From Enteroscipio rubneri (GTDB lineage: Bacteria > Actinomycetota > Coriobacteriia > Coriobacteriales > Eggerthellaceae), in NCBI RefSeq assembly GCF_002899715.1, contig NZ_PPEK01000009.1:1-64000 (forward strand): DNA of 64,000 nt, written 5' to 3'. Below the pieces are notes generated by a model. The model was not told the origin of the DNA. It worked only from the letters and a program-made list of their open reading frames with translations, and did not search any database. The stretch's first letter is position 1. Each line of letters starts with the position of its first letter. The position numbers and the translations under genes were made by a program. Below are positions 1 to 64,000 of the stretch, piece by piece.

Positions 1-1
1 G

Positions 2-169
2 AGTGCGGCGGTCTGCGCCGCGGGGGCTTTCGACTCCAGCGCCGCCTCCGAGCACGGCCTGGGCCTCGTGCTGGTGGACCGCATCGCCCGCGCCCATGGC
101 GGCGCGCTCGCGCTGGAGGGCGCGCCCGGCGAGGGCTTCGCCGTGGAGATCGCGCTGCCGCTGGCGTAG
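2..169 (+). CDS. Sensor histidine kinase, C-terminal end only
   Basis: Open frame entering from the left edge and ending in TAG at 167-169; about 55 residues are visible. The translation ends with the G2 box of a histidine-kinase ATPase domain (HGLGLVLVDRIARAHGG) followed by the terminal beta strand (FAVEIALPLA), as in GHKL kinases that autophosphorylate and pass phosphate to a response regulator. The sensor and dimerisation parts lie outside the window, so the stimulus is unknown. It converges on the DegV gene, with 20 bases between the stop codons. Confidence 0.8.
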   Translation, partial: SAAVCAAGAFDSSAASEHGLGLVLVDRIARAHGGALALEGAPGEGFAVEIALPLA

Positions 170-189
170 CAGGGCCTGTACCCGCGCCG

Positions 190-1044
190 CTACACGCCCT
201 GCACGCCGATGCCGATAAGGCCCGGGCCGGTGTGCACCACCAGCACGGGGCTGATCTGCCCTTCGTACCAGGCGTCCGCGTGCGCCACGCGCCCGCCCAG
301 CTCGGCGCGCACCTCGGCGGCCTCCGCGGCCGCGTCGCCGTTCACTACAGCCATGGTGACGCGCTCGAATCGGGAGGCGAACTTCTCGGCTGCGCCCATA
401 GCCTTCTTGAGCGACTGGCGGCGGCCCTTCGCCTTCGACACCGTCACGTACACGCCCTGATCGTTGCAGGTGATGACCGGGCGCATGTCCAGCATGCTGC
501 CCACGGCGTACGTCACGTTCCCGATGCGCCCGCCTTTATGCAGGTACTCCAACGTGTCCACGCAGAAGAACACCTTGGTATTCTCTACGATACTCGCAGC
601 CTCCCTGCGGACATCATCAAGCGACGCCCCCTCGGCCAGCAGCCTCGCCAGCGCGAGTGCCACGAGCCCCGCCCCCATGCCAATATTCTTCGTATCCACG
701 ACTTCGCATGTGAGCGATGCCATACCGGCCGTCTCCGAGCGCATGAGGTCATAGGTCGCCGATAAGCCGCTCGATATGGTCACGATCACCGCTTCGCGGT
801 ATCCGTCGGCAACCACCTGGTTGAGCACGTCCCGAGCAACTGCGGGAGTAGGCGTGGACGTCGAAGGCACCTCGTCCGCGAATCGATCGTACACTTGCTG
901 AGGCGTGATAGTCACCTTGTCGAGAAAGCTCTCGTTCGCATAGTTCACTTGCAGGGGAACAACGTACATACCGTACCGATCGATATCCTCCGGCGGCACA
1001 TCTGTGCATGAGTCTACGATAAGCGCGATGCGATTGGCGTCCAT
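190..1044 (-). CDS. DegV family fatty-acid-binding protein
   Basis: A 284-residue protein that begins with the DegV signature (IALIVDSCTDVPPEDIDRYG) and carries the TISSGLSATYD segment and the central EYLHKGGRIGN motif typical of the family. DegV proteins bind a single fatty acid and, in FakA-FakB systems, present it for phosphorylation; no fakA is in view, so that role is inferred from the family. ATG at 1044 is preceded by an AAGGA site at good spacing. It is divergent from the DUF1836 gene. Confidence 0.9.
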   Translation of the reverse strand: MDANRIALIVDSCTDVPPEDIDRYGMYVVPLQVNYANESFLDKVTITPQQVYDRFADEVPSTSTPTPAVARDVLNQVVADGYREAVIVTISSGLSATYDLMRSETAGMASLTCEVVDTKNIGMGAGLVALALARLLAEGASLDDVRREAASIVENTKVFFCVDTLEYLHKGGRIGNVTYAVGSMLDMRPVITCNDQGVYVTVSKAKGRRQSLKKAMGAAEKFASRFERVTMAVVNGDAAAEAAEVRAELGGRVAHADAWYEGQISPVLVVHTGPGLIGIGVQGV

Positions 1045-1092
1045 GGGCTATCCTTGCTTTCGATCACGAGGTTTCCTCGTATTTAAAACCAA

Positions 1093-1119
1093 CTTATAAA
1101 TTGTTGATAACCTTGTCAA
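1093..1119 (-). promoter_or_regulatory. Candidate promoter of the DegV gene
   Basis: On the minus strand TTGACA (1119-1114) is followed by TATAAG (1098-1093). The -35 is perfect, but the 15-base spacer is shorter than ideal. Located 50-75 bases upstream of the ATG. Confidence 0.4.
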
Positions 1120-1132
1120 GAGTTTATTGAAA

Positions 1133-1161
1133 TTGACGCACAAAACCTCTCTTGGTATGAT
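1133..1161 (+). promoter_or_regulatory. Sigma-70 promoter of the DUF1836 gene
   Basis: TTGACG (1133-1138), a 17-base spacer and TATGAT (1156-1161), about 40 bases ahead of the ATG at 1203. One of the clearest housekeeping promoters in the window. Confidence 0.65.
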
Positions 1162-1202
1162 CGTGTGCGATCGCAAGCAGCTCGGATGGAGGATGATCAA
1201 CC

Positions 1203-1736
1203 ATGGACGACATAAGCGCATCGGCGAGAGCACAAGAGCTTGCCTCGCTGCATCTACCCCGCTTCCACGAGATTCCGCACATCGACCTCTACATGGATCA
1301 GCTCGTCGGTCTGCTCGAAGACGCGCTTGCGCCGCTTTACGGGCCTGACGAGAAAGCGCTCACGCGCTCGATGGTGAACAACTACGTGAAGCAAGGCGTC
1401 CTGCCAGCCGTAAGCTCAAAGCGCTACACGCGCTCGCATGTCGCCTACCTCGTCGTCATCGGCACGCTCAAGCAGACCTTTTCCATCGGCGAGATAGAAC
1501 GTCTTATCCATGCTCAGATCGCGAGCTTCGACACCCAGGTGGCATACGACTATTTCTGCGATGCGCTGGAAGACGCCTTGCGCGCGCTGTTCTCGCCGAA
1601 CCCCACAAGCCCCCGCGGCCTTGTCGGTGGCTCGTCCAAGGGCGATTTCGAGCGCGACCTCGTCCTCGCCTCGACCGCCTCTGTCGCCTACACGCTCTAC
1701 ATCAAGACAAGCATCGCGCTGCTGCGCTCGATTTAG
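1203..1736 (+). CDS. DUF1836 domain protein
   Basis: A 177-residue protein. Residues 45-115 include the segment SMVNNYVKQGVLP followed by a predicted helix, matching the helix-turn-helix-like core of DUF1836, a family seen mostly in Gram-positive bacteria and often described as DNA-binding. Exact function unknown. GGAGG lies just upstream of the ATG. Divergent from DegV with a shared 158-base promoter region. Confidence 0.7.
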   Translation: MDDISASARAQELASLHLPRFHEIPHIDLYMDQLVGLLEDALAPLYGPDEKALTRSMVNNYVKQGVLPAVSSKRYTRSHVAYLVVIGTLKQTFSIGEIERLIHAQIASFDTQVAYDYFCDALEDALRALFSPNPTSPRGLVGGSSKGDFERDLVLASTASVAYTLYIKTSIALLRSI

Positions 1737-1903
1737 ACTCGCTCGAGCAGCAGCGCCCAACCAGCATATCGTTCCGAGCGCGGTCGGGGACACGTCTTTG
1801 TTTCCTCTTCGAAACTCTCAATCATCCCGAGCATCAGCGGGGTTCTCGTCGGGTACAATACATCAATCGGACGGCCGAAGGACAGCGAAGGAGGAACGCC
1901 TAG

Positions 1904-3952
1904 GTGGAAGCGCTCGTACTTGCCTTGCTCATGCTTGCCGCAATCCTTCTTTCTTCCGTCATCGACCAGCTTGTCCCGAAGATATCCTCTCCTCTCATCC
2001 AGATTGCGCTCGGCTTGCTGATCGCTTTATTCGCGCCGTCACAAATCCAGATCAACCTTGATCCCGACCTGTTCCTCGTGCTGTTCATCGCGCCGCTGCT
2101 TTTCGACGAAGCGAAAAACATTGACAAGAAGGCTCTCTGGGCGAACCGAAGCCCCGTCCTGTCGCTCGCCATAGGCCTGGTGATGGTCACGGCTTTGATC
2201 GTAGGGTTCTCCGTACACTGGCTTGAGCCTTCGATCCCGCTCGCCGCCGCCTTCGCACTCGGAGCAGCCATCGGGCCAACCGATGCGATCGCTGTCGCGT
2301 CTCTACCGAAAGATGCGAACATCGCTCCGCGCGACAAGAGCATCCTCGAGGCCGAATCCATCCTCAACGACGCATCGGGCATCGTCTCGTTCCAGTTCGC
2401 CCTAGCCGCCGTGACTACGGGCACCTTTTCGCTTCTGAACGCTTCGGCAAACTTTGCGATCAGTTTTTTAGGAGGCATCCTGATCGGCGTCGCACTCGGA
2501 CTGCTCGGCAATGTCTTCGTGCGACGCGTGCGCTCCTGGGGTCTTGAGAACACGACGTTTCATGTGCTGTTCGAGTTGTTCGTTCCCTTTATCGTCTATC
2601 TTGTGGCGAACACACTCGGCACGAGTGGCATCATCGCAGTCGTAGCGGCAGGCATTCTGAACGTCGTTTCTCCGCGCGCAATGAGCCCTTCCATCTCGCG
2701 CATGAACATCGTCTCGTCAAGCGTGTGGCGCGTGGTGTCATTCGCTTTGAACGGATTCGTATTTGTGCTCCTTGGAACCCAGCTTCCTCGTGTGATGCAG
2801 CAGTCATGGGACGACGTGAGCATTAACAACGGCGTGCTTATCGGCTACGTGCTTCTCATCGTGCTCATATCCTACATCGTACGTTTCGTTTGGCTCTGCG
2901 TGATGGATCGCTTGCGCAACCGCAAGCTGCCGCAGGACGAGCGCACAAACTGGCGCAAAAGCTTGCGTTCCTGGCTGATCATGACGCTCGGCGGGCCAAA
3001 GGGCACCATCACGCTCGCCGTCGTCCTTACCATCCCCTACACCATCTCCTACGGCGACCCGCTCGCGGTCGTGCGCTTTCCCCAGCGTGACCTCATAATC
3101 TTCCTCGCTTGTGGAGTTATCGTCGTCACGCTGCTCATCGCCACGTTCATCGTTCCCCTCATCGCCTCCCGAAACGAATCCGCAGAAGCCGACGAGCCCT
3201 GCGACGAAACGCAAGTGAGGCTTGACATCCTGCGCACGGTCATCGAAGAGCTGGCCGCACGCCAGACTATCGAAAACCGCGCGGCCACCCAGACCGTCAT
3301 CCACTCCTATAACGAGCGCATAGCCCGCATCAAAGATCATCACGACATAGAGGACGAACCCATCACGGGGCTGCGCCTCAAAGCGATCGACTGGGAGCGC
3401 GAATACGTACTCGACCTCATCGAGAGCGGAAAGACGAGCCCCCTGGTAGGCTATCAGTACCTGGGACGACTTTCGCATGCTGAAAACCTCATCGAGCACC
3501 ATGCTGGACGTTTTTCGCTCCAACACTCCTCGCATCGCCTGCGGATCCTACTGCGCTCAACCTGGCATCGCATCCTCAGCGGCCTGCCAGGTTTCTCCCC
3601 CACCGACCACGCGCAGGAAAGCCGCCAACTCCAACTTGCTGGCACCGAGTACGTTATCGGGAAGCTCCAGACCATGCTCACCTCGCCGGAATGCGATGAG
3701 CCGGCCGAGAACGTGAGCTCGCTTGTGATGGAATACCAACGCACGGTTTCCATGCTGCGCAGCGCGAATCCCTCCATTACGGCATTCACAAGGACAGCTG
3801 ACAAAGCGATCGAGATTGAGCGGTTGGGCTTGCAGCTGGAACTCGAGCAGATCCAATCGCGCTACGAGGAAGGAGACCTTTGCCGCGCGGAGGCAAAGCG
3901 GATGCGCGAGAACGTAAACCTGATGCAGCTCGATCTCGAAGACAACGTGTGA
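1904..3952 (+). CDS. Na+/H+ antiporter, CPA1/NhaP type
   Basis: A 682-residue membrane protein. The first about 420 residues form roughly a dozen hydrophobic helices with the CPA1 motifs LFDEAKNID and GAAIGPTDAIAVAS (the family's conserved acidic transport region). The last about 260 residues are soluble, charged and helical, probably cytoplasmic regulatory. It should exchange Na+ (or K+) for H+ across the inner membrane. The start is GTG at 1904, chosen because GGAGG precedes it at suitable spacing and no earlier in-frame start fits the family N-terminus. Confidence 0.88.
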   Translation: MEALVLALLMLAAILLSSVIDQLVPKISSPLIQIALGLLIALFAPSQIQINLDPDLFLVLFIAPLLFDEAKNIDKKALWANRSPVLSLAIGLVMVTALIVGFSVHWLEPSIPLAAAFALGAAIGPTDAIAVASLPKDANIAPRDKSILEAESILNDASGIVSFQFALAAVTTGTFSLLNASANFAISFLGGILIGVALGLLGNVFVRRVRSWGLENTTFHVLFELFVPFIVYLVANTLGTSGIIAVVAAGILNVVSPRAMSPSISRMNIVSSSVWRVVSFALNGFVFVLLGTQLPRVMQQSWDDVSINNGVLIGYVLLIVLISYIVRFVWLCVMDRLRNRKLPQDERTNWRKSLRSWLIMTLGGPKGTITLAVVLTIPYTISYGDPLAVVRFPQRDLIIFLACGVIVVTLLIATFIVPLIASRNESAEADEPCDETQVRLDILRTVIEELAARQTIENRAATQTVIHSYNERIARIKDHHDIEDEPITGLRLKAIDWEREYVLDLIESGKTSPLVGYQYLGRLSHAENLIEHHAGRFSLQHSSHRLRILLRSTWHRILSGLPGFSPTDHAQESRQLQLAGTEYVIGKLQTMLTSPECDEPAENVSSLVMEYQRTVSMLRSANPSITAFTRTADKAIEIERLGLQLELEQIQSRYEEGDLCRAEAKRMRENVNLMQLDLEDNV

Positions 3953-3969
3953 CAGGATGAACCTTTCTC

Positions 3970-4004
3970 GGTTGCGCCGAACTTCGCGAATTATAGGCGC
4001 AACC
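3970..4004. repeat. Inverted repeat behind the antiporter gene
   Basis: GGTTGCGCC (3970-3978) and GGCGCAACC (3996-4004) form a 9-bp stem with a 17-base loop, starting 17 bases past the stop codon. It may be part of a double terminator with the next hairpin. Confidence 0.4.
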
Positions 4005-4033
4005 TGACAGCAGCGTCCGTCGCAAAGAAGCGC

Positions 4034-4066
4034 AGTGGCCGCTCGACATCGAGTCGAGCGGCCACT
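4034..4066. terminator. Bidirectional terminator between the antiporter and argS
   Basis: A perfect 14-bp stem (AGTGGCCGCTCGAC with its complement) and a 5-base loop between converging genes. TTTG follows on the plus strand and adenine-poor sequence on the other, so termination should be stronger on plus. Confidence 0.75.
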
Positions 4067-4132
4067 TTGAAAGGCATCTGTCAACCAGAGGATTATAGGC
4101 TTTCCGGCACTTTCCTAAGCGCCGAGTCTCCT

Positions 4133-5860
4133 CTACATCTTCGCCGGTGCGCTCACGCCCAACAAATCGAGCGACTTCGCCAGCACGATGCGGGTGGCGT
4201 CCACCAGCGCGAGACGCGCATCGCGCACAGCCAGTTCCTCGCCGATGACGTGACAGTTCGTGTAGAAGGAGTGGAACAGCGCTGCCAAGTCCTGCGCGTA
4301 GTGCGTCAGGCGGAACGCGGCGCGGTCGCGGGCGGCCTGGGCCACAAGCGGACCGAAGTCGTCCATCTTGCGCATGAGAGCAAGCTCAGACTCGTGCGTG
4401 AGCGGCGAGAGGTCCACGTCGGCGGGAATCACCTTCGCAGCCAGCTCGTCCATGCTCATCTCGCCGGCCTCGGCGGCCGCGGCGTCGGCCGGGTCGGCTG
4501 CCTTGCGCAGGATGGAGCAGATGCGCGCATGCGCGTACTGCACGTAGTACACCGGGTTCGACGCGTCCTTCTTCTTCGCCACCTCGATGTCGAAGTCGAT
4601 GGGCTGGTCGGAGGACTTCGCCAGCATGAGGTAGCGGGTCGCGTCCACGCCCACCTCGTCGATGAGCTCCTCGAACGTGATCATCTCGCCGGTGCGCTTG
4701 GACATGCGCACGGCCTCGCCGTCGCGGAACAGGTTCACCAGCTGGCCGAGCATGATCTCGAGCGCGCCGGGCCAGCCCCAGGCCGCGAGCATGGCCTCAC
4801 AGCGGGCGATGTAGCCGTGGTGGTCGGCGCCCCAGATGTTGATGAGGTGATCGAAGCCGCGCTCCATCTTGTTGTAGTGGTAGGCCACGTCGCTCATGAA
4901 GTACGTCATCTCGCCGTTGGCCTTGATGAGCACGCGGTCCTTCTCGTCGCCGAACGCGCTCGACTTGAACCAGGTGGCGCCGTCCTCGACGTAGATGTAG
5001 CCCTTCTCGTCCATGGCCTCGAGACTGCGGTCGACCGCGCTCTTGCCGGTCTCGTCGGGCACGTACAGGCTGCGCTCGGAGAACCAGCACTCGAATGTGG
5101 TGCCGAAGCGCTCGGTGACGCGGTGCTGCTCGGCCAGCTCGTAGGCGTAGGCACGCTCGCGGAAGTTCTCCATGCGCTCCTTCGGGTCGGCGTCGAGCCA
5201 CACGTCGCCGTCCTCGTCGATGATGGTCTGCGCGATGTCCTTCACGTAGGAGCCGGCGTAGCACGCCTCGGGCATCTCCACGTCGCGGCCGAGCAGCTGC
5301 TGGTAGCGCACGGCCACCGACTCGCCGAAGTTGTCCATCTGCGTGCCGGCGTCGTTGATGTAGAACTCCTCGAACACGTCGTAGCCCGCGTGGCGCATGA
5401 CGCGCGCCGTGGCGTCACCGAGCGCGGCCCAGCGGCCGTGACCCACGTGCAGGGGGCCGGTCGGATTCGCCGATATGTACTCCAGGTTGATCTTGCGCTC
5501 GCCCTCCGGGATGGTGCCGCGGCCGAAGTCGCCCTTCTCGGCGCGCACCTGGGCGGCCACGCCCTGCAGGGCCGACGGGGCCAGGCGAATGTTGATAAAG
5601 CCGGGACCGGCGATGTCCACGCTCTGCACGAGATCGTTCTCCGGCAGGTGGTCGACGATGATCTGGGCGATCTCGCGCGGGTTCTTCTTGGCGAGCTTGG
5701 CCGAGCGCATGGCCACGGTGGACGCCCAGTCGCCGTTGGCCTCGTCGCGCGGACGCTCGAGCGCCGCCTCGGGAGCCTGCTCGAGCTCGAGCGATCCGTC
5801 TTCGACTGCCGCAGCAATAGCTTGGTCGAAGACTTCTTCAAGTTGTTCGCGAATTTGCAT
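4133..5860 (-). CDS. argS: Arginyl-tRNA synthetase
   Basis: A 575-residue class I synthetase that charges tRNA-Arg. The N-terminal Add1-like domain is followed by the HIGH-type motif HVGH (in NPTGPLHVGHGRW), the KMSKS-type motif RMSKR and a C-terminal DALR anticodon-binding domain ending LGVSAPAKM. ATG at 5860 gives the normal family N-terminus (MQIREQLEEVF); the frame stays open upstream but that part is unlike ArgRS. Converges with the antiporter and diverges from the GNAT gene. Confidence 0.95.
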   Translation of the reverse strand: MQIREQLEEVFDQAIAAAVEDGSLELEQAPEAALERPRDEANGDWASTVAMRSAKLAKKNPREIAQIIVDHLPENDLVQSVDIAGPGFINIRLAPSALQGVAAQVRAEKGDFGRGTIPEGERKINLEYISANPTGPLHVGHGRWAALGDATARVMRHAGYDVFEEFYINDAGTQMDNFGESVAVRYQQLLGRDVEMPEACYAGSYVKDIAQTIIDEDGDVWLDADPKERMENFRERAYAYELAEQHRVTERFGTTFECWFSERSLYVPDETGKSAVDRSLEAMDEKGYIYVEDGATWFKSSAFGDEKDRVLIKANGEMTYFMSDVAYHYNKMERGFDHLINIWGADHHGYIARCEAMLAAWGWPGALEIMLGQLVNLFRDGEAVRMSKRTGEMITFEELIDEVGVDATRYLMLAKSSDQPIDFDIEVAKKKDASNPVYYVQYAHARICSILRKAADPADAAAAEAGEMSMDELAAKVIPADVDLSPLTHESELALMRKMDDFGPLVAQAARDRAAFRLTHYAQDLAALFHSFYTNCHVIGEELAVRDARLALVDATRIVLAKSLDLLGVSAPAKM

Positions 5861-6118
5861 GGTGAACGTCTTTCCTCGTGGATCTCGGGAGTGTATATGT
5901 CGAATGATTTTACCACCTTTTCGCAAGATGCAGCCGTATCGATCCAGCGATGGGCGCGACTTTGGCCGTTATGCAGAAAACGTACACATGACCTCGTGCA
6001 AGACTCAAACCATTGCGCGCTTCTGAAGATCCGCGTACCTAGAGACTATGGTATTGTAGGCAGTTGGCAGGCATACGCGACGCGGTCGATGCAGTCACGC
6101 AATGAAAGGTGGTACGCC

Positions 6119-6553
6119 ATGGGCCTAACGTTCGAGCAGGGGCGTTTCGAAGACGCGCGTTTCGTGCGAACGCGCGTCTTCATGATAGAGCAAGGATTCA
6201 AAAACGAATTCGACGAGATCGATGATGATCCTACAACCGTTCATCTCACGCTGTACCGCGACGGGAGACTCGTCGGTTGTGCGCGAACGTTCCCCGATCC
6301 GAAACATGCCGATGATCCGGGACGCTGGGTGTTCGGCCGTTTGGCCGTACTGCCCGAGTCGCGCAAGAGCGGCCTCGGCGCCGCGCTCTTAGCGGAGTCG
6401 GAGCGTGTGGCGCGCGAAGCCGGCGCGACCGAGATGCATCTGCATTCTCAGTGTCACGTAACCGGGCTTTACGAACGCGCCGGATACGAGCGGTACGGCA
6501 CCGAAGAGCTGGACGAGCACGTTCCTCACATCTGGATGAAAAAGCCGCTCTAG
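6119..6553 (+). CDS. GNAT family N-acetyltransferase
   Basis: A 144-residue single-domain GNAT similar to the ElaA/YjcF group: ARTFPDP, then FGRLAVLPESRKSGLGAALL (the acetyl-CoA-binding Q/RxxGxG/A loop) and a C-terminal HIWMKKPL. Substrate unknown. ATG 6119 is preferred because GAAAGGTGG sits about 7 bases upstream; an in-frame ATG ten codons earlier has no such site. Confidence 0.85.
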   Translation: MGLTFEQGRFEDARFVRTRVFMIEQGFKNEFDEIDDDPTTVHLTLYRDGRLVGCARTFPDPKHADDPGRWVFGRLAVLPESRKSGLGAALLAESERVAREAGATEMHLHSQCHVTGLYERAGYERYGTEELDEHVPHIWMKKPL

Positions 6554-6668
6554 CCCGCTTCACCCACGTCTCGGGACAAACGCTCCGGCTGACCCGGTGA
6601 AGACCGCCGCTTTGTCCCTATCGTTTTCGGCGGCCTTCCTCGTCCGCCAGCCTCAGGCCGATACATGC

Positions 6669-6702
6669 AAAGGCCCCCGCGACTCAATGCGCGGGGGCCT
6701 TT
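6669..6702. terminator. Bidirectional terminator between GNAT and the arc operon
   Basis: A perfect 13-bp G+C-rich stem (AAAGGCCCCCGCG with its complement), 8-base loop, with A and T runs at either base. It lies between converging genes, so it can serve both. Confidence 0.8.
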
Positions 6703-6761
6703 GTGTACTGCGATGCCCCTTCAAAAACCTGTCCGGGAAGCACGCTGTCCGAGACGCTCGG

Positions 6762-8375
6762 TTACACTGCTCCTCCTGCGCCTGGGATGATTAGCATCGC
6801 TGCCGTAAGAATAACCGCGCACACGACGCCGAGGATGATAAACAGCACGCCACCGAACTTCAGCCATGTGGAGTACTCGATCTTTGCAAGAGCCAAGCCG
6901 CCCATGATGGCGCCGCTTGTCGGGGTGAACAGGTTCACCAGACCGTTGCCAGCGCTATAAATCATGATCATGACGTCAGGCGAGAATCCAAGCGAATTCG
7001 CCAGCGGGCCCATGATGGGCATGGACACGGTCGCCATGCCGGACGACGACGGGATGAGGAACGACAGCACGATATAGAGCAGGAACGACAACGGAGCGAA
7101 GATAACGGCCGACATGCCTGAGAGTGCCGCTGCCGCGTTCTCGAGAATCCACATATCCAGACCGGTCTCGCCCATGAGCACCGTGATGGAGCGGGCAAGC
7201 GCGATGATCAGCACAACGCTCATCATGTCCGCCGCGCCATTGATGAACGCTTTCACAAACCGGCTCTCAGACACACCGCCGATAACGCCGATGACCAGAG
7301 CCATGAGCAGGAACCAAGTCGATGCCTCGTCGAAGTACCACTGCCCCAGCGGAACGCCCGTCAGGAACGCGGACCAACCTTCGGAGATCTGCTCCTCGGT
7401 CGTCACCGTACCCTCGACGTCGCCGGTGAACGAAAGCTCTCCGCCGACCTCATTGTCGGTCCAGGCAGCCGAGATATCGTCGCCGGAAACTTGCTCGGTA
7501 ACTTCCTCGGTAGCCGCACCCGCGTTGAAGATATCTACGCCGAAATCTTCCCACGGGATAAAGCTGACAATCATGACAACGAACGTCAGGGCGAACACGA
7601 TCAACGACCACTTCTGACGCGCCGTCATCAGTTTCTCGTTCGGGTTGGCCTCGGCTTCGACAGCCTCTTGCTGAGCCTCGCCGAACTCTTCCTTCATAAC
7701 CTCCTGCTCCTGCAGCGAGAGGATGGTCGAACCCTTGTTGGCTTTGACCTTCTTCGCGTAACGCATGACAAACAGAATGGAGATGACGAGCGTTACCAGC
7801 CACAGCACGACGCCGAGCATGATGATGGTGCCCTGATTGATGGCGATACCGGTGCCGGACAGCGAGTCAACAGCCGCACCGACAGCGAACGGGTTCACCG
7901 TCGAGCCCAGCACACCGCAGCCGGCGCCCAAAAGCACAACAGCCGCACCGACGACGCTGTCGAAGCCGGCAGCGACCATGGTTGCTGCGAGCAGCAGGTA
8001 GAACGGCACGGTTTCTTCGCACATACCATACGTGGTGCCGCCGATGGAGAAGATGAACATGAGGATGGGGATGAGCACAAGCTCGTTACCCTTCAGCTTC
8101 TTCACCAGCGCAGCGATGCCTGCATCAAGAGCGCCCGTCTCGGTCACGATTCCCAGGAATCCGCCCAAAATGAGGACGAAGAGACATACAGGAAGCGCAT
8201 CGGTAAAGCCCTTGACGGGAGCGGTCGTCACATTGGCGATCGTCGCTCCCTCAACTCCTTCGACGCCTGCAAGCGACATCACCACGGTGACGACGGCAAG
8301 CACAACGAGGATAATCAGCAAAATGGTAAACGAAGAAATAGATCGTTTCTTTCTGCTTTTTTCTTTCGCGGTCAT
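6762..8375 (-). CDS. YfcC-family transporter, probable arginine/ornithine exchanger
   Basis: A 537-residue polytopic membrane protein of the YfcC/C4-dicarboxylate-carrier superfamily, with segments such as FSIGGTTYGMCEETVPFY and LSFLIPSSSGMATVSMPIMG. As the last gene behind arcA, argF and arcC it is the likely antiporter that imports arginine and exports ornithine (inference from context; it is not a classic ArcD). Between the two helical halves, around residues 290-350, is an acidic insert rich in E, D, T and G that is probably exposed to solvent. GGAGG precedes the ATG. Confidence 0.85.
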   Translation of the reverse strand: MTAKEKSRKKRSISSFTILLIILVVLAVVTVVMSLAGVEGVEGATIANVTTAPVKGFTDALPVCLFVLILGGFLGIVTETGALDAGIAALVKKLKGNELVLIPILMFIFSIGGTTYGMCEETVPFYLLLAATMVAAGFDSVVGAAVVLLGAGCGVLGSTVNPFAVGAAVDSLSGTGIAINQGTIIMLGVVLWLVTLVISILFVMRYAKKVKANKGSTILSLQEQEVMKEEFGEAQQEAVEAEANPNEKLMTARQKWSLIVFALTFVVMIVSFIPWEDFGVDIFNAGAATEEVTEQVSGDDISAAWTDNEVGGELSFTGDVEGTVTTEEQISEGWSAFLTGVPLGQWYFDEASTWFLLMALVIGVIGGVSESRFVKAFINGAADMMSVVLIIALARSITVLMGETGLDMWILENAAAALSGMSAVIFAPLSFLLYIVLSFLIPSSSGMATVSMPIMGPLANSLGFSPDVMIMIYSAGNGLVNLFTPTSGAIMGGLALAKIEYSTWLKFGGVLFIILGVVCAVILTAAMLIIPGAGGAV

Positions 8376-8528
8376 AAGACCCCTCCTTACCAGAGGATTG
8401 ATAGTTGCGTGGTGCGTTCAAGAACCTGCGAGCGAACCGGCCGGAAGCATAACCGCGCGGCCCGCGAGCACCCCTAAAGACGTGCAAGGTCCACAAGGCG
8501 AAAGACGCCTTCTTCGTGCGGCGCATCC

Positions 8529-8563
8529 GCCGCCGCCCGTTCGAATGCGGAGCGGGCGGCGGC
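8529..8563 (-). repeat. Intercistronic hairpin between arcC and the exchanger gene
   Basis: An 11-bp stem (GCCGCCGCCCG paired with its complement) around a 13-base loop, inside a 215-base gap within the operon. No T run follows on the minus strand, so it is more likely an mRNA-stability or attenuation element than a full terminator. Confidence 0.5.
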
Positions 8564-8590
8564 AGGAGGAAGCCGTACAGCGAGCGTCCC

Positions 8591-9544
8591 CTACGCCGTG
8601 ATGACCGTACCCGTCTTGCCCTTCAAGCCGTCGGCAGCACACTCAAGAGAGGTGATGAGCGCACGCCCTTCGGGATGCTGCTCGACGAACTCGATGCAGG
8701 CTTCGACCTTCGGCAGCATCGAACCGGGAGCGAACTGGCCCTCGTCGATGTACTTTCTGGCCTCGGCCACCGTCATAGCATTCAGCTCCTGCTGCTCCGG
8801 CGTGTTGAAGTTGATGCACACCTTCTCGACCGCCGTGAGGATAACCAGCATGTCGGCACGGAAGTCGGCTGCAAGCTTGGCGCTCGAGCGATCCTTGTCG
8901 ATAACCGCCGGCACACCGTGGTAGGAGTCGTCCTTCTCGACGACCGGAACGCCGCCGCCGCCCGTGGAAACGACAATATAGCCATCGTCCATGAGATCCT
9001 TGATGGCATCGAATTCCACGATGCGCTGCGGCTTCGGGGAAGGCACCACCTGACGCCAACCGCGGCCGGCGTCCTCTTTATAGGTGTAGCCGGTCTCCTC
9101 GGCGCGCTTCATGGCCTCTTCCTCGGTAAGGAAGGCGCCTACGGGCTTCGTCGGGTTCTGGAATGCCGGATCCTCCGGGTAGACCACCGTCTGCGTGATG
9201 ACGCATGCCGTGGAGCGCATGATGCCACGACGCTTCATCTCGTTCAGGATGGCCTGCGACAGCTGATAGCCGATATAGCCCTGGCTCATAGCTCCGCACT
9301 CGGGAAACGGCATAGCCGGCGTCTTGCCGTCATGCGTGGAAGCGTAGTCGAATGCGTTATTGATCATGCCGACCTGCGGGCCGTTGCCGTGGGAGACCAC
9401 GACGTTGATTCCCTCGGCCACCATATCAACGATGTGCTCGGCCGTGTTCTTCACCAGCTCCAGCTGCTCCTGCGGCGTGTCGCCCAAGGCGTTGCCGCCA
9501 AGAGCGATGACCACGGACTTGCCTTCGCCTTTCTGGTATGCCAT
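8591..9544 (-). CDS. arcC: Carbamate kinase
   Basis: A 317-residue kinase that converts carbamoyl phosphate and ADP to ATP, CO2 and NH3, the energy-yielding last step of the arginine deiminase pathway. Family motifs: VIALGGNAL at the N-terminus, SHGNGPQVG, STGGGGVPVV and AVIDKDRSSAKLA. Full length. It starts 27 bases after the end of the carbamoyltransferase gene, behind a GGGGA site. Confidence 0.95.
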   Translation of the reverse strand: MAYQKGEGKSVVIALGGNALGDTPQEQLELVKNTAEHIVDMVAEGINVVVSHGNGPQVGMINNAFDYASTHDGKTPAMPFPECGAMSQGYIGYQLSQAILNEMKRRGIMRSTACVITQTVVYPEDPAFQNPTKPVGAFLTEEEAMKRAEETGYTYKEDAGRGWRQVVPSPKPQRIVEFDAIKDLMDDGYIVVSTGGGGVPVVEKDDSYHGVPAVIDKDRSSAKLAADFRADMLVILTAVEKVCINFNTPEQQELNAMTVAEARKYIDEGQFAPGSMLPKVEACIEFVEQHPEGRALITSLECAADGLKGKTGTVITA

Positions 9545-9571
9545 AGTTCGTCCCCTTTCTTCTGATTACGA

Positions 9572-10567
9572 CTAGGAGAGCGTGGCGTACATGACGGCCT
9601 TGATGGTGTGCATGCGGTTCTCGGCCTCGTCGAACACCTTGGACTGGGTCGACTCGAACACGGCATCCTCGACCTCCATCTCGGTGACGCCGAACTTCTC
9701 AGCGATCTCGGCGCCGATGGTGGTCTTGGTATCATGGAACGAGGGCAGGCAATGCATGAAGATAGCGTCATCGGAAGCCATGTCCATGACCTCTTTCGTC
9801 ACGCGATAGGGCTCGAGAAGCTTGATACGCTCGGCCCAGATGTCGTCCGGCTCGCCCATGGACACCCAGATGTCGGTGTAGATGACGTTGGCGCCCGTGC
9901 AGGCCTCCTTCACGTCCTCGGTCAGGGTGATGGAAGCGCCGGTCTCGGCCGCTACTTTCTTGCACTCCTCGACGAGCTCAGCCTTCGGCATACGCGCCTT
10001 CGGGCCGCAAGCCACAAAGTGCAGACCCAGCTTCGCGCACACGACCATGAGAGAGTTCGCCACGTTGTTCTCGGCGTCACCCATGAACACGAACTTGAGA
10101 CCCTTGAGACCCTGAGGGAAGTTCTCCTCAACCGTGAGCATGTCAGCGATCATCTGTGTGGGATGGAACTCAGTGGTCAGGCCGTTCCACACCGGCACGC
10201 CGGCGTTTGCGGCCAAATCCTCGACGATCTCCTGGGCAAAGCCGCGATACTCGATGCCGTCGTACATGCGGCCGAGCACGCGCGCGGTATCCTCGATGGA
10301 CTCCTTCTTGCCCATCTGCGAGCTGCCGGGATCGAGATAGGTGACGCCCATACCCAGATCCATGCCGGCAACCTCGAACGAGCAGCGGGTGCGCGTGGAG
10401 GTTTTTTCGAACAGGAGCACGATGTTCTTACCTTCGAGGTAACGATGGGGGGTACCCGTCAGCTTGAGGTTCTTGAATTCTTTGGACAGCCTGATAAGAT
10501 AGCGGATTTCCTCGGGGGTGAAATCCAGCAGCTTCAGGAAGTTGCGTCCGGAGAGGCTCGTGGGCAT
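9572..10567 (-). CDS. argF: Ornithine carbamoyltransferase (catabolic)
   Basis: A 331-residue enzyme that splits citrulline with phosphate into ornithine and carbamoyl phosphate when placed in an arc operon (arcB role). It has the carbamoyl-phosphate loop STRTR, the HPTQ motif and the substrate loop HCLPSFHD. The position between arcA and arcC supports the catabolic direction; sequence alone does not separate it from an anabolic ArgF. AAGGA lies upstream of the ATG. Confidence 0.93.
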   Translation of the reverse strand: MPTSLSGRNFLKLLDFTPEEIRYLIRLSKEFKNLKLTGTPHRYLEGKNIVLLFEKTSTRTRCSFEVAGMDLGMGVTYLDPGSSQMGKKESIEDTARVLGRMYDGIEYRGFAQEIVEDLAANAGVPVWNGLTTEFHPTQMIADMLTVEENFPQGLKGLKFVFMGDAENNVANSLMVVCAKLGLHFVACGPKARMPKAELVEECKKVAAETGASITLTEDVKEACTGANVIYTDIWVSMGEPDDIWAERIKLLEPYRVTKEVMDMASDDAIFMHCLPSFHDTKTTIGAEIAEKFGVTEMEVEDAVFESTQSKVFDEAENRMHTIKAVMYATLS

Positions 10568-10620
10568 GATTCAATTCCTTTCGTCGTACGTTGCCAAGTT
10601 TTTCATCGATGTCCAACAAA

Positions 10621-10688
10621 GCGGGCGACGCCAAGTAAACCGCCCGCAGATTACCGCTTCCGTGGGGGATCCGTTCGGATCCCCCACG
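10621..10688 (-). repeat. Tandem hairpins between arcA and argF
   Basis: Two stem-loops in the 170-base gap: a 7-bp stem at 10621-10647 (GCGGGCG/CGCCCGC) and a perfect 12-bp stem with a GTTC loop at 10661-10688 (CGTGGGGGATCC). Probably involved in processing or differential stability of the arc mRNA. Confidence 0.5.
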
Positions 10689-10737
10689 TTCGGGCGACAG
10701 CGGGTCTCGCCTCGCCCGGGAGTTAAAAGCTGAGCGC

Positions 10738-11958
10738 CTAGTCCTCGCGCCAGATGGGCATGCTCATGCAGCGTGGACCTCCACGACCGCGGGAGAGCTC
10801 TGCAGAGGGCATCTCGAGAACCTTGAGGCCCTTTTCCTTGAGCACGGCGTTTGTGACGTCGTTGCGCTCGTACACCACGATGGTGCCCGGTGCGATGCAC
10901 AGCGTGTTCGAGCCGTCGTTCCACTGCTCGCGCTCGGCCGCAATGCGGTCGCCGCCGCCGCAGGGGATGAGCTCAACAGGATGACCCACATACTTCTCAA
11001 GGATATCCTCGAGCGTGTCGTTGATCTCCTTGACGTGGATGCCGCCCTGGCCGTCAGGAGTGATCTCGAACACGGTCAGAGGGCCAAGGATGCCCGGGTG
11101 CACCGTGAACTTGTCGACGTCGATTTGAGTGAACACCGTGTCGAGGTGCATGAACGCACGGGAGTTCGGGATATTGAACGCAAGGATCGTCTCGATGGGA
11201 CTGGTGGAATCCTCGAAGATGTTCTTCGCGATAGCGTCGATCGCATCAGGCTCGGTACGCTGCGAAATGCCGATGGCCAACACCTTGTCGTTGATATTGA
11301 GGATGTCGCCGCCCTCGATGTGGAACGTGTTGTAACGGCTGTAGTACTCAGGGACGTCCTTGAACTCGGGGTGATACGTGAAGATGTACTCTCCGTAGAT
11401 GGTCTCGCGGTTGCGCGTGACGGAGTACATACGATTTATGGACACGCCGTTGCCGATCATCGCGAACGGATCGCGGGTGAAGTACAGGTTCGGCATAGGG
11501 GCAACCACCATCTTCGACGAATCGCTCACCAGGTCGACAAGAGAGTTCGACTTGTCGGTGTGCAGTTCGGTGAGGTTGATGCCCTCCATCGTCTTAAGGA
11601 CGAGGTCGTAGTTGTCGGGATAGTTGTCGTTAAGGTAATCGTAGATGATCTTCTGGTAGCGCTCGGTGCGAATTCCGGCCTCTTCGATGAACTGCTTGAG
11701 GAATTTTTCACGCAGCTCGGGGTTCTGATCGAGTACTTCGGCCATGAGCTTTTCGAGGTACACGACCTCAACGCCGTTGTCGCGCAGAATCTGCGCGAAG
11801 GCGTCGTGCTCTTCCTGGGCGACCTTCAAGAACGGGATATCGTCGAACAGCAGCTCCTCGAGCGTGTTCGGCGTCAGGTTCAGAAGCTCTCGACCCGGGC
11901 GGTGGAGCAGAACTTTTTTCAAAGGCTTGATTTCGCTTTTGACGTTCACACCAGCCAT
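10738..11958 (-). CDS. arcA: Arginine deiminase
   Basis: A 406-residue enzyme that hydrolyses arginine to citrulline and ammonia. Motifs: MPNLYFTRDPFAMIGNGV, FHIEGGD, HLDTVFTQID, and the C-terminal catalytic-cysteine loop ELSRGRGGPRCMSMP. ATG 11958 follows GGAGGGTTGCA and gives the usual N-terminus; in-frame sequence farther upstream is unrelated. First gene of the operon; with argF, arcC and the exchanger it yields one ATP per arginine plus ammonia. Confidence 0.97.
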   Translation of the reverse strand: MAGVNVKSEIKPLKKVLLHRPGRELLNLTPNTLEELLFDDIPFLKVAQEEHDAFAQILRDNGVEVVYLEKLMAEVLDQNPELREKFLKQFIEEAGIRTERYQKIIYDYLNDNYPDNYDLVLKTMEGINLTELHTDKSNSLVDLVSDSSKMVVAPMPNLYFTRDPFAMIGNGVSINRMYSVTRNRETIYGEYIFTYHPEFKDVPEYYSRYNTFHIEGGDILNINDKVLAIGISQRTEPDAIDAIAKNIFEDSTSPIETILAFNIPNSRAFMHLDTVFTQIDVDKFTVHPGILGPLTVFEITPDGQGGIHVKEINDTLEDILEKYVGHPVELIPCGGGDRIAAEREQWNDGSNTLCIAPGTIVVYERNDVTNAVLKEKGLKVLEMPSAELSRGRGGPRCMSMPIWRED

Positions 11959-12507
11959 TGCAACCCTCCTTTTCTGTATGCATTTTCCAGATTTTCGCCA
12001 TTCGGAACCGCCCGTTGCGCACCAGGCGTCCGTCCGATATCGCCAAAATCTCATGCTTCAGGTCAAATTGCAACCACAAAACTGAAACAAATCTGAACAC
12101 GTCAAAATGCCTCGTGGTTTTTCGGCGAACGGAGTCATTCTTTTGTGCATTTCTCCATATTTTCGACAAATTTACTTTTTTACGATAAAGCACTGTAGCG
12201 GTTCGCATGCACTTCGATCCCTTGTTTTGCGGCAAAAGAAACGCGTTTCAAGCTCGAAGCAGCCAAGTCTTTATTAATGTGAATGCATAAACATTCGAAA
12301 AGATGCAATTCCGATGCAAGCGTCTTATAGATAGCGGTCAAACAGGCCGTTTGCGATCTGCTTACCTGTGGAATTGAAACCGAGCGATTGTCGCATAACC
12401 CCTGTTACTTGCTGATATCCTCACAGACTCGGCCCTCTCGACCCCTTTGTCGCATCCTTTGTTCTCGCGCAGTAGTTTTACGGTATAATATCGGTGCTTT
12501 CCGAAAG
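11959..12507. other. Long gap upstream of arcA
   Basis: About 550 bases with no credible gene between arcA (minus) and tRNA-Arg (plus). I see no standard sigma-70 promoter for arcA. An interrupted palindrome GAATG-CATAAA-CATTC at 12281-12296 could be a regulator site; its 6-base centre does not fit the classic ArgR box. The arc mRNA may have a long leader. Confidence 0.4.
12484..12489 (+). promoter_or_regulatory. -10 element of tRNA-Arg
   Basis: A perfect TATAAT 19 bases before the mature 5' end of the tRNA. The -35 is weak (TTGTTC at 12459-12464 with a 19-base spacer). Confidence 0.5.
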
Positions 12508-12583
12508 GCGCCCATGGCTCAATGGATAGAGCAACGGACTTCTAATCCGTCGGTTGCAGGTTCGAATCCTGCTGGGCGCACCA
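12508..12583 (+). tRNA. tRNA-Arg (anticodon TCT)
   Basis: A full cloverleaf can be folded: acceptor GCGCCCA/TGGGCGC, anticodon stem ACGGA/TCCGT around loop CTTCTAA, T loop GGTTCGAATCC and encoded CCA at 12581-12583. It reads AGA codons (and AGG by wobble), which are rare in this G+C-rich genome. Confidence 0.95.
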
Positions 12584-12590
12584 GAATTCG

Positions 12591-12630
12591 AAGGTCGTCC
12601 GGCTCAACAAGGACGGCCTTTTTAATTTTC
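12591..12630 (+). terminator. Terminator of tRNA-Arg
   Basis: A 10-bp stem (AAGGTCGTCC/GGACGGCCTT with one G-U pair), 10-base loop and a run TTTTTAATTTT. Confidence 0.8.
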
Positions 12631-12866
12631 TAAAAATTAAACTTTTTATGATGTCATATTTATAATAGTATGGCAATAGACATTATTGCTTTTTTGGCAC
12701 TTTGAAGACAAGGCGTAGTTCTCAGCGCTTCCTTGTAATCCTTCGGTAAACCGATTGGCAACGGTTCGTTTGGATGCGCCGTTTTGATGGCACCCTCCTT
12801 TATCATAGAAAGCTCAATCGCCGTGCGCTCACCTCTCGTCGACGAGCGTCGAAAGGAGCAACGCCA

Positions 12867-13112
12867 ATGCCCTATCTAGAAAATCACACGTTGTACTACA
12901 AGAAATCCTGCCCTTATTGTCAGAAAGTTCTTCGGTTCATGGACGATCGAAAGATCATGATGGATACGCGCGATACGCTGCAGCCGGGCATTCAGAACGA
13001 CCTTGTGCGCGTAGGAGGCAAAAAGCAGGTTCCCTGTCTGGTCGTCAACGGCAAACCGTTGTATGAATCGGACGACATCGTCGAATATCTCAGGACACAG
13101 GTGCCACAATAA
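12867..13112 (+). CDS. Glutaredoxin-like protein
   Basis: An 81-residue thioredoxin-fold protein with the dithiol active site CPYC (residues 15-18), a cis-Pro segment QVPCLVV and the C-terminal ESDDIVEYL helix. It should reduce disulphides or bind an Fe-S cluster in the cytoplasm. Closest in form to GST-N/glutaredoxin domains. AAAGGAG precedes the ATG by 9 bases. Stands alone between two tRNA genes. Confidence 0.85.
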   Translation: MPYLENHTLYYKKSCPYCQKVLRFMDDRKIMMDTRDTLQPGIQNDLVRVGGKKQVPCLVVNGKPLYESDDIVEYLRTQVPQ

Positions 13113-13279
13113 CCTGTACGCTCAACGATAGCGCGCTACGCTCAAGATCATCCGCGAGAAAGACGTGCATGGAACCCGCTACATTGGAGTACGTTCTCTC
13201 GCGAGTACCCTTACTCGCCGGGACTGCCCTCTTCGATAAGGACCATAGCCGTTGCAGGCGCAGGCTGCGGCCCTTTTGT

Positions 13280-13296
13280 GCACGAGAATCTCGTGC
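13280..13296. repeat. Short palindrome upstream of tRNA-Gly
   Basis: GCACGAGA and TCTCGTGC around a single central base, just upstream of the tRNA-Gly -10 (TACAAT, 13316-13321). Could be a protein-binding site; no family recognised. Confidence 0.3.
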
Positions 13297-13337
13297 GCAT
13301 GCGACAAATTTGCGGTACAATGAGCGTCGCGCAAAAC

Positions 13338-13411
13338 GCGGGTGTGGTTCAATGGTAGAACCTGAGCCTTCCAAGCTCATGACGCGGGTTCGATTCCCGT
13401 CACCCGCTCCA
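13338..13411 (+). tRNA. tRNA-Gly (anticodon TCC)
   Basis: Acceptor GCGGGTG/CACCCGC, anticodon stem TGAGC/GCTCA around CTTCCAA, T loop GGTTCGATTCC, discriminator T and encoded CCA (13409-13411). Confidence 0.95.
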
Positions 13412-13421
13412 TCCGATTGCC

Positions 13422-13452
13422 AGGCCGAGGGCACCTTGCCTTCGGCCTTTTC
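13422..13452 (+). terminator. Terminator of tRNA-Gly
   Basis: A 10-bp stem (AGGCCGAGGG/CCTTCGGCCT with one G-T pair), 7-base loop, then TTTTC. The rest of the gap up to 13741 holds nothing I can support. Confidence 0.7.
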
Positions 13453-13741
13453 ACATCCCGTCGGCCTCCCCTACTACACAGACGTACAGCCCGGCTTCAT
13501 CGAGGCCTATGCGCGAGTTGCCCGCAATACACAAGCCGCCGTATCGCACGTGCGCTTCCCACTGCAAAGACGTCGATCCGAAAAACTCCCGTCCGCTGGG
13601 TAACGGCGATACCAAAGCACATTGACGTCGTATTGCCGAAGCCACCATCCCAAGCCAGGCATCGCTTTCGAAGCAGTACAGTCGCGTCGTCAGCCAACGC
13701 GAGCCGGCAGCACCCGAAGCGGAGGACGGACCGATACGACC

Positions 13742-16450
13742 ATGAACGCACAACTCGAAGCGTACAACCGAAAGAGGAGCTTCGACCGCACACCCGAGCC
13801 CAAGGGGATCGAAAGCGGATCGGGTTCTCCTACGGTCGATCCTTCCGACCGTCTCAGGTTCGGCGTACAGCACCACGTAGCACGGCGCGACCATTACGAT
13901 CTGCGTCTCGAGTGGAACGGCGCGCTTTTGAGCTGGGCCGTTCCGAAAGGGCCATCCTTCGATCCACGTGACAAGCGGTTGGCTGTGCACGTTGAGAACC
14001 ATCCCCTCGAGTACCGCTCGTTCGAGGGAACCATACCGAAAGGCGAGTACGGCGGCGGCACCGTGATGCTGTGGGACGAGGGATTTTGGACGCCGCTCGG
14101 CGACGTCGACGAAAGCCTCCGCAATGGAGAGCTGAAGTTCAAGCTATACGGGCAGCGGCTCAAAGGAGCTTGGGTGCTGGTCAAGCTTAGGCAAAAACCC
14201 GGCGAACGCGGCGACAATTGGCTTCTGATCAAGGAGCGCGACGAATTCGCTCAATCCGAAAACGCGATTTCGCCGTTCACGACGAGCATTGAAACCGGAC
14301 GCACGATGGAAGAGATTGCGCAAGAAGCAGCCGAACATGGAGAGCGCAATCCCTTCAAGGAAACGCCGGTCCAGCTAGCCAAGCTTGTAACTGACGTCCC
14401 TACAGGCCGCAACTGGCTATACGAAGTAAAATACGATGGCTATCGCATCGTCGCATACGTCGAAGGCGGGCGAACGCGCCTTACGACGCGCAATGGACTT
14501 GACTACACCGATCGTTTTCCCGATATAGCCGCCTCGCTTTCTCGCTGGTCAGATGGTCGTGCGATGGTCCTCGACGGAGAACTCGTGGTGACGGACGAGG
14601 ACGGACGGTCCGACTTCCAGGCGCTCCAGAGCTTTCTTCGAAGTCCCGAAGGCAAGCGACCCGCCTACATCGTGTTCGATCTCCTCGCGCTCGACGGCGA
14701 GGATCTACGCGATCAACCCCTTGTCGAGCGTAAGCGCCTCCTCGAGGAACTCGTACATGATGCGCCACTGGCTGTTCGCTTCAGTGCGCACGTCTCAGAG
14801 CAGGGGGAAGAGAGCTTCCGCGCCGCGTGCGAACTAGGCTTAGAAGGCATCGTCGGCAAACGAAGAGACTCTCGCTATCGTGGAAGGCGCACCGGCGATT
14901 GGATCAAGCTGAAATGCGACCGCAGCCAGGAGTTCGTCGTGGGAGGCTACACCTGCACCGAGAAAGCCCGTGCCGGCGTAAGCGCTCTTCTACTGGGCAC
15001 CTTTGAGAACGGCGTTTTTGAATACGCAGGGCGTGCGGGGTCGGGCATCTCGGCAGATGATGCGCATGAGCTGCTCGAGCGGTTTCGGGGCCTTGAACGC
15101 TGCGACCCCCCGTTCTCGAACCCGCCTCGCGCTCGAACGGGAGAGTGCCTTACATGGCTCAAGCCTGAGCTTGTGGTTCAGGTGCGTTTTTCCGAATGGA
15201 CCGAGGACGGCCAACTCCGCCATCCAAGCTACCAGGGCTTACGCGCCGACAAAGAACCCCGAGACGTTCATCGCGAGGATGCCGCCGGCGCGCCTCGACC
15301 CAGTGCCGCAAGCAACGACACCGACGATACGACTCGACGCGCTGCGAAGCAGAGCGAACCCGCTTCCCGCATCGCCTCCCCCGAACGCAACGCATCGAGC
15401 ACAAATAGAACGGAGCATCGCATGACCACCGAGAACACCGGAGCCGCGCATGCCTTGGCGGAATCGAGCGACTCGAAGAACGGGCTCGAGCGCGCCTCCG
15501 ACCCGCCAAGCTCAAAGCGACGCGCTGCCGAGCCGGGCGAGCGCTCGCCCCGTCCGAAGAGCCCCCGCGGAACCGCCGCGACTGACGGACTCGTGGTGGA
15601 TGGCGTCCGCATCACGAGCCCGGACAAGCTCTTGTTCACCGATCCCGACGTGACCAAGGCCGACGTCGTACGCTATTACGCGCAAGCCGCCGAAGCCCTG
15701 CTGCCCTATGCGAGCGGGCGCATCTTGAGCATCGTACGCTGTCCGCGCGGCATTGAATCCGCATGCTTTTTCAAGAAGCATCCCGGTCCGGGCGCCGCAG
15801 GCGTCGTAACGGTAACCGTGCCGTCAAGCGATGGCACGCCGGAGGAGTACTTCTACGTGGACGACGTCCGAGGCATCGTCACGGAAGCGCAGATGGACAC
15901 GCTCGAATTCCATGTATGGGGCAGTCGTGTGGAAACGCTCGAGCAGCCCGACATGATGGTATTCGATCTTGATCCCGACGAGGGCCTTGGTCTTGAGCAG
16001 ATACGCCAAGGCGTGCGCGACTTGAAAGGGATGCTCGACGAGCTGTCGCTGACGTCGTTTCTCAAGACAAGCGGCGGTAAAGGCTACCATGTGGTCGTTC
16101 CGTTCGAACCCTCGGCCTCATGGGAGGCGTTCCATAGCTTCGCGCGGCGCATCGCCGACGTGATGGCGCAGCGTTGGCCCGACCGGTATACCAACAACAT
16201 ACGCAAGGCGAAGCGCAAGGGCCGTATCTTCATCGATTGGCAGCGCAACGGTCGAGGCGCCACAAGCATCGCCCCATATTCACTGCGCGCCCGCCACGGG
16301 GCCCGCGTGTCAACGCCTCTGTCGTGGGACGAACTCGGCCACGTTGCGCCCGATGCCGTGACGATGGCTGACGCCCTTGAGCGCATCGGTTCGCACAGCG
16401 ATCCTTGGAAGGGCTTCTTCGACGTGGAGCAGGCATTAAAGCAATCGTAG
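13742..16450 (+). CDS. ligD: Multifunctional NHEJ DNA ligase D
   Basis: A 902-residue protein with the three LigD modules in the order phosphoesterase, ligase, polymerase. The 3'-phosphoesterase covers about residues 39-150 (HHVARRDHYDLRLEW). The ATP-dependent ligase has nucleotidyl lysine K230 in EVKYDGYRI and spans about 200-490. A charged low-complexity linker (500-605) leads to the primase-polymerase with the metal pair D742/D744 (FDLDPDEG) and TSGGKGYHVVVP. It repairs double-strand breaks with Ku, but no Ku gene is in the window. ATG 13742 has no clear ribosome site, so the start is less certain. Confidence 0.93.
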   Translation: MNAQLEAYNRKRSFDRTPEPKGIESGSGSPTVDPSDRLRFGVQHHVARRDHYDLRLEWNGALLSWAVPKGPSFDPRDKRLAVHVENHPLEYRSFEGTIPKGEYGGGTVMLWDEGFWTPLGDVDESLRNGELKFKLYGQRLKGAWVLVKLRQKPGERGDNWLLIKERDEFAQSENAISPFTTSIETGRTMEEIAQEAAEHGERNPFKETPVQLAKLVTDVPTGRNWLYEVKYDGYRIVAYVEGGRTRLTTRNGLDYTDRFPDIAASLSRWSDGRAMVLDGELVVTDEDGRSDFQALQSFLRSPEGKRPAYIVFDLLALDGEDLRDQPLVERKRLLEELVHDAPLAVRFSAHVSEQGEESFRAACELGLEGIVGKRRDSRYRGRRTGDWIKLKCDRSQEFVVGGYTCTEKARAGVSALLLGTFENGVFEYAGRAGSGISADDAHELLERFRGLERCDPPFSNPPRARTGECLTWLKPELVVQVRFSEWTEDGQLRHPSYQGLRADKEPRDVHREDAAGAPRPSAASNDTDDTTRRAAKQSEPASRIASPERNASSTNRTEHRMTTENTGAAHALAESSDSKNGLERASDPPSSKRRAAEPGERSPRPKSPRGTAATDGLVVDGVRITSPDKLLFTDPDVTKADVVRYYAQAAEALLPYASGRILSIVRCPRGIESACFFKKHPGPGAAGVVTVTVPSSDGTPEEYFYVDDVRGIVTEAQMDTLEFHVWGSRVETLEQPDMMVFDLDPDEGLGLEQIRQGVRDLKGMLDELSLTSFLKTSGGKGYHVVVPFEPSASWEAFHSFARRIADVMAQRWPDRYTNNIRKAKRKGRIFIDWQRNGRGATSIAPYSLRARHGARVSTPLSWDELGHVAPDAVTMADALERIGSHSDPWKGFFDVEQALKQS

Positions 16451-16566
16451 CTATGCACAACCTCGCGCGCTGCAAAGCAAGCGTTCTTCCGAACGCGGCG
16501 CCTGGGCAAACGGATGCATTCCGGCGAAGACACGAAGTGCGCGATCAAACCGTAGTCGGAATATGA

Positions 16567-16643
16567 TGGTCGGGGCGACAGGATTCGAACCTGCGACATC
16601 CTGCTCCCAAAGCAGGCGCGCTACCAAACTGCGCCACGCCCCG
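16567..16643 (-). tRNA. tRNA-Pro (anticodon TGG)
   Basis: The reverse complement folds with acceptor CGGGGCG/CGCCCCG, anticodon stem CCTGC/GCAGG around TTTGGGA, T loop GGTTCGAATCC, and encoded ACCA at the 3' end. Confidence 0.95.
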
Positions 16644-16703
16644 ACGCCGAAACGGCAATGGGTATTATACCAGAAGCCTTGTCGAAGTGATGACGGCTTC
16701 GCG

Positions 16704-17330
16704 CTACCCCTCGGGATCGCCGAGGAAATGCAGGGAGGCTTCCAGCTGCTCGCGAAGGTCGCGCAGCGCATTGCCGCGATGAGACACCGCGTTCTTCTCG
16801 CCTTGGCTCACCTCGGCGAGCGTGCGCTTGCCGCCAAACACGTCCGGAAAGAACAGCGGATCGTATCCGAAGCCGCCTTCCCCCTGCTCTTCACGACCGA
16901 TGCAGCCTCCGATCGTTCCCCGTGCGACCGTCTCGGTACCGTCCTCGTTGATAAAAACCAACGTGCTCACGAAGCGCGCTGTGCGCTCTCCATCCGGCAT
17001 GTCGGCAAGCGCAGCCAGCAACTTTTGATTATTCGCGAAGTCATCGCACGGCTCGCCGGCGAACCGGGCCGAGCGCACTCCGGGAGCTCCGTCGAGCGCA
17101 TCCACCTCAAGACCGGAGTCGTCGGCAAGTGACGCGAGCCCGCCAGATACCTCGTGCGCAGCGCGCGCTTTGATGCGAGCATTTCCTTCGAAGGAATCAG
17201 CAAGCTCCTCCGGATCAGACTCAAGTCCCAGCTCGCGCAACGTACGGAACTCCCAGCCGGGGAAGTCAAGCGCCGTTGCGATCTCCGCAGCCTTGTGCGC
17301 ATTGTTCGTTGCGAGCACTACCGTTTTCAT
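16704..17330 (-). CDS. rdgB: XTP/dITP pyrophosphatase (RdgB/HAM1)
   Basis: A 208-residue house-cleaning enzyme that hydrolyses dITP and XTP to monophosphates. Motifs: VLATNNAHKAAEI, LADDSGLEVDALDGAPGVRSARF, GEGGFGYDPLFF and a C-terminal SHRGNAL. ATG 17330 chosen because the family begins right there. Lies 58 bases downstream of murI on the same strand, probably co-transcribed. Confidence 0.94.
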   Translation of the reverse strand: MKTVVLATNNAHKAAEIATALDFPGWEFRTLRELGLESDPEELADSFEGNARIKARAAHEVSGGLASLADDSGLEVDALDGAPGVRSARFAGEPCDDFANNQKLLAALADMPDGERTARFVSTLVFINEDGTETVARGTIGGCIGREEQGEGGFGYDPLFFPDVFGGKRTLAEVSQGEKNAVSHRGNALRDLREQLEASLHFLGDPEG

Positions 17331-17388
17331 GCCTCCGCCTTCCTTCGGCATATTCTTCCAGTTCCCGCCTCTTGCGACCCAGCCGCCC

Positions 17389-18333
17389 TCAAGCCAGCTC
17401 CACACGAGCAACCGTGTCGATAGGCGCGCGGAACACGCGGCTGCCGAAGCTCGCGAATTCGCTCACGTCCTCGCCCGTCGTGAAGAACTCGTAGCAAGGT
17501 CCATTATCGGATGGAGCCAGAGCATCGCGTCGCGCAAGAATCTCGGCGACGTCCAGCGCCGCTTCCCTCGCCGACGAAATCAGCGTGACGCCACGCCCGA
17601 CGACTCCGCCGATAAGCGCTTTGAGCAGAGGGAAATGCGTGCAACCAAGCACGAGCGTGTCAATATCGCAACGACGGAGGGGTTCCAGGTACTCGCGCGC
17701 AATCTCCTCGAACGCAGGGCGAATATAGACCTTCGATGCAAGCGATGTGTAATTCTCAATGGGCCCCTCTGCCATACGGATGCCCTGTTCGGCAATTTCC
17801 ACGAAGCGCGGCGTAGCTGTGGAGAATACCGTAATACCGGCGTCGAGATGGCGGATGGCGCGCGTGTAAGCATCCGATTCCACCGTGGCCTTCGTAGCCA
17901 CGACGCCTACGCGACGGTTCTGCGTCGCATGAGCAGCCGCGCGAGCACCCGGCTCCACAACGCCGATGACCGGGACGGGGAACGTCCTCTGTGCATGCGC
18001 AAGTCCTGCCGCAGTCGCTGTGTTACAGGCGATGACGATGAGCTTCACCCCGCGCTCTACAAGCCAGGCGCCAATCTGCTGTACGAATCCATCCACTTCT
18101 GCTAGGTCGCGCGGCCCGTAGGGGCATCGCGCAGAGTCCCCCACATACACGATGGACTCTTGCGGCAGTGCTTTCGCAATTTCGCGCGCGACCGTGAGCC
18201 CACCGAAGCCGGAATCAAACACGCCTATGGGCGCGCAGGGGCTCACGCCCGACAAGAGAGCGCCCGCGGGTCCGTGCGTCGGAAACCGGAGGGAAGAAGT
18301 TTGGTTCGGTGCGCTTGGTATACTATCGTTCAT
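17389..18333 (-). CDS. murI: Glutamate racemase
   Basis: A 314-residue enzyme making D-glutamate for peptidoglycan. The family core begins at about residue 35 with PIGVFDSGFGGLTVA; catalytic cysteines lie in VIACNTATAAG and VLGCTHFPLL. The first 34 residues are an unconserved extension. No ribosome site precedes ATG 18333, and a TATACT box sits 13 bases upstream, so the message may be leaderless or the real start may be an internal GTG. Confidence 0.93.
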   Translation of the reverse strand: MNDSIPSAPNQTSSLRFPTHGPAGALLSGVSPCAPIGVFDSGFGGLTVAREIAKALPQESIVYVGDSARCPYGPRDLAEVDGFVQQIGAWLVERGVKLIVIACNTATAAGLAHAQRTFPVPVIGVVEPGARAAAHATQNRRVGVVATKATVESDAYTRAIRHLDAGITVFSTATPRFVEIAEQGIRMAEGPIENYTSLASKVYIRPAFEEIAREYLEPLRRCDIDTLVLGCTHFPLLKALIGGVVGRGVTLISSAREAALDVAEILARRDALAPSDNGPCYEFFTTGEDVSEFASFGSRVFRAPIDTVARVELA

Positions 18334-18354
18334 GCTTGCCAGTATACTGCAAGC
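18319..18354. promoter_or_regulatory. Overlapping divergent promoters of murI and ybaK
   Basis: Two TATACT boxes lie here. The one at 18319-18324 has an extended -10 (TGGTATACT) for plus-strand transcription. The other lies within GCTTGC-CAGTATACT-GCAAGC (18334-18354) and reads TATACT on either strand. The inverted repeat abuts the murI start codon. Confidence 0.4.
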
Positions 18355-18467
18355 ATTCTTCACCGAGACACTCGGATGCTTCGAGTCCTTGCGCGATCCA
18401 TGATCGGTACGATCGAGTGGCCAGCAAGACGCAACGGAGCCCAAGTCGAATAGATAGGAAGGACTGG

Positions 18468-18953
18468 ATGACGAAAGAACGCGATCGCAAGACCAACGCC
18501 ATCCGCGTGCTCGACGCCGCGAGAATCGATTACCGCTCATGGTTCTTCGAGACGCCTATCGCGCTCTCGGGCGTCGAGTCGGCGCGCCGACTCGGAATCG
18601 ACCAGGACCGCGTATTCAAAACACTCGTTACGCAAGGACGGTCGGGCGGCTACTACGTGTTCATGATCCCCGCAGGTCGCGAACTCAGCTTGAAGAAGGC
18701 GGCAGCAACGACCGGCGAAAAGTCCATTGCCATGATCAAGGCACGCGAGCTCCTGCCGCTTACGGGATACGTGCACGGCGGGTGCTCGCCCATCGGCATG
18801 AAGAAGCTCTTCCCTACATTTATCGACGAAACAGCGCTCCTACACGAGCGCATCGTATTCTCGGGCGGCCGCATCGGCTGCCAGGTGGAGGTCTCGCTCG
18901 AAGACCTGAGAGGCATCGTGCCGATAAAAGCGGCCGATCTCACGATCACCTGA
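18468..18953 (+). CDS. ybaK: Aminoacyl-tRNA deacylase, YbaK/EbsC type
   Basis: A 161-residue trans-editing enzyme that removes Cys from Cys-tRNA(Pro). It has the YbaK features DQDRVFKTLV, the conserved lysine in SLKKAAA, and GYVHGGCSPIGMKK. AGGAAGG precedes ATG 18468. Divergent from murI. Confidence 0.92.
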   Translation: MTKERDRKTNAIRVLDAARIDYRSWFFETPIALSGVESARRLGIDQDRVFKTLVTQGRSGGYYVFMIPAGRELSLKKAAATTGEKSIAMIKARELLPLTGYVHGGCSPIGMKKLFPTFIDETALLHERIVFSGGRIGCQVEVSLEDLRGIVPIKAADLTIT

Positions 18954-18954
18954 A

Positions 18955-20676
18955 CTACCAGTGACACACCACTACGTCGCCCGCCTGGATGATACCGTAC
19001 AGTTCGCCTGCAGCCGACGGCGGCAGGTTCACGCATCCGTGGCTTCCATTGGTCTTGTAGCGCGTGCCTCCGAACGAGGACTGCCAATTAGCGTCATGCA
19101 GGCCAACGCTGTTACCGACAAACGGCATCCAGTACTGTACCGGGGTCTCGTAAGTCTTCTTCCCGTTCTCGTAGCCGATAAGCGTGGACGGACTCGCCTT
19201 CTGGTTGAGCCAGTACACGCCGGTTGGCGTATCGCGTTTGCCGTTGGGCAGGCCTGATACGCACGGGGATTCCCACACGAGCGCCCCGGATTCGTCATAG
19301 AACCGCACATATTGCTCCGACAGGTCGATATCGCAGTAGCGCGCGCCCCAGTCCTGTCCTCCCGCACCGTTGTAGGCCTTGCCCGACGTGGAGCATGGTA
19401 TCTCTACGGTAGCCTGCGTGCCATTGGCTACGGCGTCCTTAACCGTAGCGAGCAGCGCCTCAGAGTCCACCGTCCAGCCGTACGCCCCGCCGGACACCGT
19501 GATCGACTTGCCATCGGGACGCGTGTAGGACCGCTGCGTCCCCACCGTGTTGCAGTCGGACGCAAGCTGCTCGACCCATGCTGTGAGAGCTCCATCGTCA
19601 AGCGTCGCAGACAGATCCTCACCGAGAACAACCCATTGCGATATGAGGCCCGCGTCGAGCGTCGCCGCCGTGTCACCGGCCATGGTCAGAACGAGCTCGG
19701 CCGCGATCATGGTGTTCGCATTCGCAGTTGCCGTGGCAAGCGCCGCATCGGTGGAGAGCACAGTAGGCTTCAGCAGATCTTCGGCTGTGAGGGTTACCTT
19801 CGGATTAAGAACCGCCAGCGCTTCATCGGCCTTGCGGACGATCTGATCGGCATCGAGCGCAGTGCCGGCCGATTCAGGCTGGACAGCGAACGCCCCTTGG
19901 TCGGGATCGTAGGCGATGGTGGCGTTCACAGGCTGCTCGGCCGACGCGTTGAACTCCTCCACCGCTGAACGTATGGCGTCCTCGAGGCCCGTCCCATTCG
20001 AAACCGCGACGAGCTTGTCCGTCTCGTCGTGGTCGTTGCGCACTTCGAGCGGCCAAAGCCAGGGGTTCGTGTCGTCCAGCATGTCACGAATGACCGACGC
20101 CTCGTCTATCGATAGCGCAGCATCGGACGAGGAGAGCGTAAGCGAAAAGCCGTCGCCGCCGATCGAGAGCGTATAGTCATCGATAGCTTCGACAAGCGCC
20201 TTCTCCGCGTCCGCCGCGGACATGAGCGATACGTCGATATCTCCAACGTTGGAATTCGGCATGAATCGATCGGTGAAGTAGACGGCGATCCCGGCGTAAA
20301 CGGCAACAAGCAGGCCCAAGATGACGCCGAGCGTAATCCCGACCACCTTGAGCGGCTTGTTCTTGCGCGAGCGCTTGCTCGCCTTCGAGGCATCGACGGG
20401 CCGCACGCCCGGAGACGGAGCGCTTTGCTTGCTGGCGGCAACAGTGCTTTTCGGGGGCTTTGTACCGCGCTTCGCCGGCGGCATGGCTATCGTCGCGTCG
20501 GGAACCCGCGATGGAGCGGGCTTTCCTGCAAGGCCGGAACGCGCTGCCTGGCCACGAGCCGAGGAAGAAGACGGCGCAGTCCCGCTTCCTTGATCGAAAG
20601 CCTTCTTTGATGAGTCGGCCGTTGAAGGCCCGATCGCATGACGGCCCTGCGGAGCCGTGTTCTTTTTCTTGTTCAT
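18955..20676 (-). CDS. L,D-transpeptidase (YkuD) with signal anchor
   Basis: About 573 residues. A basic, low-complexity cytoplasmic N-terminus (about 1-100) leads to one membrane helix (GITLGVILGLLVAVYAGIAV), then a long extracellular region resembling the PG4 domain found before YkuD, and a C-terminal YkuD domain with the catalytic motif GSHGCVNLP. It should make 3-3 cross-links or attach proteins in peptidoglycan. ATG 20676 is the likeliest of three close in-frame starts (20688 and 20709 are alternatives); none has a strong ribosome site. Confidence 0.9.
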   Translation of the reverse strand: MNKKKNTAPQGRHAIGPSTADSSKKAFDQGSGTAPSSSSARGQAARSGLAGKPAPSRVPDATIAMPPAKRGTKPPKSTVAASKQSAPSPGVRPVDASKASKRSRKNKPLKVVGITLGVILGLLVAVYAGIAVYFTDRFMPNSNVGDIDVSLMSAADAEKALVEAIDDYTLSIGGDGFSLTLSSSDAALSIDEASVIRDMLDDTNPWLWPLEVRNDHDETDKLVAVSNGTGLEDAIRSAVEEFNASAEQPVNATIAYDPDQGAFAVQPESAGTALDADQIVRKADEALAVLNPKVTLTAEDLLKPTVLSTDAALATATANANTMIAAELVLTMAGDTAATLDAGLISQWVVLGEDLSATLDDGALTAWVEQLASDCNTVGTQRSYTRPDGKSITVSGGAYGWTVDSEALLATVKDAVANGTQATVEIPCSTSGKAYNGAGGQDWGARYCDIDLSEQYVRFYDESGALVWESPCVSGLPNGKRDTPTGVYWLNQKASPSTLIGYENGKKTYETPVQYWMPFVGNSVGLHDANWQSSFGGTRYKTNGSHGCVNLPPSAAGELYGIIQAGDVVVCHW

Positions 20677-21112
20677 ACTCGCTCTCATTGCTCGGGTGCT
20701 CGTTTCCATTGTAGCAAGATGCGGCAAAGCAACGGCAAACAAAAGGACGAGCGAAGCCCCTCTTGCTACGAGCGCCACAATATCGCCACGAGCGCTTCAT
20801 ATCGCGAACCGACGGCGACGTATCTTAACTCCCGACAAGAGCGCTTTTGAAAGGCGCAAGCATACCACGCCCTCTTGCGCCAGGCTCATCGGCCTGTCGT
20901 GCGCCCGTTGCTCGTTCCCGGTCGAAAGCGGCTCCTCGGACTCCCCGAACAACGTCGTTGCCTGCGCGCGGCTTGACAAACGAGCGGACGCGGTTAGAAT
21001 GGATGTTCGCCGTTTGGCGGCCTGCCGGATGGTTTTTGGCGTTCGGACTTTGACAAGGTGGGGCCTTCGACCCGCACAGCTCGTCCCTCGACGAGCTCGC
21101 CTTGCATTGCAA
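20677..21112. other. Gap upstream of tmRNA
   Basis: No gene here. It contains the tmRNA promoter (TTGACA 20973-20978, 16-base spacer, TAGAAT 20995-21000) and a hairpin at 21078-21097 (AGCTCGTC-CCTC-GACGAGCT) in the 5' precursor, about 15 bases before the mature end. Confidence 0.5.
20973..21000 (+). promoter_or_regulatory. Sigma-70 promoter of ssrA
   Basis: Perfect -35 TTGACA, a 16-base spacer and TAGAAT. Start predicted near 21007, implying a precursor of about 105 bases before RNase P cleavage at 21113. Confidence 0.6.
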
Positions 21113-21481
21113 GGGGGCGACTGGTTTCGACATGGTACGTCCGAAATGAGGAGCAGGCCGTGGTCTCCTCGCCACGTAAAACAGGGGTACCGTCAATTTA
21201 ATTGGCAAAGCTAAGACTCAGAGCGCTCCGGCGCTCGCCATGGCTGCTTAATAGCACCAGGCTGTCGGCCTTAGGATTTCCCCGCCCTTTGGTCCGGCAT
21301 CAACCTAGGGGAATGCGCTCGAGCACGTAGCCGGTATGGCTCGGGCAAAGATCGAACCGGCTAGGAAGCGCAACGCCCGTCGGCGGACCGCGCGCGACCG
21401 AATGCTGATCGCCGACTAAGCTTGTAGGGCCTCATGGACGATGTAGTATGGACCGGAGTTCGATTCTCCGCGCCTCCACCA
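21113..21481 (+). ncRNA. ssrA: tmRNA (one-piece)
   Basis: Mature ends pair as a tRNA-like acceptor: GGGGGCG at 21113-21119 with CGCCTCC, discriminator A and encoded CCA at 21479-21481. The D-loop-like start GACTGGTTTCGAC and T arm GGAGTTCGATTCTCC are diagnostic. The tag frame probably runs 21204-21251, giving GKAKTQSAPALAMAA and then TAA; the resume codon is inferred. It rescues stalled ribosomes with SmpB, encoded at 22543. Confidence 0.95.
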
Positions 21482-21490
21482 CACGTGATC

Positions 21491-21530
21491 GCGCCCCCTT
21501 CGGATTCCGATGGGGGCGCTCGTTCTTTCA
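21491..21530 (+). terminator. Terminator of ssrA
   Basis: An 8-bp stem GCGCCCCC/GGGGGCGC (21491-21498, 21512-21519) followed by TCGTTCTTTC. Confidence 0.65.
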
Positions 21531-21577
21531 GGCGACAAGGTCAACTCCACCGCTTTTGGAGCGATAAGGCGTCCTTG

Positions 21578-22486
21578 TTACTTCTTGAGAACGGAACCGA
21601 AGTCGAGCGCGCTCTTGATGTCGTCGAACGCACCTTTCAATTCGGCGGCCACGGCTATCCCGTCCTTGTAGATGGCGTTCATGTCGCCAGTGACTTCGGC
21701 GACGCCCTCCTTGGTTATGCCGAAATCGAACTCATCGTCGCTGTCCTCATCGTCATCATCTTCAGCGACGTAGAAGTATTCCGCCTCCTCGCCGTCCTCC
21801 ATGAGGACGAATCCGATACGCTCCCCATCGTCATCCTCGATGTAGCGCACGATAGCATCCTCATCGAGCTCTAACTCAACAAGTTCGTAGCCGTCGTCTT
21901 CTTCGGAAGACTCGACGAGCAGCACATCCTCCGTGTCATCAGCTTCGGCATCCTCTGCATTCTCGGCTTCCTCAGCAGCGTCTTGCGCATCCGCCAGCTG
22001 GCCTCCCTCAAGATCTTCGATGACGTCAGCCTCTTCTCTATCGCCGATACGGCCTTCGGCGACGCCGGGAGCATCTTCAAGCTCCTCGGCGTCGGCAGCG
22101 TCAATGGATCCTTCATCTTCGTACGGCTCGCCATCACCGTAAACAGCTACATGCCCGCCAAGATCGTCCGCAAGCGAAGCCGCCTCATTTTCATCGACAA
22201 TGTGAAAGCCCTCCTCGGATAGATCGATACCCTCCGCCTCCAAAGCCGCAGCTGCGAGGCCACCGTCGTTGCCCTCATCGTCAACGTCGCCTTCTCCCTC
22301 TGGCCCCTCTCCTGCGAAGAAGAAATCGTCGTAGGCTTGCTCAAGGTCTTCCTCGTCGGCCTCAGGCTCGAATTCTTCATCGTCTTGGAACTCGGCAACG
22401 TCTTCGATCTCGGACTCTTCGTCTATCTGCTCGGCATCGGTCTGCCGGCCGTCTTCGAGGTCTGTTAGCTCTTCGTCAAGATCCAT
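21578..22486 (-). CDS. Highly acidic hypothetical protein
   Basis: 302 residues, about two in five of them Asp or Glu by eye, with runs such as AEDDDDEDSDDEFDFG. The only more ordinary parts are a segment YELVELELDEDAIVRYIEDD (about 210-230) and a C-terminal tail with hydrophobic spacing (GVAEVTGDMNAIYKDGIAVA). No signal peptide or membrane helix. It lies between ssrA and smpB, 56 bases downstream of smpB on the same strand. Function unknown; the composition suggests a basic partner (ribosome, RNA-binding protein or Ca2+), but that is a guess. Confidence 0.7.
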   Translation of the reverse strand: MDLDEELTDLEDGRQTDAEQIDEESEIEDVAEFQDDEEFEPEADEEDLEQAYDDFFFAGEGPEGEGDVDDEGNDGGLAAAALEAEGIDLSEEGFHIVDENEAASLADDLGGHVAVYGDGEPYEDEGSIDAADAEELEDAPGVAEGRIGDREEADVIEDLEGGQLADAQDAAEEAENAEDAEADDTEDVLLVESSEEDDGYELVELELDEDAIVRYIEDDDGERIGFVLMEDGEEAEYFYVAEDDDDEDSDDEFDFGITKEGVAEVTGDMNAIYKDGIAVAAELKGAFDDIKSALDFGSVLKK

Positions 22487-22542
22487 GATGCCTCCTCATC
22501 TCAAGCGCACGAAGCGTCGAGATCGTCGTTTGGAAAGCGCGG

Positions 22543-23007
22543 TTAACGGCTGCGCTCCTTGAGAGCCCGCTCGATCTCGCGGCGCGAGTCGCGTTCAGCC
22601 ATGCTCGCACGCTTGTCATAGGTCTTCTTGCCGCGGGCAAGCGCCAACTCCACTTTCACGAGCGCGTTCTCCTTGAAGTACATTTTAGTGGGCACGAGCG
22701 CCATGCCCTTCTCGCGCGTCTTTTCCTGCAACATGCGTATCTCCTTTTTGTGCAGCAGGAGCTTACGCTTGCGATCGGGATCAACGTTAGCGATATTTCC
22801 CTGTGAAAACGGGGGGATGTGCACGTTGTGTAACCACACTTCCCCTCCGCGGATGATCGCGAAGCAGTCCGTGAGCTGACAGTTGTTCTCGCGCAGCGAG
22901 CGAACCTCGGTGCCCGTGAGTTCAATGCCGGCCTCGAAACGCTCCATGAGCTCGTACTCATGGGACGCCTTACGATTCCTCGCTATAGTTTTCGCTTCGC
23001 GCTTCAT
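22543..23007 (-). CDS. smpB: SsrA-binding protein
   Basis: A 154-residue OB-fold protein that loads tmRNA into stalled ribosomes. Motifs: NRKASHEYELMERFEAGIEL, GTEVRSLRE, MALVPTKMYFKE and the basic tail GKKTYDKRASMAERD. Starts 6 bases after the stop of the M42 peptidase, so translation is probably coupled. Its partner ssrA is 1 kb away on the other strand. Confidence 0.96.
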   Translation of the reverse strand: MKREAKTIARNRKASHEYELMERFEAGIELTGTEVRSLRENNCQLTDCFAIIRGGEVWLHNVHIPPFSQGNIANVDPDRKRKLLLHKKEIRMLQEKTREKGMALVPTKMYFKENALVKVELALARGKKTYDKRASMAERDSRREIERALKERSR

Positions 23008-23013
23008 AACTCC

Positions 23014-24180
23014 CTACTCCACGCCGGTCTCGTCGAATTGAATCTGCGCCGCCGTCTCATGTTCGTCGATCGGAGCGATCCCAGCTCCATCGTCCACGAT
23101 CGAGTCCTCCATGCCGGGCACGAAGCACGCACTCTTATCGAGATCCTGTGCGAAACGCGCAAGGAGGCGCACCGTAGCTTCCATGTCGTCAAGGCATACC
23201 ACCTCGGTAGGCGTATGCATGTAGCGCAGCGCCACGGATACAAGGCCCGTGGGTATGCCCGCGCGGGTGATCTGAATTGACCGCGCATCCGTGCCGGTCA
23301 CGCTCGGTTCAGCCTCGATCTGGTACGGCAGGCCTTCGGCTTCGGCCGCCGTCACGAGACGCTCGAACACCTCGGGGTTGATGTTCGGTCCACGCGCGAT
23401 CACGGGGCCGCCCCCGCACACGATGTCGCCGTGCTTGGACTTTTCGATACCGGGATAGTCGGTAGCATGCGTTACATCGAAGGCCACCGCCACATCAGGA
23501 TTCACGCCGTAGGCCGAAGTAATCGCCCCGCGCGTGCCAATCTCCTCCTGCACGGTCGCCGCTGCTATGAAGTCTCCAGGAGCGCGGCCCGCCTCGGCAA
23601 GCGTCTCTAAAACGCGGACAGCCACCCATACGCCCGCCTTATCATCGAAAGCACGGGAGACGGCCATGCCTTTCCCGAAGCGCTCGAACCCTACGCCGAA
23701 GGTGATGACATCGCCCACCCTCACGAGCTTCTTCACCTGCTTGCCGGGAAGACCAAGATCAATGACCAGCTTGTCTATGGGAGTGACGCTCTTGCGCTCG
23801 TCGGGCGCGATGAGATGGATAGGCTTGCGGCCCACGATGCCGCGAAGAGGCTCAAGGGAGTTCGACGCGTGCACGTCAACGCGCAGGCCGGGAAGGATGG
23901 CGGCATCCACACCGCCCACGGCAGCAACCGACAAGAAGCCGTCATCCGAGATATACGTAACCATCAGGCCGATCTCGTCCATATGAGCCGCTAGCATGAA
24001 CGAGGGGCCGTCGCCGCGCCCAGCTAAGCGCGCGTGCACCGAACCCATGACGTCGGTTCGAATCTCATCGGCCGCGCCGGCCAATCGCTCGCGCAGAACC
24101 GATGCGACAGCAATCTCGGTGCCGGTCGCGGATGGGGTTTCGAGCAGTCGCTTGAGGAATTTAACCTGCTTTTTCTTCAT
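23014..24180 (-). CDS. M42 family metallopeptidase
   Basis: A 388-residue aminopeptidase of the glutamyl-aminopeptidase/endoglucanase (FrvX) group. Two-metal-site motifs are visible in order: AAHMDEIG (His, Asp), AFDDKAG (bridging Asp), VQEEIGTRGA (catalytic Glu), VAFDVTHA and MHTPTEV (His). Probably cytoplasmic, removing N-terminal residues from peptides. ATG 24180 gives MKKKQVKFLKRLLETPSATG, the family start; the frame is open farther upstream without similarity. Confidence 0.92.
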   Translation of the reverse strand: MKKKQVKFLKRLLETPSATGTEIAVASVLRERLAGAADEIRTDVMGSVHARLAGRGDGPSFMLAAHMDEIGLMVTYISDDGFLSVAAVGGVDAAILPGLRVDVHASNSLEPLRGIVGRKPIHLIAPDERKSVTPIDKLVIDLGLPGKQVKKLVRVGDVITFGVGFERFGKGMAVSRAFDDKAGVWVAVRVLETLAEAGRAPGDFIAAATVQEEIGTRGAITSAYGVNPDVAVAFDVTHATDYPGIEKSKHGDIVCGGGPVIARGPNINPEVFERLVTAAEAEGLPYQIEAEPSVTGTDARSIQITRAGIPTGLVSVALRYMHTPTEVVCLDDMEATVRLLARFAQDLDKSACFVPGMEDSIVDDGAGIAPIDEHETAAQIQFDETGVE

Positions 24181-24352
24181 GTCGCTTCTGAATCCTGTCA
24201 ATCGTGCGCCCTTCGTCCGACGCGGCCGGCGAAGGCCAAAATCGGACGTTGGAGCGTTTCTGATATCGGGCCTCATTATAGCGCCTTCGCACGAAAGACG
24301 GTTCGCCTCTTTCTGCACCGTGCCGAAGCTGTCACCGGAGCATCATGAATCC

Positions 24353-24634
24353 CTACCACCACTCCTTTTTCTTGGCGCGCTTGCGCTCGGCTTTCGGCGG
24401 TCTGAAATCAAGCTCCAGCTGGCCGTCCTGCACCTGCTTGGTCGCACGTTTGCGCTCGACGCGATCTATCGTCCACGACACCGCGTCTTTGCCGTAAAGC
24501 TCCAGCATCTTGAGCCGCGCGTCGCGGAGATTGCCTTTCGACCCGGCGCGCGCATCGCTTTCGAACTCGAACAGGCCTGTAGCACGGGCGTCCGAGGCTG
24601 CGGGCGATCGGTAATGTGCGATGTAGGTCTGCAT
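24353..24634 (-). CDS. Small basic hypothetical protein
   Basis: 93 residues: an N-terminal segment MQTYIAHYRSP, a middle helix LRDARLKMLELYGKDAVSW and a very basic tail (PPKAERKRAKKKEWW). GAAGAGGAT precedes the ATG. No family recognised; the tail suggests nucleic-acid contact. Divergent from the trehalose gene. Confidence 0.6.
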   Translation of the reverse strand: MQTYIAHYRSPAASDARATGLFEFESDARAGSKGNLRDARLKMLELYGKDAVSWTIDRVERKRATKQVQDGQLELDFRPPKAERKRAKKKEWW

Positions 24635-24785
24635 ATCCTCTTCCGAATTCCACGAGCAAGGCTGATGCGGCCCATGATACCACGACGATCGGCGCGCGCC
24701 CTGCTCGACCGCCGACTCAGAATGCAAGCCGCAAACGCGACGCTTCACGGACACGCTACGGACGCGCAACAAGGCTCCAACCGGA

Positions 24786-24815
24786 TTGCGACCGGCCGTC
24801 GAGGTTTCCTACAAT
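24786..24815 (+). promoter_or_regulatory. Candidate promoter of otsAB
   Basis: TTGCGA (24786-24791), an 18-base spacer and TACAAT (24810-24815). If real, transcription starts near 24822 and the downstream ATG at 24844 would be the true start codon. Confidence 0.4.
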
Positions 24816-27060
24816 GACAAAAACGTCAGACGAAAGCGAACCCATGGAAACGGAACTGGACCGCAGCGCCCAAGAGCGCCTTATTATCGTATCGAACCGC
24901 CTCCCCTATCGCGCGTCGCACGATGCCGAAGGGCATATCACACTCGAACGCAGCGTCGGGGGTCTGGCATCGGGCCTGGGACCCCTGCATGAGCAGGACG
25001 GCAACTTGTGGATAGGGTGGATGGGCGATACGGCAGACTTCGACGAGGCGGAACAGGCCGATGTGGCCGCAAGACTGGCCGCATGCGGTTGCCTACCCGT
25101 TCTTCTGGATCCCGCGGATGCCGAAGCATACTACGAAGGGCTTTCGAACTCGGCCCTTTGGCCGCTGTTCCACGGATTCCCGCAGTTCGTTCGTTTCGAC
25201 GAAGCAGAATGGGAAGCCTACCGCCGCGTCAATGAGCGATTCTGCGACGAGATCGTAGCCGTAGCCCGCCCGGGAGATGTGGTGTGGGTGCAAGACTATC
25301 ACCTCATGCTCTTACCAACCCTGCTGCGCGCCAAGCTGCCCGATGCGACCATCGGCTTTTTCCTGCATATACCGTTTCCCGACTACGAGACATTCCGTAT
25401 GCTGCCATGGCGCGAAGATATCGTGCGAGGCGTGTTGGGAGCCGATCTCATAGGGTTCCATGCGTACGACTATGTCCGGCACTTCCTTTCAAGCTGTCGG
25501 CGCATAGCAGGCGTAGAGAATACGAGCGGAGCCCTGACAGTGGACGGACGTCTCACCCAGGTCGACGCGTTCCCGCTCGGAATCGACTACGAGCGCTATC
25601 GACAGGCGGCCCGCAAACCCGAAGTGCAAAGGGCGGCCGCAGCCTTTGCCGAAGAGAAGGGTCACGAGGGCTGCAAGGTGATGCTGTCGGTGGAGCGCCT
25701 GGACTACTCGAAAGGCATCCCGAACCGCCTGCACGCCTTCGACATTTTCCTGGACCGCCATCCCGAATGGGAGGGACGCGTAGTGCTCGTGCTCGTCACC
25801 GTGCCCTCACGCGAAAATGTTGCATCGTACCGGGCGCTCAAGAAGCAGATCGACGAGCTGGTTGGCCTCATCAACGGCAAGCATTCCACAATGGACTGGT
25901 CCCCGGTGGACTACTACTATCGATCGCTTTCGTTCGATCGACTGGCAAGCCTCTATGCCGTCAGTGACGTCATGCTCGTGACGCCCCTGCGCGACGGGAT
26001 GAACCTCGTCTGCAAAGAGTACCTTGCCTGCCACGATGGAGGCGGAGGCGTCCTCGTGCTCTCCGAGATGGCCGGAGCATCGTACGAACTGCATGAGGCT
26101 TTGCGCGTGAACCCCTTCGACCTGGAAGATGTGGTGGGGGCCATGGAACGGGCGCTTACCATGGGTACCGACGAGCAGCGGCGTCGCAACGCTCCGATGC
26201 AGCAGCGACTCGCCCGCTACACATCGGAAAAGTGGGCTCGCGAGTTTTTGGACGCCGCGCATGGCGTGAAACAGAGGCAGGCCGGTATGAGCGCGCGGTT
26301 ACTGGGCCCGACGACAGCGGTCAGGCTGTTGGATGCGTTCCGCGGATCGGGTCGGCGCGCGCTCATGCTCGACTACGACGGAACGCTCATGCCGTTCTCG
26401 GACGATCCGGGACGAGTCGTGCCGGACAGCCGCCTTTTGGAATTGCTCGAGCGACTCTCCTCGGAGGAGACCGATATCGTGGTCGTGTCGGGCAGGGATC
26501 GGAACACGCTCGAAACGTGGCTTGGCGCGCTGTCCGTCGATCTTGTGGCCGAGCATGGCGTGTGGTTCCGCAGGAAAGCGGAAGACGCCTGGATGCTCGA
26601 AGAACCCTTGAGCGATGGGTGGAAAGAGGCCCTGCGGCCGGTACTTTGCGATTTCGTCGATCGCACGCCGGGATCGCTGCTTGAGGAGAAGGATTTCTCG
26701 CTGGTGTGGCATTACCGCACGTGCAGCCAGGAGCTGGCGGAGCGGCGCGTGATAGAAATCAAGAACGCCTTGAGCGACGGGCTGGCCGACCAGGGGCTTG
26801 CGCTCATGGATGGAAACAAGGTACTGGAAATAAAACCGCGCGGAGTCGACAAAGGACATGCAGCTCATCGTTGGTTTCGCAATCCGATGTACGACTTTTT
26901 GCTGGCGGCCGGAGACGACCGTACCGACGAAGACGTGTTCGAAGCCGCACCGGAAACAGCCTGGACAATCAAAGTAGGAGGAGGCCCCACCCATGCGCGC
27001 TACACCCTGAAGGACTGCCGCGAAATGCGTGGACTTCTCGAGGCGTTGGCGGAGGTATAG
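24814..27060 (+). CDS. otsA: Trehalose-6-phosphate synthase/phosphatase fusion
   Basis: A 748-residue bifunctional protein. Residues about 22-485 are a GT20 synthase (RLIIVSNRLPYR, WVQDYHLMLLP, VERLDYSKGIPNRL, TPLRDGMNLVCKEY) joining UDP-glucose and glucose-6-P. Residues about 510-745 are a HAD phosphatase of the OtsB type (LDYDGTLMPF with the nucleophile Asp, GDDRTDED). It would make trehalose in one chain as an osmoprotectant. The start may be 24814 or 24844 (see promoter entry); the family begins after both. Confidence 0.92.
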   Translation: MTKTSDESEPMETELDRSAQERLIIVSNRLPYRASHDAEGHITLERSVGGLASGLGPLHEQDGNLWIGWMGDTADFDEAEQADVAARLAACGCLPVLLDPADAEAYYEGLSNSALWPLFHGFPQFVRFDEAEWEAYRRVNERFCDEIVAVARPGDVVWVQDYHLMLLPTLLRAKLPDATIGFFLHIPFPDYETFRMLPWREDIVRGVLGADLIGFHAYDYVRHFLSSCRRIAGVENTSGALTVDGRLTQVDAFPLGIDYERYRQAARKPEVQRAAAAFAEEKGHEGCKVMLSVERLDYSKGIPNRLHAFDIFLDRHPEWEGRVVLVLVTVPSRENVASYRALKKQIDELVGLINGKHSTMDWSPVDYYYRSLSFDRLASLYAVSDVMLVTPLRDGMNLVCKEYLACHDGGGGVLVLSEMAGASYELHEALRVNPFDLEDVVGAMERALTMGTDEQRRRNAPMQQRLARYTSEKWAREFLDAAHGVKQRQAGMSARLLGPTTAVRLLDAFRGSGRRALMLDYDGTLMPFSDDPGRVVPDSRLLELLERLSSEETDIVVVSGRDRNTLETWLGALSVDLVAEHGVWFRRKAEDAWMLEEPLSDGWKEALRPVLCDFVDRTPGSLLEEKDFSLVWHYRTCSQELAERRVIEIKNALSDGLADQGLALMDGNKVLEIKPRGVDKGHAAHRWFRNPMYDFLLAAGDDRTDEDVFEAAPETAWTIKVGGGPTHARYTLKDCREMRGLLEALAEV

Positions 27061-27195
27061 GGCGAGCAATGCTGGATGCGGACGCGCCATACGTTCGTTT
27101 GGCAGATGTGACAACTCAGCAGAGCTTAGTGATCGGCATACGCATCAGGGAGCCGTGCATCGGGCGCAGCCGGACGATGAACCCGGCCGAGCGTG

Positions 27196-27621
27196 CTACC
27201 CGTTCTCTGCGAGTTCGTCTCCGGGGCATTCCCCGGGCATGAGGGTGCGGAGCACTTCCTCGAACGGATCGACCGCAGCGCAACGCACGAGACGATCCTT
27301 TTGGGGACGCGTCAGACACTTGAAACGGTATTCGGCGCTCATAGCTTCATGCTTGGTTTCGAACCGGGCGCACGCGATGAGCTCGACGGGCGTACGACTA
27401 CGTGTGTACTTCGCGCCTTTGCCGGCGTTGTGCGCGGCGACGCGCTTCTCGACATCGACCGTATAGCCTGTGTAAAGAGTGCCGTCAGCGCACGACAGCA
27501 CATACATAAAATACCGTGGCATAGCGGGATCGGCGATGCTCGAATTCTTAAACATCGATCGCTGACCGTCGTCGCTCAATCCGCCGGCGAACCCTCCCCC
27601 ACAAGGCCCCTCATCAAACAT
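27196..27621 (-). CDS. GIY-YIG nuclease domain protein (UPF0213/YhbQ-like)
   Basis: About 141 residues. The GIY-YIG core is at residues 38-115: [15 protein letters not shown], then [17 protein letters not shown] and [17 protein letters not shown]. It is likely a single-domain endonuclease of unknown target. ATG 27621 is chosen because AGGTGA sits 6 bases upstream; GTG 27630 overlaps the previous stop, and shorter starts at 27555 or 27522 lack ribosome sites. Coupled to the upstream gene. Confidence 0.8.
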
Positions 27622-27626
27622 CGCGC

Positions 27627-28136
27627 TCACCTGACACCTGACAGCACGAATTCCATGAGCGACATGAGTTCCTCCTCGTCCAAGCGTCGCACCAGATCAC
27701 TTTCTGCTAAGGGCACGAATCCCGCCTGACGGTCATACAGAAGCCCGTCGATGAGGAGCACGGTGCGCATGCCCGTCGAACTGCGAACCGACACGAGCGT
27801 TTTCTCGTGCAGACGTACATACGCCTCGCCTTCGATGCCGATCTTCGCATACCACTCAGGCAGATTCCTCACACCTTCATCGACAAGGAAGCGGCGGATC
27901 TCTCCGCAGCCGGCCAAGGGAAACGGGGGAAGATCATAGCCTTCGCGACGCGCCCGGTGAAAGACGTATTGCGAAGCATCGCCCACCTCCGCCCGATCGC
28001 CTACCGCGATAGCCGCAAACTCCGCTATACGCTGCACGCTCCACCGCTCTCCCGCCGATCGCACGAACGCGACCAACGCCTCGAGCAGTCGAGACGCTGC
28101 GGAGCCATCGTCGGGCGATAAGCCATCAGCGTCCAC
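27627..28136 (-). CDS. Hypothetical protein
   Basis: About 169 residues, no family recognised. Visible parts: a helical N-terminus ([20 protein letters not shown]), a middle segment with [15 protein letters not shown], and a beta-rich C-terminal half ([29 protein letters not shown]). No signal or membrane segment. The GTG start at 28136 overlaps the end of the preceding gene by 11 bases and has GAGG upstream; an ATG some 40 bases farther upstream is possible. Likely one operon with its neighbours. Confidence 0.6.
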
Positions 28137-29175
28137 GTCGCCAAGCCTCGGCAGTAAGCCGATACAACGCGGCATCCTGCAGGATGCCGTCAGGAGAAGC
28201 TTCGGCCGCATGCAACACACCCTCGTACTCGAAACCACATTTCTTGATGACGCGAGCCGAACGGTCGTTGAAAGCATAGTGGGTACATGTGATGAGCGAA
28301 AGTCCCAGCTCTTCGAAACCGTACCGTATGACTTCCCGAGAAGCCTCCGTCATGTAGCCGTGCCCCCACGCTTGCTTCGCGAGGGCGTAGCCCAGCATGA
28401 GGCAATCGACGTTGCGCCGCTGAGGATCTCCGATGAGACCGATCGAGCCGACGCAAGGACCGCACCCACCGTCTGCGACGCGCTCGAACACCCCGAATAC
28501 ATGTGGCACCGAAGCGATTTCCTCGATGAAAAAGCGTGCGTCCTCAAGGGTTCGGTGAGGTGCCCAGCCCGCATCCGGTCCGACGTCGGGATCGCTGCAG
28601 TATGCGAACACATCCTGAATGTCATCCTCGACAAATGGGCGCAGCACAAGACGCTCGGTGGAGAGCGTCGGGCATTTGGAGGACGCTTCCGCGAGCAAGG
28701 CAGCCGGCATGCCCGGATGCCTTGCAGCGCTAACGGCAAGGCAGACTCGCACTTGTTGCTCATCGAGCACGCGAATACCTTCGCTGCGCAGCAGCCGAGC
28801 CGCCACGCCATAGCCCGGAACGAGTCTTCCCGTAAAGGTGCCGTCATAGATGCGGCCGTTGCCGCAGGAGGGGCTTTTCGCCTTGAAGATAGCCAACGTA
28901 CAGTCCTCTTCACGCACGCGCTCGAGTGTTTTTTGAGCTCCCGCCAAGAAAGCGTCGGTGTTGTCGGCCCCCTCCGCGTCCATCACCCGCAACGCCCGCT
29001 CGAACGTGGCTATCTCATTCGGAGGATGCGGTGCGCGAATGCCACCGTCGGTTTCCGGGCAAACAGGAATGAGCACGTGCTCTTCACCAAGAGCCAGCAC
29101 CTCTTCACACGGCTTCGCAGCCCCATCGTATCGGCACCCCACTCCCAATAAGCATGCGCTCACGGCTATCTTCAT
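28126..29175 (-). CDS. DUF523 (TudS-like)-GNAT acetyltransferase fusion
   Basis: 349 residues. Residues 1-150 are a DUF523 domain (KIAVSACLLGVGCRYDG, CPETDGG, KAKSPSCGNG) with the conserved cysteines that in TudS bind a [4Fe-4S] cluster for thiouracil desulfuration. Residues about 175-345 are a RimJ/RimL-type acetyltransferase (STERLVLRPFVEDDIQDVFAY, LGYALAKQAWGHGYMTEA, IKKCGFEYEG). ATG 29175 is the natural DUF523 start. The joint role of the halves is unknown. Confidence 0.85.
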   Translation of the reverse strand: MKIAVSACLLGVGCRYDGAAKPCEEVLALGEEHVLIPVCPETDGGIRAPHPPNEIATFERALRVMDAEGADNTDAFLAGAQKTLERVREEDCTLAIFKAKSPSCGNGRIYDGTFTGRLVPGYGVAARLLRSEGIRVLDEQQVRVCLAVSAARHPGMPAALLAEASSKCPTLSTERLVLRPFVEDDIQDVFAYCSDPDVGPDAGWAPHRTLEDARFFIEEIASVPHVFGVFERVADGGCGPCVGSIGLIGDPQRRNVDCLMLGYALAKQAWGHGYMTEASREVIRYGFEELGLSLITCTHYAFNDRSARVIKKCGFEYEGVLHAAEASPDGILQDAALYRLTAEAWRRGR

Positions 29176-29407
29176 CGCGTTAAGACCCGTCCGTTTCCTT
29201 GTAATCGTTTGCCATGAGGAGCATTGTACCATCCGCCAAATTCGGGTACATCCTGCGCAACGTTCCATCGCGGTGATGGCTCAGAAGCTCATGCGACACG
29301 ACATGCCTCCGACATGTCGTTGTGAGGACGTGGGAAGCGCAGGTATGAGTACGAAGATGCTGCTTGCTATCTTGTTTTTCTCCTTTCTCGTTGATTTTCT
29401 CGCCTTG

Positions 29408-29507
29408 TTTTCAATCAGCACTCACCGTATGGGGAGTGACGCTTATCGAGCGCCGTGAGCTCCACGGTACTCGCATTTCAACCCGCACTCCCCGTGTGGG
29501 GAGTGAC
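29408..29507 (-). CRISPR. Two-repeat type I-C mini-array with one spacer
   Basis: Two 33-base repeats, 29475-29507 (leader-proximal) and 29408-29440 (terminal), flank a 34-base spacer at 29441-29474. They match at 28 of 33 positions; on the minus strand the proximal one starts GTCACTCCCC and ends GGGTTGAAAT, the type I-C form with a 5-bp G+C stem. The position 150 bases downstream of cas2, same strand, is the normal place. No further repeat lies at the expected spacing on either side. Confidence 0.85.
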
Positions 29508-29659
29508 CGCAACATTTTGTGCTAGCGCTCCGTCCGCATCGACATCTAGCACATAACAATCAGAAGATCGAAAACTGACCCAAGACAGCTTGCCCGCCCC
29601 TCCGAAATCGGTGCGAACCTTCCTCGTGACGTCTGCGAGCCTCATGTTCGCACCAGTCA
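29508..29659 (-). promoter_or_regulatory. CRISPR leader region
   Basis: About 150 bases between the cas2 stop and the first repeat. The position is that of a leader, but I see no strong promoter and it is not notably A+T-rich near the repeat. The remaining stretch, 29176-29407, holds nothing I can support. Confidence 0.4.
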
Positions 29660-29950
29660 TTATAAAGCCAAGAACCCTTCGGCTTCGTAGCTCGGCTTCG
29701 CACCAATGTGCTCCACCTTCGTTTGATATTTATTCCCTAGGTAATAGAAGCGCAAGCTGTCTTTATCGGGATCGATCAAATCAACAAGCTCGCCTTTGAT
29801 TTTGACCATCGTCGCCGCATCGGCCACACATTCGAACACCGAGTTCTGAACGCGCTGTCCATAGTTCACGCAGTGCCGAGCCACTTTTCGCAAGCGTCGC
29901 CGGCCTTCAGGATCCTCCGTGTTCACGTCGTACGTAATCACCGTCAGCAT
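29660..29950 (-). CDS. cas2: CRISPR-associated endonuclease Cas2
   Basis: 96 residues, usual length. Starts MLTVITYDVNTEDPEGRRRL with the conserved metal-binding Asp in the first strand, then QNSVFECVADA and RFYYLG. Cas2 dimer bridges two Cas1 dimers for spacer capture. ATG 29950 lies 10 bases after the cas1 stop, with GAGG upstream. It looks intact although its partner cas1 is not. Confidence 0.93.
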   Translation of the reverse strand: MLTVITYDVNTEDPEGRRRLRKVARHCVNYGQRVQNSVFECVADAATMVKIKGELVDLIDPDKDSLRFYYLGNKYQTKVEHIGAKPSYEAEGFLAL

Positions 29951-29960
29951 GGCATGCACC

Positions 29961-30988
29961 TCACTTCCACATAAAGGGAGGATACCCGTCCAAATCGCCT
30001 CGCACGCAACGGGCGAGCAACAAAGCCTGAACATGGGGCACGAGTCCGCGAGGCATTTTTTCCTTCAGGAACGGATGCGTGATGGTTTCCTTCTTCCGCT
30101 CCTGCCACGCGCCGAACAGAATCCTTCTCCCCTCGTCGGTCAGGCGAACCTCGCCCGATTCCCGCTGCTCGAACGCCGAAGAATCCACCGGTTGTTTACG
30201 GCCGAGAGAACGAACCGGTCGACGAACACCGGCCGCAGCTCCTCCATCAAGTCCAGAGCAAGGGAACGCCGTCCTGGCCTATCCGCATGCATGAAGCCAA
30301 CAAAAGGATCGAGGCCCACACCTTCGAGTGCGGACGCACAGTCGAAGGCTAGTACCGTGTAGAACAGCGACAACAGAGCGTTCATCGCATCGGTAGGCGG
30401 CCGCCGCACCCTGCCGCTGAAGCGAAACGTCTCTTTGTCCCTCAGCACCAATTGATCGAAAACACCAAAATACTCCGCCGCCGCATCGCCCTCGATACCG
30501 CGCAAGGAATCCATCGTCTCGCAACTCGTCACGCTACGAAGGGAGGCGCCAAGCTTCGTTGAAGCCGCTTTCACCGCCTCTGCATCGATGCGCAACGCGT
30601 GATCGCGCACGGCCCGCTCGAGGACCCAGCGACCGTTGTATAGCTTGCCGATGATGAAGTTGCGCGCTACGGTCAAGCTCTTGCCCTCGTCCTCCGACCA
30701 TGCGTACTGCGTTTTCCTCAGCAGCACATTGCCGCGCTGCTCACCGTGCACGCCCGCAAGGAAGCGGCCTTTCCGACCGAAGAACGAGAGCGCCACTCCG
30801 CGTTCGGCACAGGCGCCCATGAGGCCTGGGCTGGCACCTCGATACGAGAAGCACAGAATGCCCTCAAGAGTGTGCAGCGGCACACGCCCGAGCTCCGACC
30901 CATCCTTGCGAACAACGACGTTCTCGCCGTCAAGCGTCAGGTACGCATCCTCAGTGAACACATACAGGGTATTGAGCAGATGCCTCAT
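29961..30988 (-). pseudogene. cas1: cas1, frameshifted
   Basis: The N-terminal frame (from ATG 30988, overlapping cas4 by ATGA) gives a normal type I-C Cas1 up to DRFVLS near 30206, then runs into non-Cas1 residues and stops at 30140. The C-terminus continues in another frame: RKQPVDSSAFEQRESGEVRL through to the typical PPFMWK end at 29961. Fusing the frames needs a net gain of 1 or 7 bases and gives about 342-344 residues, the family length. Cas1 is the spacer integrase, so this copy should be non-functional unless the shift is an assembly error. Confidence 0.85.
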
Positions 30989-31647
30989 AGCGCCTCCTCG
31001 GCCAGCCGCTTCGCCACGAACTCCCCAACCGTAGCCCGGTTGATCGCGTGAGGCAGGCAAATATCGCACAGCGAGCACGACCTGCACGCCGCGAACGGCT
31101 TCACCTTCGGCGTGCGCCGGCGCCTGTACAGATCGTGCATCTCCTCAGCCATTGATACCACCGCCGCGCGCAACGCCCCGTCGATCGGCACGCGCTCGCG
31201 CGAGCGCGTCTCGTCGTAGAACAGGCACCCCTCGGGCACATCGGCGCCAAGCATCTCCTCCAGGCACAGCGCCTGAGCGCACAACTGCAACCTATCGGCG
31301 TCGCTCACCTTGCTGCGACCGCGCTTGTACTCCACGGGTACAGCGCGCCAAAGGCCATCCTCCCCCGCGAGAGGATGGCCGCCCGAATCCTTGCGAAACT
31401 CGACAACATCGCACTTCCCCGACAGGCCGAGCGTCCGCGAATGCACTGCCAAACCGCGAACGACGATGGTGTCTCCCCGCCGTTCGCGCAGCTCCTCGTC
31501 ATGGGCCCGTCGGTGCATGAACTCGCCCTCCGCCGTTAGCACGTTGTCATCCCACGCCTGCTCGATGTGGATGAGCGCCCACTGCCGACGGCAGAACGCG
31601 AAGTGCTGGATGCCGGACAGCGCGAGGAACTCGTCCTCGTCGTACAC
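30985..31647 (-). CDS. cas4: CRISPR-associated exonuclease Cas4
   Basis: 220 residues of the type I-C Cas4 form. Cys in HFAFCRRQWALI plus the C-terminal cluster CRSCSLCDIC supply the four Fe-S ligands; a RecB-type nuclease core (VEYKRG) lies between. It trims prespacers and selects the PAM together with Cas1-Cas2. GTG start at 31647, three bases after the cas7 stop; its stop overlaps cas1 by ATGA. Confidence 0.92.
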   Translation of the reverse strand: MYDEDEFLALSGIQHFAFCRRQWALIHIEQAWDDNVLTAEGEFMHRRAHDEELRERRGDTIVVRGLAVHSRTLGLSGKCDVVEFRKDSGGHPLAGEDGLWRAVPVEYKRGRSKVSDADRLQLCAQALCLEEMLGADVPEGCLFYDETRSRERVPIDGALRAAVVSMAEEMHDLYRRRRTPKVKPFAACRSCSLCDICLPHAINRATVGEFVAKRLAEEAL

Positions 31648-31650
31648 CGT

Positions 31651-32544
31651 CTACACCATCCTCAGGACCGTGACCCCCTCGGGAACCACGCTCTCGTCGA
31701 CCGTGATGTCCTCGTAGTCGTCGATCGAGCGCGGAGCCTCCACGCCTTTCTTCTTCTTGGTGGACACGGCATCGAACAGCTTGTACGACGGAGCGTTGCC
31801 CAGCTCGCCATCGTGCTTGAATACCACGAGCGCCCTCACCGCCATCTTGCCGCGTGCTGCCGAGTGGTCGTGCTCGAACATGTTGACGATAGCTTCCCAC
31901 AGAAGCGCAAGGTCATCCTCCGAGAAGCCGGTCGACTTGCGCGCCAGGTTCGCCGAAACGTAGCCCTCACCGCGGTAGAGCGCGTAGGGCACCACGTACT
32001 TGCGGCCCATCTCGGTGCCCTTCTTCTCGGCGTCCGCCTCGGTCGTGATGGCCACACGCGTAATGGTGACCTCCTGGGGGATGATGGGATCGACGCTGCG
32101 TGCAAAGGTCAGCTGCACCGGCCCGCGCACCTGCCCGCAGTTGAGGGCGCCTTTCACGAACGTGGTCATCACCGCGCCGAACGTGCGCACGTCGTAGAAT
32201 GTGCCGCACATGAAGTCGCGAATTTTCTCATCGAGGCTGGGGTCGTCCTTCTTGAGCTTCTTGATATCCTTCGCATCGACGCCGAGCGCTTCGAAGGCGC
32301 GGTTGTCGCTCGTGTTGAGCGCGACACCGTCCTTGATGTAGATGTCGAAGCCTGGTTCGTCTTCCTTCACCGTCTCCACGTAATTGCGGATCTTGCGCTT
32401 CAAGCACACGTCGGTCACGATGCCGTACCCGGTTTCCGGGTCGATGCGCGGCATGTTGCCCGCATCGGGGTCTCCGTTGGGGTTTCCGTTCTCAACATCG
32501 AAGTACACAACGAAATCGTAACGGTTCTTAATGGGGTCTCTCAT
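31651..32544 (-). CDS. cas7: Cascade backbone protein Cas7 (Csd2)
   Basis: 297 residues. Begins RDPIKNRYDFVVYFDVENGNPNGDPD, the Csd2 signature, followed by GYGIVTDVCLKRKIRNY. It polymerises along the crRNA to form the type I-C Cascade backbone. Starts 2 bases after the cas8c stop. Full length and intact. Confidence 0.94.
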   Translation of the reverse strand: MRDPIKNRYDFVVYFDVENGNPNGDPDAGNMPRIDPETGYGIVTDVCLKRKIRNYVETVKEDEPGFDIYIKDGVALNTSDNRAFEALGVDAKDIKKLKKDDPSLDEKIRDFMCGTFYDVRTFGAVMTTFVKGALNCGQVRGPVQLTFARSVDPIIPQEVTITRVAITTEADAEKKGTEMGRKYVVPYALYRGEGYVSANLARKSTGFSEDDLALLWEAIVNMFEHDHSAARGKMAVRALVVFKHDGELGNAPSYKLFDAVSTKKKKGVEAPRSIDDYEDITVDESVVPEGVTVLRMV

Positions 32545-32546
32545 GG

Positions 32547-34334
32547 CTATGCCTCCTGCATCCGGTCGGATTCGGTATCGCGCTTCTCGTAGCGTTTTTG
32601 GTTCTGATGGTAGTATCCCAAGATGAAATCGCCCTGCTCCTCGAGCGAGAGCCGCTTGGGGAACGCGTCAAGCTTGTCGAGCAGCTCCCCGCGCATCTTC
32701 TCGTAATGGACGGCAAGCCCCTTGCTGTCCCGTGCGAGCTTGGCAAGATGCTTGTCGCACAGACCGATCACGATCGGGAAGATCACGCTCGGCGTGGCAC
32801 TGGCCGAATCGTAGTACTTGTTCTTGATGGTCGAATTCAAGCCAGGGCTTGCGGCTTCCTGGATGCTCTCGAGCACCGAGAACAGCCTCCCCAGCACATA
32901 GGGGGCGTCGGAACGCTCTTCGTTCAGTCCCACCGTGACCTCCTCCTCCTCGTTTCGTTTGCAATTCCTTATCAGGTACGCCTTGATGATGGCCGCCCGC
33001 CCGCGCGTCACCTTGTGCGTGCGGCGCTCATCGTCGTCCTGCGAAGCCCGCACGCGCAGTATCGTCTGCTCGAACAGGGCTTCGGGGTAGCGCTGGTCTC
33101 CCAGGATGGAGCGAAGGAGGGCGCCGCCGAGCAGCGACGTGGCGGCCGGCTGCTTCGCATTCGGATTCTCGGTCTCGGCCAGCAAGCGGTACGGCACGAG
33201 GTACTTCTTCTCGTAGGGAGCGCGCACGATGTCGAGCCGCTCGTAGTGCCGGTACAGGTTGTTGAGCATGGCACCGAACGTATCGCGTTGGAAAAAGCGC
33301 ACCGACAGCCGGGCGGCGTTCGGAGCAAGCCCGAGCACGTAGAAGTTCGCATGAGGATCGACCTCCGCGATCGGCAGTCCCTTGGCAAGCCTCTGCATCA
33401 CCGCGTCGATGGCGCGGTCCGGGTCGCCTTTGCCGCCTTTTCTACCTTCAGCATCGCCGTCTCCGGTTTGAGGATTCAAAAAGTCGGACATGATGTCGAC
33501 GCAGGCTTGGTCGTGCTTGTCGGCCCAGTACACCACCGTCGTGTCACCTACCCTCATATGATGCTTGCGATCGGAAAGCAGGTAGTTGAGCGCCGTCGAA
33601 TAAGCGAACGCGGCATACTCGCTCACCGGCGCGTTGAGGCCCTGCTCTTCGTCGTGCCCGTAGGATTCAAATGCCCGCGCGTTGAAACCAACAAGCGAAG
33701 CTCCCATAGCTTGCGCGCCCACGACGCCCTTGATGGCAGGATGCAGCCGAGCAATGGGAGCGTTGTCGCCGGACACGAGGCAGGTCATGACGGCAGCGTC
33801 TTCCGAAGGCTCCCTGCACGCCTTCTCCCAAGCCGAGCAGATGACGGGATCGTCGAGCGCGTTCTTCCCGCCAACCCGGAAGACGAGGTTGCCACCCGCG
33901 AGCAAGACCTCACCCGCATCGGCGACGGCTGCATGCTCGAGCGCCTCTCCAGGATCCCACGTCTCGAAGAAACGCCTGATCGCCGTAGCTGCAGGAGACT
34001 CGAGCTCTCGTAAGAAGGCCAGATGGCGCTCCTTCGCCGCCTCGAAGCACTGCCGAGCACGCTCGGGCTTGCCCTTGGCGTCGATGCCGAGCAGGTAGGT
34101 CGCGTTATCACACAGCAGGTTCGCCGCTACGCCAACCGTGCGTTTCACCTGTTCGGGAACCATCATCGCCCAACCGCGCTTCTCCACAGCCGGAATGACG
34201 TTGACCAGTTCGCCATCGGGCGTCAGCTCGAGCATGAACGCCACCTGGCGCGAACACCACCCGACCCGGGCGATCTTTTCGGGACGCTCCGCGGCGAGCT
34301 GCTCGTAAAAACCAACCAACGCTTGGAGAATCAT
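32547..34334 (-). CDS. cas8c: Cascade large subunit Cas8c (Csd1)
   Basis: 595 residues, normal length for Csd1. Starts MILQALVGFYEQLAAERP and continues in the Csd1 pattern (SAFAYSTALNYLLSDRKH, TVVYWADK). Cas8c recognises the PAM (5'-TTC in studied type I-C systems) and holds the target DNA. In type I-C, an internal start usually yields a separate Cas11c from the 3' end of this gene; I did not pinpoint it. ATG 34334 overlaps the cas5 stop (ATGA), which fixes the start. Confidence 0.93.
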   Translation of the reverse strand: MILQALVGFYEQLAAERPEKIARVGWCSRQVAFMLELTPDGELVNVIPAVEKRGWAMMVPEQVKRTVGVAANLLCDNATYLLGIDAKGKPERARQCFEAAKERHLAFLRELESPAATAIRRFFETWDPGEALEHAAVADAGEVLLAGGNLVFRVGGKNALDDPVICSAWEKACREPSEDAAVMTCLVSGDNAPIARLHPAIKGVVGAQAMGASLVGFNARAFESYGHDEEQGLNAPVSEYAAFAYSTALNYLLSDRKHHMRVGDTTVVYWADKHDQACVDIMSDFLNPQTGDGDAEGRKGGKGDPDRAIDAVMQRLAKGLPIAEVDPHANFYVLGLAPNAARLSVRFFQRDTFGAMLNNLYRHYERLDIVRAPYEKKYLVPYRLLAETENPNAKQPAATSLLGGALLRSILGDQRYPEALFEQTILRVRASQDDDERRTHKVTRGRAAIIKAYLIRNCKRNEEEEVTVGLNEERSDAPYVLGRLFSVLESIQEAASPGLNSTIKNKYYDSASATPSVIFPIVIGLCDKHLAKLARDSKGLAVHYEKMRGELLDKLDAFPKRLSLEEQGDFILGYYHQNQKRYEKRDTESDRMQEA

Positions 34335-34996
34335 CGGAACACCTCGCTTCCCGCCACGTCGATCACGCCGCCGCGCATGACCGCACGGAAGAACATCGGC
34401 GTGATGTTCTTCGGGTCGCTGTAATCCATGTCGTACAACATGAGGCCGAGATCCTTCTCGCCGTCCGACGCATAGCAGCCCTGGGGCGATTGCGGCCCCT
34501 CCCACGCTTTGAAATGCGCCGGAAACTCGCGCGTTCCGAAATAGGGCATCGAGTAGCACTGGCCCCGTTCGAGCCTTCGCCTGATGATATCCTTGAACTT
34601 ACCAGGGTTGTCCTCGGGCATCGCCTTGTCGGTGAGATCAAAGTGCGCCTCTATCACGTAGCGGACGTTGATGAGGATGAGCGACGCTCTCTGCTGGATA
34701 TCGTCTTTCGTATTGATATAGGGAAGCTTGCCGCCCCCGGTCACCGCCGTGCGCATGGTGCTGGCGAGCGCCTTCGATTTCACCTCGTTGCGACGCACGT
34801 TCGTGAATTGGATGGGATTGAGCACGTGGATGCGGTCGATGCTGTAGCGCATGCCCGGGTGCCAGTAGATGCTTTCGAGCAGCCCTCTTGCGGCGCTGGG
34901 GGTCATCGCGTCGTACGACACGCGCTCCACCGAAAGCTCCGGACGCGTGAACAGCGCCCGATCGCCCCACACCTCAACTTGAATGCCGTAAGCCAT
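34331..34996 (-). CDS. cas5c: Cas5c, crRNA-processing endoribonuclease
   Basis: 221 residues; MAYGIQVEVWGDRALFTRPE is the type I-C Cas5 start, and SIYWHPGMRYSIDRIHVL is the conserved middle. In type I-C there is no Cas6; Cas5c cuts the repeat stem and stays on the crRNA 5' handle. GGAGG precedes the ATG. Separated from cas3 by 155 bases, so a second promoter is possible there. Confidence 0.94.
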   Translation of the reverse strand: MAYGIQVEVWGDRALFTRPELSVERVSYDAMTPSAARGLLESIYWHPGMRYSIDRIHVLNPIQFTNVRRNEVKSKALASTMRTAVTGGGKLPYINTKDDIQQRASLILINVRYVIEAHFDLTDKAMPEDNPGKFKDIIRRRLERGQCYSMPYFGTREFPAHFKAWEGPQSPQGCYASDGEKDLGLMLYDMDYSDPKNITPMFFRAVMRGGVIDVAGSEVFR

Positions 34997-35151
34997 AGGA
35001 CACCTCCTTCCTCTGCTTTCTCAAAGTCCTTCGCTTGCTTTCGACGTACGCGATTCTTGACGCTATATCGTTATCAAGGTGCTCATATATGCAGCATAGC
35101 AGCCGATCACGCTTTGCAAGAGACGATTACGGTACAGGTTTGGAATACTTT

Positions 35152-37383
35152 TCAGAAAAAAAGACCCTTCCCTCCCGCATCCGATGCGTCGAGTCCCGTG
35201 TCCTCGCGATACAGGCTCGGATCGACCAGCTCGTAGGTATCCCCGTCCAACAGCCTGACGGCACCTGCGCGCTGCAGCACTTTGAGGTCGTTGTCGTACA
35301 AGCCCACCGAATAACGCGCCACGCGGCGCATCGACCCTCGCGTGCCCGTCCCTGCGCGGAGGTCGCGAAGCTCCTGGTATATCGCAGGGTCGGGAACGAT
35401 GACGGAATGGGACCCGTCCTCGATCATGCGGAAGCGGCCGGCGGCATCCTTGAAGGGGATGAGGGGGATCGGCCTGTCCTTATGGAACTCCGCTCGATCG
35501 ATCTCCGTAAGGTCCCCGAGTACCCCTTCGGCATCGAGCCGGTCGGCGCGCAGCTCGTGCAGCTGATCGAAATACGATGCGATCGCCTCAAGCGAGCCGA
35601 TGTCGCACGGGACGCCCTCGCTTTCGGCCCCAGCGTTCTCAAGGCTGACGCCTATCCCGAGCAGTATGGACCGGGCGATCGAGCACTTCTGGGCGGTGTC
35701 GTTCGGAATACCGTACGACGTTTTCGGATCGAACAGATACACGATGCTCTCGCAGGCAGGGCGTTTCCCTTCGCGGTTGCACCGGCCGGCACACTGCACC
35801 ATGCTGTCCACGCCGGCGAGCGCGCGGTACACGACGGGAAAATCGACGTCGACGCCGACCTCGATCAAGCTCGTGGCGATTACCCTGCAAGCCTTCCCCG
35901 CGGCCAGCCGACGACGGATTGCAGCGAGCGCCCTTTCCCGATGCGCCGGATGCATGAGCGTCGACAGATGGTAGACGCCTCCGTCGTCGCCCAGCTCCCT
36001 GCGCGCCGAATCGTACAGGGCCTTCGCCTGCTTGCGGCTGTTGACGACGCATAGCGCCTGCTTGTGCGATGCTAACCTGTCGGCGAGCGCCTCGTCTTCG
36101 ATCTTTCCGACGAAGCGATACTCCGTTCGACGCAAACGCTCGTACAGGGCTTGCGGCTCATGAGCGATCTCGCGCACCGGACATCCGTACGAGGCGAACA
36201 TCTCGCCGAGTGACGGCTGGGTCGCCGTGCACAGCACCACCGTGCATCCGTAACGGTGGACCAGCTCGGCCAACGCCCGCACGCAGGGTAGCAGCTGCTT
36301 CGTCGGGAGCATCTGCGCTTCATCAAGTACGATCACACTATTCGCGATATTGTGCAGCTTGCGGCAACGCGACGTCTTGTTGGCATACAGCGATTCGAAG
36401 AGTTGGACGTTGGTCGTGACCACGATGGGCGCGTCCCAGTTCTCCGTCGCGAGGCGCAGCATTCCGCCGTCCTCGCCCGCATTGTCGAAGTCGAAGTTGC
36501 CATGATGCTCGAGCACGTTGTTCGCGCCGACCACTTCACGAAACACCTCGGCGTTCTGCTCGATGATCGACGTGAAGGGCACCGCGTAGATGACGCGCCG
36601 CATGTCGTGGCCCTCGGCGAGGGCATGGCGCAGAGCGAAACGCAGCGACGCGTACGTCTTCCCGCCGCCGGTGGGAACCGTGAGCGAGAAAACGCCCGGA
36701 GCATCCGATGCCGCTTCGGCGCACGCATCCAAAATGGCACAACGCGTTTTGTTGAGCTCGCCTCGAGGAGGGTAAAACGATTGGACCTTGCGTTCAAGAC
36801 GCTCGTTTAACACCTCGAGCGGATCGGTGGCCATAAGCTCGCGCGGCGACCCCGCCATGAAGCACTCCGTGCTGAGAAAGTCGGCATCGACCAGACACGA
36901 GAACACCATGCGCGTCAGGAAGGCGAGCGAGAAGGGATCAAAGTGGGTCATGTTGTCGAAAACGACTGATTCCGCTTTGGGCAGCTCGATCTCGCGTGCA
37001 TAAGCGCGATAGTCGGGAAGCTCGTGATGTTCCGCTTTGCGCAAGCGTCCTATCAGCGTCGGGCCTTCGAGTTCGGCGAGCGAGCCGCCGTCGGGCAAAC
37101 CGCCGTGGTGACCGGCGACACAAAAAGAGAGCGGGAGCAATCCAGCCTGCTCGTAGAGTTCGTAGGCCCCTGCCGTGGAGTGGTCGACCTTGTGTCCCTC
37201 GCGGAGGATGCGGTTCTGGAACTCCGCAGAGTACTTTCCGATATCGTGGGCCATACCCGCCAGGTACGCCCACTTTTCAGCTCCGAACGGGCGCGCGAAC
37301 TCCGCCGCCATCTCGGCCACCTCGCGCAAATGGTCGACCACTCTTTCGATGCGTCCGTCCTCGGAAACATGGGAGACGTACAT
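35152..37383 (-). CDS. cas3: Cas3 nuclease-helicase
   Basis: 743 residues. N-terminal HD nuclease (AGMAHDIGKYSAEFQ, near residue 45) and SF2 helicase (VPTGGGKTYASLRFA; VLDEAQML; SLIEVGVDVDFPVVYR; QCAGRCNREG). It degrades DNA once Cascade has bound. ATG 37383 is chosen over TTG 37389 because AGGAGG sits 7 bases upstream of it. Reads intact. Confidence 0.94.
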   Translation of the reverse strand: MYVSHVSEDGRIERVVDHLREVAEMAAEFARPFGAEKWAYLAGMAHDIGKYSAEFQNRILREGHKVDHSTAGAYELYEQAGLLPLSFCVAGHHGGLPDGGSLAELEGPTLIGRLRKAEHHELPDYRAYAREIELPKAESVVFDNMTHFDPFSLAFLTRMVFSCLVDADFLSTECFMAGSPRELMATDPLEVLNERLERKVQSFYPPRGELNKTRCAILDACAEAASDAPGVFSLTVPTGGGKTYASLRFALRHALAEGHDMRRVIYAVPFTSIIEQNAEVFREVVGANNVLEHHGNFDFDNAGEDGGMLRLATENWDAPIVVTTNVQLFESLYANKTSRCRKLHNIANSVIVLDEAQMLPTKQLLPCVRALAELVHRYGCTVVLCTATQPSLGEMFASYGCPVREIAHEPQALYERLRRTEYRFVGKIEDEALADRLASHKQALCVVNSRKQAKALYDSARRELGDDGGVYHLSTLMHPAHRERALAAIRRRLAAGKACRVIATSLIEVGVDVDFPVVYRALAGVDSMVQCAGRCNREGKRPACESIVYLFDPKTSYGIPNDTAQKCSIARSILLGIGVSLENAGAESEGVPCDIGSLEAIASYFDQLHELRADRLDAEGVLGDLTEIDRAEFHKDRPIPLIPFKDAAGRFRMIEDGSHSVIVPDPAIYQELRDLRAGTGTRGSMRRVARYSVGLYDNDLKVLQRAGAVRLLDGDTYELVDPSLYREDTGLDASDAGGKGLFF

Positions 37384-37478
37384 GTTCAAGCCTCCTGTTC
37401 AACTTATCGAGTGGGTCAAGTCTGAAAATCGGCAATATGTCAATGCCTCATACTTGCAGCAATGCGCCAGAAATAAGC

Positions 37479-37487
37479 TGCTATAAT
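37479..37487 (+). promoter_or_regulatory. Extended -10 promoter opposing the cas3 leader
   Basis: TGCTATAAT is a perfect extended -10 on the plus strand, with no clear -35. Transcription from about 37494 would begin at the 37497 hairpin and run antisense to the whole 32-codon ORF and its ribosome site. Confidence 0.45.
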
Positions 37488-37496
37488 GAAATCTTC

Positions 37497-37530
37497 GGTG
37501 AAGACGAAGGCTACCACCTCCGTCTTCACC
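37497..37530. repeat. Stable hairpin between the small ORF and cas3
   Basis: A 10-bp stem GGTGAAGACG/CGTCTTCACC extended by AGG/CCT after one mismatch, with loop CTACCA. It could be an attenuator of the cas3 leader on the minus strand or the 5' hairpin of an antisense RNA on plus. No T run follows on either strand. Confidence 0.6.
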
Positions 37531-37538
37531 ACTTCTGA

Positions 37539-37637
37539 TTAGCTGGTTCGGAGAAGATTCGTGAATTCTTGAATGAGGAAAACAATCTCTCTGACCAGCT
37601 TTACCAGCCTTTCCGCAAATCCTACCAGCTTTTCCAT
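37539..37637 (-). CDS. 32-codon ORF with strong ribosome site upstream of cas3 (candidate CreT-like toxin or leader peptide)
   Basis: ATG 37637 is preceded by AGGAGG 4 bases upstream. The peptide starts MEKLVGFAERLVKLVREIVF and ends NLLRTS, with hydrophobic residues every third or fourth position, so it should form an amphipathic cationic helix, like small membrane-active toxins. Arg codons AGG (10) and AGA (16) are rare types here. It lies 155 bases upstream of cas3 on the same strand, behind its own promoter. Translation is likely from the ribosome site; toxicity is inference. Confidence 0.55.
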   Translation of the reverse strand: MEKLVGFAERLVKLVREIVFLIQEFTNLLRTS

Positions 37638-37710
37638 ACCGCCTCCTTTCTCGGCAGGTTCACGGCAAGTCGCAATAGCCTGTTACAAAAGATATGCGAC
37701 CTTGATTCTT

Positions 37711-37739
37711 ATCGTAACATATCAATAAATAGCATTCAA
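37711..37739 (-). promoter_or_regulatory. Promoter of the small ORF and probably of cas3
   Basis: On minus: TTGAAT (37739-37734), a 17-base spacer and TACGAT (37716-37711), start near 37704, 67 bases before the small ORF. I see no better promoter between here and cas3, so it may drive the whole cas operon. Confidence 0.5.
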
Positions 37740-37747
37740 TGATTTGT
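37735..37747 (+). promoter_or_regulatory. PAM plus seed match of the CRISPR-like RNA at the small-ORF promoter
   Basis: TTC (37735-37737) followed by AATGATTTGT. The predicted guide starts AATGAGTTGT, so 9 of 10 bases match; the mismatch is at position 6, the base that type I Cascades flip out and do not read. The site covers the -35 of the promoter. Confidence 0.55.
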
Positions 37748-37789
37748 TATAAGGATACAGCCGGCTGATGCCGGCTGTATCCTTATAAC
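37746..37789. repeat. Perfect 20-bp hairpin
   Basis: Arm GTTATAAGGATACAGCCGGC (37746-37765), loop TGAT, exact complement at 37770-37789. It starts 17 bases into the predicted guide of the CRISPR-like RNA, so it may end or stabilise that RNA. No T run follows, so it is not a standard terminator. Confidence 0.8.
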
Positions 37790-37807
37790 ATCCTTGTACA
37801 ACTCATT

Positions 37808-37833
37808 GTTTCAATCCACGCGTTTCACGCGAC
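37808..37833 (-). repeat. Solitary shortened CRISPR-repeat-like element (psi-repeat)
   Basis: On minus it starts GTCGCGTGAAACGCG and ends TGGATTGAAAC. It keeps the type I-C repeat ends (GTCRC and the ATTGAAAC handle, as in the array repeats here), but the internal hairpin is cut to CGCGT-GAA-ACGCG and the length is 26 instead of 33. Cas5c should still be able to recognise a stem followed by this handle (inference). Same orientation as the cas genes. Confidence 0.7.
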
Positions 37834-37839
37834 ATGAAC

Positions 37840-37845
37840 ATTCTA
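37840..37845 (-). promoter_or_regulatory. -10 element in front of the psi-repeat
   Basis: TAGAAT on minus; start would fall at about 37833, exactly the first base of the psi-repeat. The -35 region is weak (TTTATT). Confidence 0.45.
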
Positions 37846-37846
37846 A

Positions 37847-37860
37847 TTCAATGAGTTGTA
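37847..37860 (+). promoter_or_regulatory. PAM plus 11-base seed match at the psi-repeat's own promoter
   Basis: TTC (37847-37849) followed by AATGAGTTGTA (37850-37860), identical to the first 11 bases after the psi-repeat handle. Complementarity then largely ends. It sits between the -10 and -35 of the predicted promoter. Confidence 0.55.
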
Positions 37861-37929
37861 AAATAAATTCTTCTTGATTCTGCATGGCTCGATCCATGGA
37901 AACCAACACATATCGGCTACAAAACCCCC

Positions 37930-38505
37930 ATGCCCCTTATCGACGACATACGCGCTTACCGGGCCTTCAACAAGCAGGAGGCTGCGGACCGCGCGGTCAT
38001 CCTGCGGCAGCTGGAGTGCGACCCACACGTGTTCGACCGCGACTCGCTCGCGCACATGACGTGCTCGATCTGGACGGTCGACCCCACCGCTACCAGGACG
38101 CTCATGGTGTTCCATACCACGTACGGCTCGTGGAGCTGGATCGGCGGGCACGCCGACGGCGAGCGCGACCTGGCACAAGTTGCGCTGCGCGAGCTGGAGG
38201 AGGAAACGGGTGTCATCAACGCGCGGATCGTGCCGTGCGGGCCAGGGAACATCTTTTCGCTCGAGGTGCTCACCGTGGACGGACACGATAAGCGCGGGCG
38301 GTACGTGAGCTCACATCTGCATCTCAATGTGACGTACCTGGCCGTGGCCTCGCCGGACGAGCCGCTGCGCATCAAGCCGGACGAGAACAGCGGCGTGCGC
38401 TGGTTCGATCTCAACGACGCGCTCGATGCATCAACCGAGCCATGGATTCGCAATCGCGTCTATCGCAAGCTCCTCGACAAGCTGCGCGCCGCCAACCCCT
38501 TCTAA
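37930..38505 (+). CDS. Nudix hydrolase
   Basis: 191 residues. Nudix box GGHADGERDLAQVALRELEEETGV-type (RELEEETG intact; the first part is one residue shorter than the consensus). Resembles the group acting on nucleoside or sugar diphosphates; substrate unknown. No ribosome site before ATG 37930. Its 5' region faces the CRISPR-like element, but the gene itself shows no CRISPR link. Confidence 0.88.
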   Translation: MPLIDDIRAYRAFNKQEAADRAVILRQLECDPHVFDRDSLAHMTCSIWTVDPTATRTLMVFHTTYGSWSWIGGHADGERDLAQVALRELEEETGVINARIVPCGPGNIFSLEVLTVDGHDKRGRYVSSHLHLNVTYLAVASPDEPLRIKPDENSGVRWFDLNDALDASTEPWIRNRVYRKLLDKLRAANPF

Positions 38506-38596
38506 GCACAGCCATCGAGCGCCGATCACAACGTGACGCCGCGCGAAGGCACCATGCCGAAGGGCGGGGCGCTTCTCGTTCGCAATCAAATCTCGC

Positions 38597-41101
38597 TTAG
38601 AATGTGGCGAAGCGCTCGTGGCGGGTCCGGAGCAGCTCCTCGGTCGGCGCATCGCACAGCTCGTTGAGCGATGCCATCACGTACGTTTTAACGTTGTTTG
38701 CAGCAACGTCGGGATTCTCGTGAGCAGGCGCGGGTCCCTCGGAGAGTACCGCGTCCACGATGCCCATACCGTGCGCCTCCGCAGCGCTCATTTTCATAAC
38801 GGCCGCAGCTTCGGGTGCACGCGTGCGATCTTTCCACAGAATCGACGCGAAGCCCTCGGGCGACAGCACCGAGTACACTGCATGCTCCTGCATGGCCACG
38901 CGGTCGGCGAGCGCGAGCGCCAACGCGCCGCCGCTACCTCCCTCGCCCAGAAGCACACTCACCACAGGAACGCGCAGCCCGGCAAGCGCAAGGAGGTTAT
39001 CGGCGATAGCGTTGCCTTGACCGCGTTCCTCGGCCTCCATACCGCAAAACGCGCCTTGCGTGTCCACGAGGCACACAACGGGTCTACCGAACTTCTCGGC
39101 CTGGCGCATAAGACGCAGGCTCTTACGGTATCCTTCGGGCTGGGGGCAACCGAAGTTACGTCGAATGCGCTCCTTCAAGTCCGCTCCCTTCTCTTGCGCG
39201 ATTACCGTAACCGCCTGGCCGCCGATCCACCCGACACCGCCTACGATAGCTCCATCGTCGCCGAAGGCACGATCGCCGTGCAATTCGATAAAGCCGTCCA
39301 CAAGCGCATCAATATAAGCGAGTGCAGTCGGGCGGTGCACGTTGCGGGCGAGCTGCACGCTCTCCCATGCACGGTTTTCGGCCGTCACGCCTGCTACTTC
39401 TGCATGCCCGTTCGCATCGTCAAGCGACGCCCCGTTCTCAGCATCAAACTCCCCTCGCGCCAACGCTTTCTCAAGCCGCTTTCCGGATACGGAGCCCGAC
39501 CGCTCGAAGCGGTCGACGATACCCGAAAGTCGCTCCTTCAACCGTCGCGCACTCCGCCCTGACGACTCTCCAGCCAGCATCGGAACGTCCATATCGCCGT
39601 ATGTGACCGTATTGTACGTATCGGTGCCGTGCTCAAGGTTCTCGCGCACCGACTGATAGTCAACGAGAATCTCGCGATCACCCGACTCGAAGCGTCCGGA
39701 GGCGGTCGCAAGGTGGATGGCCAGGATGTGCGCGATCATCCCGCGCAGCTCCTCGCGTTCCACGATAGCGTCGATCAGCCCGTGCTCGAGAGCGAACTCG
39801 GCGGTTTGGAATCCTTCGGGCAGTTCCTGTCTGATGGTGTCGCGTATAACGCGCTGCCCGGCGAAGCCGATGAGAGCCCGCGGTTCAGCCAGAATCACAT
39901 CGCCCTGCATGGCGAACGAAGCGGTCACGCCGCCAGTGGTTGGATCGGTAAGCACCGAGATATAAGGCAGGCCCGCCTCGGCATGCCGCTCAATCGCGCA
40001 CGACACCTTCGCCATCTGCATAAGCGACACGAGCCCTTCCTGCATGCGTGCGCCGCCCGATGCTGTGAAGACCACGACCGGCAGGTGTTCCTCGACGGCT
40101 CGGTCGAAGAGCCTGCACACCTTCTCGCCCACCACCGAGCCCATCGATCCCATAAAGAACTGCGAATCCATGATGCCAATGGCAAAGCGCAGGCCTGCGA
40201 TGCGACCCTCGCCCGTGCGAACCGCTTCTTCAAGTCCCGACTTCGCACGCGCTGCCTCAAGCTTTTCGAAATAACCGGGAAAGTCGAGCGGGTCGGTCTC
40301 GGCAACCGACCGATCCCACTCTACGAAGCTGTCGGCATCCAGCAGGTCGTTGATGCGCTCGGTAGACGACATGCGAAGATAGCCGCTGCACGTCGGGCAT
40401 ACATAATGGCCGGATGCGAGGCTCGCCTCGTCGAACTTGAGGCCGCAATGGGGGCAGGCTCGCCAAGCGCCACCGTCGAAAGGGGGTTTCTCGGTGGTGC
40501 ACAGCACCCAGCCGAGTGCGGGCATATCCTGGTTCAGAGGTCGAAAGACCCGTATGCTCCGAGCCGCTGCGCGGGCAAGGAAACTGTCCACCTCGGCCAG
40601 AGGGAGCGCCTCGTCGCAGAGGAGCACAACCGAAGCGCCGCAGGTCTCAGCAGCCTCGAGGACGGCGCAGCTGTTACAGAACAGCGCCGCCGAGTAGCGC
40701 TCGCCTAAGCACACTGCCTGCTGTGCGAGTTTGAGGTGCGGTTCAAGGCGGCGGTCCTGCGTGTAGACCGCGCACGTAGAAAAGCCCGCCTCAGCGGCGG
40801 CGGGCAGCATCTTTTTTGCCGTCTTCGCGCGCGCCATCACGAGAACGACGGGATGAGCCCCGTCGTCGGCCGCTCCGCGCCCACCGGCGACGTCGGTATA
40901 TTCGGACATGTCCGCAGAGTCGATCGCGTTCGGCGCAAGGGGAAGTGCAGCGGCGGCTTCTCCAGCAGCGCGTGAAAGTCGATAGGCGACATCAGCCGCT
41001 GCAGGCGCGGGCTCAAGTTCGGGTGCGGCCTGCACTCCTCCACAGGAAAGCACTTCCCCGTCCACTGTTAGGGTGATGTAGTTCTGCTTGCGTTGCTTCA
41101 T
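38597..41101 (-). CDS. accD: Acetyl-CoA carboxylase carboxyltransferase, AccD-AccA fusion with extra N-terminal domain
   Basis: 834 residues. Residues about 84-195 look like the N-terminal domain of biotin carboxylase (AEAGFSTCAVYTQDRR, AQQAVCLGERYS, AAETCGA). About 215-240 is the AccD zinc ribbon (CPHCG...CPTCSG). The beta carboxyltransferase follows (ASGGARMQEGLVSLMQMAK), then the alpha half (LGEGGSGGALALALADR). It transfers CO2 from carboxybiotin to acetyl-CoA. No accB or accC in the window. Last gene of the fab operon, 46 bases after fabZ. Confidence 0.93.
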   Translation of the reverse strand: MKQRKQNYITLTVDGEVLSCGGVQAAPELEPAPAAADVAYRLSRAAGEAAAALPLAPNAIDSADMSEYTDVAGGRGAADDGAHPVVLVMARAKTAKKMLPAAAEAGFSTCAVYTQDRRLEPHLKLAQQAVCLGERYSAALFCNSCAVLEAAETCGASVVLLCDEALPLAEVDSFLARAAARSIRVFRPLNQDMPALGWVLCTTEKPPFDGGAWRACPHCGLKFDEASLASGHYVCPTCSGYLRMSSTERINDLLDADSFVEWDRSVAETDPLDFPGYFEKLEAARAKSGLEEAVRTGEGRIAGLRFAIGIMDSQFFMGSMGSVVGEKVCRLFDRAVEEHLPVVVFTASGGARMQEGLVSLMQMAKVSCAIERHAEAGLPYISVLTDPTTGGVTASFAMQGDVILAEPRALIGFAGQRVIRDTIRQELPEGFQTAEFALEHGLIDAIVEREELRGMIAHILAIHLATASGRFESGDREILVDYQSVRENLEHGTDTYNTVTYGDMDVPMLAGESSGRSARRLKERLSGIVDRFERSGSVSGKRLEKALARGEFDAENGASLDDANGHAEVAGVTAENRAWESVQLARNVHRPTALAYIDALVDGFIELHGDRAFGDDGAIVGGVGWIGGQAVTVIAQEKGADLKERIRRNFGCPQPEGYRKSLRLMRQAEKFGRPVVCLVDTQGAFCGMEAEERGQGNAIADNLLALAGLRVPVVSVLLGEGGSGGALALALADRVAMQEHAVYSVLSPEGFASILWKDRTRAPEAAAVMKMSAAEAHGMGIVDAVLSEGPAPAHENPDVAANNVKTYVMASLNELCDAPTEELLRTRHERFATF

Positions 41102-41147
41102 CGAATGGTCCTTGCCTCTTGCCTCGGAACGCACACGCGTCCCACGC

Positions 41148-41597
41148 CTACGCTTCCGCCTTCGCCAGCACGTACTTCTGCGTGGCCGACGCGCACACCG
41201 CGCCGTCGACGCTCGCCTCCACCTCGGCCACGCACAAACGCGACGAGGACTTCACGATGCGCCCCTTGAGGGTGAGCGTCTCGCCCGGCTCCACCTGGCG
41301 GCGGAACTTCGCGCCGTCGATGCCGGTGAGGAAGCCGATGGATCCCTCGGCGCCGCGCTGTACGAGGATGCAGAACGAGGCGGCCTGCGCGAGCGCCTCC
41401 ATGATGATGACGCCCGGCAGCACGGGGTGGCCCGGAAAGTGGCCCGCGAACAGCGGCAGCGCAGGGTCGACGTCGAGCTCGGCCGTCACCTCGACACCCG
41501 GCTCGCACGCGACGACGCGGCTCACCCAGCAGAACGGGTCGCGATGCGGCAGCACCGCCTCGACGACGTCCCTCTCACAAGGATATTCGATATCCAT
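41148..41597 (-). CDS. fabZ: 3-hydroxyacyl-ACP dehydratase
   Basis: 149 residues, hot-dog fold, catalytic HFPGHPVLPGVIIMEALAQ with His and Glu. Removes water from 3-hydroxyacyl-ACP. ATG 41597 with AAGGAG upstream; the frame continues upstream through the hairpin element but without FabZ similarity. Confidence 0.95.
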   Translation of the reverse strand: MDIEYPCERDVVEAVLPHRDPFCWVSRVVACEPGVEVTAELDVDPALPLFAGHFPGHPVLPGVIIMEALAQAASFCILVQRGAEGSIGFLTGIDGAKFRRQVEPGETLTLKGRIVKSSSRLCVAEVEASVDGAVCASATQKYVLAKAEA

Positions 41598-41683
41598 GTT
41601 GACTCCTTCTTCAATCGACGCACGCTCGGCTTCTTCTGCAACCGAACGGATGCGCTTTCCCGTAATATCGGCAATTCCGACGA

Positions 41684-41772
41684 GCGCGAGGAGGACGGTG
41701 CCGCCCACCAAGCGAGTTCCGCAGCGAAGCGAGGACTGTTCGAGCGACTGGGCGGCACCGTCCTCCTCGCGC
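41684..41772. repeat. Conserved-loop hairpin, copy A (fabF-fabZ gap)
   Basis: A perfect 24-bp stem (41684-41707 with 41749-41772) around a 41-base loop (41708-41748) that begins CCAAGCGAGTTCCGCAGCGA. The loop is shared with copy B at 40 of 41 positions, while the stems are different sequences. It starts 14 bases after the fabF stop. Confidence 0.85.
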
Positions 41773-41785
41773 GTCCCGCAGGTCG

Positions 41786-43075
41786 CTAGCCGTGATACGG
41801 CGATAGCGCCAAGGAGGCGTTGTGGCCGCCGAAGCCCAGCGAGTTCGACAGCGCCACTTTCTGCGGGTAGTTCGTCTTCGCCTCCGTGACGACGTTGACC
41901 GGGCACTCCGGGTCGGCCTCGGCGAAGCCGGCCGTGGGCGGCACGCAGTCGTTCATCACGGACAGGGCGCAGACGATGGCCTCGATGGCGCCGGCGGCGC
42001 CCAGCGTGTGGCCCGTCGTGCCCTTCACGGACGTCACCGGCACGGCGCGCCCGGCCTCCTCGCCGACGAGCGCCAGCAGCGCCTTGGACTCGGTGGCGTC
42101 GTTGGCGGGCGTGCCGGTGCCGTGGGCGTTCAGGTGCCCCAGGTCCTCCGGCGAGAAGCCGCCCTCCTCGAGCGCCTGGCGCATGGCGCGCACCACGCCC
42201 TCGCCGCTGGGCTCGGGGGCCGTCATGTGGTAGGCGTCGCCGGTTGAGCCGAAGCCCGTGATCTCGGCAAGCACCTCAGCACCGCGGCCGAGCGCATGCT
42301 CGAGCGACTCGACGACCACGGCGCCCGCGCCCTCGCCCGCCACGAAGCCGGCGCGGCGCGCGTCGAACGGCAGCGATGCCTGGGAGGGGTCGTCGGCCTT
42401 CGACAGCGCGCCGAGATTCGAGAACCCGGCCAGGCAGATGGGCGACACGGACTCCTCCGAGCCGCCGGCCAGCGCCGCGTCGATGTAGCCGTGGCGGATG
42501 TCGCGCACGGCCGCGCCGATGGAGTGCGCTCCGGTGGCGCATGCGGTCACGACGTTCAGGCACTCGCCGCGCAAGCCGTAGCGGATGGAGAGGTTGCCGG
42601 CGGCGATGTTGCCGATCATCGTGGGGATGAACAGCGGGCTCACGCGCTTCGGCCCCTTCTCGGCCAGCGTGAAGAAGCCGCTCTGCAGCTCGTCGATGCC
42701 GCCGATGCCCGTGCCGAACACGCACGCGATGCGCGTGGTGTCCTCGGCCTCGAGGTCGAGGCCCGACTGCGCCAGCGCCTCGTCGGACGCGACGATGGCG
42801 TACTGCACGAAGCGCTCGAACCGGCGCGCCTCCTTCTTCGAGATGCCGTGCTCGCACGGGTCGAAATCACGCACCTCGGCGGCGATGTGCACGTCGAAGT
42901 CGGACGTGTCGAAGCGCGTCACCGGACCGATGCAGCACGCGCGGCCCATGACCGCGTCCCATAGCGCCCCCACGCCCACGCCGGCCGGCGATACCGCGCC
43001 CATGCCGGTGATGACCACGCGATGCGTGCCGTCCGCACGGCGCGCATCGCCCGTGCTCATGCTGTTCTCGCTCAT
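41786..43075 (-). CDS. fabF: 3-oxoacyl-ACP synthase II
   Basis: 429 residues, thiolase fold. Cys-His-His triad visible in TACATGAHS, NAHGTGTPAND and GTTGHTLGAAG. Elongates acyl-ACP with malonyl-ACP. ATG 43075 overlaps the fabG stop by ATGA. Confidence 0.96.
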   Translation of the reverse strand: MSENSMSTGDARRADGTHRVVITGMGAVSPAGVGVGALWDAVMGRACCIGPVTRFDTSDFDVHIAAEVRDFDPCEHGISKKEARRFERFVQYAIVASDEALAQSGLDLEAEDTTRIACVFGTGIGGIDELQSGFFTLAEKGPKRVSPLFIPTMIGNIAAGNLSIRYGLRGECLNVVTACATGAHSIGAAVRDIRHGYIDAALAGGSEESVSPICLAGFSNLGALSKADDPSQASLPFDARRAGFVAGEGAGAVVVESLEHALGRGAEVLAEITGFGSTGDAYHMTAPEPSGEGVVRAMRQALEEGGFSPEDLGHLNAHGTGTPANDATESKALLALVGEEAGRAVPVTSVKGTTGHTLGAAGAIEAIVCALSVMNDCVPPTAGFAEADPECPVNVVTEAKTNYPQKVALSNSLGFGGHNASLALSPYHG

Positions 43076-43836
43076 AGCGACATACCTCCGTCGATGCAGA
43101 TAACCTGTCCGGTGATGTAGCCGGCCTCCTCGCTCGCCAAAAAGCGCACGAGCTTCGCCACGTCCTCGGGATCGCCGAGGCGCTTCGAGGCGATGCGGCC
43201 GAGGATGGCCTCGCGCTGCTTCTCCGACAGCGCGTCGGTCATGTCCGTGGCGATGAAGCCGGGGGCCACCGCGTTCGCCGTGACGTTGCGCGCGGCCAGT
43301 TCGCGGGCGATGGACTTCGTGAGGCCGATCACGCCGGCCTTCGAGGCGGCGTAGTTCGCCTGGCCCGCGTTGCCCGCCACGCCCACGACGCTCGACAGGT
43401 TGACGATGCGCCCGTAGCGCTGCTTCATCATGCGTTGCGCCGCGGCCTTGCAGCAGTTGAACGTGCCCTTGAGGTTCACGTCGATCACCGCGTCGAAATC
43501 CTCTTCCTTCATGCGGGCCAGAAGGCCGTCGCGCGTGATGCCCGCGTTGTTCACGAGCACGTCCACGCGGCCGAACTCCTCGTGGGCGGCGTCGATGAGC
43601 GCGGCGGCATCGGCGGCATCGGCCACGTTGGCGGCAACCGCGATGGCGCGCACGCCGCAGTCGGCCTCGAGGGAGGCGGCGAAGGCGCGGGCCTCGACGA
43701 GGCCGCGCTCGCTCGAGCAGTTCACGCACACGTCGAAGCCCGCGCGCGCGAGCTCCTCGGCCACGGCGCGGCCGATGCCGCGGTTCGAGCCGGTGACGAC
43801 CGCGCTTCGGCGCGGGGTTTCGGTTTCGTTGGTCAT
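43072..43836 (-). CDS. fabG: 3-oxoacyl-ACP reductase
   Basis: 254-residue short-chain dehydrogenase. NADP loop TGSNRGIGRAVAEEL, NNAG, and the Ser-Tyr-Lys triad in NLSSVVG and QANYAASKAG. Reduces 3-oxoacyl-ACP. AGGAG upstream of ATG 43836; 14 bases after fabD. Confidence 0.96.
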   Translation of the reverse strand: MTNETETPRRSAVVTGSNRGIGRAVAEELARAGFDVCVNCSSERGLVEARAFAASLEADCGVRAIAVAANVADAADAAALIDAAHEEFGRVDVLVNNAGITRDGLLARMKEEDFDAVIDVNLKGTFNCCKAAAQRMMKQRYGRIVNLSSVVGVAGNAGQANYAASKAGVIGLTKSIARELAARNVTANAVAPGFIATDMTDALSEKQREAILGRIASKRLGDPEDVAKLVRFLASEEAGYITGQVICIDGGMSL

Positions 43837-43850
43837 GGGAGAAGAAGCTC

Positions 43851-44933
43851 CTATTCGGAATCGGGCGCGGCCTGGGCGGCGAGGAGCGCGTCGAAGCTCG
43901 CGCGGTCCTGGACGCAGGCGCGCGTCGCGGTTTTGTCGATGCGCTTCACGAGGTTGGCCAGCACGCCGCCGAAGCCCACTTCGACGAACGTGTCGGCACC
44001 GACGGCTGCGAGCGCGGCCACGCTCGCGTCGAAGCGCACGGGGCTCGTGAGATGGCGCACGAGGCTCTCGCGCGCGTCGGCGGCGGACAGCGGCGCGGCG
44101 GTGACGTTGCAGATGAGGGGCACGCGCGGCTCCGAGAACTCGACGTTCTCCAGATAGGCGGCCATCCCTTCGGCAGCCGAGGCCATGAGCGGGCTGTGGA
44201 ACGCGCCCGACGTGGCCAGGCGCGACGAGCGCTTCCCCGCCGCAGCCCACGCCGCCTCGGCGCGCTCGACGGCCTCCGGCGTGCCCGCCACGACGATCTG
44301 CCCCGGGCAGTTGAAGTTCGCCGGCACGAGCACGTCGCCTTCGGCGCACTCGTCGCAGAGCGTCTGCACGGCATCCTCGTCGGCCTTCAGCAGCGCGCTC
44401 ATCGCGCCGGGATGCGCCGCAGCGGCCTCGGCCATGAGCTCCGAGCGCGCCTTCACGAGCGCGAACGTGGCCTCGTCGCCGAGCATGCCCGACACGGCGA
44501 GCGCGCTCACCTGGCCGAGCGAGAAGCCCAGCACCGCCGCCGGCTGCACGCCGCGCGCCATGAGCGCGCGGGCGACGGCCACCGACAGCACGCACAGCGC
44601 CGGCTGGGCGTTGCGCGTGTCGTTGAGCTCGGCGGCATCGGCGTTGAGCACGAGGTCGGCCACGTCGAAGCCCAGCACGTCGGAGGCACACTCGAACGTC
44701 GCACGCACCTCTTCCACAGCGAAGAGATCGGCCCCCATCCCCGGTTTCTGCGAGCCCTGACCCGAGAACATGAACACAGGAGCCCCGGAAGCGATAGCGG
44801 AAATCGGTTGCACATTCGACGCGGAGCCGGGCCGATCGGCGGCGTCCACCAAGCGAGTTCCGCAGCGAAGCGAGGACTGTCCGAGCGACTGGGCGCCGCC
44901 GATCGGCCCTCCCGCAGGTTGAAGTTCGGTCAC
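43851..44933 (-). CDS. fabD: Malonyl-CoA:ACP transacylase
   Basis: Core begins APVFMFSGQGSQKPGMG; nucleophile Ser in GFSLGQVSALAVSG and active His in GAFHSPLM. GTG 44933, 9 bases after fabK and behind AAGGGGG, gives 360 residues with a 47-residue N-terminal extension that is a translation of hairpin copy B. A shorter start at GTG 44813 would give a normal length but has no ribosome site. Confidence 0.94.
   Translation of the reverse strand: MTELQPAGGPIGGAQSLGQSSLRCGTRLVDAADRPGSASNVQPISAIASGAPVFMFSGQGSQKPGMGADLFAVEEVRATFECASDVLGFDVADLVLNADAAELNDTRNAQPALCVLSVAVARALMARGVQPAAVLGFSLGQVSALAVSGMLGDEATFALVKARSELMAEAAAAHPGAMSALLKADEDAVQTLCDECAEGDVLVPANFNCPGQIVVAGTPEAVERAEAAWAAAGKRSSRLATSGAFHSPLMASAAEGMAAYLENVEFSEPRVPLICNVTAAPLSAADARESLVRHLTSPVRFDASVAALAAVGADTFVEVGFGGVLANLVKRIDKTATRACVQDRASFDALLAAQAAPDSE
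44829..44909. repeat. Conserved-loop hairpin, copy B (fabK-fabD junction)
   Basis: A 20-bp stem (44829-44848 with 44890-44909; one G-T pair on the plus strand) around a 41-base loop at 44849-44889. The loop differs from copy A at a single base; the arms share only the closing TCCA/CCCA-TGGG. Confidence 0.85.
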
Positions 44934-44942
44934 GTTGCCCCC

Positions 44943-45914
44943 TTAGCGAACGCGCCCACGGCGAGCATTCGATTCCGCCAGGGCCTCCAGGTCGAGTCTG
45001 CCGAGGGCCTCGGCCTCATCGATCATCCGAGCGATCGCCTCGGCCGCCGTCGCGCGCTCGTGCACGAGCGCCGCCGACTGCCCTGCCATCATCGTGCCGT
45101 TGTCCACGTCGCCGTCCACGGCGCGCTTGAGCGAGCCCGCGTACATGGCCTCCAGCTCGTCGCCGTTGGCCGCCACGTCGCCCTCGAGCTTGCGGACGGT
45201 GCGGGCGAACTTGTTCTTGAGGCAGCGCACGGGATGCCCGCTGCCGCGGCCCGTGACGATGGTGTCGGCGTCCTTGGCGGCGATGACCTTGTCCTTGTAC
45301 GCGTCGGCGATGGTGCACTCGTCTACCGTGAGGAAGCGGGTGCCCACCTGTACACCCTCGGCTCCCAGCGCGAAGGCTGCGGCCATGCCGCGCCCGTCGG
45401 CGATGCCGCCGGCGGCGATCACGGGGATGGACACGGCGTCGCACACCGCGGGGATGAGCGCCATTGTGGTGAGCTCGCCGATGTGGCCGCCGGCTTCGGT
45501 GCCCTCGGCCACCACGGCATCGGCGCCGAGGCGCTCCATGCGCGCGGCCAGCGCGCTCGAGGCAACCACGGGCACCACCTTGATGCCGGCGTCCTTCCAC
45601 AGCTGCAGGTAGTTCGCCGGGCTGCCCGCGCCCGTCGTGATGACGTCGACGCGCAGCTTCGCCAGAAGCTCGGCCGTCTCGCCCGCATTCGGATCCATGA
45701 GCATGACGTTCGCACCGATGGGCTTGTCGGTCATCGAGCGGGCGATGCGCACCTGCTCCTCCACCCACTCAAGCGGCGCGCCGCCGCACGCGATGATGCC
45801 GAGGCCGCCAGCCTCGCTCACCGCGCCGGCCAGGCTCGCGTCGGCGATGCGCGCCATCGCGCCCTGCACGACGGGCACCTCGATGCCCAGCAGTTCCGTT
45901 ATCCGCGTCTTCAT
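44943..45914 (-). CDS. fabK: Enoyl-ACP reductase II (flavoprotein)
   Basis: 323 residues, FMN TIM barrel: VVQGAMARIADASLAGAVSE, GLGIIACGG, VVAEGTEAGGHIGE, IPVIAAGGIADG. Last reduction of each elongation cycle; this class replaces FabI in many Firmicutes and anaerobes and is insensitive to triclosan (family knowledge). ATG 45914. Confidence 0.94.
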   Translation of the reverse strand: MKTRITELLGIEVPVVQGAMARIADASLAGAVSEAGGLGIIACGGAPLEWVEEQVRIARSMTDKPIGANVMLMDPNAGETAELLAKLRVDVITTGAGSPANYLQLWKDAGIKVVPVVASSALAARMERLGADAVVAEGTEAGGHIGELTTMALIPAVCDAVSIPVIAAGGIADGRGMAAAFALGAEGVQVGTRFLTVDECTIADAYKDKVIAAKDADTIVTGRGSGHPVRCLKNKFARTVRKLEGDVAANGDELEAMYAGSLKRAVDGDVDNGTMMAGQSAALVHERATAAEAIARMIDEAEALGRLDLEALAESNARRGRVR

Positions 45915-45999
45915 GCTCCCGCTCTCTCTTCTTCGAACCTCGCCCGAGTCCGCCGGGCGAACATTATAAACGAGCCTGCGCAGGGCCCGTCAAGCAAGC

Positions 46000-46020
46000 G
46001 GGCCCCGTGACGGGGCCCGG
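46000..46020 (-). repeat. G+C-rich hairpin between acpP and fabK
   Basis: CGGGCCCC-GTGAC-GGGGCCCG, 8-bp stem, just past acpP. No T run; probably sets acpP above the downstream genes by partial termination or 3' protection. Confidence 0.5.
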
Positions 46021-46031
46021 TCAACGCGCCT

Positions 46032-46250
46032 TTACAGCGAGTCGATGTGCGCGACCAGCTGGCCCACCGTCTCGATGCCCTCGGGCTCGCCGAACTCGAC
46101 GTCGCACTTCTCCTCAAGGTCGCAGATGAGCTCGACCATGTCGAGGGAGTCAATGCCGAGCGACTCGAGTGTGGCCTCCTCGGTGATCTTGTCGGCCTCG
46201 AGATCGAGGTTCTCCACGAGGACGTCCTTCACGGTGTCGATGGTAGCCAT
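46032..46250 (-). CDS. acpP: Acyl carrier protein
   Basis: 72 residues, acidic, with the phosphopantetheine site GIDSLDMVEL. ATG 46250 with AAAGGAA upstream. First gene of the fab operon, directly behind the FabT-type operator. Confidence 0.96.
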   Translation of the reverse strand: MATIDTVKDVLVENLDLEADKITEEATLESLGIDSLDMVELICDLEEKCDVEFGEPEGIETVGQLVAHIDSL

Positions 46251-46280
46251 AGCCAGTTCCTTTCGCGTCGTGCAATTTAG

Positions 46281-46293
46281 TTTGATAATCAAA
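46281..46293. promoter_or_regulatory. FabT-type operator in front of acpP
   Basis: TTTGATAATCAAA, a perfect palindrome 31 bases upstream of the acpP ATG. It matches the core of the streptococcal FabT box (TTTGATTATCAAA). It overlaps the likely acpP core promoter; a MarR/FabT-like gene lies next door. Confidence 0.75.
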
Positions 46294-46417
46294 GTATTTC
46301 TACGGAAGTAATGGTATGGTGGGGGGACGCCGAATGCAAGGGCTCCCGTACGCCCTCCACGATTTCTGCGCGCCAGAAGCTGCGGACGGCCCCCGCCCCA
46401 CGGCGTTCCCGCCCGAA

Positions 46418-46433
46418 TGTTTCACGTGAAACA
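46418..46433. promoter_or_regulatory. parS site 1 (ParB binding)
   Basis: TGTTTCACGTGAAACA, the exact consensus chromosomal parS, extended to a 24-bp palindrome by flanking CGAA/TTCG. Confidence 0.88.
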
Positions 46434-46451
46434 TTCGTTCGCGCGTACCTA

Positions 46452-46467
46452 TGTTTCACGTGAAACA
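46452..46467. promoter_or_regulatory. parS site 2 (ParB binding)
   Basis: A second exact TGTTTCACGTGAAACA, 34 bases (start to start) from the first. Tandem parS suggests this part of the chromosome is near the origin. Confidence 0.88.
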
Positions 46468-46635
46468 TCGGCATCCCATCGCGGGTCGACGAGCGCCCGC
46501 CCTGTGTCCTGCGAGAAACGCGCCCACGCCACGCCGCCGTGCGACCGAGCTTGCGCGCCTGCACACCCCGGACCCCGCGACTCCCCGCCAGGCGCCCCAA
46601 ACACCCTGCGCCTCGCGGCGCGCGCCGCGCTCACG

Positions 46636-47106
46636 CTACGCCTGCGCGTCGAAGAACGCCTTCACCTTCGACAGCGCCTCGGCGAACACGCGCTCCTCTT
46701 CCTCGGAAAGATCGGCCAGCGCCTCGTCGATCATCTGGTGGTGGAACAGGTTGTGGGCACGCAGCACCTGCCTACCCTTCTTGGTGAGCGACACGAGCAC
46801 CTTGCGCCGGTCGTCCTCGGCGCGCGTGCGCTCGACGAAACCCTTGTTCGCCAGCTTGCTCACCGCCGTGGTCAGAGTTGCCAGCGTCACGTTCAGGCGC
46901 GCGGCGACCACGTTCATGGGGTTGCGCTCATGCAGGCCGATGGCCACGATGGTATGCACCTCGGTGATGGTCAGGCCATGCGTCAGGCGGTTGTCGAGCG
47001 ACTGCTCCTCGATGCGCAGGATGGAGTTGAACGTGCCGGACAGCAAGCCATCAATCTCCTCGCGTCTCTTCCGAGATGCACTTGAGCCTTCGCCCATGCC
47101 TTCCAT
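46636..47106 (-). CDS. fabT: MarR-family regulator, probable FabT
   Basis: 156 residues with a winged helix: LTITEVHTIVAIGLHE, recognition helix NVTLATLTTAVSKLANKGF and wing TRAEDDRRKVLVSLTKKG. Position upstream of acpP-fabK, together with a FabT-type box, argues that it represses the fab genes in response to long-chain acyl-ACP, as in streptococci (inference). ATG 47106 with AGGAG upstream. Confidence 0.85.
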   Translation of the reverse strand: MEGMGEGSSASRKRREEIDGLLSGTFNSILRIEEQSLDNRLTHGLTITEVHTIVAIGLHERNPMNVVAARLNVTLATLTTAVSKLANKGFVERTRAEDDRRKVLVSLTKKGRQVLRAHNLFHHQMIDEALADLSEEEERVFAEALSKVKAFFDAQA

Positions 47107-47160
47107 CCTCTCACTTCTCCTCGCTTGCCGCTCCCAGCGCACGCATCATATCGCAGTCGG

Positions 47161-47173
47161 TGAGACAATCAAA
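47161..47173. promoter_or_regulatory. Degenerate FabT-type site upstream of fabT
   Basis: On minus TTTGATTGTCTCA, 10 of 13 positions as the FabT core, 55 bases before the fabT ATG. Suggests weak autoregulation. Confidence 0.4.
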
Positions 47174-47208
47174 GGTTTTCTCTGTTTCGAGGTCGTCCCG
47201 CAGAGCCG

Positions 47209-49380
47209 TCAGCAGCCACGCGCCAACCGAAAGTCAAGGCGACGAGAACGCGGATCGGCCAATGTTAACACGACGGGAACTCGCTGGCCCAAACGGTAGG
47301 TCGTTCCGGTATCCTGCCCGATCAGGCGATACCGTTCCGGGTCGAAGGCGAAGTACTCGGCACCGAGGTTCTTCGCGGGAATCAGCCCCTCCACCGTATT
47401 GTCGAGGCGCACGTACAACCCGTATGCCGCCACGCCCGAAACCGTCGCGGAAAACGACCGGCCTATGAACTGCTCCATATACTCGACAAGCTTGACTTCC
47501 TGCGATTCGCGCGCAGCCTTCTCGGCCTCGCGCTCCATATCCGAGGAGTGCTCCGCGATCCACGACAGCGCCGAAACCTCTTGGTCGAACTTCTCTGGGC
47601 GGCGGCCTATCTGCGCTTTGAGCATGCGATGCACGACAAGGTCGGGATAGCGCCGAATCGGAGAAGTGAAATGCGCATATGCGGCGCTCGCAAGCCCATA
47701 ATGCGAATCGCATACAGGCCGATATACAGCGCGTTTCATGGAGCGCAGCACGAGCGATGAGACAAGCTCGCCTTCGGAACGGTTCGCGCTGACGGCGAGG
47801 ATGCGCTGCAGCTCACGCGGATCGCCAGCAATAAGCTTGTTTCGATCGACGGCATCGAACCATGAAAACTCCTGGAACACCGGCACAAGCCCTTCAAGGC
47901 TCTCGGCCGCCGGCCGCTCGTGCACGCGGAAGATGCCCGGGAATCCGGCACCGCACAGGTGCGCAGCCACCGTTTCGTTCGCAAGAATCATCGCCTCTTC
48001 GACAAGAGAGGTCGCATCGGTCTTGCGCCTCAGATCGACGCCGATCGGATGATCGCCATCATCGAGTTTCACACGCGCCTCAACCGTATCGAAGTCCAAA
48101 CCGCCTGCCGCCTTGCGCGCCGCCGCGCGCCTTTGCGCAAGGAACGAGAGCTGCTGGAGACGCCAAGCAAGGCCGTCGTGGAGATTGCCGAAATCCGCAT
48201 GATCCCCAGCGTACGGGCATTGTGCGGATTCCTGCGAGCTCGCGTCCGAAGCGCTCTGTCCGGGATTGCCCGAGCACTCGTCGAGCAGGTTCTGCGCCTC
48301 ATCATACGCAAGCCGTGCGGCCGAGCGAATGACGGCCGGATACAAATCATAGCCCACGAGCCGCGACTCGTTGTCCAGGTACAGATCCGCCGTCATCGTC
48401 AGCCGATCCTCGTTGGGCCGCAGCGAGCACAGATCGCCCGATAGCTCCTCGGGCAGCATGGGGATCACGCGATCCGCCAGATAGACGCTCGTCGCCCGTC
48501 TGCGCGCGTCGAGATCGATCGAGGAATTCCACGGCACATACCGCGACACGTCAGCGATATGCACCCCAAGCCGCCACCGCGCAGCCGAAATCCCGCGCAC
48601 ATCCACGGTTTTTGAACCGCTCAAACATCCTCCAGCAGCAGAACGTTCGCCCTCGACCCCGAAGATGCCATGCTCGCCGCCGCCAGCCGAAACTCGCTCC
48701 AACGACAGGGCATCGTCGAAATCACGAGCATCAGCGGGGTCGATGGTGAACGTGAAACGGCCCCGCAGATCGCAATACCCCTCTTCGAGCGCCGCATCGA
48801 CATCGAGTACAGCGGCCCTCGCCTCAGCAAGGGCGCCTTCTGAAAACGACGTCTCCAGCTTGTGGCGCGCGATCACGAGATCGACGAGCGCACGCTCGTC
48901 GTCGGCGTGTCCGAGCACCTCCTCCACGACGCCGGTTGCGGCGGAAGCGCGCGAGGGGAACGTCGAGATGCGCACGCGCACAAGCGTCCCGTCCTCGATA
49001 TCGGGCCTATCAGCTCGCATCGTGAACACATCGTAGGGAATGCGCGGATCCTCAGGGACCACCACGCCAAAAGGTTCTGCCCCCTCGTAGCGGCCGATCA
49101 GGGTATCGTGCGCACGATCGATGACGCGCAGTACCCGAGCAGCCGGCTTCTCGTCCGGGCGATGCGAATTCCCGTTCGCGCGACTGCCGCGCTTGCTTTG
49201 CACGGGCAACAGCGCAAGCTCTACGAGGTCACCGTCGAAAGCACCGGCCATCTTCGATTCGGGCACGTAAAACTCGCCCTCCGCTGTACGAACGAAGGCG
49301 AATCCTCCAGGCCGCACGTCCAGTACGCCGCGCGGGTTGCTGCGCGGGCTTCGCCGCGTATGCGAACGCGAGCGCGGCAC
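47209..49380 (-). CDS. rnr: Ribonuclease R
   Basis: About 723 residues: N-terminal cold-shock domain (RGVLDVRPGGFAFV), RNB catalytic domain (IDPADARDFDDALSLER with the metal Asp residues; SPIRRYPDLVVHR) and C-terminal S1 domain. 3'-5' exoribonuclease for structured RNA. Two low-complexity inserts interrupt RNB (around 48585-48690 and 48180-48290). GTG 49380 follows the previous stop by one base; there is no strong ribosome site, so translational coupling is likely. Confidence 0.92.
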   Translation of the reverse strand: MPRSRSHTRRSPRSNPRGVLDVRPGGFAFVRTAEGEFYVPESKMAGAFDGDLVELALLPVQSKRGSRANGNSHRPDEKPAARVLRVIDRAHDTLIGRYEGAEPFGVVVPEDPRIPYDVFTMRADRPDIEDGTLVRVRISTFPSRASAATGVVEEVLGHADDERALVDLVIARHKLETSFSEGALAEARAAVLDVDAALEEGYCDLRGRFTFTIDPADARDFDDALSLERVSAGGGEHGIFGVEGERSAAGGCLSGSKTVDVRGISAARWRLGVHIADVSRYVPWNSSIDLDARRRATSVYLADRVIPMLPEELSGDLCSLRPNEDRLTMTADLYLDNESRLVGYDLYPAVIRSAARLAYDEAQNLLDECSGNPGQSASDASSQESAQCPYAGDHADFGNLHDGLAWRLQQLSFLAQRRAAARKAAGGLDFDTVEARVKLDDGDHPIGVDLRRKTDATSLVEEAMILANETVAAHLCGAGFPGIFRVHERPAAESLEGLVPVFQEFSWFDAVDRNKLIAGDPRELQRILAVSANRSEGELVSSLVLRSMKRAVYRPVCDSHYGLASAAYAHFTSPIRRYPDLVVHRMLKAQIGRRPEKFDQEVSALSWIAEHSSDMEREAEKAARESQEVKLVEYMEQFIGRSFSATVSGVAAYGLYVRLDNTVEGLIPAKNLGAEYFAFDPERYRLIGQDTGTTYRLGQRVPVVLTLADPRSRRLDFRLARGC

Positions 49381-49381
49381 G

Positions 49382-50665
49382 TCACTGCCGAACGAAGGAT
49401 TGGGCGGTCTCGACCGCCAACGTCTTCTGATTGTCGACGCCTTCGGAAAGCGCGACGGCCACATCGGGCGCGACGCCCACTCCGTCGATATCATGGCCGA
49501 GCGGGCTCTTGTAGTAGGCCGCAGTGTATCGAAGCGCGCCGCCAAAGCTCAGCTCGCGCGTCACCTGCACCGATCCCTTTCCGAGCGTCGTCTGCCCCAC
49601 AAGGGTCGCGCGCTGGTTGTCCTGGAGCGCAGCTGCGAGAACCTCGGCGGCAGCAGCGGTGTTGCCGTTCACGAGGACAACGAGCGGCTTATCCGTCGCG
49701 ACTGCGCCCGTTGCGGTTTTCGTCGTATCCTCCGCTTCCTTCGTCTGAATCTTCACGAGCGTGCCGCTTTTCACGAACAGGCTCGCGATATCCACCGACT
49801 GCGTGAGGAAGCCGCCTGGATTGTCGCGAATATCGAGTACGAACGAGCTGGCGCCCTGCGATTCAAGATCCGAAACGGCAGACTTTACCAGCCCCGCCGC
49901 GTTCTGAGTGATCTGCTTGAGCCGGATATAGCCCACCTCGTCTATCAGCTCCGACTCTACGTTTCTAGCCTGGTAGTCAGAGCATTCGAGGGTTGTTGTG
50001 AACTCGTCGCCACCTTCGTCGTCGAGCGTTTCGGCTCGTCTCCAGGTGATAACGACACTCTCGCCCTCGTCGCGTTTGAGAGCGGAAACCACTTCCGTCA
50101 TCGTCCAATCGTGCTCGCGATCGCCGTCGATCGCCACGACGAAATCGCCTGTTCTCACGTCGGCAACCTGCGCTGCAGACCCCTCAAACACGTCGACGGC
50201 ATAGGCGCGGCCGTTGAACTCGGAGAAAAGCACCCCTACTCCCGCATAGGTGCCCGAACTATCCTGGAGCAGAGCGGCATAGCGGCTCGAATCGTAATAA
50301 CGCAGATATGGATCCTTGGTCGTGTCTGAGAACGCATCGAGCACGCTGGAGGTAGCCATGCCCAAATCGTAGGAATCCAAGCTCTCCTCATCGAGAATGC
50401 CTTCGACTTCCTCAACGCGAGCGCCGAGCGAATTATAGGTATCGCCCGAAGTCGTGGAGCCAGGATTGCGATCGACATCGACCACGAGGGAGGAGAATCC
50501 AAGCGATTCGAGCAGCGGGGAGTCCCCTCTCACGAAGAAGCCTATCGCGAATGCGCCGCATACCGCGATAACGGCGAGGAATGCCTTGAGAAGACGCAGG
50601 TTGCGGGTCCGCGCTTTACGCGCGGATGCCGCAACCTGCTTGTTATCGCAATGCTTTGCGACCAT
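49382..50665 (-). CDS. S41 (CtpA-like) peptidase with altered active site
   Basis: 427 residues: one N-terminal membrane anchor (about 27-48), a PDZ domain (GVGVLFSEFNGRAYAVDVFE onward) and an S41 core. The usual GSASASE motif is N-T336-A-A338-A-A-E341. Lys363 in LGKGSVQ is present, 25 residues after A338, the same spacing as the Ser/Lys dyad of Tsp. The nucleophile Ser is thus replaced by Ala and the protein is probably not a protease. Located outside the membrane, downstream of ftsEX. Confidence 0.88.
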   Translation of the reverse strand: MVAKHCDNKQVAASARKARTRNLRLLKAFLAVIAVCGAFAIGFFVRGDSPLLESLGFSSLVVDVDRNPGSTTSGDTYNSLGARVEEVEGILDEESLDSYDLGMATSSVLDAFSDTTKDPYLRYYDSSRYAALLQDSSGTYAGVGVLFSEFNGRAYAVDVFEGSAAQVADVRTGDFVVAIDGDREHDWTMTEVVSALKRDEGESVVITWRRAETLDDEGGDEFTTTLECSDYQARNVESELIDEVGYIRLKQITQNAAGLVKSAVSDLESQGASSFVLDIRDNPGGFLTQSVDIASLFVKSGTLVKIQTKEAEDTTKTATGAVATDKPLVVLVNGNTAAAAEVLAAALQDNQRATLVGQTTLGKGSVQVTRELSFGGALRYTAAYYKSPLGHDIDGVGVAPDVAVALSEGVDNQKTLAVETAQSFVRQ

Positions 50666-50680
50666 GGCCTTCCGGCGCCG

Positions 50681-51586
50681 TTACACCTTGAGATAGCGGC
50701 GCATGGCAAAGGCCGAGCCGATCAGGCCGATTAACAGGCCCGAAACCGCCAAGAGCACGTATATGAGCAAAAACGTGCTCGCACCGATATCGAACGACAG
50801 AAATGGGATACCCTCCTGCAACCGAGGCAAGACAAGATTGCGCAAGAGCTCCAGCGCGCCCACGGCCAGCAGCGCCCCGATCACGGCATGCAGCGCGCCT
50901 TCCATAAGGAAGGGCCCGCGAATGAAGCCGTTCGACGCTCCCACGAGGCGCATGATCGCAATCTCCTTGCGACGTGCGAGGATAGCCAGGCGGATGGTGT
51001 TGTTTATGAACACCATCGCTATAAAGATGAGCAGCGCGATGAGCGCAATGCCGATATAGCGCACGTAGTTTGTAAGCGTGAACAAGCGCTCTACTGATTT
51101 CTGCCCGTACTTGATCGACTCGGAAGGATCGTCGTCATCGGCGATGCCCGCGTAGGTAGAGTTGCCGCGCAGCGAATCAGCCACCTGCTCGACCAGCTGA
51201 GGATCAGAGAGCTCTACGTCGATAGAAGCCGGCAGCGGATTCTGCCCATCGAGCGTATCGATGATCTCGGAACCCGACGACTGGGAGAATTTCTCAAGCG
51301 CCTGGTCCTTCGTCGTGAACGAAACCGTCTGCACGCCCTCGAGACCCCGCACGAAGCTCATGACCGAGTCGATATCGTTTTGCGAAGCATCGTCGGCGAC
51401 GTATGCCGTAATGGAAACCTCGCTTTCCACCGACGACACCACCCGTTCCACAACGGAGCCGCCAACAAGAAAGGTTCCGATGATGAGCAGCGATAGAAAA
51501 ATGGTCACGATGGAGCCGAGCGCCGTCGAGAGGTTGCGCGTGAAGCCCGTCAAAGACTCCTTGATGAAGTACGCAAAACTAGACAT
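50681..51586 (-). CDS. ftsX: Cell division protein FtsX
   Basis: 301 residues: N-terminal membrane helix ([18 protein letters not shown]), extracellular domain, then three helices with the conserved [20 protein letters not shown]. With FtsE it couples division to peptidoglycan hydrolases. Start overlaps ftsE by 8 bases. Confidence 0.95.
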
Positions 51587-52421
51587 CGAAGCCGTACACC
51601 CCCCGGTCCTGATCGCGGGTCAGATTGCCGCGGTCGAGCGCGATGACGCGCCGGCGCATATTGTCCACCATCTCGCGGTCGTGCGTGGCCACGAGCACCG
51701 TTGTTCCCGTGCGGTTGATGCGCTCGAGCAAGTCCATGATGCCGCGCGACGTCTGCGGGTCGAGGTTGCCTGTCGGCTCGTCGCACACCAGCAGCGGCGG
51801 GCGGTTCACGATGGCGCGCGCGATGGATACGCGCTGCTGCTCGCCGCCGGACAGCTGGTCAGGGCGCTTGTTGAGCTTGTCCTGGAGCCCGACGAGCCGC
51901 AGAACCTCGGGCACTTGCGTCTTGATGACATGGCGGCTCTTGCCGATAACCTCGAGCGCGAACGCCACGTTCTCAAACACGGTCTTGTTCGGCAGCAGTT
52001 TGAAGTCCTGGAACACGCAGCCGATGTTACGGCGCAGATAGGGCACGCGCCAGTTGCGCATGGTGGTCAGATCCTCGTCGGCCACGTAGATGTGACCCTG
52101 CGAAGGCTTCACCTCGCGGATGAGCATGCGGATGAACGTGGACTTGCCGGAGCCAGAATGGCCCACGAGGAAGATGAACTCGCCCGCGTAGATCTGCAAA
52201 GAGATGTCGTTCAAAGCCGGCTTGTTCGGTTGTGCCGGGTACACTTTCGTCACATGGTCAAACGTAATGACAGGGGTGCCCGTCTGCTGGGGAATGTCCT
52301 CGACTTCCAGCACCGGCAGCGAAGCAGACAGCTGAGACGTCGTCTGCCGCGCGGAGGCCGCATGAGCGCCGCCGCGCCGCGAAGGACGCGCAGGAGCCCC
52401 TTGGCTGATGTCGTTCGTCAC
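51579..52421 (-). CDS. ftsE: Cell division ATP-binding protein FtsE
   Basis: 280 residues. About 50 unconserved N-terminal residues, then the ABC ATPase: [10 protein letters not shown]-loop VFQDFKLL, signature [15 protein letters not shown], Walker [16 protein letters not shown] 52421 with GGAG upstream. A start just before the ABC core (about residue 50) cannot be excluded. Confidence 0.94.
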
Positions 52422-52468
52422 AGAATGCTCCGTTCGAATAGTGATGTACTGAGACTGTTCGAATTTTA

Positions 52469-53443
52469 TCAGACTTGCTTTCGGGCGATGACGTTCTTCA
52501 CAGCTTCGACAATCGCGCTCGCATCGAGGGCAAAGTACCCCATGAGCTCCTCGAATTCGCCCGATTTGCCGAACATATCGCGCATGCCCACGAACTCGAC
52601 AGGCGTCGGCAGTTCGCGCGCGAGCGTCTCTGCAACGGCTGATCCAAGGCCGCCCATCACGCTGTGCTCCTCGGCAGCGACAACGCATCCGGTCTTGCGC
52701 GCAGAGGCGACGATCGTCCTCTCGTCGAGCGGCTTCACGCTGAACGCGTCGATCACCTCGGCCTCTATGCCTTCGGCAGCCAGCGCTTCGGCGGCCTTAA
52801 GCGCCTGCTCCACTTCTACGCCGCAGGCGACGATCGTGACGTCGGCACCCTCGCGCAGCACGTAGGCGCGACCGAGCTCGAGCTCCACATCGTCGGCGTA
52901 AACCGCCGGCACGCTCGCACGTCCCATGCGCACATACAACGGGCCTGGCGTTGCTGCAGCCAAGCGGATGGCGGCACAGGCAGCCGCATAGTCGGCCGGC
53001 ACGAGCACGCGCATGTTCGGAAGGCCCCGCATGAGGGAGACGTCCTCAAGCATCTGGTGGCTGCCCCCGTCCGGACCCACCGAGATGCCGGCGTGCGTGG
53101 GGGCTATCTTCACGTCCAGGTTGCTGTAGCACACGGTGTTTCGTATCTGATCGTAGGCGCGTCCCGTGCCGAACACGGCGAAGGAGCCGGTGAAGGCCAC
53201 GTGGCCGGTAACTGCCAGCCCCGCAGCCACGTCGACCATGTTCTGCTCGGCGATGCCGCAGTTGAACAGGCGATCCGGATAGCCAGCGTCGGCGAGCTTC
53301 TTCGTGGTGGTGGACCCTGTGAGGTCGGCATCCACTGCAACCACCGGCGCACCCTCAGCGGCAAGCTCGGCGAGCGTTGCGCCGAAGGCGGCGCGCGTGG
53401 CGCGCTTAACCTGAGCCTGCTTCTCGTCTGCCAGCTTAATCAC
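52469..53443 (-). CDS. Transketolase, C-terminal subunit
   Basis: 324 residues: pyrimidine-binding domain ([18 protein letters not shown] with the catalytic Glu) and C-terminal domain ([18 protein letters not shown]). GTG 53443 has GAGGAGG upstream and overlaps the previous gene by 8 bases. Works as a heteromer with the next entry in the pentose phosphate pathway. Confidence 0.93.
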
Positions 53444-54275
53444 GGCCGACCTCCTCTCCCGTGCGCCCAGCCAGCTCAGCGAGCGCCTCCTTGGTTTGCT
53501 CCCCGTTCGGCGCCTTGCCATGCCAGCCCGCCTGGTTTTCCATAAACGACACGCCCTTGCCTTTTACCGTGCGCGCGATAACCGCATGCGGCCTACCTGA
53601 ACGGTCGGCTTTTGCCGCTGCGAGCGTCTTAACGAGAACGGGAATATCGTGGCCGTCCACCTCGTGCACGTCCCAGCCGAACGCCTCGAACTTGGCACGC
53701 ATGTCGCCGGGGTCACACACGTCGGCAGTGCAGCCGTCAATCTGCAGTCCGTTGCGATCCACGATGGCCACGAGGTTGTCAAGGCCTCGATGGGCTGCGA
53801 ACATGGCCGCCTCCCACACCTGACCCTCCTGGCACTCGCCGTCGCCAAGGAGCGCAAACACGGCCTGCGGTTTTCCGTCCAGTTCGAGACCGGCAGCAGC
53901 GCCCGCGGCGATGGAAAGCCCTTGACCGAGCGAACCCGTGGACACTTCCACGCCAGGCAGCTGGTTGGAATCCGGATGGCCCTGCAGGCGCGTGCCCAGC
54001 TTGCGCAGCGTAAGCAGCTCTTCGCGCGGGAAGTAGCCGGCCTCGGCGAGCACGGCGTAAAGCGCAGGCGCCGCATGCCCCTTGGCCAAGATGAAGCGAT
54101 CGCGCTCTTCCCAGTCGGGACGCTCGGGATCGTGCTCGAGCACACCTCCGAAGTACAGCGCGCAGAGGATGTCGGCACACGATAGCGACCCGCCCGGGTG
54201 CCCGCTGCCCGCCTCCGCGATCATGCGCACGATGTCGACGCGCATCTCGTTCGCCCGTCGTTCAAGCTCGGTCAT
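53436..54275 (-). CDS. Transketolase, N-terminal subunit
   Basis: 279 residues, thiamine-diphosphate domain: [48 protein letters not shown] ... DRN. ATG 54275 has AAGGAACCGG upstream; an earlier ATG at 54290 overlaps the prfB stop region. Confidence 0.93.
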
Positions 54276-54289
54276 ACCGGTTCCTTCCA

Positions 54290-55384
54290 TTATTGGGACA
54301 CCCTCCATTTGTGGTAGCCTATCACGAACTCCTCCAGGTCGCCGTCGAGGACGGCGTCCACATTGCCCGTCTCCACGCCGCTGCGCACATCCTTTACCAA
54401 CTGGTAGGGATACAGCACGTAGTTGCGGATCTGGCTGCCGAACGTAGAGTCCATGCGCTCGCCGCGCAGCTGCGCGAGCTCCTCCGCCCGCTTCTGCTCC
54501 TCAAGCTCATAGAGCTTGGCTTTGAGCACGCGGAACGCCGCTTCCTTGTTCTGCAACTGGGACTTCTCGTTCTGGCACGTCACCACGATGTTCGTGGGGA
54601 TGTGCGTGAGGCGCACGGCCGAGTCGGTGGTGTTCACACACTGGCCGCCGGGGCCGCTCGAGCGGTACACGTCCACGCGCACGTCGGCGGGATTGAGGTC
54701 CACTTCGATGTCGTCGGGCAGAACCGGCAGCACCTCCACACCCGCGAACGTGGTGTGGCGGCGCTTCTTGTCGTCGGTGGGGCTGATGCGCACGAGGCGG
54801 TGCACGCCGTTCTCACTCTTCAGCATGCCGAAGGCGTTGCGGCCCTCGATCTGGATGGTGGCCTTGTCGAGGCCTATGCCCTCGCCGGGCACCACGTCGA
54901 GGATCTGAACCTTCCATCCCTTGTTCTCGGCGTAGCGCGTGTACATGCGGTAGAGCATCTCGGTCCAATCCTGGGCTTCCAGGCCGCCTGAGCCGGGGTT
55001 CACCGTAAGGATGGCGTCGCCCCCGTCGAAACGCTCCGAGAACCACGAGCTGATCTCAAGGGAGTCGAGCAGCCCGTCGAGATGTGCAAGCGCATTCGAC
55101 GCCTCTTCGGCGAAGGCCTCGTCCTCGTCCGCGAGCTCGAAGGCAGCGCGTGCGTCATCGAGGAGCGCCACGGCGTCCTCGTATTCGGCGATGGTCTCAC
55201 GCAGCACGCTTGCCTGCTTCGAAACGCTCTGCGCATGCGAAGCGTCGTCCCAGAACCCGGGAGCTGCAATCTCCTTATCGAGCGCGGCAAGCGCGGCTCT
55301 TTTATCTTCGATATGCAGAAAGACGCCGGCGTCGCTCACGCGCCGGGCCGCCGACTCCACATCCTTCTCGTCCCTGTCAGCCAT
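54290..55384 (-). CDS. prfB: Peptide chain release factor 2
   Basis: 364 residues with GGQ in [20 protein letters not shown]. Recognises UGA and UAA. It reads through in one frame from ATG 55384; the usual CTT TGA C frameshift site is absent at the equivalent point (the code there is GTC TTT CTG CAT). Seven bases after secA. Confidence 0.95.
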
Positions 55385-55391
55385 CGTCGAC

Positions 55392-58202
55392 CTACATATC
55401 TCTTCCGTGGCACTTCTTGAACTTCAGCCCGGAGCCACACGGGCACGGATCGTTGCGCCCCACGTTGGCGAACGGATCGTCCTTGTCTTTGACATAGGTC
55501 TGAGGCTTCGCGGGTGCCGGCTTCGGCGGCGTCTGGTCGGCGCCGGCATTCGAAGCCTGGGCAGGTGCCTGGGCGCGCGCAGCAGCGACTCCCGTTTGCT
55601 CGAGCGCCTGCTCGGGAGACGAATAGCTCACCTTGCCGTCGAGGGGGCTCTTCTCCTCGGCAAGCGCAGGCTGCTCCTGCTTGACGGCTACCTGCAGACG
55701 AAGCAGCGTGCGCAGATAGTCCTCGTACATGGAGGCCGTAAGGCTTTGGAAGGCGTTGTACGCCTCGTTCTTATACTCGACAAGCGGGTCGCGCTGCCCG
55801 AAGGCACGCAAACCGATGCCGGCTTTGAGGTAATCCATCTCGGAGAGGTGCGCCATCCAGCGCGTATCGATTATACGCAGCATCACCTGACTCTCGAGCA
55901 TTTTCACGATCGGCTCGCCCAGCTGCTCGGCTTTCTCGGAAAAGACGGTCTCCAGATGCTCGACGACCGCATCGGCCAAGAGCACCGGATCGTCCTCATG
56001 ATCGGCGGCTTCCGCAGAGAAGTCCGAGCGGCCCGTCATGTTTGCGACCCAGACGTCGACCGCCTTGAGATCCCAGTCGTCGCTCGGCGTCTTGTCGGGG
56101 CAGTTCTCCTCAACGACGGCCTCGACCGCGTCGCGGATGATCCCGGGGATGCGCTCGTCCATGTCCTTGCCGTCGAGAATGGCATTGCGCTCGTCGTAGA
56201 TGGCGACGCGCTGCAGGTTCATCACGTCATCGTACTCCAGCACATTCTTACGGGCTGCGAAGTGCATACTCTCGACCTGGCGCTGGGCGCCTTCAATGGC
56301 CTTGGATACCATGCCGGCCTGAATGGGCATGTCTTCGGGCATATCGGTCTTCTCCATCATGCGCGCGATGGAGTCCATGCGATTGCCGCCGAACAGGCGC
56401 ATGAGATCGTCCTCAAGAGACAGATAGAACTGGGTGGTGCCCGGATCGCCCTGGCGGCCGGCGCGTCCGCGCAGCTGGTTGTCGATACGGCGCGACTCGT
56501 GGCGTTCGGTGCCGATAACCGTGAGACCACCCGCGGCGATCACCCGGTCGTGCTCGTCGGCGCACGTGCGCTGCGCCTCGGCGAGCGCGGCGGCACGGTC
56601 GTCCACAGACGGAGCGCACGCTTCGCCTTCCTCGGTCTCCGCGTCCTCCTTGAGTTCGGGATCGAAGCCCTGGGCGCGCAGCACGTCGTCGGCCAGCACG
56701 TCGGGGTTGCCTCCCAAAAGGATGTCGGTACCGCGGCCGGCCATGTTCGTGGCGATGGTCACGGCCCCCACGCGTCCCGCCTGCGCGATGATGTGTGCTT
56801 CACGCTCGTGGTTTTTCGCGTTCAGGGTCTCGTGCTTGATACCGCGCTTGTCGAGCAGGCGCGAAAGCTTCTCGGAACTCTCGATGGAAACGGTGCCGAT
56901 GAGGCAGGGCTGGCCCTTCGCATTGCGTTCAGCCACATCGTCAGCCACGGCGTTGAACTTGGCTTCCACGGTGCGGTAGATGAGGTCGTCCTCGTCCCGA
57001 CGGGCTACAGGCCGGTTCGGCGGAATGGCCACGACCGGCAGTTTATAGATCTGGCGGAACTCGGCGTCTTCGGTCATGGCGGTGCCCGTCATACCCGAAA
57101 GCTTTTCGTAGAGACGGAAGTAGTTCTGCAGCGTGATGGTAGCAAGCGTTTGGTTTTCTTCGCGCACCAGCACCTTTTCTTTGGCTTCCACAGCCTGGTG
57201 TAAGCCCTCCGACCAGCGCCGGCCTTCCATGATGCGCCCGGTGAACTCATCGACGATCTTCACTTCGCCGTTCGTCACGACATAGTCCACGTCGCGATGG
57301 AACAGGAACTGCGCCTTCAGGGCCTGCTGGAGGTGGTTCGCCAACTGGCCCGACGGATCTGCGTAGATGTCGTCGATGCCGAGCATCGCCTCGATCTTCT
57401 CCAAGCCGCTTTCGGTGGCGTTGATGGTTTTCTTCGCCTCGTCCATCTCGAAATCCTCGTCGAGGCGCAGGCGGGGCATGACGCGAGCAAACTTGTTGTA
57501 CGTCTCGGCCGCCTGCGTGCCGGCGCCCGAGATGATAAGCGGGGTGCGCGCCTCGTCGATGAGGATGGAGTCCACCTCGTCGACGATGGCGAAATGGTGG
57601 CCGCGCTGCACGCGGGCCTCCGCGCGCGTAACCATGTTGTCGCGCAGGTAGTCGAAGCCGAATTCGCTATTCGTGCCGTACGTGACATCGGCGGCATAGG
57701 CCGGAATTTTCTTCTCGGACCGCATCCCGTTCTGGATGAGCCCCACCTCCATGCCAAGGAAGCGGTAGATCTGACCCATCCATTCGCTGTCGCGCTTGGC
57801 GAGATAGTCGTTCACGGTCACGATGTGCACGTTGCTGCCGGGAAGCGCGTTCAAGTAACCTGCCAGCGTCGACACGAGCGTCTTGCCCTCGCCGGTCTTC
57901 ATCTCGGCAATTTGCCCGTCATTCAAGGCCATGCCGCCGATGAGCTGCACGTCGAAGTGCCGCAAGCCCAGCGTGCGCACCGACGCCTCGCGCACGGCCG
58001 CGAACGCCTCGGGCAGCAGGGTATTCAGGTCCTCCCCCGCCTCTGCCCGCTCCCGCAGCGCCGAAGTGAGCGCACGCAGCTCGGCATCCGACTTCGCCTG
58101 CATGTCCGGTTCGAGTCCGTTGATCTTCTGCGCCGTGGCCTCGTAGTTTTTCAGTTGCTTGCCCTCGCCGAGCGTGAGCAACTTGGATAGGAATCCTGCC
58201 AT
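55392..58202 (-). CDS. secA: Preprotein translocase ATPase SecA
   Basis: 936 residues: MKTGEGKTLVS Walker A, VDEVDSILIDEARTPLIISG, helicase-like NBD2 (TNMAGRGTDILLGGNPD) and a C-terminal zinc motif DPCPCGSGLKFKKCHG. Drives Sec export. ATG 58202 gives MAGFLSKLLTLGEGK. Confidence 0.97.
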   Translation of the reverse strand: MAGFLSKLLTLGEGKQLKNYEATAQKINGLEPDMQAKSDAELRALTSALRERAEAGEDLNTLLPEAFAAVREASVRTLGLRHFDVQLIGGMALNDGQIAEMKTGEGKTLVSTLAGYLNALPGSNVHIVTVNDYLAKRDSEWMGQIYRFLGMEVGLIQNGMRSEKKIPAYAADVTYGTNSEFGFDYLRDNMVTRAEARVQRGHHFAIVDEVDSILIDEARTPLIISGAGTQAAETYNKFARVMPRLRLDEDFEMDEAKKTINATESGLEKIEAMLGIDDIYADPSGQLANHLQQALKAQFLFHRDVDYVVTNGEVKIVDEFTGRIMEGRRWSEGLHQAVEAKEKVLVREENQTLATITLQNYFRLYEKLSGMTGTAMTEDAEFRQIYKLPVVAIPPNRPVARRDEDDLIYRTVEAKFNAVADDVAERNAKGQPCLIGTVSIESSEKLSRLLDKRGIKHETLNAKNHEREAHIIAQAGRVGAVTIATNMAGRGTDILLGGNPDVLADDVLRAQGFDPELKEDAETEEGEACAPSVDDRAAALAEAQRTCADEHDRVIAAGGLTVIGTERHESRRIDNQLRGRAGRQGDPGTTQFYLSLEDDLMRLFGGNRMDSIARMMEKTDMPEDMPIQAGMVSKAIEGAQRQVESMHFAARKNVLEYDDVMNLQRVAIYDERNAILDGKDMDERIPGIIRDAVEAVVEENCPDKTPSDDWDLKAVDVWVANMTGRSDFSAEAADHEDDPVLLADAVVEHLETVFSEKAEQLGEPIVKMLESQVMLRIIDTRWMAHLSEMDYLKAGIGLRAFGQRDPLVEYKNEAYNAFQSLTASMYEDYLRTLLRLQVAVKQEQPALAEEKSPLDGKVSYSSPEQALEQTGVAAARAQAPAQASNAGADQTPPKPAPAKPQTYVKDKDDPFANVGRNDPCPCGSGLKFKKCHGRDM

Positions 58203-58551
58203 GTATGCGCCATCCTTTTTCGCGGGTCGCTGCACGTTCGCGACGTTCGCCCGCAGCGTACCCGCGTCGTTGAAACAGTTGAATACAGCACGTGTTACTC
58301 TAGCATATCGCACCTGGCCTCAGAGGAAATCCATAGGGCGCGCAAGGCGGCGCGAGACCCCTCGCGCACGTGTGCCAGAATGTCCGCCGATGCCGAAGAC
58401 GCGGGCGAGCCGTCCGGCGCTACCCTTCGGCTGCGTGCGGGCGGAGCGAAGCACCCGCCCGAGTTGTAGGCCCACGAGGACGGTCTTCGCTCCCCGCGGG
58501 CCCGGATTCCCTCTTCGCAGTCCCAGATTCTTCCGCCGCCCTGCCGCGCGC
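58203..58551. other. Gap upstream of secA
   Basis: About 350 bases, no gene. Hairpins GCGCGAG-ACCC-CTCGCGC (58350-58367) and CGGGCGG/CCGCCCG (58438-58461). They may end the upstream regulator transcript or sit in the secA leader; I cannot assign them. Confidence 0.4.
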
Positions 58552-61143
58552 CTAGCGGAGCACTTCTTCTGCCTCGATGACCTCACGATACAGGCTCATC
58601 GTCTCAAGGGAGGGATCTATTCCCAGCTCATCGGCTAAAAATCGGCGGCACGAAAAGTACGTCTCAAGCGCGGCGGTACGCTGCCCTGCAGCCACCTGAG
58701 CCCGCATGAGCGCAGTATAGGCGTCCTCGCGGGTCCGATCACGCTGGTGTGCGGCGCGCGCGAACCACAGCCCCTCCTGCACGTCCCCCGCCTCGACGAG
58801 TCGCGATGAAGCTGCCACCAACGCGTCGACCAGGCGGTTGCGATAGTCGACGCGCATGCTCGCAATAGCCGCGTTATCGGAATCGCTCGGCATAAGATCA
58901 TTGGAGAAGCGGTCGCTCACCTCCGAAAACAGATGCACCCAGCCACCGTGCCCCGGCCGCTCGAACAAAAGTTCGCGACACACCTCGTCGATGCGCATGA
59001 CATCGCTCGAAAGCAGGCGCGCATCGAGGCGCAGGCCCTGCTGCTGGCGGATGAGGTAGGGGCAGTCCCCCGAGGGCGTCGTCAGCGCGCGACGCAGCAT
59101 CGACCATATCCCGTAGAAGTTCTTCCGCGCCGATTCCAGGTCGCTTTCTGGCCAGATCAGGCTGACGAGCCGATCGCGGGAGAACTCGCGCCCGCGATTG
59201 AGTACGAGCAGCGCGAGTAGGGTCTTGACCTTCTGTCGTCGGAAGCGCGCCGGATCGACGGGAGCATCGCCGATGCGCACTTCGAAACACCCGAACAGGT
59301 TGACCGTCAGCGTCGGCGCTTTCGATGCGAGGCCGACCCTCAAGGGAAGCTCGGCCTCGGCGCCGAAAGCGCCGGGAAGAGCCGCGAGCGAACGGCGGCG
59401 TTCGGCCCGCTCGCTCTCGATGCGCTCGCATGCGGCGCGCTGGGCATATAGCGTCATCTCGATGCTGCGCACCGCCAACGCCGCGCGCGCGTCCAAAGCG
59501 GGCAGCGCAACCGCGCCCCGCTCGCATGCCCGCTCGAACGATATACCTGCGACCGCCTCGTACAGCCGCATTGGCCCGCGGACGGACGACACACGCGATC
59601 GGACGATGGCGGCGAGACGATCGAGCACCGTGGCGGGACACGCGGCGGAATCGCCTCGCAGGCCGTCGAGCGCCGCCCTGCGCAGCACCCAGGAGGAGGC
59701 ATGGCCAAGCGCACTACCTCGCGCGCCGCGGTCGTACCACGCCACCCATGCTTCGGCCCCCTCCGTGCAGGAACGGGACAGTGCGACGTGAATCGAGGCC
59801 GCCATGGCCCAGTCCTCGACAAGGGCGCCATCGACCCCGGCCCGACGCGGACCGCCCGAGGAGGCCGCAGCAACGCACGCGGCAACAATCGATTCTGCTC
59901 TGAGGCGCTCATCCTGCTGCGCGCATCGCGCGAGCACGAGCGCGCCGACTGCCCGCTCGCGCGGGGGCGCGGAAGCATCGCCCGCCACGCGCCGCGCGGC
60001 GGTGCAGGCGCTCGCGCGATCGTCCAACATCGCCCTTCTGACAGCTTCGTCGGCATCGAGGCGCACGCCCGCGCCGCCCGTCTCGCCCGCAAGCGAACGG
60101 TACACCTCGCACGCCGGAACGAGGCAGGCCGCATCGAACAGCTCGGATCCGCGGCAGGCTAACCATTTCGCACGCGACGACCTGGATGCCAGGAGGCGCA
60201 CCGTATCGCACGCGCGCTCGTGACGCACACGCGCCATAAGCGCATCGGCCAGCCGCGTCACGAGCGTATCCCGGTCGGGTAGCAACGACCGCTCGGCCAG
60301 CAGATCGAGGCGCGCCGCGAAGGCCGAGGCGATGTCCGCGACCATAAAAGGCGCCGCGCAGAACCGCTCGAGCTGACGATCGATGCCCAGATAGGGGTAC
60401 CGATCCGCCAGGAGCTCGGTCAGATCGGCGATGCGCGGGCTGAACGCCGCAAGATCGTCGAGCGGCCCTTCCTCGAGCACGAGCATGGCGAACAGGGGTA
60501 GCAGCATGTCGGCGGGCAGTTCCTCTCGCAGTGCCAGAGCAAGAAAGGGCGCCCCGTTCTGCGCGTCGCCCCAAACAAGCCCAGCCACGCGCTGCGCTGG
60601 GGGAAGCGCGCATGCAGGCGTCTCGGCGCGCTCGGCCGGCGTGCGGAACTCGTCGACCTCCGCATCGGTCAACAGCAAGTCCGATGCCGAAAGCTTGATG
60701 CGATCGCAGAGGCAGTCGAACGCGTCGCATGTAGGAACGCAGGTGGCGATAACCTCGCATCCCCGATCGAGCAAACGATCGATCTCCTGCGCGAGCAGCT
60801 CAACGCGCTCCGAATCGAGCGGGGGCACATCCTCCAACACCGTCAGAAAAGGCGCCTCGTCCGCCTCCATCAGAACGCAGGCGATGCGCTCGCCATCGAG
60901 ATCGCGCAGAAAGCAAGGGCTTTTCCCGTCGATCCAAAACACATGCTCGAATGAGAACACGGTGTCGGCATATTCCAAAGCGAGGTTCGTCTTTCCGAAG
61001 CCGTCAGGTGCGACCACGAACCGGGCGACACGCCTCTCACGCAGGAGTCGAGCTATGAGCTCGGGACGCGTAACATGGCGGTTGACATCGAGGTGCTGAG
61101 GACGACGACCGCGGCAGGCCGCCCTCGTGAGGAAATCGGACAT
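58552..61143 (-). CDS. Large MalT/SARP-like transcriptional regulator
   Basis: 863 residues. N-terminal STAND-type NTPase with degenerate P-loop APDGFGKTNLALEYA (about 45-60), a long helical repeat region, and a C-terminal OmpR-like DNA-binding domain (FGCFEVRIGDAPVDPARFRRQKVKTLLALL) with a BTAD domain, i.e. a SARP output where MalT would have LuxR. Target unknown. ATG 61143 has GGGAG upstream. Divergent from the P1 peptidase, a possible target by position. Confidence 0.82.
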   Translation of the reverse strand: MSDFLTRAACRGRRPQHLDVNRHVTRPELIARLLRERRVARFVVAPDGFGKTNLALEYADTVFSFEHVFWIDGKSPCFLRDLDGERIACVLMEADEAPFLTVLEDVPPLDSERVELLAQEIDRLLDRGCEVIATCVPTCDAFDCLCDRIKLSASDLLLTDAEVDEFRTPAERAETPACALPPAQRVAGLVWGDAQNGAPFLALALREELPADMLLPLFAMLVLEEGPLDDLAAFSPRIADLTELLADRYPYLGIDRQLERFCAAPFMVADIASAFAARLDLLAERSLLPDRDTLVTRLADALMARVRHERACDTVRLLASRSSRAKWLACRGSELFDAACLVPACEVYRSLAGETGGAGVRLDADEAVRRAMLDDRASACTAARRVAGDASAPPRERAVGALVLARCAQQDERLRAESIVAACVAAASSGGPRRAGVDGALVEDWAMAASIHVALSRSCTEGAEAWVAWYDRGARGSALGHASSWVLRRAALDGLRGDSAACPATVLDRLAAIVRSRVSSVRGPMRLYEAVAGISFERACERGAVALPALDARAALAVRSIEMTLYAQRAACERIESERAERRRSLAALPGAFGAEAELPLRVGLASKAPTLTVNLFGCFEVRIGDAPVDPARFRRQKVKTLLALLVLNRGREFSRDRLVSLIWPESDLESARKNFYGIWSMLRRALTTPSGDCPYLIRQQQGLRLDARLLSSDVMRIDEVCRELLFERPGHGGWVHLFSEVSDRFSNDLMPSDSDNAAIASMRVDYRNRLVDALVAASSRLVEAGDVQEGLWFARAAHQRDRTREDAYTALMRAQVAAGQRTAALETYFSCRRFLADELGIDPSLETMSLYREVIEAEEVLR

Positions 61144-61297
61144 ACGTATCACTCCCGATGGCACGGGAAATGCAACGATCCGAAAGGGCATTTAGGATAC
61201 CATGCGTCATCATTCGCCCGCAAGCCGACATCGGTTCGCCCTTCGCGGGGACCGACGGTGTACAATAGCGAAATCGCCCGAACCCGAGGAGGATCCT

Positions 61298-62299
61298 ATG
61301 TTGCAAACGGCTTCGATCGCCGATCTGCCCGCTTTCCTTACCGCCCATGCCGACGACCCGCGAACGGGGACCGGCTGCACCGTGCTCGTCGCTCCCGCCG
61401 GAGCCGTCTGCGGGGTTGACGTGCGTGGAGGAGGACCCGCCACACGCGAGACCGACTTGCTCAAGCCCGAGAACATGATCGAGGCAGTGCACGCCGTCGT
61501 GCTTTCGGGCGGCAGCGCGTTCGGCTTGGCGTCGTCGACGGGCGTCATGGAGGAACTCGCCGAGCGCGGCATCGGCTTTCCCGTGGAAAGCGCGCTTGTG
61601 CCCATCGTCGTGAGCGCCTGCCTGTTCGATTTGCTCGTTGGCGAGAACGCCCATCCGGACGCAGCCATGGGCCGCGCCGCTGCAAAAGCGGCGCTCGATC
61701 GGGACTGCCAGTCGCTCGCAGAGGGAAACGTCGGCGCCGGATGCGGCGCAACGGTAGGCAAGATCCTCGGTGGCGAACACGCAATGAAGTCGGGGCTGGG
61801 CATGTACGGACTACGGCTCGGAGAGCTTGTGACCGTGGCCGTCGTCGCCGTGAATGCCCTCGGCAACGTCCGCGATGCGGACGGCGCATGGATCGCCGGC
61901 TGCCGAGATGAAGAAGGGGGCATCATGGATCCCTTAGCGGCACTCGCAGCCTCGCAGGTCGCCGCAGACGATGCCGACGCTCCTTCCAAAGAGAGCGGCC
62001 CCTGCGCGAACACGACCATCGGCGTTGTGCTCACGAATGCCCGCCTCACGAAGGCGCAGGCGACGAAAGTATCCTCCACGGTTCACGACGCCTATGCCCG
62101 GGCCATCAAGCCCGTGCACACATCCAACGACGGCGATACCGTGTTCACGTTCGCCTCGTGCGAGACGGACGCCCCGGTCGACGTCGTGGCCGTTCTGGCA
62201 ACCGAGGCCATGCAGGGGGCTATCGAGCGGGCCGTCCTGCAGGCCGAAGGAGCCTTCGGCCTGCCTGCAGCGCGTGATCTTCGCGCATCAGCGCAGTAG
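61298..62299 (+). CDS. P1 family peptidase (DmpA-like)
   Basis: 333 residues, Ntn-hydrolase of the L-aminopeptidase/beta-aminopeptidase family: VLSGGSAFGLASSTGVM, EGNVGAGCGATVGK and CANTTIGVVLTNARLTKAQA, where cleavage before the Thr would expose the nucleophile. GAGGAGG upstream of ATG 61298. Confidence 0.88.
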   Translation: MLQTASIADLPAFLTAHADDPRTGTGCTVLVAPAGAVCGVDVRGGGPATRETDLLKPENMIEAVHAVVLSGGSAFGLASSTGVMEELAERGIGFPVESALVPIVVSACLFDLLVGENAHPDAAMGRAAAKAALDRDCQSLAEGNVGAGCGATVGKILGGEHAMKSGLGMYGLRLGELVTVAVVAVNALGNVRDADGAWIAGCRDEEGGIMDPLAALAASQVAADDADAPSKESGPCANTTIGVVLTNARLTKAQATKVSSTVHDAYARAIKPVHTSNDGDTVFTFASCETDAPVDVVAVLATEAMQGAIERAVLQAEGAFGLPAARDLRASAQ

Positions 62300-62307
62300 G
62301 AGGAGTT

Positions 62308-63597
62308 ATGCGGTTCGCGAAACCGGCAAACCGGATCCTGTTCGCTTCGTCCGTCATCGTGACGGGCGCTGTCGCAGGGGCGTTCGTCTGGCTGCTGCTG
62401 TTCGTCATGAACCTGGGCATCTCATTCGTCTGGAACATCCTGCCCGAGCACTTCGGGCCCTTCTTCCCGCTTCTAGCCTGTTCGATCGGTGGCCTGGTCA
62501 TCGGGTTGTTCGCTAAGCGCTTCGGCTCGTATCCCGAAGATCTCGACGAGGTCATGGCCAAGGTGAAGCGCGACGGCCGCTACGACTACGACAAGTTGGG
62601 CGTGATGTCCGCAGCCGCCTTGCTCCCGCTCTTCTTCGGAGGGCCCATCGGTCCAGAGGCGGGGCTCACGGGCGCCGTCGCCGGCATCTGCACCTGGGTC
62701 GGCGATCGCATGAAGCGCTTCGGCAGCGAATTCCGGCAGCTCACGTCTGTGGGCACGATGGCAGCGCTCTCGGCCATATTCACTGCGCCGCTATTCGGAT
62801 TCGTGGCGCCTCTGTACGGCAGCGTGGACGAGAACGTGGACGACCGAACCATCCGCATACCGAAGACTTGGAAGATCGTCGTGTATCTGTGCGCCATCGC
62901 CGGCGCACTGGCTGCGTTCGCCGGACTGGGCGCGCTGTTCGGCGGGGGCATGTCGCTGCCGCGCTTCACCGACATCCACGTGGGAACGGTCGAGCTGCTG
63001 TGGCTAGTCCCGCTCGCGCTCGTCGGCGCAGCGGGCGGCTGGTTGTTCTGCATGGGCGACGGCCTGTTTGGCAGGCTTTCCGACAAGATGGGCGATCGGC
63101 CCGTCCTGAAGGCCGTCATAGCCGGCACCGTACTCGGCGTAGCGGGCATCGTGCTACCCTTCGCGATGTTCGCAGGCGAGACACAAGCCGAGGAGCTCGG
63201 CCGAATGTGGACGTCGATGGGCGCGCTCGCGCTCCTGGCCACCGGTTTCGTCAAGGTGCTGCTCACGCCTTTCTGCATCCGCTTCGGATGGCGCGGCGGG
63301 CATTTCTTCCCCGTGATCTTCGCGGGGGTATCCATAGGCTACGGCATGGCGACGCTCACAGGAGCCGACCCGGTGTTCTGCCTCTGCGCTTGCACGGCCG
63401 CGCTCGTCGGCGGAGTCATGCGCCAGCCCCTCATGGCCGTACTGCTGCTGTTCCTCTGCTTCCCCGTCAAAGGCGTCATCGTCATGCTGGCTGCGGCGGC
63501 ACTCGGTGCCATCGTTCCGCTTCCGACGGCGTTCCGCAAGAAGCCGAGAGAGCAGGAGGACCCGCAGTCCGAAGACGTCCCGGCGGAAAGCCGATAA
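62308..63597 (+). CDS. ClC-family chloride channel/transporter
   Basis: 429 residues, about ten membrane helices. GGPIGPEAGLTGAV corresponds to the GxEGP loop and GGHFFPVIFAG to GxFxP; the classic GSGIP selectivity motif is not evident, so ion specificity is uncertain. AGGAGG upstream of the ATG, 8 bases after the peptidase, so one operon. Confidence 0.85.
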   Translation: MRFAKPANRILFASSVIVTGAVAGAFVWLLLFVMNLGISFVWNILPEHFGPFFPLLACSIGGLVIGLFAKRFGSYPEDLDEVMAKVKRDGRYDYDKLGVMSAAALLPLFFGGPIGPEAGLTGAVAGICTWVGDRMKRFGSEFRQLTSVGTMAALSAIFTAPLFGFVAPLYGSVDENVDDRTIRIPKTWKIVVYLCAIAGALAAFAGLGALFGGGMSLPRFTDIHVGTVELLWLVPLALVGAAGGWLFCMGDGLFGRLSDKMGDRPVLKAVIAGTVLGVAGIVLPFAMFAGETQAEELGRMWTSMGALALLATGFVKVLLTPFCIRFGWRGGHFFPVIFAGVSIGYGMATLTGADPVFCLCACTAALVGGVMRQPLMAVLLLFLCFPVKGVIVMLAAAALGAIVPLPTAFRKKPREQEDPQSEDVPAESR

Positions 63598-63703
63598 CCC
63601 GGCTCGCACAGAAGGGACTTCTCGCGATCCCATGAGCGAGCGACGGTCGGCCAAAGCCCCACGCTCTTTCAGGATCCCAAGAAAGCCCGGTCAACCCGGC
63701 GAG

Positions 63704-63769
63704 CGGAGAGGAGGCTCTTTGCACGATCCTGGAAGCGAACCGACAGTCGCGAGAACCGCCTCCTCTCCG
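63704..63769. terminator. Long-loop hairpin between the ClC and rsfS genes
   Basis: A 12-bp stem CGGAGAGGAGGC/GCCTCCTCTCCG around a 42-base loop between converging genes. It may act as a terminator; its loop size resembles the fab hairpins. Confidence 0.4.
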
Positions 63770-63793
63770 GCCCGCCGCAGGTAGATTCCGAGC

Positions 63794-64000
63794 TTATCGC
63801 TTCAACAACTTGGAGATGCGATCGGAGTACTCAAGCCCGGTCAGGCCCGCCTCGGCCGCAAGGTCGACGACCGGCGCGTCGTTCCAAAGGGCCTCAAGAC
63901 GGTAGTACTCGCGCGTCTCGGGCTGAAACACGTGCACGACAAAGCTCCCGTAGTCGAGCAGCGACCAGGTGCCATCCTGCGTCCCCTCTCGATGGAGCGG
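63794..64000 (-). CDS. rsfS: Ribosome silencing factor RsfS, C-terminal part
   Basis: 68 residues before the right edge: TWSLLDYGSFVVHVFQPETR, EYYRLEALWNDAPVVDLA. RsfS binds L14 of the large subunit and blocks subunit joining in starvation. The start lies outside the window. Confidence 0.9.
   Translation of the reverse strand, partial: PLHREGTQDGTWSLLDYGSFVVHVFQPETREYYRLEALWNDAPVVDLAAEAGLTGLEYSDRISKLLKR

Follow-up and report, generated by a model that had tools for sequence, protein, structure and literature searches.

A solo repeat with a short guide upstream of cas3: candidate Cascade-guided repression in cas6-less type I-C CRISPR loci

Upstream of cas3 in a type I-C CRISPR locus of Enteroscipio rubneri, a solo degenerate repeat is followed by a short guide and a hairpin, and the guide matches two TTC-flanked sites in its own neighborhood. 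Because unrelated bacteria have the same layout with different sequences, the immune complex probably serves as a gene repressor, and we consider Cascade-guided repression as such, in which I-C Cascade with its guide acts on a gene, to be likely. Judged from its sequence, the element is of the CreR/CreTA kind of RNA-guided repression, here in a cas6-less type I-C system.

Guide element and target sites in the window

The window (the whole stretch analyzed, 64,000 nucleotides of contig NZ_PPEK01000009.1) contains on its minus strand a full type I-C operon in the order cas3-cas5c-cas8c-cas7c-cas4-cas1-cas2 (Table 1); both this gene set and the absence of cas6 place it in type I-C. The main array is minimal although every cas gene looks intact, its last repeat is degenerate, and its repeat has no copies elsewhere in the genome. 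Upstream of cas3, the minus strand carries, in this order, TAGAAT, the solo repeat, the guide, a 21-bp hairpin, TTGAAT-N17-TACGAT, a 32-codon open reading frame (ORF), a 15-bp hairpin, and cas3.

Table 1. Features of the type I-C locus and the guide element in the window
Feature	Position	Strand	Basis or remark
cas4, cas1, cas2	29660..31647	-	
Main array	29409..29507	-	2 repeats and 1 spacer of 35 nt; downstream of the cas operon
cas7c/csd2	31651..32544	-	TIGR02589, 4.8e-102
cas8c/csd1	32547..34559	-	TIGR01863, 1.2e-139
cas5c	34331..34996	-	TIGR01876, 2.5e-47
cas3	35152..37389	-	TIGR01587, TIGR01596
15-bp hairpin	37497..37530	-	Possible terminator right after the small ORF; -27.7 kcal/mol; overlapping terminator-like stem 37509-37493
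Small ORF MEKLVGFAERLVKLVREIVFLIQEFTNLLRTS	37539..37637	-	32 codons; strong Shine-Dalgarno sequence AAAGGAGG
Promoter-like TTGAAT-N17-TACGAT under site a	37711..37739	-	From sequence; reads toward the 32-codon ORF and cas3
Site a, TTC (37735-37737) and AATGATTTGT (37738-37747)	37735..37747	+	
21-bp perfect hairpin	37745..37790	-	End of the putative guide RNA; terminator-like, no T-run; -37.6 kcal/mol
Single-stranded guide part AATGAGTTGTACAAGGA	37791..37807	-	17 nt, after which the hairpin starts
Solo degenerate I-C repeat GTTCATGTCGCGTGAAACGCGTGGATTGAAAC	37808..37839	-	7-bp stem ahead of the handle
TAGAAT, -10-like, putative guide gene	37840..37845	-	From sequence; adjoins the solo repeat
Site b, TTC and AATGAGTTGTA	37847..37860	+	11/11 to guide positions 1-11

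The solo repeat folds at -10.4 kcal/mol (z -2.0) and ends with the handle GTGGATTGAAAC, directly after which the guide begins (position 1 at 37807); on the minus strand it reads AATGAGTTGTACAAGGATGT..., with the seed region AATGAGTTGT. Thus, as in CreTA systems, an ectopic degenerate repeat with a spacer-like guide lies near the cas genes. The arms of the palindrome (37745-37765 and 37770-37790) place site a and the guide face to face, and the fold of the whole guide element reaches z -10.1. The TAGAAT motif also occurs a few nucleotides ahead of the repeat stem in three other loci (L023, L036, and L041); no good -35 was found for the predicted guide-gene promoter. A search of Rfam gave nothing beyond a CRISPR repeat below threshold and weak miRNA-like matches at the palindrome. 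An origin of the guide element from a MITE or insertion sequence was rejected, as there is neither a second genomic copy nor a plasmid match.

Site a pairs with the guide at 9/9 of positions 1-5 and 7-10 and is mismatched at positions 6 (G vs T) and 11 (A vs T). A sequence-only reading of the same DNA had described this site as a seed match with position 6 as its single mismatch, lying on a -35. Within positions 1-10 the sequence agrees, and the overlapped -35 is TTGAAT (37739-37734), separated by 17 nt from TACGAT (37716-37711). That reading had also called the effective match complete; the tolerance of position 6 is borne out by the comparison of loci below, whereas completeness fails at position 11. 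Several relatives' sites likewise reach only 9/10. With 8/12 bases of consensus, the promoter at site a falls under the threshold of the promoter scan and was not called, and it may be regarded as a plausible predicted promoter. Of the earlier assignment to both the small ORF and cas3, the direction toward the ORF holds, but the 15-bp hairpin between them makes it uncertain whether cas3 shares the transcript of the ORF.

The match at site a is not a chance match, as had been presumed before any calculation. We scored the best TTC-flanked site in each of 3000 dinucleotide shuffles of the 609-bp neighborhood: agreement of at least 9/10 over positions 1-5 and 7-11 was reached in 5/3000 and of 10/10 in 0/3000. 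Moreover, TTCAATGAKTTGT has exactly two occurrences in the 2.83-Mb genome, sites a and b, and TTCAATGA[G/T]TTGT also has exactly two copies genome-wide (2.83 Mb). Site a thus provides, at 9/10, the PAM-flanked seed complementarity to a predicted partner promoter that is known from CreTA. Site b, the better match, covers the guide's own predicted promoter just upstream of its -10; neither this site nor the 21-bp palindrome had appeared in the sequence-only reading.

Recurrence across type I-C loci and the pairing signature

Regions upstream of cas3 were compared in 43 loci with cas5c, drawn from 397 genomes of the order, in 16 other Actinomycetota loci, and in 80 loci across bacteria; the last were found by Cas7c, which was used instead of a Cas3-pattern scan of genome contigs that yielded no loci. 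The guide element is present in 22 loci, 16 in the order (window included) and 6 outside it, namely, in a Desulfoluna metagenome-assembled genome (MAG; L106), Cohnella terricola (L149), Paenibacillus agri (L152), P. helianthi (L166), Eubacterium aggregans (L160), and a member of the Lachnospiraceae (L168). The 21 carriers other than the window span Coriobacteriia, Paenibacillaceae, Clostridia, and the Desulfoluna MAG; by the same method, the element was found in 0/16 I-C loci of Actinomycetota outside the order. Carriers share a solo repeat, a short guide, and a hairpin, and the guide matches a TTC-flanked site upstream of the carrier's own cas3 (in L032 the PAM is TTT). L032 and L036, the latter with a variant handle, were added by eye past the automatic filter, and the conclusion is the same without both.

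Guides and sites fit within loci and not between them. Own guide-site pairs agree at 9-10/10 behind TTC in 15/16 order-level loci, compared with at least 9/10 in 2/240 when guides were set against the regions of other loci. Because the guides differ between loci, this indicates repeated covariation and not sequence conservation. Likewise, at least 9/10 was reached by 14/24 and 6/7 of the candidate starts that carry a repeat handle and by 0/69 and 0/101 of the control TTGAA motifs without one. The handle-bearing order-level starts that lack a match are mostly repeats belonging to true arrays of L040 and L054.

Solo repeats retain a GG[A/G]TTGAAA handle, with one variant, GGATAGAAA, in L036. The stem just ahead of the handle folds in most of them and weakly in several, and a stable hairpin lies 14-26 nt past the guide start in 22/22 loci. 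The guides therefore look like one-repeat RNAs ended by a hairpin and not like 35-nt spacers between two repeats. Upstream of cas3 in three further loci from other Actinomycetota (L072, L074, and L078) there are repeat-like stems ending GCGAGG[AT]T(T/C), possibly solo repeats with another handle.

For an independent view of the pairing, it should be considered that positions 1-5 and 7-11 were used for site selection, so that agreement there is partly by construction, whereas positions 6 and 12-20 are independent of it; the loci are also partly non-independent (e.g., L152 and L166), and the counts are not exact probabilities. Position 6 agrees in 2/22 loci (cross-locus background, 0.24) and position 12 in 6/22 (0.25), while positions 13, 14, 15, and 16 agree in 18, 18, 12, and 13 of 22 (background, 0.42, 0.26, 0.23, and 0.30), and agreement decays to background by positions 17-20. 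Pairing that skips positions 6 and 12 yet resumes after each of them is characteristic of Cascade and would be foreign to an ordinary stem of RNA or DNA. A selected mismatch at position 6 was considered and dropped, since 2/22 against a background of 0.24 (P = 0.08) indicates neutrality only. In the Halobacterium hubeiense CreA, the seed consists of positions 1-5 and 7-11 with a TTC PAM, and positions 6 and 12 are dispensable (PMC8501985). For one published CreA, pairing at position 11 is indispensable; at site a this position is unpaired. The PAM-flanked, position-6-tolerant Cascade seed match that had been proposed for the window alone recurs with the same 1-5/7-11 pattern and different guides in the 21 other loci.

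In the cas3 tree, the element occurs in 14/20 rows of one well-supported clade, whereas the window is the sole carrier among the 16 rows of its own clade, so that orthologous conservation of the exact element is not demonstrable there. Because the window stands alone in this way, and because L046 (60% identity in cas3) shares the upstream Nudix neighbor but not the element, the window's element was probably gained separately. L047, the closest cas3 relative of the window, has in place of the guide element a dyad, AGTGTATC-N11-GATACACT, at about -420 to -385 from cas3, with a small basic ORF downstream of it. In addition, several Coriobacteriia I-C loci have a TGTCCC-N6-GGGACA-like palindrome upstream of cas3 (L046, -138; L047, -98; L055, -114; L061, -76; L062, -82; L063, -89; L032, -86), which fits at 10-11/12 bases, is rare in shuffles, and resembles an operator through which a conventional regulator would control cas3; it is absent from the window.

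Proposed mechanism and competing explanations

We propose that the solo repeat and guide make up a small gene encoding a crRNA-like RNA with a regulatory role, which, if transcribed, would be processed by Cas5c at its stem-loop repeat into the usual handle, a guide of about 17 nt, and a 3' hairpin. I-C Cascade loaded with this guide would bind TTC-flanked sites by seed pairing alone. At site b it would cover the guide's own promoter (positions 1-11), and at site a the small-ORF promoter (positions 1-5 and 7-10). As the guide is short, complementarity stops early, which should prevent cutting by Cas3, and Cascade would repress instead. Upon loss, titration, or inhibition of Cascade, the most likely outcome would be that the small amphipathic peptide is switched on and guide synthesis rises; the circuit would then act as an addiction or alarm module, and transcription might read through into cas3. 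Against Cascade-guided repression count the unpaired position 11 of site a, the poor consensus fit of the promoter there, the window's standing as sole carrier in its cas3 clade, and the fact that the similarity between guide and site is partly continuous with the palindrome.

The product of the small ORF is a predicted amphipathic helix (core hydrophobic moment, 0.53; shuffle P = 0.003), and no homologs were found in 138 genomes of the family. CreT of CreTA acts as an RNA with a mini-ORF, for example one with tandem rare codons; the window's ORF contains AGG and AGA codons, though not in tandem, and its toxin, if any, may be a peptide. That the ORF encodes a toxin is a guess from this predicted shape, with chances slightly short of even. 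We hold more tentatively to a complete cas6-less I-C addiction circuit, in which one guide would repress its own promoter (11/11) as well as the promoter of an amphipathic peptide toxin (9/10). If true, such a dual-promoter circuit would limit its own antitoxin level and set the toxin free upon inhibition of Cascade.

Five loci have a small ORF after the site (the window, L032, L062, L063, and L106). Those of L032 and L063 encode basic peptides of 28-29 amino acids that are homologous to each other and not to the window's. L106 (2351-2482), from another phylum, has an ORF unrelated to the window's ahead of cas3, for a 43-amino-acid hydrophobic, membrane-type peptide, and its guide has two TTC-flanked targets, on a dual-site plan like the window's; in both, an additional site lies over the promoter of the guide itself. 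In L062, a gene for a 55-amino-acid HTH_17 protein lies between the guide target and cas3 (-268 to -100), and the guide there may repress a transcription factor.

It is a serious possibility, though one we put somewhat below even, that the guide is of the CreR type: the cas operon would be the real target, the small ORF a leader peptide or noise, and the promoter at site a would drive cas3 by read-through. Such a circuit would tune the level of Cascade to crRNA supply, and it differs from our proposal on the target and not on guidance by Cascade. CreRs are described for types I-B, I-E, and V-A (PMC13131331). In most of the 21 relatives (L023, L026, L028, L029, L033-L036, L038, L149, L152, L160, L166, and others), about 25-150 bp separate the site from cas3, and no clear gene lies in this interval; by their layout most relatives look like plain CreR. 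In the window, however, a strong Shine-Dalgarno sequence, a 32-codon ORF, and a 15-bp hairpin separate the promoter from cas3, and the Eggerthellaceae relatives L032, L062, and L063, which also have an intervening small ORF, carry the separate TGTCCC-N6-GGGACA-like operator closer to cas3 and thus seem to have an independent promoter for this gene. For the window, the small ORF and its trailing hairpin favor a CreTA-like partner gene, with read-through to cas3 possible.

The remaining explanations dispense with Cascade-guided repression. If a long hairpin, as a terminator or DNA element, were what is selected, guide-site pairing would be its by-product and Cascade would not be involved. Indeed, a single long hairpin (z -10) is predicted for 37722-37807, and in all Coriobacteriales loci site and guide are in inverted orientation to each other. 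But a stem needs neither an outside TTC nor systematic mismatches at 6 and 12; guide and site lie on the same strand in L106, L149, L152, L160, L166, and L168, where no mutual hairpin can form; and site b lies upstream of the repeat. We regard this explanation as quite unlikely.

A decayed-array remnant, in which a self-derived spacer accidentally targeted its own genome and is now non-functional, would fit the minimal two-repeat array of the window and the degenerate solo repeat. Yet a full-length match to its source would be expected of a spacer acquired from the chromosome, whereas complementarity ends near positions 11-16 in almost all loci, and the hairpin follows the short guide in 22/22, which makes such a remnant very unlikely. 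Hardly credible is an ordinary regulator's direct-repeat operator at 37734 and 37846 (ATTCAATGAKTTGT, 14 nt, copies 112 bp apart) that occurs in the guide incidentally, since the start of a third copy coincides with guide position 1, just behind the repeat handle, and the relatives' sequences differ by locus yet always fit their own guide.

Significance and comparison with known systems

Repression of the CreR/CreTA kind has been described for types I-B, I-E, I-F, and V-A, and creTA around cas6 or in I-F (PMC10097628). If our reading is correct, RNA-guided self-repression by CRISPR effectors extends to the common cas6-less subtype I-C in at least three phyla. A search rule that combines a solo repeat handle, a guide of 14-26 nt, a hairpin, and a TTC-flanked 1-5/7-11 match may lead to more finds, and the position-6/-12 signature in 22 natural guide-target pairs would offer an evolutionary readout of base pairing by Cascade. 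Small ORFs so controlled are candidate toxins that retain CRISPR systems in genomes or sense anti-CRISPRs. Because Coriobacteriia carriers include Gordonibacter, Olsenella, and Collinsella and genetic tools have recently been built for this class (PMC9734109), the idea is open to testing. We found no account of such repression in type I-C in the literature; the main CreR paper lay outside the search, so that priority for I-C is uncertain.

The window shares with CreTA (H. hubeiense I-B and Acinetobacter I-F) a degenerate ectopic repeat near cas genes (PMC8501985, PMC10097628), guide pairing at positions 1-5 and 7-11 beside a promoter TTC PAM (I-B), and a small ORF with a Shine-Dalgarno sequence downstream of the target. 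It differs in four respects: (i) it is of type I-C and lacks cas6, whereas earlier creTA modules were found around cas6 (PMC10097628); (ii) it has one repeat and a hairpin where CreTA usually has two repeats; (iii) a second target lies over the guide's own promoter; and (iv) its 32-codon ORF is predicted to be amphipathic and has no tandem rare codons. The Haloarcula hispanica CreA likewise has a single repeat and a guide ended by a terminator (PMC8501985) but belongs to an archaeal I-B system and is processed by Cas6.

With CreR, the element has in common a crRNA-like RNA of limited complementarity to a promoter region upstream of cas genes, a position that is clear for most relatives, whereas the window has a small ORF and a hairpin between site a and cas3. 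With CrePA, it would have in common that a guide represses a distinct protein-coding gene and that anti-CRISPRs would lift the repression; CreP is typically a KilA-N protein (PMC12737573), whereas the window's ORF has no Pfam match and hence does not qualify as CreP. CreTA, CreR, and CrePA being already known, what appears to be new here is the subtype I-C, the combination of one repeat with a hairpin, the recurrence across phyla, and the sometimes dual targets.
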